From Dictyoglomus sp. NZ13-RE01 (GTDB taxonomy: Bacteria; Dictyoglomota; Dictyoglomia; Dictyoglomales; Dictyoglomaceae), in assembly GCA_002878375.1 (NCBI GenBank), contig NIRF01000019.1, forward strand, positions 1 through 21,753: a stretch of DNA of 21,753 nt. Direction: 5' to 3'. Shown here in pieces: positions 1 to 21,753 of this stretch. How positions within the stretch are numbered: position 1 is the first letter of the stretch; the number at the start of each line of letters is the position of its first letter. Below the pieces are notes generated by a model. That model saw nothing but the letters and a program-made list of their open reading frames with translations. It had not been told where the DNA came from and did not search any database. The position numbers and the translations under genes are program-made.

Positions 1-615
1 ATTAATTCCAAAAGGGACAGTTTTTATCTTTGATAGAGAATTTACATATAGAAGACTGATGGAATTTCTAAAAGATAAAGGGATGAATTTTGTTATCAGG
101 TTAAAGAAGAATGTTTATGTAAACGAGAAGCTAATAACCATGTTGCCAAAAGGGATTTATGAAGGAGTTCTAATTCATGGGATAGTAGCAAATGTATACA
201 TAAGAGGATATGAAGTGATGAATGGGAAGGAAGATTTTTACGCATATGTAACAAGTTTGCCAAAGGAGAGGTTAAGTTGGGGGCTATACAGAGAAAGGAT
301 GAAAATAGAGGAGATGTTCAGGAATGAGAAAAATGAGTTCAATTTAGAATTTTTAAGTTATATAGATGAGGAAGAAGTTTTAGGGAGATGGTTAGTAGTA
401 TTTATGGGAGCATTGTTAGTTATTTACTTAACATCAAAAGTAGAGAAGGGAGAGCATAGAATAAAGTTATTAAAGGAGGAATTAAAGAGAGGAATAATAA
501 GCTTCATAAATTTTGCCTTAAGAATAATTGAGATATTAAGATTGAGATTAAAGATAAGCAAGAAAGGAAGAATTGTGCCTATGATTGGGGGTGATTAAAA
601 GTGATTACAGATCAG
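1..615 (+). mobile_element. IS4-like insertion sequence, 3' part (left copy)
   Basis: The transposase tail is followed by TGATTACAGATCAG. Aligning this copy with the inverted one at the right edge, similarity continues to ...GATCAG and then stops (TTCTTTT here, CTATTAA there). This places the element's 3' end at about base 615. The end lies only about five bases from the stop codon of the convergent LacI-type gene. The 5' end and any target-site duplication are outside the window. Confidence 0.8.
2..598 (+). CDS. IS4-family DDE transposase, C-terminal part (5' end outside window)
   Basis: The reading frame is open from base 2 to the stop at 596-598, so this is the last ~198 residues of a transposase that starts left of the window. 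An early FDREF probably holds the second catalytic Asp. Near the middle, LYRERMKIEEMFRNEK fits exactly the Y-(2)-R-(3)-E-(6)-K signature of IS4-type DDE transposases, which includes the catalytic Glu. The basic, leucine-rich tail ends MIGGD. A nearly identical tail occurs on the opposite strand at the right edge of the window, so the element is multicopy. The visible part has no frameshift; whether the whole gene is intact cannot be seen. Confidence 0.9.
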   Translation, partial: LIPKGTVFIFDREFTYRRLMEFLKDKGMNFVIRLKKNVYVNEKLITMLPKGIYEGVLIHGIVANVYIRGYEVMNGKEDFYAYVTSLPKERLSWGLYRERMKIEEMFRNEKNEFNLEFLSYIDEEEVLGRWLVVFMGALLVIYLTSKVEKGEHRIKLLKEELKRGIISFINFALRIIEILRLRLKISKKGRIVPMIGGD

Positions 616-620
616 TTCTT

Positions 621-1652
621 TTAAAGGTTTATTGGAGACTCTGAAGTTTTTCTTATCATAATCTCTGCAGGAAGTATAATTTGATGATTTTCTAATGGCT
701 CACCTTTTAGAATAGAAATTAGAAGTCGAACTGCCCATTCTCCAATCTGAGATATTGGTTGTCGAATTGTAGTAAGAGGAGGATAAACATATTCAGAAAG
801 AGATATACCATCAAAACCAGTAACAGCTGGATTTCGTCCTATGTCCAAATCATACTCATACGATTTTTTCATGATTCCAATAGCAATAAGATCGCTACAA
901 CAAACAATAGCTGTAGGAAAAGGATTTAAATTCATAATTAAATCCATAGCCCTATATCCGCCTTCTTCTCTCTCATATCCCAAAAGAATATACTTTTCAT
1001 CAATCGAAATTCCTCTTTCTTTTGTAGCTTCCATAAAACCTGCAAGTCTTTCTCTAACATAAAAATATTCTAACGAAGGCCCCACAAAAGCTAAAATACG
1101 GTGTCCCTTGTTTATAAGATAGTTAGTAATTTTATATATTGCAGACCTTCCATCTACATCTACATATGAATAATCTACTGACAAATCATTACGTCCAATA
1201 GTAACAAACGGAAATTTTTCTTTAATCAAATAATTTATCCTATCATCTTTTACCTTAATGCCATCGAGGATGATACCATCGACACGACCAGTCTTAACAA
1301 GTTGCTCAAGAATATCTACAGCATTAGAACCTAAAGGACAAACAGAAACAAGAATATCATAATGAAATTTAGAAGCTGTATCAATGATCGACATTAAAAG
1401 TTCGTTAAAAAATGGATCTGAAACCCTTTCTTCTGGTGGTGAAGTTACAAAACCAATAGTATTTATAGAAGCTCTTTGTAAGCCTCGTCCTAATATATTA
1501 GGCTTATATCCAAGTTCTTCTATAGCTTGAAAAATTTTTTTCTTTGTCTCCTCTGAAACTCTTGCTTTATTATTTATAACTTTAGAAACAGTCTGATAAC
1601 TTACTCCTGCCTTCTTTGCTACATCTTTTAAAGTAACCCACTTTTTCCTCAC
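621..1652 (-). CDS. LacI/GalR-family transcriptional regulator (orphan copy)
   Basis: A 343-residue DNA-binding repressor of normal length for the family. An N-terminal LacI helix-turn-helix (TLKDVAKKAGVSYQTVSKVI, residues 7-26) and hinge (PNILGRGLQ) are followed by a periplasmic-binding-like effector domain with typical family stretches (VDGIILDG; CCSDLIAIGIMK; GFDGISLSEYVYPPLTTIRQP). Translation starts at GTG, preceded by an AGGTGGG ribosome site. It has its own promoter and probable operator, and is separated by about 120 bases from the second regulator gene upstream. Adjacency to the sugar operon suggests a carbohydrate effector, but that is inference. An insertion sequence ends just after its stop codon, so its original terminator may be displaced. 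Confidence 0.93.
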   Translation of the reverse strand: MRKKWVTLKDVAKKAGVSYQTVSKVINNKARVSEETKKKIFQAIEELGYKPNILGRGLQRASINTIGFVTSPPEERVSDPFFNELLMSIIDTASKFHYDILVSVCPLGSNAVDILEQLVKTGRVDGIILDGIKVKDDRINYLIKEKFPFVTIGRNDLSVDYSYVDVDGRSAIYKITNYLINKGHRILAFVGPSLEYFYVRERLAGFMEATKERGISIDEKYILLGYEREEGGYRAMDLIMNLNPFPTAIVCCSDLIAIGIMKKSYEYDLDIGRNPAVTGFDGISLSEYVYPPLTTIRQPISQIGEWAVRLLISILKGEPLENHQIILPAEIMIRKTSESPINL

Positions 1653-1663
1653 AAAGACTCACC

Positions 1664-1684
1664 CACCTTTAGGTGAACGTTCGT
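1664..1684 (-). promoter_or_regulatory. operator-like palindrome and RBS-overlapping hairpin of the orphan LacI gene
   Basis: GAACGTTC (1675-1682) is a perfect palindrome with a central CG, as in LacI/GalR operators. It sits where transcription should begin, a few bases past the -10 box. Next to it, CACCT-TT-AGGTG (1664-1675, plus-strand reading) can form a short hairpin that includes part of the Shine-Dalgarno sequence. Autoregulation is the simplest reading. Confidence 0.5.
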
Positions 1685-1689
1685 TTAAA

Positions 1690-1719
1690 ACTATAATAAA
1701 TAAAAAAATACTTTGTCAA
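1690..1719 (-). promoter_or_regulatory. sigma-70-type promoter of the orphan LacI gene
   Basis: On the minus strand, TTGACA (1719-1714), an 18-base spacer and TATAGT (1695-1690) form a near-consensus promoter. It lies about 38 bases before the GTG start, with the palindromic operator immediately downstream. Confidence 0.65.
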
Positions 1720-1747
1720 GCTCTAAGCTGATATGTTCGATAAATAA

Positions 1748-1767
1748 CCTTCTTTTAAAAAGATAAG
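1748..1767 (-). terminator. weak possible terminator after the operon-end LacI gene
   Basis: Just past the stop of the second regulator, the minus strand has TCTTTT-T-AAAAGA, extended by CCTT/AGG with a mismatch, followed by TTATTTAT. The stem is AT-rich and the T-run is broken, so this is a weak candidate. No better one lies between the two regulator genes. Confidence 0.3.
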
Positions 1768-1771
1768 GACC

Positions 1772-2788
1772 TTACAATTTTTGTTTACAGCTTCCTCTGA
1801 TTTTTAGTTGAGGTTGTAAAACTACAATTTTTGTTTCTAATTCTTTTCCCTTTAAGATATCTAAGAGGGCTATTGCGGATAATTGCCCCATTTGAAAGAT
1901 AGGTTGGGATACAGTGGTTAGGTTGAGGTATTGAGCAATTTCTAAGTCATCGTATCCAACTATTGAAAAATCTTCAGGTAACTTTACATTTTTCTCTTTA
2001 AAGTAATCCAAAAGACCAATAGCTTGAAGATCTGAAATAGCAAAAATGGCGGAGGGAATTTTGCCCTTTTCTAATATAATTTGACCTGCTTTTCTTCCCC
2101 CTTCTTTTGTTGTAGGAGTATAAACTATATTATCTTCTATAAAAGGTAAATTATATAGATATAGAGCTTTTTTATAACCTTCTAATCTTAGACTTCCTAC
2201 CGCAAAACCAAAGGGGGGATTTTCCAAGGGCTCATTTATATGGAATATCTCTTTATGACCTAACTCAATAAGATATTCCGTAGCAATAAATCCCCCCAAT
2301 ACATTATCTACTGAGATTGAATAAAAATCTTGATGGTATGAATCTACAAGAACCGTAGGAATGCCAAGGTTTTGAAGAGCTTTTGCCTCTTTATCTAACA
2401 AATGCAAACTAATGATAATTAAACCATCCACTTTCCCTTTTATAGGTAGAACCCTAAAAAATCTATTTCTACTCTCATCATTAGCTAAGTTAAAGAGAAC
2501 TATATCATACTGAGTATCAGAAAGAACACTACTAATTCCTCTAATTACCTCAAAGAAGAATGGTCTTGTAAAAATAGGTGCAACAATACCAATAAGATAA
2601 GTTTTACCCTTTGGTAAAGAACGGGCTGCATAATGGGGAGTATAATTTAACTCTTCAATAATTTGAAGAACTTTTCTCCTTGTTTCCTCACTTACGTGAG
2701 GATCTTGATTCAATACACGAGAGATTGTTCCAACTCCAACCCCTGCAATCTTTGCTATATCTTTTATAGTAAGTTTTTTACCTTTCAT
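1772..2788 (-). CDS. LacI/GalR-family regulator at the end of the sugar ABC operon
   Basis: A 338-residue LacI-family protein. The N-terminal helix-turn-helix is TIKDIAKIAGVGVGTISRVL (residues 7-26), followed by hinge PHYAARSLPKGKT. The effector domain shows VDGLIIISLHLL, FAISDLQAIGLLDYF and GYDDLEIAQYLNLTTVSQP, all typical of sugar-responsive repressors. The ATG lies one base after the stop of the upstream permease gene, so the two are translationally linked and the regulator is the last gene of the binding protein/permease operon. It is the obvious candidate to bind the operator-like palindromes in front of that operon and to sense the sugar or its hydrolysis product. The actual ligand cannot be read from sequence. 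Confidence 0.95.
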   Translation of the reverse strand: MKGKKLTIKDIAKIAGVGVGTISRVLNQDPHVSEETRRKVLQIIEELNYTPHYAARSLPKGKTYLIGIVAPIFTRPFFFEVIRGISSVLSDTQYDIVLFNLANDESRNRFFRVLPIKGKVDGLIIISLHLLDKEAKALQNLGIPTVLVDSYHQDFYSISVDNVLGGFIATEYLIELGHKEIFHINEPLENPPFGFAVGSLRLEGYKKALYLYNLPFIEDNIVYTPTTKEGGRKAGQIILEKGKIPSAIFAISDLQAIGLLDYFKEKNVKLPEDFSIVGYDDLEIAQYLNLTTVSQPIFQMGQLSAIALLDILKGKELETKIVVLQPQLKIRGSCKQKL

Positions 2789-2789
2789 T

Positions 2790-3623
2790 TTATCTTGTAG
2801 TCCACCCTACCATTCCTTTTATATAATATCTTTGCAAAAAGGCAAAAATCAATAGGGGAACAGACATAGCAATGATTGTTCCCGCTGTTAAAGCTCCCCA
2901 ATCTACGTGATAGACTCCTCTCATAAGAGGAATTCTCTGAGTAATTAGAAGTTTATCAGGAGAATAGATCAAGATTAGGGCTAAGAAAAAATCACTCCAT
3001 ACCCACATGAATTGCAGAACCGATGCAGAAAGGAGGGCAGGTAACGCAACAGGTAATATAATTCTGAAAAATATTGTAAAATCTCCAGCACCATCTATTT
3101 TTGCTGCTTCTTCTATATCTGTTGGAAGAGTTATAAAGAAGTTTCTTAAGAAAAAGACAATCCAAGGTAATCCCCATGCAGTATGAACCACTATTAAACC
3201 CAAGTATGTATTTAATAGCTTTAAATTATTCATAGTTTGAAAGATTGGGACTGCTATCATTTGTTGAGGAAGAGACATTAAAAGAACTATAGTTATGAAG
3301 AGATAATTTTTAATAGGAAAACTAAATCTTGCAAATCCATAACCTGCCAAAGCGGATATAAAGAGAGGAAAAATAGTTGAAGGAAATGCAACAAGTAAAG
3401 AGTTTTTCATTCCCTGAGATAATGGCGCAGTAGGATGCCTCCAAGCATTAATGAAGTTTTCAAAGGTTATATTAAAGTTTTTAAGGTTCCACCATCCGTA
3501 TATAACCTCGTTTAAAGGTCTTATAGCGGTCATTAATACTCCCAGAAAAGGTATTACCCAAAGAATAGCAATGATCCCTGCAAGAATATATTTTAATAGT
3601 ATAAACAAGCTATTTCTCTTCAT
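2790..3623 (-). CDS. ABC sugar transporter permease, MalG type
   Basis: A 277-residue inner-membrane permease of binding-protein-dependent transport family 1, carbohydrate branch. About six hydrophobic segments are visible. The cytoplasmic EAA loop, which docks the ATPase, is clear: IEEAAKIDGAGDFTIFFRII, leading into LPVALPALL. The start codon overlaps the stop of the MalF-type gene by four bases (ATGA), the usual arrangement for partner permeases. It should form a heterodimer with that protein and receive substrate from the lipid- or peptidoglycan-associated binding protein encoded first in the operon. No ATPase gene is nearby, so a shared MsmX/UgpC-like ATPase elsewhere is likely. Confidence 0.95.
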   Translation of the reverse strand: MKRNSLFILLKYILAGIIAILWVIPFLGVLMTAIRPLNEVIYGWWNLKNFNITFENFINAWRHPTAPLSQGMKNSLLVAFPSTIFPLFISALAGYGFARFSFPIKNYLFITIVLLMSLPQQMIAVPIFQTMNNLKLLNTYLGLIVVHTAWGLPWIVFFLRNFFITLPTDIEEAAKIDGAGDFTIFFRIILPVALPALLSASVLQFMWVWSDFFLALILIYSPDKLLITQRIPLMRGVYHVDWGALTAGTIIAMSVPLLIFAFLQRYYIKGMVGWTTR

Positions 3624-4504
3624 TTTTTCTCACCTTGTGTATTAATAATCATAGGAATACTTACTAACAGAGTTAAAAGCATTAAAAAAGTTGAAACCAC
3701 CGCTGCACTATTAAAATCAAATTGTCTAAAGGCATAAAAATACATCTGAAGAGCTAATACATTAGATGCTCCTCCAGGTCCTCCCATAGTTGCTACATAT
3801 ACAATATCAAAGATCTTTAATTCCCAAAGCAAGGTCATAGTTACTACAACAATGGTTATAGGTTTAAGTAGAGGAAGAGTTATTTTAAAGAAAATATCTT
3901 TAGAAGATGCTCCATCAATTTTTGCAGCCTCATAAATCTCTTCTGGAATTGTTTCCAAGCCTGCAGAGTATATTATCATACTAAATCCAGTCCAAAGCCA
4001 AATAGATCCAAAAATGAGAGATAAAAGAGAAGTTTCTGGGTATGCTGTCCACGTTTTTGGAGTTATCCCTACAACTCTTAAAAAGGTATTTAATATACCT
4101 ACGTCCTTATCAAACATAAATCTTAAAAGAACTCCTCCAATAACCATTGGAGTTATCATCCCTAAGAATATGGCGGATTTAAATATGAAATTATATTTCA
4201 AATCTCTGAACAAAACAGCAAGAAAAAGACCTAAAAGAGTAGTTAGAGGAAGATGTATCAAAATCCATAGTAAATTATGGAGAAGGGCTCCCAGGGGGAA
4301 TCCCCTGGTGAACCCCTCTAAATCTATTATCTCTTTACGACTTAAAACCTCAACATAGTTCTTCAAAAAGACAAAACTACCATCCTTTGATACAAAACTT
4401 AGTCCAATAGTTCTAAAAACTGGATATAAAACAAAGGCTATGATAAGTATCAAAGCTGGTATAAAAAATATACTTTGAAGAACTCTTTCTTTAAGTCGTA
4501 ACAT
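3620..4504 (-). CDS. ABC sugar transporter permease, MalF type
   Basis: A 294-residue membrane permease with an N-terminal hydrophobic anchor (residues ~10-30) and about five further transmembrane segments. The ATPase-docking EAA loop EEIYEAAKIDGASSKDIFF is followed by KITLPLLKP. It lacks the large periplasmic insertion of enterobacterial MalF and matches the compact UgpA/MsmF-like type. The gene begins ten bases after the binding-protein stop with a GGGG-containing ribosome site, and overlaps the next permease by four bases. An unusually GC-rich hairpin lies inside its early coding region (4291-4308). Confidence 0.95.
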   Translation of the reverse strand: MLRLKERVLQSIFFIPALILIIAFVLYPVFRTIGLSFVSKDGSFVFLKNYVEVLSRKEIIDLEGFTRGFPLGALLHNLLWILIHLPLTTLLGLFLAVLFRDLKYNFIFKSAIFLGMITPMVIGGVLLRFMFDKDVGILNTFLRVVGITPKTWTAYPETSLLSLIFGSIWLWTGFSMIIYSAGLETIPEEIYEAAKIDGASSKDIFFKITLPLLKPITIVVVTMTLLWELKIFDIVYVATMGGPGGASNVLALQMYFYAFRQFDFNSAAVVSTFLMLLTLLVSIPMIINTQGEKK

Positions 4505-4514
4505 TTTCTAACCC

Positions 4515-5708
4515 CTACTTCTTTGGTGCTTTCTCATCTAAAGTTTTTAATACATCATCTACTCTTTCAGGTCTTACCCAGAGAAGTTTTAACTGATCCC
4601 AAAAAGTAGCCTGAAATTCTCCACCAATACTATCATCTAAGTCAGGAAGTGCAGTTTTTCCTTTCATTAAATTAGCTACTTCTCTATCTACAGGTGGGTA
4701 GGAAGACAAAGGCACATGAATATTTGTAGCAATATGTCCACCCTGTCTTACTTGAATCTCTTGACCTTTTGTCACTAAGAATTGTGCTAATTTCTTTGCT
4801 TCCTCTGGATATTTAGTATACGCTGGAACAAATAAATAATCTGCTCCAAAAACTATTCCTCTTGCTCCAGGAAGAGAGAATACTCCTAAATCAGATGGAT
4901 CTTTAACCATTCCAGTAATCCAACTTCCCATAAAGTATAATCCATAATCTCCATTCCACCACATCTGAAGAGCCATAGTCCATTCAGTAGGCTCTCCAAA
5001 ATATCCAGCCTTAAGTAGAGGAACTAACCTATTTTCAAATATTGCTCTTACTTTAGGATCTGTCCATCTAACTTTTCCTGCAATCAAATCTAAGTTTAGT
5101 TGTGGTCCACCAAAAGTTGCTAAGAAATGCTCAGTTACATCAGAAAGTGGCCAACCAACACCATCCCCACTGGCTATTGGAGCTTTAATTCCTGGAATTT
5201 GCTTTATCTTTTTCAATAAAGAAACAAAACTTGTCCAGCTATTAGGAACTGTAAGATTGTTTTTTTGGAAGAAGGATTTTCTATACCAAAATCCTGGTTT
5301 TACTTTTCCTGTATATACTCCACCATAAATTTTATTTCCAATTTTTACTGCATCCAAGGAGCCTTTTACAAAATCTTTCTCATTTATTAATCCTGTAAGC
5401 TCAAGAACATGTCCTTCTTTTGCCTTCTCTTTGATAAACCATGCCCACATGAAAATTACATCACCAGGAGTAGTCTTTGCTGAAAATTGTGCTGGAAGAA
5501 GGGTTGCAAGATCTTCCGCTCTATAAATCTTATATTCTACTTTTATTCCTGTTTCCTGCTCAAAGGCTTTAAGGACAGGCATAAATCCTTCCATTTCAGC
5601 GCCTGCCCATCCACTGATTACTGTTAATGTTTTTTGCTGAGCGGATGTTAAAGAGGAAAGAACAAGCAAGGAAATTAAAAGAATTGATACTAAAATACCT
5701 TTTCTCAT
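4515..5708 (-). CDS. Extracellular solute-binding protein, family 1 (sugar ABC importer)
   Basis: A 397-residue exported protein and the first gene of the ABC operon. It has a short basic N-terminus, a hydrophobic core (residues ~5-20) and a likely signal-peptidase cut after TSA (about residue 23). There is no lipobox Cys at that point, so it is probably secreted or otherwise tethered. The mature part follows the family 1 pattern: TVISGWAGAEMEGFMPVLKA, FEQETGIKVEY, and a C-terminal region with KYPEEAKKLAQFLVTKGQE, which is typical of carbohydrate binders. An AAGGGGG ribosome site lies seven bases before the ATG. The divergent alpha-glucosidase suggests an alpha-linked oligosaccharide as ligand; this is inferred from context. 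Confidence 0.93.
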   Translation of the reverse strand: MRKGILVSILLISLLVLSSLTSAQQKTLTVISGWAGAEMEGFMPVLKAFEQETGIKVEYKIYRAEDLATLLPAQFSAKTTPGDVIFMWAWFIKEKAKEGHVLELTGLINEKDFVKGSLDAVKIGNKIYGGVYTGKVKPGFWYRKSFFQKNNLTVPNSWTSFVSLLKKIKQIPGIKAPIASGDGVGWPLSDVTEHFLATFGGPQLNLDLIAGKVRWTDPKVRAIFENRLVPLLKAGYFGEPTEWTMALQMWWNGDYGLYFMGSWITGMVKDPSDLGVFSLPGARGIVFGADYLFVPAYTKYPEEAKKLAQFLVTKGQEIQVRQGGHIATNIHVPLSSYPPVDREVANLMKGKTALPDLDDSIGGEFQATFWDQLKLLWVRPERVDDVLKTLDEKAPKK

Positions 5709-5732
5709 CTTTAAACCCCCTTAAAAATATAC

Positions 5733-5750
5733 TTTTTGGAAACTATTCCT
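5733..5750. promoter_or_regulatory. second operator-like palindrome, leader of the sugar operon
   Basis: TTTTTGGAAACTATTCC contains the inverted half-sites GGAA/TTCC. It repeats the TTTTTGGAAAC motif found, on the opposite strand, in the operator-like site at 5804-5820. It lies in the untranslated leader of the ABC operon, where a second repressor site could act by looping or roadblock. Confidence 0.35.
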
Positions 5751-5803
5751 ACGAAGAAATTTTTTATTAAACTACCTTCTCACCCCTTTTCTTTTTTATT
5801 TAT

Positions 5804-5820
5804 ATTGAACCGTTTCCAAA
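5804..5820 (-). promoter_or_regulatory. LacI-type operator overlapping the start of the sugar ABC operon
   Basis: On the minus strand the sequence reads TTTGGAAACGGTTCAAT, an imperfect palindrome centred on CG, as in LacI/GalR/CcpA-family operators. It begins three bases after the -10 box, so a bound repressor would cover the start of transcription. The regulator encoded at the end of this operon is the natural candidate ligand. Confidence 0.55.
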
Positions 5821-5822
5821 AA

Positions 5823-5851
5823 ATTATATTATTATATTATACCGGTGTCAA
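5823..5851 (-). promoter_or_regulatory. consensus sigma-70-type promoter of the sugar ABC operon
   Basis: The minus strand carries TTGACA (5851-5846), a 17-base spacer and TATAAT (5828-5823), an exact match to the housekeeping consensus. It lies about 115 bases before the binding-protein ATG and is followed directly by the operator-like palindrome. Confidence 0.8.
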
Positions 5852-5872
5852 GAGTAAATTAGTTTTTGTATG

Positions 5873-5901
5873 TTGATAAGATATGTTTAAAATATTAAAA
5901 T
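5873..5901 (+). promoter_or_regulatory. promoter of the GH13 alpha-glucosidase gene
   Basis: TTGATA (5873-5878), a 17-base spacer and TAAAAT (5896-5901) form a good promoter on the plus strand, about 40 bases before the glucosidase start. Its -35 box lies about 22 bases from that of the divergent ABC operon promoter, so one regulator could affect both. Confidence 0.6.
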
Positions 5902-5941
5902 CTGTTATCCTAAAAAATTATAAAAGAAAGGAATGTTGGAA

Positions 5942-7579
5942 ATGTCTTGGTGGAAGTCTGCAGTTTTTTATCAAATATATCCAAGAAGCTTTTTTGATAG
6001 TAATGATGACGGGATAGGAGATTTAAAGGGAATAACTAAAAAATTGGACTATTTAAAATGGCTTGGAATAGATGCTATTTGGATATCGCCCTTTTTTAAA
6101 TCTCCTATGTTAGATGGAGGTTATGATATATCGGATTATTATGATGTGGATCCTATATTTGGAACCATGAAGGACTTTGATGAGCTCTTAGAAGAGGCTC
6201 ATAAAAGAAATATAAAGGTTATTATTGATCAGGTCTTTAACCATACTTCAGATCAGCATCCATGGTTCCAAGAGTCAAAAAAGGATAGAACAAATCCTAA
6301 AGCGGATTGGTATATTTGGATGGATCCAAAGCCAGATGGCTCACCCCCAAATAACTGGATATCCTTTTTCTCTGGAAGCAAGCCTCAAAGTGCTTGGGAG
6401 TGGTGTGAAGAAAGAAAACAATACTATCTTCATTTATTTGCTAAGGAACAGCCTGACCTAAATTGGAGGAATGAAGAAGTTAAAAAGGCCATATTTGATG
6501 TTATGAGGTTTTGGCTTGACAAGGGAGTAGATGGCTTTAGATTTGATGTGGTAAGTTCCTTTTTTAAAGATCCAAAATTTAGAGATATCGTAAAAAGGAA
6601 AAAAGTCATTGCCCCTGGAGAAATAACTCCAATAAAAGAATATCATATCTTCCCTTTTGTAGGAAGACCTGAAACCTTTTTATTGATAGAGGAAATAAGA
6701 GATTTATTAGATTCCTATGAGCCTGAAAGAATTGGCATTGGTGAAGTTTCCTCCTATAGTGGACTATTTTTCTACCTTTTGTTTACCCTTCCTGGAAGAT
6801 TACATCTTGCTTTTAACTTTGATTTTTTACATAATCTCACCTTTGATGCCCATGTGATTTATAATCTAATTAAAAATCAGGAGGATCTATTTGAAAACTT
6901 ATCTTGGCCTTGTTATGTTTTGGGAAACCATGATGTTTATAGATATATATCCCGCTTAAGATATCTTTTGAGGGAAGAAGGAAAAGAAATAGAACTTCCA
7001 AGAGATCTTGTATCTAAACTAATGGCTACTTTACTTCTTACTTTAAGAGGAACTCCCTTTATTTATTATGGTGAAGAAATAGGAATGGAAAATACACCTA
7101 TTCCTTATGAAAAAATAGAGGACCCAATGGGAAAGGCATTATGGCCTGAGAAAGAAGGAAGAGATACAGCAAGAACCCCCATGCAATGGGATGATTCAAA
7201 ATATGCTGGATTTTCTAATGTGGAGCCTTGGTTACCAGTAAACGAAAATAAAACTTATGTAAATGTAGAGAAAGAAAAGAAAGATAAAAATTCTATCCTG
7301 AATTATTACAGAAATTTAATTTATAAAAGAAGAGAATCTTTAGCATTAAAACTCGGAGATCTTGAATTTGTAATTCCTGGAATAAACGATATATTAGCCT
7401 ATATGAGGGTTCATGAAGAGGAAAGGAAATTAATAATATTAAATTTCAGTGATAAAGAAAAGAAAATATCTATTGATTATAAAGGTAAAATATTTATTGG
7501 AACCCATAGGGAAGAAGGAGAAAAAATAGATGGAGAGATTAATCTTCTTCCCTTTGAAGGTTTGGTAATAGAGGTTTGA
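5942..7579 (+). CDS. GH13 alpha-glucosidase / oligo-1,6-glucosidase-like
   Basis: A cytoplasmic glycoside hydrolase of 545 residues, cleaving alpha-glucosidic bonds in imported oligosaccharides. All GH13 conserved regions are visible: DQVFNHTS (96-103), QPDLNW (170-175), GFRFDVV with nucleophile Asp202, GEVSS with acid/base Glu268, and LGNHD with Asp331. The N-terminal WWKSAVFYQIYPRSF is the classic alpha-glucosidase start, and there is no signal peptide. An ATG at 5933 is also in frame, but the ribosome site AAAGGA touches it. The ATG at 5942 has nine-base spacing and gives MSWWKS, so I prefer it. Linkage preference (1,4 or 1,6) and subfamily cannot be fixed by eye. It faces away from a sugar ABC importer operon, which probably supplies its substrate. 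Confidence 0.93.
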   Translation: MSWWKSAVFYQIYPRSFFDSNDDGIGDLKGITKKLDYLKWLGIDAIWISPFFKSPMLDGGYDISDYYDVDPIFGTMKDFDELLEEAHKRNIKVIIDQVFNHTSDQHPWFQESKKDRTNPKADWYIWMDPKPDGSPPNNWISFFSGSKPQSAWEWCEERKQYYLHLFAKEQPDLNWRNEEVKKAIFDVMRFWLDKGVDGFRFDVVSSFFKDPKFRDIVKRKKVIAPGEITPIKEYHIFPFVGRPETFLLIEEIRDLLDSYEPERIGIGEVSSYSGLFFYLLFTLPGRLHLAFNFDFLHNLTFDAHVIYNLIKNQEDLFENLSWPCYVLGNHDVYRYISRLRYLLREEGKEIELPRDLVSKLMATLLLTLRGTPFIYYGEEIGMENTPIPYEKIEDPMGKALWPEKEGRDTARTPMQWDDSKYAGFSNVEPWLPVNENKTYVNVEKEKKDKNSILNYYRNLIYKRRESLALKLGDLEFVIPGINDILAYMRVHEEERKLIILNFSDKEKKISIDYKGKIFIGTHREEGEKIDGEINLLPFEGLVIEV

Positions 7580-7584
7580 AAAAT

Positions 7585-7610
7585 AAGGGACGGCTTATAA
7601 GCCGTCCCTT
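7585..7610. terminator. bidirectional palindromic terminator between glucosidase and PTS operon
   Basis: A perfect 26-base palindrome (arms AAGGGACGGCTTA) lies in the gap between the convergent genes. On the minus strand it is followed by TATTTTTC, a fair U-tract for the PTS operon. On the plus strand the tail is AAAAATTATTT, so termination of the glucosidase transcript may rely more on the stem. Confidence 0.85.
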
Positions 7611-7615
7611 AAAAA

Positions 7616-8881
7616 TTATTTAAATAATCTTCCAATTAAGCTTATTAAAATTCCAAGCCATTGGAAGTCTGAATCTCCAAAAGTTGTATTCTCAAAACCA
7701 AGATTTCCAAGGGCTGGTAATAATAGTGCTGCACCAAAACTAATTATAATACCATTAACAAAAGATCCTAATATCGCCCCTTTCTTTCCACCTGTTGCAT
7801 TACCTAAAACTCCTGCTGTACCTCCTACAAAGAAATGTGGTACCAATCCAGGAATTATAACTGGAAGTCCTAAAAGTGGCATTATCAACATAGAAACTAT
7901 GCCACCCAAAAAGCTAAAAATAAACCCTATTATTACTGCATTTGGAGCATATGGGAAGGTAACAGGACAATCTAAAGCTGGTTTTGCCTCAGGGACAATT
8001 TTATCAGAGATACCTTTAAATGCGGGAACTATTTCTGCTACGATCATTCTAACTCCATAAATTACAACTCCAACACCAGCAGCAAAAGTAAGAGCTTGTA
8101 CTATAGCAAAAACAATGAAATTTTGTCCTCCACTAAGTTTACTTTCAACATAACTGCCCCCTACTGCAAAGCTTGCAATAAGGAAAACTATAATCATAAC
8201 TAAACCTGTTGCTACTAAAGACTCTCTTAAGAATCCTAAGCTTTTTGGAAATGACAGTTTTTCTGTACTATCTTCAGGATTTCCTACAAGTTTGCCAATT
8301 GTTCCAGATACAAAGTATCCTAAGGTACCAAAATGCCCTAAAGCAATATCATCAGAGCCTGTAACCTTTCTCATGTATGGGTGTATCCATGCAGGCATGA
8401 GTACTTGCATTAAACCAAGAATTATTGAGCCAACTATAATAAGCCAAACTCCACTCAGTCCTACAGTACCTAAAGTGGCAGAGATAAGACATGCCATGTA
8501 GAAACTATGGTGTCCAGTCAACCATATAAATTTAAAAGGTGTAATACGAGCAAGAAGAATATTCACGAGAAAACCAAATACCATAATTAAGGCAGTTTCT
8601 CTTCCTAAAGTCTTTTGAGCAATTGCTACTATTGCTTCATTATTAGGAACTACTCCTTTAATTCCAAATCCAACCTCTAACATAGGACCTAATGCATTTA
8701 GAGAACCAATTAAGGTTACTGCTCCAGCCACCAAAATAAGAAATCCCAGCACACTTTTAATACTTCCACTTATCACTTCAGAAAATGTCTTTTTCTGTAC
8801 TACTAATCCCACAAAAGCAACAATTCCTACTAAAATTGCCGGCACGCTTAAAATATCTTGGAGAAACTTAAGAAAACCCAT
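7616..8881 (-). CDS. PTS EIIC component, ascorbate/UlaA (SgaT) family
   Basis: A 421-residue, very hydrophobic permease with roughly ten or more membrane segments, resembling the UlaA/SgaT type of PTS sugar channel. Recognisable stretches include MGFLKFLQDILSVPAIL at the start, KFIWLTGHHSFYMACLI, and the Gly-rich PHFFVGGTAGVLGNATGG near the C-terminus. It would carry the substrate across the membrane while the EIIB partner phosphorylates it. A TTG further upstream (8899) is in frame, but the AAAGGAGGT ribosome site lies inside that extension, so the ATG at 8881 is the start. It is the last gene of the PTS operon. The family includes ascorbate transporters, but a pentose, pentitol or other substrate is equally possible. 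Confidence 0.9.
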   Translation of the reverse strand: MGFLKFLQDILSVPAILVGIVAFVGLVVQKKTFSEVISGSIKSVLGFLILVAGAVTLIGSLNALGPMLEVGFGIKGVVPNNEAIVAIAQKTLGRETALIMVFGFLVNILLARITPFKFIWLTGHHSFYMACLISATLGTVGLSGVWLIIVGSIILGLMQVLMPAWIHPYMRKVTGSDDIALGHFGTLGYFVSGTIGKLVGNPEDSTEKLSFPKSLGFLRESLVATGLVMIIVFLIASFAVGGSYVESKLSGGQNFIVFAIVQALTFAAGVGVVIYGVRMIVAEIVPAFKGISDKIVPEAKPALDCPVTFPYAPNAVIIGFIFSFLGGIVSMLIMPLLGLPVIIPGLVPHFFVGGTAGVLGNATGGKKGAILGSFVNGIIISFGAALLLPALGNLGFENTTFGDSDFQWLGILISLIGRLFK

Positions 8882-8905
8882 GAAGATACCTCCTTTCAAT
8901 TAACT

Positions 8906-9196
8906 TTATAAATTTAAAACTTTTTTGAGACCATTCACAAACTCTTCAACATTTACAAAATTCTTTACCGTTACAATCTTTGATTTTATGTCCCCCAATT
9001 GTTGAGCTAATTCCTCAGAAGTTATTATTATGTCAGCATCAGAACCAGCTCCTTTTGCTGTCACTATATCAGCTGTAACAACCTCAGCATTCAATCCTAA
9101 CTCCTTTACAGCTTTTTCTACCGTCATTTTTAAAATTAAAGAACTACCAAGACCCATTCCACACACTGCTAATATCTTCAATCTTTTTGTCTCCAT
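8906..9196 (-). CDS. PTS EIIB component, ascorbate/lactose-IIB-like
   Basis: A 96-residue cytoplasmic phosphotransfer protein. The P-loop-like motif AVCGMGLGSSL at residues 10-20 contains the phosphorylated cysteine (Cys12), followed by an alternating alpha/beta pattern (AEVVTADIVTAKG; DIIITSEELAQQL). It takes phosphate from EIIA and passes it to the sugar in EIIC. It begins one base after the EIIA stop and ends shortly before the EIIC ribosome site, so the three EII genes are tightly coupled. Confidence 0.93.
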   Translation of the reverse strand: METKRLKILAVCGMGLGSSLILKMTVEKAVKELGLNAEVVTADIVTAKGAGSDADIIITSEELAQQLGDIKSKIVTVKNFVNVEEFVNGLKKVLNL

Positions 9197-9197
9197 C

Positions 9198-9656
9198 TTA
9201 ATTCACCCCATTAAATTGTTTTATAATTTCAAAAATTTCTCTTTCTTCTTTAGCTTGAATAATTTTTTTCACTAAATCATCATTTGACAAAATTTCTGAA
9301 AGCTCTTTTAAAGCCTCCAAATGCTGTTCATTATCTATAGCTGCAAAACCAATAACAAGCTTTACCGGATCATTTTGAGGATTTCCAAAGTTAATAGGTT
9401 CTTCTAAGGTTATAAGAGCAAAACACGGACTTATAACACCATCTTCGGGTCTTGCATGAGGAAACGCTACTCCTGGCACAATCACAATATAAGGTCCTAA
9501 ACTTTCAGCCACCTTTATCATTGCATCTATATATCTTTCCTCTACACATTGGGTCTTCACCATCAATTCTCCCACATTTCTAATAGCATCTTTCCAATCT
9601 TTAGCTTTCACATTCACTCTTATCCTTTCTAAGGTGAGCAAATCTAAAAGCCTCAT
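9198..9656 (-). CDS. PTS EIIA component, fructose/mannitol/ascorbate type
   Basis: A 152-residue phosphotransfer protein. The PTS EIIA type-2 signature GPYIVIVPGVAFPHARP contains the active-site histidine (about His67), and the C-terminal half has the usual VIGFAAIDNEQHLEALKELS. It accepts phosphate from HPr and hands it to EIIB. The frame is open to 9713, but only the ATG at 9656 has a GGGGAGGAAACT ribosome site and matches the family's N-terminus (MRLLDLLTLE). There are 107 AT-rich bases between the Enzyme I stop and this start, the only real gap in the operon. It may hold a secondary promoter or a processing site, but no convincing motif is visible. Confidence 0.92.
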   Translation of the reverse strand: MRLLDLLTLERIRVNVKAKDWKDAIRNVGELMVKTQCVEERYIDAMIKVAESLGPYIVIVPGVAFPHARPEDGVISPCFALITLEEPINFGNPQNDPVKLVIGFAAIDNEQHLEALKELSEILSNDDLVKKIIQAKEEREIFEIIKQFNGVN

Positions 9657-9763
9657 AGTTTCCTCCCCAGAGTTTCTTAATTTAAAATTAAAATAAAACT
9701 TGTTATAATTCAATCAAATTAAAAATATTATTTAGCAAGTTAATTCTTTCAAAACTTTACTAA

Positions 9764-11428
9764 TTATATATTCTCCAAAATTCTTTCATAATTTTTTTCT
9801 AAAATCTCTTCTAATTCCTCTTCTTTCAATTTATCAAAAGAAATATCAATCTTAGAGACTTTAGAACTTAATAACTTAATCATTGGTACTTTTAAAGGAG
9901 CAACACTAACCTCATCTATATCCAAAGAGTAAAGGAGAGGAAAAGCCTTTAGGTCTCCTCCTAATTCTCCACAAATACCTATCCATTTCCCAAATTTATG
10001 AGCAGAATCTATGGCTTCTTTAATTAATTTCCAAAAAGAAGGATGATAAGGTTTATAAAGATAGGAAACTTTTTCATTTGTTCTATCAGTAGCAAAAGTA
10101 TATTGCAATAAGTCATTCGTCCCAAGACTAAAAAAGTCCACTAAAGGAGCTAAATTATGAATGTTCAATATTGATATAGGTGTTTCAAGCATGATCCCTA
10201 TAGGAGGTACATCATATTCTTTTCCTTCACTTTTTAGTTCTTCCTGAGCTTCTTCTATTATTTTTTTCGCTTTAACAATTTCTTCAGAAAAATTAACCAT
10301 AGGAAACATTAAATGAATATTATTACCTTTTTTTGCTCTTAATATTGCCTTTATTTGGGTTTTGAAAAGCTCCTTTTCATGTAAAGACCATCTTAATCCC
10401 CTAAGTCCTAAAAAGGGATTTTCTTCCTTCTCAAACTTAATATAAGGAAGAAACTTATCCCCACCTATATCTAAGGTCCTAATAATTACTGGATATTCTG
10501 AAAATAGATCTCCAACTTTTTTATAAACTTCATATTGTTCTTCTTCTGATGGAGGATTATTTCTTGATAAAAACAAAAATTCTGTTCTAAAAAGTCCAAT
10601 CCCCATGGCTCCTTGTTCCAAAGCCAAATATGCATCTTCCAAACTTCCAATATTACTTGCTATTATCAAACTTTTATTATTCATCTTCTTTGGGATGTAA
10701 TTTTTAAAAAGTTTTGACTCTTCCTGAATTTTCCTAACTTTTTCATATAACTTTTTGTATCTATCAACCTCTAATGGGGTCGGATCTAATATAAGGATAC
10801 CTTTTTCTCCATCTATGATTCCCAAACTTTTTTCTTTTATTTCTGATATATCAATCCCAATAACAAGAGGTAAATTGAAATTTCTAGCAATTATGGAAAG
10901 ATGAGAAAGTACTCCACCTTTACTGCTAACAATACCTAAAAGATTTTCCTTCGGAAGATTAATTAATTGCCATGGAGTTAACTCTTGAGAAACTAAGATG
11001 GAAGGTTCATTTAAATTTGGATAACTTTCATCCCTAAGAACTCTAAATATCTCCTGCTTGAGAGCTTCTATGTCTTGAGCTCTTGCTTGAAAATAACTAT
11101 CCAAACTCAGGAATTCTTTTTTGAATTTTTCAATGGTTTCTTCTAAAGACCTTTTAAAATCTAAACCATCTTCTATTTTTTCATATAAATATTCCTGGAA
11201 GTATGGGTCATCCAATAAAAGAAGATAAAAAGAGACTAATTCCTTCTCAATTTCACTTAAATTATTTATCTTACTCTCTAAGTCCTTTTTCAATATTTCT
11301 TTTGCTTTATTCCATAGGGATTTCGCCTCTAATCCTTTATAAGAAAAATCCTCTTCTTTAACTCTCCAAACAAAAATTTTACCTATACCAATTCCAGAAG
11401 ATGCAGGAATTCCTTTTAGCACCCTCAT
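9764..11428 (-). CDS. ptsI: PTS Enzyme I, phosphoenolpyruvate-protein phosphotransferase
   Basis: A 554-residue cytoplasmic enzyme, slightly shorter than the usual ~570, which starts the phosphorelay by moving phosphate from phosphoenolpyruvate to HPr. Visible landmarks are the N-terminal KGIPASSGIGIGK, the active-site histidine in GGVLSHLSIIAR (His176), the PEP-binding barrel with GIGLFRTEFLFL, GLRGLRWS and SLGTNDLLQYTFATDR, and the catalytic Cys in WIGICGELGGD. The active-site motif has VLSHLSI where most family members have TSHTAI; His is kept. Its ATG overlaps the stop of the upstream regulator by four bases. Placement with a dedicated HPr and EII set is unusual, since ptsHI is often a separate housekeeping operon. 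Confidence 0.96.
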   Translation of the reverse strand: MRVLKGIPASSGIGIGKIFVWRVKEEDFSYKGLEAKSLWNKAKEILKKDLESKINNLSEIEKELVSFYLLLLDDPYFQEYLYEKIEDGLDFKRSLEETIEKFKKEFLSLDSYFQARAQDIEALKQEIFRVLRDESYPNLNEPSILVSQELTPWQLINLPKENLLGIVSSKGGVLSHLSIIARNFNLPLVIGIDISEIKEKSLGIIDGEKGILILDPTPLEVDRYKKLYEKVRKIQEESKLFKNYIPKKMNNKSLIIASNIGSLEDAYLALEQGAMGIGLFRTEFLFLSRNNPPSEEEQYEVYKKVGDLFSEYPVIIRTLDIGGDKFLPYIKFEKEENPFLGLRGLRWSLHEKELFKTQIKAILRAKKGNNIHLMFPMVNFSEEIVKAKKIIEEAQEELKSEGKEYDVPPIGIMLETPISILNIHNLAPLVDFFSLGTNDLLQYTFATDRTNEKVSYLYKPYHPSFWKLIKEAIDSAHKFGKWIGICGELGGDLKAFPLLYSLDIDEVSVAPLKVPMIKLLSSKVSKIDISFDKLKEEELEEILEKNYERILENI

Positions 11429-13182
11429 TTTTCTATACCCCTTTCTACTGAATAGAACAATTTAGTGATGTAATTCCTATTCGCCTTACTTAATCTCTTA
11501 AAAGACAAAGAAGATAGGATTTCTTGAGAAAGCCATATAGTCTTGAAAGGATCAAAAAGATGAAGATATAAATAGAAGGACTTATTTTTTAAATTTTTAA
11601 ATAGCAAAAACTTTTCCTCCATAGGTTCATCCTTAGAAAAAATCCAAAATATCCTCTCCTTTACAGGAATAATCTTAAAATTTCCATATATATAAGAATT
11701 TAGTTCTTCCTCATTATTTATCTCAAAAACATCAATAAATACCTTTTCTTCATAAAGGCTGTAAATATATTTTTTAAGTTTTTCTCCTTCTTCCTGAGAA
11801 AAGAATGGAGAAATTAAAAGATATGGTGATTTAAAATCAGGGAGAGGAATAGTACTAACGTATATAAAACCTCTGCGTGGAAGTTTTGTAAGATCCCGAA
11901 TAGAAGTTATTCCTATAATTTCTACTTTATCTAAAATTTTTTTAATCTTCTCTGCTAAAATATTTGCAGTTAAAACTCCCGATGGACATATTACAATAAT
12001 CTTCTTATTTTTAGCTAATTTCTCCAAAACTCTAACCAAATGTAGAGTAATATATCCTTTTTCCTCTTCTGGAATATATAAATTTAATCTTTTTGATAAT
12101 AACTCTGATAATTCTGAGGATATATGATATAAAATAGGATAACTCCTTTTTATTTTCTCTAACATAGGATTATAAATTGTTATATTGTTTTTGATTTTAA
12201 AAATAGCATTCTGCAAATGCGTAATAAACAATCTTATGACGTTATTTCTAAAAGAATAAGAATTAAAAAATTCTTTTTCTAAAATATTTTTTAACCTTTC
12301 ATCTTCTTTGAGAAGAGACTTACCTGATTCTAAATCTGAAGATAAAAGATATAAGTTTAAAAATTTTCGTTCCTCCTCTGAAATGTTAACATTATAAAAA
12401 TCTTCAAGAATCTTGTATTGAGAGGCTAAACTAAAATCTTCAAGATTAATTTTTTCTACTTTGAAGTCTTGAATTATTCTATTTATGGTTATTCCAATTA
12501 TTAATAACAATTGGAGAAAACTATCATCAGTAAATTTTATGTTTAAATTCTTTTCAATCTCATTAAGAAAACTAATAATCCCCAAAAAGGAAACAGAAAC
12601 AATCCGATTCCAAGGTGCAGAAATTTTGTGGTTTGATAATATGCTTTCTAATAATTTACCCTTTTCTTCTTCAGATAGATCCTCTAAGATTAAATCCAAA
12701 AGGGCTTGTCTTTTAAACTTTTCTTCCCCTTCTAACTTAATCCCATAATGAGGCTTTGCTATTATAAAAAGATTGTGCTTTATTACCCAGTTTTTAACTT
12801 GCTTAAAATCCTGAATAACAGTTGGATGACTAACTCTGAACTTTTCCTCCCAATTTTCAATTGTTATTTTTTCTTGAGAAAGTAAAAGATCAAGAATCAT
12901 AATCTTTTGTCTCTTTTGTTTTGATAATTTATCCTGAAGACTAATTAAAGAAAAAATCTCATCACAAGTTTTTCCATTAAAATTCTCTAAGGTTACTCCT
13001 TTATAAGGAATAATTTTTATTTCAATACCATATTGATACAAGAAATCCTCAAGTTCTCTTATCTCTCTCCTAATAGTAGACAAACTATATTTTGTTTTCT
13101 CAGCAATTTCTTCTATGCTCAATGGCTGAGAAGACTCACATAATAATCTTAAAATTCTCTCTTTTCTATCAATTTTCCCCAT
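11425..13182 (-). CDS. PRD-containing transcriptional regulator/antiterminator (MtlR/LicR-like)
   Basis: A 585-residue modular regulator. Two N-terminal helix-turn-helix segments (about 6-45 and 92-135, the latter with KFRVSHPTVIQDFK) should bind DNA. Two PRD-like regions follow. PRD1 (~190-285) lacks the expected histidines: the corresponding places read LLLIIGITINRI and FLNLYLLS. PRD2 (~300-390) keeps them, in FITHLQNAIF (His322) and YITLHLVRVL (His381). A galactitol-type EIIB-like domain (~395-480) has Cys399 in VICPSGVLTANIL. The last ~100 residues resemble a shortened EIIA-like region without a clear active histidine. Phosphorylation by HPr and an EIIB would report sugar supply. It overlaps the HPr gene end by 14 bases and Enzyme I by four. 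Confidence 0.88.
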   Translation of the reverse strand: MGKIDRKERILRLLCESSQPLSIEEIAEKTKYSLSTIRREIRELEDFLYQYGIEIKIIPYKGVTLENFNGKTCDEIFSLISLQDKLSKQKRQKIMILDLLLSQEKITIENWEEKFRVSHPTVIQDFKQVKNWVIKHNLFIIAKPHYGIKLEGEEKFKRQALLDLILEDLSEEEKGKLLESILSNHKISAPWNRIVSVSFLGIISFLNEIEKNLNIKFTDDSFLQLLLIIGITINRIIQDFKVEKINLEDFSLASQYKILEDFYNVNISEEERKFLNLYLLSSDLESGKSLLKEDERLKNILEKEFFNSYSFRNNVIRLFITHLQNAIFKIKNNITIYNPMLEKIKRSYPILYHISSELSELLSKRLNLYIPEEEKGYITLHLVRVLEKLAKNKKIIVICPSGVLTANILAEKIKKILDKVEIIGITSIRDLTKLPRRGFIYVSTIPLPDFKSPYLLISPFFSQEEGEKLKKYIYSLYEEKVFIDVFEINNEEELNSYIYGNFKIIPVKERIFWIFSKDEPMEEKFLLFKNLKNKSFYLYLHLFDPFKTIWLSQEILSSLSFKRLSKANRNYITKLFYSVERGIEK

Positions 13183-13447
13183 TACCTTCCCCTAAACCCG
13201 ACTCTATAAGTTCAGAAAGAGTCTTTAAGGCTTCTTCTTCATCTTCTCCCTCAACTTCTATTATAATTTTAGTTCCCTTATTTGCACCTAAAGTTAAAAC
13301 TTTCAAAATACTTTTTGCATCTGCTTCCTTTCCATTGGCTTTTATGGTTATTCTGCTCTTAAATTTACTGGCGGTCTGGACAAAAATAGCAGCAGGACGT
13401 GCGTGTAATCCCGTTTTATTCTTTAAAGTTAACTCTTTTACCTTCAT
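13169..13447 (-). CDS. ptsH: HPr phosphocarrier protein
   Basis: A 92-residue phosphocarrier that relays phosphate from Enzyme I to EIIA. The active-site His15 lies in NKTGLHARPAAIF, and AKSILKVL places a serine at position 46, the site used by HPr kinase in Gram-positive-type carbon catabolite control. The rest of the fold is typical (ANGKEADAK; GTKIIIEVEGEDEEEALKTL). An AGGAGG ribosome site lies before the ATG. It is the first gene of the six-gene PTS operon; the following regulator starts inside its last codons. Whether Ser46 is used depends on an HPr kinase that is not in this window. Confidence 0.95.
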   Translation of the reverse strand: MKVKELTLKNKTGLHARPAAIFVQTASKFKSRITIKANGKEADAKSILKVLTLGANKGTKIIIEVEGEDEEEALKTLSELIESGLGEGNGEN

Positions 13448-13514
13448 TTTTCATCCTCCTTTTTTTTATGAAACAATTTTTAAGGTATTTTTTCAAGAAA
13501 TGACAAAAACTATT

Positions 13515-13537
13515 TTTTGAAAATTATTATTTCAAAA
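13515..13537. promoter_or_regulatory. inverted repeat upstream of the PTS operon
   Basis: TTTTGAAA and TTTCAAAA form a perfect 8-base inverted repeat with a 7-base AT spacer, about 70 bases before ptsH. It is a candidate binding site for the operon's PRD regulator. On the minus strand a TTGAAA within it could serve as a -35 box, but I cannot place a convincing -10. Confidence 0.4.
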
Positions 13538-13580
13538 CTTAACTATTTCGTAAAAACAATGAGATAATTCTTTTAATCTG

Positions 13581-13608
13581 TGGTATAATAAAATTAAAAT
13601 TATTTTTA
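13581..13608 (+). promoter_or_regulatory. extended -10 promoter and PerR-box-like site before the superoxide reductase
   Basis: TGGTATAAT (13581-13589) is an extended -10 element; no good -35 lies 17 bases upstream. Immediately downstream, TTAAAATTATTTTTA (13594-13608) matches 11 of 14 defined positions of the PerR box TTATAATNATTATAA and contains an inverted repeat. Placement over the start of transcription suits a repressor, but the sequence is AT-rich, so chance matches are likely. Confidence 0.4.
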
Positions 13609-13631
13609 TTTTAAAAAATGGAGGTGCGCCT

Positions 13632-14033
13632 ATGGCGGAAGTAAGAGAGATATATATAAGAGAGATATATAAATGTGAGATATGTGGGAATATAGTGGAA
13701 GTTTTACATGGAGGAAAAGGTACCCTTGTTTGCTGTGGTCAACCCATGAAAAAACTTGTAGAAAATACAACTGACGCTTCATTGGAAAAGCATGTGCCTG
13801 TTCTTGAGCCTGCAGAAAATGGAACCATTGTTAAAATAGGATCTGTGCCACATCCCATGGAAGAGACCCATTTCATTGAGTGGGTTGAGGTTAGAAATAA
13901 AGAGGGAAAGACTGTAAGAGTTTTTCTAAAACCTGGCGATAAGCCAGAGGTTTTCGTAGGATGGAAAATTGATTCCATAGTAGAGGCTCGTGAATACTGC
14001 AATCTACACGGTCTCTGGAAAACTTCAAAATAA
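13632..14033 (+). CDS. dfx: Desulfoferrodoxin (2Fe superoxide reductase)
   Basis: A 133-residue cytoplasmic enzyme that reduces superoxide to hydrogen peroxide without releasing oxygen, typical of anaerobes. The N-terminal desulforedoxin domain has all four iron-binding cysteines (Cys15, Cys18, Cys34, Cys35: CEIC and VCCG), making it the two-iron class. The catalytic domain keeps Glu52-Lys53-His54 (EKHVPV), His74 (PHPMEETH), His80, Cys123 and His126 (CNLHGLW), the expected His4-Cys iron site. The ribosome site GGAGGTG precedes the ATG. It leads a short run with ferritin 15 bases downstream, pairing superoxide removal with iron sequestration. Electrons would come from rubredoxin, which is not encoded here. 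Confidence 0.97.
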
Positions 14034-14048
14034 GAGAGGTGATTTTAA

Positions 14049-14537
14049 GTGATTTCTAAAAATCTTGAGAAGGCTATAAATGAACAAATTAATAGAGAAT
14101 TTTTCTCCGCGTATCTTTATTTATCAATGGCACAAAACTTTGAAGCAATGAACCTTAAAGGGGCTGCAAACTGGATGTACAAACAGTATAAAGAGGAATT
14201 AACCCATGCAGAAAAACTAATTGAGTACTTAAATGAGGTTGGAGGAAGAGTAGTACTTGAAGCTATAGAAAAGCCAAAAACAGAATGGAGCTCTCTTTTA
14301 GAAGCCTTTGAGGATACATATAAACATGAGGTTTTTATCTCCCAAAATATTCATAAGCTCATGGAGCTTGCTATAGCAGAAAAAGATTTTCCAACCCAGA
14401 ACATGCTACAATGGTTTGTAAAGGAGCAAGTCGAAGAGGAAGAACAAACCCTCTACATCGTAAACCTACTTAAGATGGTTAAAGATTCTGTACATGGATT
14501 AATTCAGGTGGATATGCTCCTTGGAAAAAGAGAGTAA
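14049..14537 (+). CDS. ftn: Non-heme ferritin
   Basis: A 162-residue four-helix iron-storage protein that oxidises Fe(II) and stores it as mineral in a 24-subunit shell. The complete ferroxidase set is present at the positions expected for bacterial ferritin: Glu17, Glu50, His53, Glu94, Gln127 and Glu130, in REFFSAYLYLS, YKEELTHAEK, TYKHEVF and KEQVEEEEQ. It starts at GTG with an AGAGAGGTG ribosome site, 15 bases after the superoxide reductase stop, so it is probably co-transcribed. A G/C-rich terminator follows directly. Confidence 0.97.
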   Translation: MISKNLEKAINEQINREFFSAYLYLSMAQNFEAMNLKGAANWMYKQYKEELTHAEKLIEYLNEVGGRVVLEAIEKPKTEWSSLLEAFEDTYKHEVFISQNIHKLMELAIAEKDFPTQNMLQWFVKEQVEEEEQTLYIVNLLKMVKDSVHGLIQVDMLLGKRE

Positions 14538-14543
14538 AAAATA

Positions 14544-14567
14544 AAGGGGGGGAGAATTTTCCCCCTT
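14544..14567. terminator. terminator between ferritin and the DUF2892 gene
   Basis: AAGGGGG and CCCCCTT enclose a ten-base loop (GGAGAATTTT or equivalent register), followed on the plus strand by CTTTCT. The G-run is the most GC-rich patch nearby. On the minus strand the stem is followed by TATTTTTTACTC, so it can serve both convergent genes. Confidence 0.8.
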
Positions 14568-14571
14568 CTTT

Positions 14572-14769
14572 CTATCCTTTGTAGGTAGACATATTTAGGA
14601 GCTTATAAAGAGGACAGTATCTAACAGCTGAAGTAAACACTAAAATAAACCCTATTATGTGTAGAATTACACCCCAGGCAGTGCCAGAGACTATACCCCA
14701 TTTTGTAAAATGAGGAAGAAGCATCCCAACGATTACCCTTATGATGGCATCAGTTTTCCCAACGTTCAT
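14572..14769 (-). CDS. Small DUF2892 (YgaP-like) membrane protein
   Basis: A 65-residue protein with two hydrophobic helices (about 9-25 and 31-47) ending in RYCPLYKLLNMST, close to the CPLYKLLGINT signature of DUF2892 proteins. In several bacteria this domain is fused to rhodanese (YgaP); here it stands alone. A GGGGGGAGA ribosome site precedes the ATG. It lies on the opposite strand inside the oxidative-stress block, divergent from the OsmC-like gene. Its function is unknown. Confidence 0.85.
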   Translation of the reverse strand: MNVGKTDAIIRVIVGMLLPHFTKWGIVSGTAWGVILHIIGFILVFTSAVRYCPLYKLLNMSTYKG

Positions 14770-14802
14770 AATCTCCCCCCTTTTTATTTTTGATTTAATA
14801 TT

Positions 14803-14817
14803 ATATAATAATTATGT
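14803..14817 (+). promoter_or_regulatory. PerR-box-like sequence before the OsmC-like gene
   Basis: ATATAATAATTATGT matches 11 of the 14 defined positions of the PerR box TTATAATNATTATAA, about 30 bases before the start codon. It overlaps a possible -10 (TATAAT, 14804-14809). No clear -35 is seen. In DNA this AT-rich the match alone is weak; the peroxide-related gene behind it is what makes it worth noting. Confidence 0.35.
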
Positions 14818-14848
14818 ATTAAAATAAATACTTTAGGAGGTGTTTTTT

Positions 14849-15286
14849 ATGGCGACCAATAAAACTATAAAAGTAAGCACAAATTGGGCTGGAAACTTTC
14901 TTGTAGAAGCAAAGGTAAGGGAGCATACTGTTTTAGTAGATCAGCCAGAAGCATCTGGTGGACAAAATAAAGGACCAACCCCATTAGAATATCTTTTTGT
15001 TTCTCTTGGTTCATGTGTTGTTACTATTGGATTAATTGTGGCAAAGCAGAAGAGATTAAATATAACAGGGCTTTCTGCTGAAGTAGAAGGAGATATAAAC
15101 TACGATGTTTTACTTGGAAAAGAGAAAGAGCCAAGGGCAGGTTTTTATGCAGTTAGAGTAAGGGTAAAAGTAGAAGGTGATCTAACAAAGGAAGAGAAAG
15201 AAGCCTTTATAAAAGAAGTAGAGTCCAGATGTCCTATTGCAGATAACCTTTTGAATACAACTCCTATTGAGGTTACTGTAGAATAA
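14849..15286 (+). CDS. OsmC/Ohr-family peroxiredoxin-like protein
   Basis: A 145-residue protein of the OsmC fold, whose members reduce organic hydroperoxides with a pair of cysteines. Both are present: Cys56 in SLGSCVVTIGL and Cys128 in SRCPIADNL. A conserved PTPLEYLFVSLGSC motif begins the central helix. A GTG at 14840 is in frame, but it is part of the AGGAGGTG ribosome site, so the ATG at 14849 is chosen. The following VIT-type gene starts eight bases after the stop, so the two form an operon. The length and the CPIADNL ending fit the YhfA-like subgroup better than classical OsmC; the physiological substrate is uncertain. Confidence 0.92.
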   Translation: MATNKTIKVSTNWAGNFLVEAKVREHTVLVDQPEASGGQNKGPTPLEYLFVSLGSCVVTIGLIVAKQKRLNITGLSAEVEGDINYDVLLGKEKEPRAGFYAVRVRVKVEGDLTKEEKEAFIKEVESRCPIADNLLNTTPIEVTVE

Positions 15287-15293
15287 TTTATCT

Positions 15294-16148
15294 ATGAAAG
15301 AGCTTCTCATTCTTCAAAGAAATGAATTAACAGAACATTATATATACAAGAAGTTAGCAAGCAAAATAAAGGATAGTCATAACAAAGAGATTCTAAATAG
15401 ACTATCTAAGGAAGAATTAGGTCATTATGAAAGATTAAAAGAGATTACAAAAACTGAAGTACAGATAAACAGGCTAAAATACTTCTTCTACTTGATCGTC
15501 ATAAAAATATTTGGGTTTACTTTTGGACTAAAATTGATGGAAAAGGGAGAAAAATTAGCCCAAAAAAGATATGAGAATATTTTAAACCTTTCTCCCCAGG
15601 TAAAAGACATTGTATTTGACGAAAAAGAGCATGAAGAAGAGATACTAAGTATATTAGATGAAGAGAGATTAAAATATGTAGGGTCTATGGTTTTAGGGCT
15701 AAGTGATGCTTTAGTAGAGCTTACAGGGGTCTTAGCAGGACTTACCTTCTCCTTGAGAAATACTCAGCTTATTGCTCTCTCAGGGCTTATAACAGGGATC
15801 TCTGCATCTCTTTCCATGGCAGGCTCCGAATATCTATCCACAAAATCAGAAGGAAAAGAGAAAAATCCAACTTTTGCAGCCATAATAACAGGCATAACCT
15901 ATGTTTTGGCGGTATTTTGCCTAATTCTTCCCTACTTTTTATTCAAACACTATGCTATCTCCTTTCTATTTAGCATAATATTTGCAGTACTTCTTGTATT
16001 TATCTTTACCTTTTACATCTCTATTGCCCAAGACCTTGAATTTAGAAAGAGATTTTTTGAAATGATTTTCATCATATTTTTGGTATCCACTATAACTTTT
16101 CTCATTGGAAACCTCGTTAAAACCTTTTTGGGAGTAAAGGTGGATTGA
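15294..16148 (+). CDS. Ferritin-like (rubrerythrin) domain fused to VIT1/CCC1 membrane domain
   Basis: A 284-residue membrane protein. The N-terminal ~125 residues form a ferritin-like domain with diiron-type motifs: Glu11/Glu14 (ELTEHY), Glu41-x-x-His44 (EELGHYE) and Glu110-x-x-His113 (DEKEHEEE). The C-terminal part (from ~128) is a VIT1/CCC1-type transporter with about five membrane helices, including GLSDALVELTGVLAGL and SMAGSEYLSTKSE. Fusions of this layout, such as MbfA, are known to export iron and resist peroxide; here I infer an iron or manganese exporter. It follows the OsmC-like gene by eight bases with only a weak ribosome site, suggesting translational coupling. A heptad-repeat terminator module begins four bases after its stop. 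Confidence 0.9.
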   Translation: MKELLILQRNELTEHYIYKKLASKIKDSHNKEILNRLSKEELGHYERLKEITKTEVQINRLKYFFYLIVIKIFGFTFGLKLMEKGEKLAQKRYENILNLSPQVKDIVFDEKEHEEEILSILDEERLKYVGSMVLGLSDALVELTGVLAGLTFSLRNTQLIALSGLITGISASLSMAGSEYLSTKSEGKEKNPTFAAIITGITYVLAVFCLILPYFLFKHYAISFLFSIIFAVLLVFIFTFYISIAQDLEFRKRFFEMIFIIFLVSTITFLIGNLVKTFLGVKVD

Positions 16149-16151
16149 TTG

Positions 16152-16207
16152 GTAACGCGTGACGGGTGACGAGTGACGCGTAATGGGTGACAATTAGGGA
16201 GCAGGGA
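16152..16207 (+). repeat. heptanucleotide tandem repeat, copy 1
   Basis: Eight consecutive 7-base units can be read: GTAACGC, GTGACGG, GTGACGA, GTGACGC, GTAATGG, GTGACAA, TTAGGGA, GCAGGGA. The core is GTGACGN, decaying into GGGA-type units that merge into the terminator stem. The array begins four bases after the VIT-type stop codon. A shorter version follows the lipoprotein gene (17505-17546). Its minus-strand translation gives SPITRHSSPVTR, a spurious repeat peptide. Confidence 0.85.
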
Positions 16208-16229
16208 GAAAAGCCCTGCTCTTTTTTTT
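16199..16229 (+). terminator. intrinsic terminator after the VIT-type gene
   Basis: GAGCAGGG and CCCTGCTC pair perfectly around a seven-base loop (AGAAAAG) and are followed by eight T residues. This is a textbook terminator, built onto the end of the heptad array. Confidence 0.92.
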
Positions 16230-16275
16230 ATGTTTTTCTAAAACCTTTTATAATATTAAAAAATATTTGAAAAAA

Positions 16276-16284
16276 TGATATAAT
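16276..16284 (+). promoter_or_regulatory. extended -10 promoter of the propeller lipoprotein gene
   Basis: TGATATAAT matches the extended -10 element. It lies about 32 bases before the ATG, with only TTAAAA at the -35 position. A GGGGGTG ribosome site follows downstream. Confidence 0.4.
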
Positions 16285-16316
16285 ATAATAAAATTTCCGA
16301 TATGGGGGTGTAGAAG

Positions 16317-17504
16317 ATGATTAAAATTAAAATTTTTATTTCCCTTTTAGTACTTATCTTTCTAATTTCAGGATGTTCTCCACAGCAACCTATACAGCCA
16401 CAACAACCTAACTCTTGGCCAAAAACTTTTGGCGGACCTAATGATGATGTGGCATATTCTATTAAGAAGACAAGCGATGGTGGATACATTGTGGCTGGAT
16501 ATACAGAGTCTTTTGGAATGGGAGGAAAAGATGTATATATTTTAAAGCTTGATGCAAATGAGAATTTAATTTGGCAAAAAACTTTTGGTGGAAGCGATGA
16601 TGAGTGGGCAAATGCTATTCAAAGAACAAGCGATGGTGGATATATTGTCGCTGGAACTAAACTTGTCCCAAAAGGAGGGATTAAATATGATTACGATATA
16701 TACATTTTAAAGCTTAAATCAAACGGGGATTTAGATTGGGAAAAAACTTTTGGCGAAGAAGGCACTGATGAGAAAGCATTCTCTATTATAGAGACAGCCA
16801 ATGGATACATCGTTGCTGGGTCTAAAGGAGGAGATGCGTATATTTTAAAACTTAATACAAACGGAAATTATGTCTGGGATAAAACTTTTGGTGGATATGA
16901 TGAAGATGACGCATATTCCATTCAACAGACAAGTGATGGTGGATACATTGTTGCCGGAAGGAAATACACTACAAATAGATTTGATGTATACGTAGTAAAA
17001 TTTGACGCGGATGGAAATAAAGTTTGGGAAAACACTTTTGGTGGAAGTAAATGGGATGAGGCATATTCCATTCAACAGACAAGCGATGGTGGATACATTG
17101 TGGCTGGATATACAGAGTCTTTTGGGAAAGGATGGAGAGATGTATATATTTTAAAGCTTGATGCAAAGGGAAATTTAATTTGGCAAAAAACTTTTGGTGA
17201 AAACGCTGATGAGTGGGCAAATGATATTCAAAGAACAAGTGATGGTGGATATATTGTCGCTGGATTAACTTGGTCCTTTGGGGCAATAGCAAGTGATGCT
17301 TATATTTTAAAGCTTAATGCAGACGGGAGTTTAATTTGGCAAAAAACATATGGTGGAAGTAATTGGGATTCGGCAGCTTCCGTTCAAGAGACAGACGATG
17401 GTGGATACATTGTGGCTGGACATACAGACTCTTTTGGGATGGGAGGAAAAGATGTATATATTTTAAAGCTTGATAAGGATGGTAACACTTACCCTACTAA
17501 ATGA
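16317..17504 (+). CDS. Lipoprotein with seven beta-propeller-type repeats
   Basis: A 395-residue exported lipoprotein. The hydrophobic leader ends in the lipobox LISGC, so Cys20 should be acylated, followed by a Pro/Gln-rich linker. Seven repeats of 46-55 residues fill the rest. Each begins W-x-K-T-F-G, passes through (S/Q)-I-x-x-T-S-D-G-G-Y-I-V-A-G and ends D-x-Y-I-L-K-L-(D/N)-x-x-G-N-L-I. Seven units of this kind suggest a closed seven-bladed propeller on the cell surface. Repeat 3 is the most divergent, with ANGYIVAG. Repeats 1 and 5, and 2 and 6, are very similar at DNA level, which points to recent internal duplication or conversion. It stands alone between two heptad-repeat terminators. 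Binding or scaffold roles are possible; its function is unknown. Confidence 0.9.
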   Translation: MIKIKIFISLLVLIFLISGCSPQQPIQPQQPNSWPKTFGGPNDDVAYSIKKTSDGGYIVAGYTESFGMGGKDVYILKLDANENLIWQKTFGGSDDEWANAIQRTSDGGYIVAGTKLVPKGGIKYDYDIYILKLKSNGDLDWEKTFGEEGTDEKAFSIIETANGYIVAGSKGGDAYILKLNTNGNYVWDKTFGGYDEDDAYSIQQTSDGGYIVAGRKYTTNRFDVYVVKFDADGNKVWENTFGGSKWDEAYSIQQTSDGGYIVAGYTESFGKGWRDVYILKLDAKGNLIWQKTFGENADEWANDIQRTSDGGYIVAGLTWSFGAIASDAYILKLNADGSLIWQKTYGGSNWDSAASVQETDDGGYIVAGHTDSFGMGGKDVYILKLDKDGNTYPTK

Positions 17505-17546
17505 GTGACGGGTGACGAGTGACGGGTGACAATTAGGGAGCAGGGA
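17505..17546 (+). repeat. heptanucleotide tandem repeat, copy 2
   Basis: Six units are read: GTGACGG, GTGACGA, GTGACGG, GTGACAA, TTAGGGA, GCAGGGA. It begins directly after the lipoprotein stop codon and merges into a terminator, just like copy 1. Over the shared part the copies differ mainly by two missing units. Confidence 0.85.
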
Positions 17547-17568
17547 GAAAATCCCTGCTCCTTTTTTT
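17537..17568 (+). terminator. intrinsic terminator after the lipoprotein gene
   Basis: GGAGCAGGGA and TCCCTGCTCC pair perfectly around GAAAA and are followed by seven T residues. Compared with the copy after the VIT-type gene, a G-to-T change in the loop has lengthened the stem. Confidence 0.93.
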
Positions 17569-17600
17569 AATTATTTTATAATCCACTTATTTGCTCTTCC

Positions 17601-17651
17601 TTGACACTTTTAGGAAATCATTCTATAATCATTTAGAAGGTTATCTAAATG
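17601..17651 (+). promoter_or_regulatory. consensus promoter and palindromic operator of the SdpR/SdpI-like operon
   Basis: TTGACA (17601-17606), a 17-base spacer and TATAAT (17624-17629) match the housekeeping consensus exactly. CATTTAG and CTAAATG (17630-17636 and 17645-17651) then form a perfect 7-base inverted repeat with an 8-base spacer over the predicted start of transcription. This is the expected layout for autorepression by the ArsR-type regulator encoded first in the operon. Confidence 0.8.
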
Positions 17652-17667
17652 TTTAAGAAGGGCACAT

Positions 17668-17958
17668 ATGGATTTAGTTTTTAAAGCTTTAAGTGATGAG
17701 ACAAGAAGAAAGATTTTAAAACTTCTTTCTGAGAGGGATATGACTGCAGGGGAGATTGCAGAAAAATTTGAAAAGTCCTGGGCTACTATATCCCACCACT
17801 TAGATGTTTTGAAACAAGCAGGTCTTATTACCGATGAGAGGAGAGGAAAATACATAGTATACTCGCTAAATACTACCGTTTTTCAAGAGATACTAATCTG
17901 GTTTATGGATACCCTAAGTAAAAGGGAGGATAAAGATGAAAAGTTACAAGGTGAGTAG
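17668..17958 (+). CDS. ArsR-family repressor, SdpR-like
   Basis: A 96-residue winged-helix repressor with the ArsR-type opening FKALSDETRRKILKLL and recognition region MTAGEIAEKFEKSWATISHHL (residues 25-45), followed by the beta-wing GLITDERRGKYIVYSL. It has no cysteine or His metal-site pattern, and the next gene encodes an SdpI-type protein, so it fits the SdpR autorepressor group, which is tied to membrane immunity proteins rather than metals. Its end overlaps the SdpI gene start by 23 bases. An AAGAAGGG ribosome site precedes the ATG. In Bacillus subtilis, SdpR is titrated to the membrane by SdpI; the same logic here is inference. Confidence 0.92.
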   Translation: MDLVFKALSDETRRKILKLLSERDMTAGEIAEKFEKSWATISHHLDVLKQAGLITDERRGKYIVYSLNTTVFQEILIWFMDTLSKREDKDEKLQGE

Positions 17959-18619
17959 AGAAATTTTAAGAAAAGACCTAATTATTATATTACTCATTCT
18001 ACTTATGTTTATTATAGGTTTTGTAAGTTATCCTTTTCTTCCTGAAAAAATTCCCATGCATTGGAACTTTAAGGGAGAGATTGATAGATATGGATCAAAA
18101 TTTGAGGGCGTTTGGGCTATACCTTTATTAACCTTGTTTTTGTATCTTGGTTTATTATTTATCCCTTACATTGATCCTGAGAGAGAAAATTATATAAAGT
18201 TTGAAAAAGTCTATCAGATAATTAAGCTGTCATTGGTTATAGTTCTTTCTATTTTATACTACATTACTATTATTGTTGGTTTAGGTGGTCCAAAGGATCT
18301 TATTCCTAAGATTGTTCCAATTACTATTGGAATACTTTTTATTATCCTTGGAAACTATATGCCAAGAATAAAGCACAATTGGTTTGTAGGAATTAGGACA
18401 CCATGGACCCTATCCAATGAAGAGGTATGGAGAAAAACCCACAGATTTGGCGGATACCTATTTGTAATTTCTGGAATACTTATGATAATAACTGGATTTT
18501 TGCCTCCTTATTGGAATTTTGTATTTTTGATCCTTTCGGTCTTCCTTTCTGGAGTACTTTCTATCTTTTATTCCTTTATCCTTTATAAAAGGATAGAAAA
18601 TAAGAAGGGGGAATTTTAG
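17936..18619 (+). CDS. sdpI: SdpI-family membrane protein (DUF1648 plus SdpI domain)
   Basis: A 227-residue membrane protein with about six helices. The N-terminal DUF1648 signature is clear: PEKIPMHWNFKGEIDRYGSK (residues 36-55). The SdpI domain follows, with NYMPRIKHNWFVGIRTPW (140-157) and TLSNEEVWRKTHRFGGYLF. In Bacillus subtilis the homologue gives immunity to the SDP killing peptide and acts as a signalling receptor that sequesters SdpR. It is translated from inside the end of the repressor gene. No SdpABC toxin genes are seen, so it may protect against foreign peptides or have a different membrane role. The downstream ABC exporter genes are broken, but this gene looks complete. Confidence 0.92.
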   Translation: MKSYKVSREILRKDLIIILLILLMFIIGFVSYPFLPEKIPMHWNFKGEIDRYGSKFEGVWAIPLLTLFLYLGLLFIPYIDPERENYIKFEKVYQIIKLSLVIVLSILYYITIIVGLGGPKDLIPKIVPITIGILFIILGNYMPRIKHNWFVGIRTPWTLSNEEVWRKTHRFGGYLFVISGILMIITGFLPPYWNFVFLILSVFLSGVLSIFYSFILYKRIENKKGEF

Positions 18620-18655
18620 GACCCATTACCTATTTTATATTTGGGAGAAAGTAGA

Positions 18656-19506
18656 ATGAATGCAATAGAGACCTATGGTCTTTGTAAGTATTTCAAAAAT
18701 AAAAAGGCAGTAGATGATTTGAATTTAGAGGTACCAAAGGGTGTTATCTTTGGATATTTGGGACCAAATGGTGCCGGAAAAACTACCACCATAAGACTCC
18801 TTCTTAATTTAGCAAAACCCAAAAAGGGATATGCCATAGTTCTTGGAGAGGATATTACAAAAAGCAAGAACTATTTAAAAAAAAAGTAGGCTTTCTTCCT
18901 GATGTTCCCAATTTTTATAACTATTTTACCGCTAAAGAATATTTAGAAACTCTTTCAGAGATAATCAATGTAGATAAGAAAAGAATTGGCACTTTCTCAA
19001 GAGGTATGAAGCAGAGACTTGGCATTGCACAAGCTCTTCTTAAAGATCCCCAAATTCTCATATTAGATGAACCTACATCCGCTCTTGAGCCACAGGGCAG
19101 AAAAGAAGTGCTTAATTTAATATCTTCTTTAAAGGGTGAAAAAACCATATTTTTCTCAACACACATTCTTTCAGATGTGGAAAGAATATGTGATAGGATA
19201 GGAATTTTAAAAGATGGAAAGCTCATACTTAATGATACAATTGATAACCTAAAAAAGAAGTTTTCAAGAAGAATTATTTCTATAGAAGTAGATAAAAGGC
19301 AAATTTTATATGAGAAATTAAAAGAAAAAAGCTGGATTGAAAAGATCTCTTTTAATAACAAAAATACTTTAACTTTACAAGTAAAAGATATGGAAATTGC
19401 GCAAAAAGAGATCATTAAAATGATTTATGAAGAAGATCTTACACTTTTCCATTTTGAATTTTTAGAGCCCAGTATAGAGGATATATTCTTTGAGGTGACA
19501 TCATGA
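18656..19506 (+). pseudogene. ABC transporter ATPase with -1 frameshift in an A9 run and an internal deletion
   Basis: The first frame starts [21 protein letters not shown] and carries Walker A ([12 protein letters not shown]), then hits TAG at 18887 directly after nine A's (18877-18885). Homology resumes one frame back ([20 protein letters not shown]) and runs through the signature FSRGMKQRLGIAQ, Walker B (ILILDEPTSAL) and switch His (FFSTHILSD) to 19506. The usual helical stretch of ~25 residues between EYLETLSEIIN and VDKKRIGTFSRGM is missing. Together with the damaged permease behind it, this points to a decaying exporter ATPase. The slip site A AAA AAG TAG could still allow some full-length product. 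A TTG at 18641 is also in frame, but the ATG at 18656 has the GGGAGAAAG ribosome site. Confidence 0.85.
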
Positions 19507-20068
19507 TCTGGAAATTAATGAAAAAGGAAGCAAAAGAGCTTTTAAAAACAGGAAAATTTTATGCTCTTCTTTTTGCCTTTATATTTTTTGCCATTCCAAG
19601 CCCAGTCATTTAGCTATGGGGGTTGATAGGAAAAAATGGTTTCTTTCTAAATTTTTATTCCAAATTTTTACAACCACCTTTCTTATTTTCCTATCCTATA
19701 TCCTTTGTGCATATTATACTTATTTTCTTTTCTCTAAGCTTTCCATCTATAACACCTTAGCCTCTACTCTTCTTTACATTTTATATATCCTATTTATCCT
19801 CTCTTTAACTACTTTTTCAAGCTCCTTAGGAAATAATGCTATTCAATCTGCAGGAATATTTTTTGGAATATTTATCCTTTTTAACCTTTTATCCATATTT
19901 CTTAATTTTGAACAGTATAATCCCATGAGTCTTTCTTCCCTTCAAAATCAATGGATAGTAAATGGAGCTATATGGAAAGATGCCTTTAAAAACATCATTT
20001 TTACTCTCCTCTACTCTATTATTTTAATAACCATAGGTATAATTTATTTTGATAAACAGGAGTTATAA
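19503..20068 (+). pseudogene. ABC-2 type permease remnant (internal deletion plus frameshift)
   Basis: An ATG overlaps the ATPase stop (ATGA) and encodes MIWKLMKKEAKELLKTGKFY then LLFAFIFFAIPSPVI, a typical N-terminus with first helix of an ABC-2 exporter, and stops at TAG 19611. From 19616, in another frame, the C-terminal part continues: MGVDRKKWFLSKFLFQIF, followed by about four hydrophobic helices, ending IGIIYFDKQEL. Whole family members are usually ~250 residues or more; roughly 80-100 residues between the first helix and the GVDRKKW loop appear to be deleted. The tail frame alone (150 residues) has no good ribosome site. It is best read as a pseudogene, co-decaying with the ATPase. Confidence 0.8.
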
Positions 20069-20113
20069 ATTTTTAAAAATTTTCTGGAACAAGGAAGGGA
20101 GATAGCATCTCTA

Positions 20114-21469
20114 TTATATTGTAATCCATTTTTTCACATATTTATGTATATCAAACTTTTTTTCTAAGCCTTTATCACTCATATACCTTATTTTCCCAAA
20201 AATTTTTCTTTCAGTCCAAGGTCTATCGTGGACTCCGAAACACCAAGATATTCCTGCGTATCCATTTGGATCTCTTCCATCAAGTTCGTATTTATCATTT
20301 AGATAGCAGGCTATATCAAAGGCTTTTTTGGGATGAACTGTCCATTCTATTAATTTTTTTGCCCAATACATCCTCATATAATTGTGCATCTTTCCCGTAA
20401 TTAAAAGCTCTTTTTGGGCTGAATTCCAATATACATCATGGGTTTTTGCGTTTTCAAGTGTATCCATATCATAGATATAATCTCTTTTGTCTGATAAATG
20501 CTCTTCCAATGTTTTTTTAGCCCACTCTGGAATACCTTCATAATAGTTGTAAAATTGGTTATAATAACAAAAATTCCTTGCAAGCTCACGCCAAACTACA
20601 GCTTCATTATAAAAAGATTGGACATTTTCATCTTGAAAATCATAATGCTTTAATATCTCTACCATAATTTTTTGAGAGGAAATCTGACCAAAATGTAGAT
20701 ACGGGCTTAAATTTGATTGGTAATCCTTACTTGGGTCAGACCTAAAATCCTTATAGTAGCTTAATTTTCTTTCTATAAAATCCTTTAGCTTACTTTCAGC
20801 TTCGTCAGATCCACCTTTATAATATATTTCTACGGTAGGTATAGATTTATCTATATTCAAAATGTCAATATAGCTTTGCACTTCTTCAAAATTTAGACTT
20901 TCTAAATCAAGTTCTGTTTTTATTTTTGGTTCTAATTTTTGATAATCGTATAAAAATTCAAAAAATAAATTTTCAATTTTCTTTCTGTATATATAGGCAT
21001 ACGGAACCATATCTTTTGAAACCACTTCTATTGGAACGATAACATCTGTTTCAACTTCAAAGACTTTAATATCTGATTTTTCTGCTACTTTATATCTCCA
21101 ATTTCTTTGGGTTTTAAGATAGCTTTTATCAAGGATAATACAAAAAGCATCTTTACTTAAAGACAAACATCCATTTACAAAATCATTCTTCCTTATAATA
21201 AAATTTATTCCTCTTTTCTCTATATCTTTTTTAGTTTTTATAATTCCTTCTAACATAAATCTGTAATATCTTTGGTTAGAATGTTTATATTTATCTGTAA
21301 TAAAAAAAGCTACAACCACCGGTTTTTTATATTCATTGGCTATCTGTATAGCAAATTCAAGAGCATGATTATAATCTTCCCTCTGAGCATTTTCCATACA
21401 ATATAAAACATACTTTCCGGAAAAATTAAAATCCCTATCATTAAGTTGATTTATTCTCTCTTTTCTCAT
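20114..21469 (-). CDS. phr: Class II CPD photolyase
   Basis: A 451-residue light-driven DNA repair flavoenzyme that splits cyclobutane pyrimidine dimers. The N-terminal Rossmann-like antenna domain (YVLYCMENAQREDYNHALEF; VVVAFFITD) is followed by the FAD-binding helical domain. Class II hallmarks are YWNSAQKELLITGKMHNYMR (348-367), WAKKLIEWT, and DGRDPNGYAGISWCFG (397-412) followed by HDRPWTERKIFGKIRYMS. Length and domain order are normal. It stands alone, with no ribosome site before the ATG; a TATAAT ends seven bases upstream of it. Photolyase in a putative strict anaerobe suggests exposure to sunlit surface springs, which is inference. An insertion sequence ends about 66 bases upstream. 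Confidence 0.96.
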   Translation of the reverse strand: MRKERINQLNDRDFNFSGKYVLYCMENAQREDYNHALEFAIQIANEYKKPVVVAFFITDKYKHSNQRYYRFMLEGIIKTKKDIEKRGINFIIRKNDFVNGCLSLSKDAFCIILDKSYLKTQRNWRYKVAEKSDIKVFEVETDVIVPIEVVSKDMVPYAYIYRKKIENLFFEFLYDYQKLEPKIKTELDLESLNFEEVQSYIDILNIDKSIPTVEIYYKGGSDEAESKLKDFIERKLSYYKDFRSDPSKDYQSNLSPYLHFGQISSQKIMVEILKHYDFQDENVQSFYNEAVVWRELARNFCYYNQFYNYYEGIPEWAKKTLEEHLSDKRDYIYDMDTLENAKTHDVYWNSAQKELLITGKMHNYMRMYWAKKLIEWTVHPKKAFDIACYLNDKYELDGRDPNGYAGISWCFGVHDRPWTERKIFGKIRYMSDKGLEKKFDIHKYVKKWITI

Positions 21470-21476
21470 GTTCTAT

Positions 21477-21482
21477 ATTATA
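21477..21482 (-). promoter_or_regulatory. -10 box of the photolyase gene, possibly giving a leaderless mRNA
   Basis: On the minus strand TATAAT is followed by seven bases (ATAGAAC) and then the ATG. Transcription starting 6-8 bases past the -10 would begin at or next to the start codon, and no Shine-Dalgarno sequence is visible. The -35 region is poor. A second TATAAT lies further upstream near 21502-21510. Confidence 0.45.
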
Positions 21483-21510
21483 ACTGCTTTTTTCCTACGT
21501 AATATTATAA

Positions 21511-21550
21511 ATGATTACAGGTCAGATTTTAATAGCTGATCTGTAATCAT
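21511..21550. repeat. inverted repeat formed by the IS end and an adjacent copy of its terminal sequence
   Basis: ATGATTACAGGTCAG (21511-21525) and CTGATCTGTAATCAT (21536-21550) are inverted copies with one mismatch and a ten-base spacer. The right arm is the terminal sequence of the IS. The left arm lies outside the element, in the photolyase upstream region. Confidence 0.75.
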
Positions 21551-21753
21551 TTTTAATCACCCCCAATCATAAGCACAATTCTTCCTTTCTTGCTTATCTT
21601 TAACCTCAATCTTAATATCTCAATTATTCTTAAGGCAAAATTTATGAAGCTTATTATTCCTCTCTTTAATTCCTCTTTTAATAACTTTATTCTATGCTCT
21701 CCCTTCTCTATTTTTGATGTTAAGTAAATAACTAACAATGCTCCCATAAATAC
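21536..21753 (-). mobile_element. IS4-like insertion sequence, 3' part (right copy, inverted)
   Basis: This is the same element as at the left edge, on the opposite strand. Over the ~218 shared bases I count about five differences, all transitions. The shared sequence ends at ...GATCAG (minus strand), placing the element boundary near 21536. The rest of the element lies beyond the window. Confidence 0.8.
21553..21753 (-). CDS. IS4-family transposase, C-terminal end (5' end outside window)
   Basis: This is the last 66 codons of a transposase, open to the window edge. Its protein matches the tail of the left copy except for Val-to-Ile (SKIEKG) and Pro-to-Leu (RIVLMIGGD). The catalytic part is beyond the window, so intactness is unknown. 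Confidence 0.88.
   Translation of the reverse strand, partial: VFMGALLVIYLTSKIEKGEHRIKLLKEELKRGIISFINFALRIIEILRLRLKISKKGRIVLMIGGD

What the first reader, a model, noticed from the sequence alone, without database searches (positions are those of the whole stretch)
16152..17568. Direct repeats of a heptad-array plus terminator module bracket the propeller lipoprotein gene
Two copies of the same compound element, tandem GTGACGN heptads decaying into TTAGGGA/GCAGGGA and fusing with a GAGCAGGG hairpin and T-run, lie directly after two consecutive genes. The heptads start within four bases of each stop codon and the last units supply the terminator stem. The copies differ by unit number and by a loop change that lengthens the stem. 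The layout could arise by duplication of a terminator with the gene (a cassette flanked by direct repeats), or by spread of a repeat family that uses or becomes terminators.
Basis: partly seen in the sequence, partly recalled or inferred. Interest (0 to 1): 0.62.

Follow-up and report, generated by a model that had tools for sequence, protein, structure and literature searches.

The report
Heptad-repeat terminator after stop codons
Two genes in a hot-spring Dictyoglomus end in the same block, a run of 7-base repeats followed by a transcription-stop hairpin, and this block belongs to a small dispersed family that mostly sits directly at the ends of genes, a variant of heptad repeats already known in other bacteria.

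Summary
Two modules (6 and 4 GTGACGN-type heptads, then a GAGCAGGG hairpin and a T-run) start 3 and 0 nt after the stop codons of a VIT1-family gene and a DUF5122 beta-propeller lipoprotein gene. The genome, almost certainly Dictyoglomus sp. NZ13-RE01, holds five full modules and seven heptad-only arrays. Ten of the 12 lie in sense orientation at or over a stop codon. The module is old at the propeller gene's 3' end: a sister-genus genome has the same hairpin, with two units, after its propeller genes. VIT1, comM and an outer-membrane gene carry it only in this genome, so it has spread. GTGACGN arrays occur patchily in many phyla, at stop codons in the stop-rich orientation, or inside genes in the stop-free orientation. 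Known relatives are the heptameric repeats of Xanthomonas/Nostoc (same stop-codon bias) and the TAACTGA repeats of Beggiatoaceae. Best reading: a slippage-prone heptad microsatellite, tolerated where it cannot harm coding, fused here to an intrinsic terminator and dispersed with it. Any added function of the heptads (three-frame stops, or a spacer before the hairpin) is inferred only.

The parts
15294..16148 (+). VIT1-family membrane protein gene (host gene of module 1); stop TGA 16146-16148
   Evidence: Pfam PF01988 E 1.7e-15; same C-terminal end in relatives G001-G005, which lack the module
16152..16193 (+). Heptad array 1, six GTGACGN-type units, starting 3 nt after the stop
   Evidence: sequence; pattern search against shuffles
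16196..16229 (+). Intrinsic-terminator-like hairpin 1 with T-run 16222-16229
   Evidence: alignment of five copies
16317..17504 (+). DUF5122 beta-propeller lipoprotein gene (395 aa); stop TGA 17502-17504
   Evidence: Pfam PF17164 E 3.5e-15; paralogs and homologs
17505..17532 (+). Heptad array 2, four units, starting directly after the stop
   Evidence: sequence
17535..17568 (+). Intrinsic-terminator-like hairpin 2 with T-run 17562-17568
   Evidence: same hairpin after propeller genes of the sister genus

Best explanation
Each module is a heptanucleotide microsatellite lying between a stop codon and an intrinsic terminator. It is old at the 3' end of the DUF5122 propeller gene: a stop codon inside or next to a short stop-bearing heptad run (GTGATAA in the sister genus), then the GAGCAGGG hairpin. 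In this lineage the heptads turned over and expanded to 4-8 units, most likely by replication slippage or unequal recombination. The heptad-plus-hairpin block was then copied, by recombination or local duplication, to the ends of VIT1, comM and an outer-membrane gene. It persists there because in sense orientation it carries stops in all frames and is harmless only after a gene. The hairpin ends the transcript. The heptads at most back up the stop in all frames and hold the hairpin 33-61 nt away from the terminating ribosome. Shown: anatomy, copy number, homology across genera, unit-number change, absence in orthologs. Inferred: slippage, route of copying, termination activity, any stop or spacer role.
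For: Five full modules and seven heptad-only arrays; 10 of 12 in sense orientation at a stop (estimate). The same hairpin with two GTGATAA/GTGACGG units follows the propeller genes of G003, whose stop lies inside the first unit. Unit number: 2 in G003, 4 in the window propeller, 8 in the C1 propeller. VIT1, comM and OMP orthologs end at the matching residue without the module. Stops in all three frames of the sense strand in all five modules. Heptad runs are by far the commonest short tandem repeats in loci of other phyla that carry the array (even without the GTGACGN runs). Rehm 2015 reports the same positional bias and suggested slippage (PMC4692102).
Against: Slippage does not by itself explain why arrays touch the stop so closely, nor why GTGACGN recurs in unrelated phyla. 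The in-gene copies in BioA and GuaA look like insertions rather than growth of a local seed. No strain-level length variation could be examined. Termination was not measured.
Confidence: 0.65

Rival explanations
1. Gene cassette: the propeller gene moved next to VIT1 as a module-gene-module unit, taken from a tandem propeller array by recombination between modules, so the flanking repeats are traces of that move.
For: Both propeller genes of this genome have an array just upstream and another at their own end. The sister genus has tandem propeller genes, each with the module. Relatives have a different gene after VIT1.
Against: No propeller remnant lies between the VIT1 stop and array 1. The C1 upstream array has no hairpin. 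comM and the OMP gene carry the module with other genes downstream. Overall synteny of this species is low (PMC5854780), so a changed neighbour is weak evidence.
Confidence: 0.2
2. Selected function: the heptads are a fail-safe translation stop (TGA/TAA in all three frames) joined to a transcription terminator, kept by selection.
For: First extra stop in each frame lies close behind the native stop in the five modules; orientation is nearly always sense at gene ends.
Against: Only 12 arrays for about 1,870 genes. Heptads without stop codons show the same positional bias in Xanthomonas (PMC4692102; stop-free by my reading of GGGAATC). A survey title states there is no evidence in eubacteria for selection of extra 3' stops (PMC6764699).
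Confidence: 0.1
3. Insertion element: GTGACGN arrays are added or inserted by a specific enzyme or process active in many phyla, with a preference for stop codons.
For: Same unit in many phyla; in-frame copies inside conserved genes, for example BioA in three Nitrospirae genomes and GuaA; arrays within a few nt of stops.
Against: No associated gene, no target duplication and no empty site at base resolution was found. Patchy presence (16 of 296 in one phylum) also fits independent microsatellite growth.
Confidence: 0.05

Closest known systems
GGGAATC / GGGGA(C/T)T heptameric repeats of Xanthomonas and Nostoc (Rehm et al. 2015, PMC4692102)
   Same: Tandem 7-nt units, mostly intergenic, downstream copies on the coding strand within 0-50 bp of the stop or overlapping it, upstream copies on the non-coding strand, variable unit number between related species.
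   Different: Different unit (G-quadruplex-forming, without stop codons); more than a hundred loci per genome; not fused to a conserved hairpin terminator.
TAACTGA heptamer direct repeats of Beggiatoaceae, Cyanobacteria and Bacteroidetes (MacGregor 2015, PMC4679880)
   Same: 7-nt unit with stop codons, patchy across unrelated phyla, unit number changes in 7-nt steps.
   Different: In the main genome mostly just upstream of start codons; other unit; proposed as translational regulator sites; no terminator.
Terminators built from DNA uptake sequences in Neisseria and Pasteurellaceae (Kingsford et al. 2007, PMC1852404)
   Same: A repeated genomic sequence sits in intrinsic terminators behind many genes.
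   Different: There the repeated signal forms the hairpin stem and occurs about 1,000 times or more; here there are five hairpins and the main repeat lies before the stem.

Membership tests
Heptameric simple sequence repeats at ORF ends (Rehm type) | Tandem array of 7-nt units | tested here: met
   6 and 4 units in the window; 2-8 in related copies
Heptameric simple sequence repeats at ORF ends (Rehm type) | Downstream copies on the coding strand within 0-50 bp of the stop or overlapping it | tested here: met
   10 of 12 arrays in this genome; 24 of 38 within 6 nt or overlapping in other phyla
Heptameric simple sequence repeats at ORF ends (Rehm type) | GGGAATC-type, quadruplex-forming unit | tested here: not met
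   Unit is GTGACGN
TAACTGA repeats (MacGregor type) | Unit TAACTGA, mostly just upstream of start codons | tested here: not met
   Other unit; placed after stops
Intrinsic (Rho-independent) terminator | G+C-rich stem-loop followed by a T-run behind a gene | tested here: met
Intrinsic (Rho-independent) terminator | Transcription ends at the T-run in vivo | not testable with these tools
   No RNA data for this organism
DNA-uptake-sequence terminator | Short signal present about 1,000 times per genome, inverted pair forming the stem | tested here: not met
   Five hairpins in 1.93 Mb

The most novel reading that the evidence does not exclude
GTGACGN arrays in unrelated phyla are the product of one widespread, still unknown process that inserts or extends 7-nt units at stop codons and inside genes, and the Dictyoglomus modules show such an array captured as part of a spreading terminator.
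Probability: 0.07. Interest if true: 0.8.

Novelty: new variant of a known kind. Interest (0 to 1): 0.42.

Why it matters
Heptameric repeats are reported to be over-represented in bacteria, but their origin and their pull towards stop codons are unexplained. Here one array can be followed across genera at a homologous gene end (2, 4 and 8 units), and the same unit elsewhere lies in frame inside conserved genes. That gives concrete loci on which slippage, insertion and selection can be told apart. For annotation, such arrays also extend or create ORFs.

Tried and rejected
RNA structure in the heptads: no better than shuffles. Known RNA family: none at Rfam gathering scores. Heptad arrays generally followed by terminators: 0 of 33 against 8 of 341 control gene ends, and no GGGAGCAGGG after arrays of other phyla, so the fusion looks specific to this family (strict scan with loops up to 8, low power; it does detect both window copies). 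Phage spread: no viral contig holds heptad plus GGGAGCAGGG, though 24 stretches hold the heptad array alone (not followed up). Paper search for the heptad letters: 25 papers, the 20 listed being unrelated plant, insect and primer-type papers by their titles. In-frame insertion is clear for BioA and GuaA but not for RfbB, where homologs have a loop of similar length. A changed neighbour downstream of VIT1, comM and the OMP gene was considered as evidence of rearrangement at the module, but given little weight because overall synteny is low.

Full report
What is there. The window holds desulfoferrodoxin, ferritin, OsmC and VIT1-family genes, then a DUF5122 beta-propeller lipoprotein gene, then arsR- and SdpI-type genes. 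Units are GTGACGN with variants such as GTAACGN and GTAATGN: 6 after VIT1 and 4 after the propeller gene.

Which organism. The genome has 1,927,013 bases in 34 contigs. Dictyoglomus sp. NZ13-RE01 is published as 1,927,012 bp in 34 contigs with 1,870 protein genes (PMC5854780). G004 has the length published for D. thermophilum, 1,959,987 bp. G003, at 1,855,560 bp, I take to be D. turgidum from memory of its size. These names rest on size matches only.

Copies in this genome. Searches give five full modules: VIT1 and propeller here, a second propeller gene on C1, comM on C8 and an outer-membrane-type gene on C10. Seven further places hold heptads without the hairpin: C1:324734 and six in a polysaccharide-gene region of C3. 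Ten of the 12 are in sense orientation and begin 0-4 nt after a stop or contain it. The exceptions are C3:38494-38595 and C3:47921-47989, which lie beside genes of the other strand. With 1,870 genes, ten of 12 is far beyond chance, even if arrays are confined to intergenic DNA (my estimate, with assumed intergenic fractions).

History. None of the six relatives has a three-unit array at up to 2 mismatches. But in G003 propeller genes end ..CAGTGATAAGTGATAAGTTGGGGAGCAGGGAGAGAATCCTTGCTCC plus T-run: the stop lies inside the first of two GTGATAA units, and the hairpin differs from the C1, C8 and C10 copies at 2 of 27 positions and from the window propeller copy at 3. One G003 copy has GTGACGG as its second unit. 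G004 and G005 propeller genes have looser forms. The module is therefore old at this gene's 3' end, and the heptads changed and expanded in NZ13-RE01. VIT1 orthologs in G002-G005, comM orthologs in G001-G004 and outer-membrane orthologs in G001 and G002 end at the matching residue without the module, so those copies were gained here. The downstream neighbour also differs in these cases, but synteny is low overall, so I give this little weight.

The same heptad elsewhere. In 296 genomes of the phylum of G034, 16 have a three-unit match (at least two of them are genomes already picked for having arrays). Of 95 arrays with enough flank, 43 lie inside ORFs of the antisense strand and none inside sense ORFs. 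The latter is partly automatic, because the sense strand carries a stop in every frame within three units. Of 38 arrays with a same-strand stop nearby, 24 have it within 6 nt or inside the array, against 2 of 19 for the stop of a convergent gene (ORF-based gene models, several loci per genome). Some antisense cases are clearly real genes: BioA, where many family relatives have a short TPEGL-like loop at that site and others have different inserts, and GuaA, which has 11 residues more than the PDB homolog 3tqi there. Other period-7 runs are common in the same loci.

Mechanism. Slippage on a heptad run explains unit turnover. Purifying selection explains orientation: the sense array is a stop in all frames and can only follow a gene, whereas the antisense strand is mostly open and can sit inside a gene. 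Recombination or local duplication explains the dispersal of a near-identical hairpin. The hairpin should end transcription. A spacer or fail-safe-stop role for the heptads is possible but untested. Not explained: why arrays touch the stop so closely, and why GTGACGN recurs. Rehm et al. saw the same closeness with a heptad that has no stop codons (PMC4692102), so stop content is not the whole story.

Novelty. Heptameric repeats near stop codons are known. The GTGACGN unit, its fusion with a conserved terminator, the cross-genus homology at one gene end and the in-gene counterparts are not described in the papers found. I file it as a new variant of a known kind.

Noticed in passing
window 17601-17629: Perfect 12 of 12 sigma-70 consensus match (TTGACA, 17 nt, TATAAT) upstream of the arsR-type gene, just after module 2.
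   Followed up: no
L159 (cobalamin genes of a Thermodesulfovibrionia genome): One genome's conserved genes carry several in-frame short repeats of different heptads next to each other (AGTAACA, GGGAGTC, CGTCACT), as if several heptad families were inserted at the same spots.
   Followed up: partly
L239-L268 (BioA of the family of G031): One BioA loop holds different inserts in different genomes: GTGACGN heptads, a palindrome, other heptads, or none; a hot spot for small inserts.
   Followed up: partly
G000:C3 33900-59300: Six heptad-only arrays cluster in a polysaccharide-biosynthesis region, possibly acquired DNA.
   Followed up: partly
G000:C17 8192-8371: Degraded fragment of the propeller gene with two internal stops.
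   Followed up: no
window 59-598: ORF that looks by eye like the C-terminal part of an IS4-type transposase at the contig edge.
   Followed up: no
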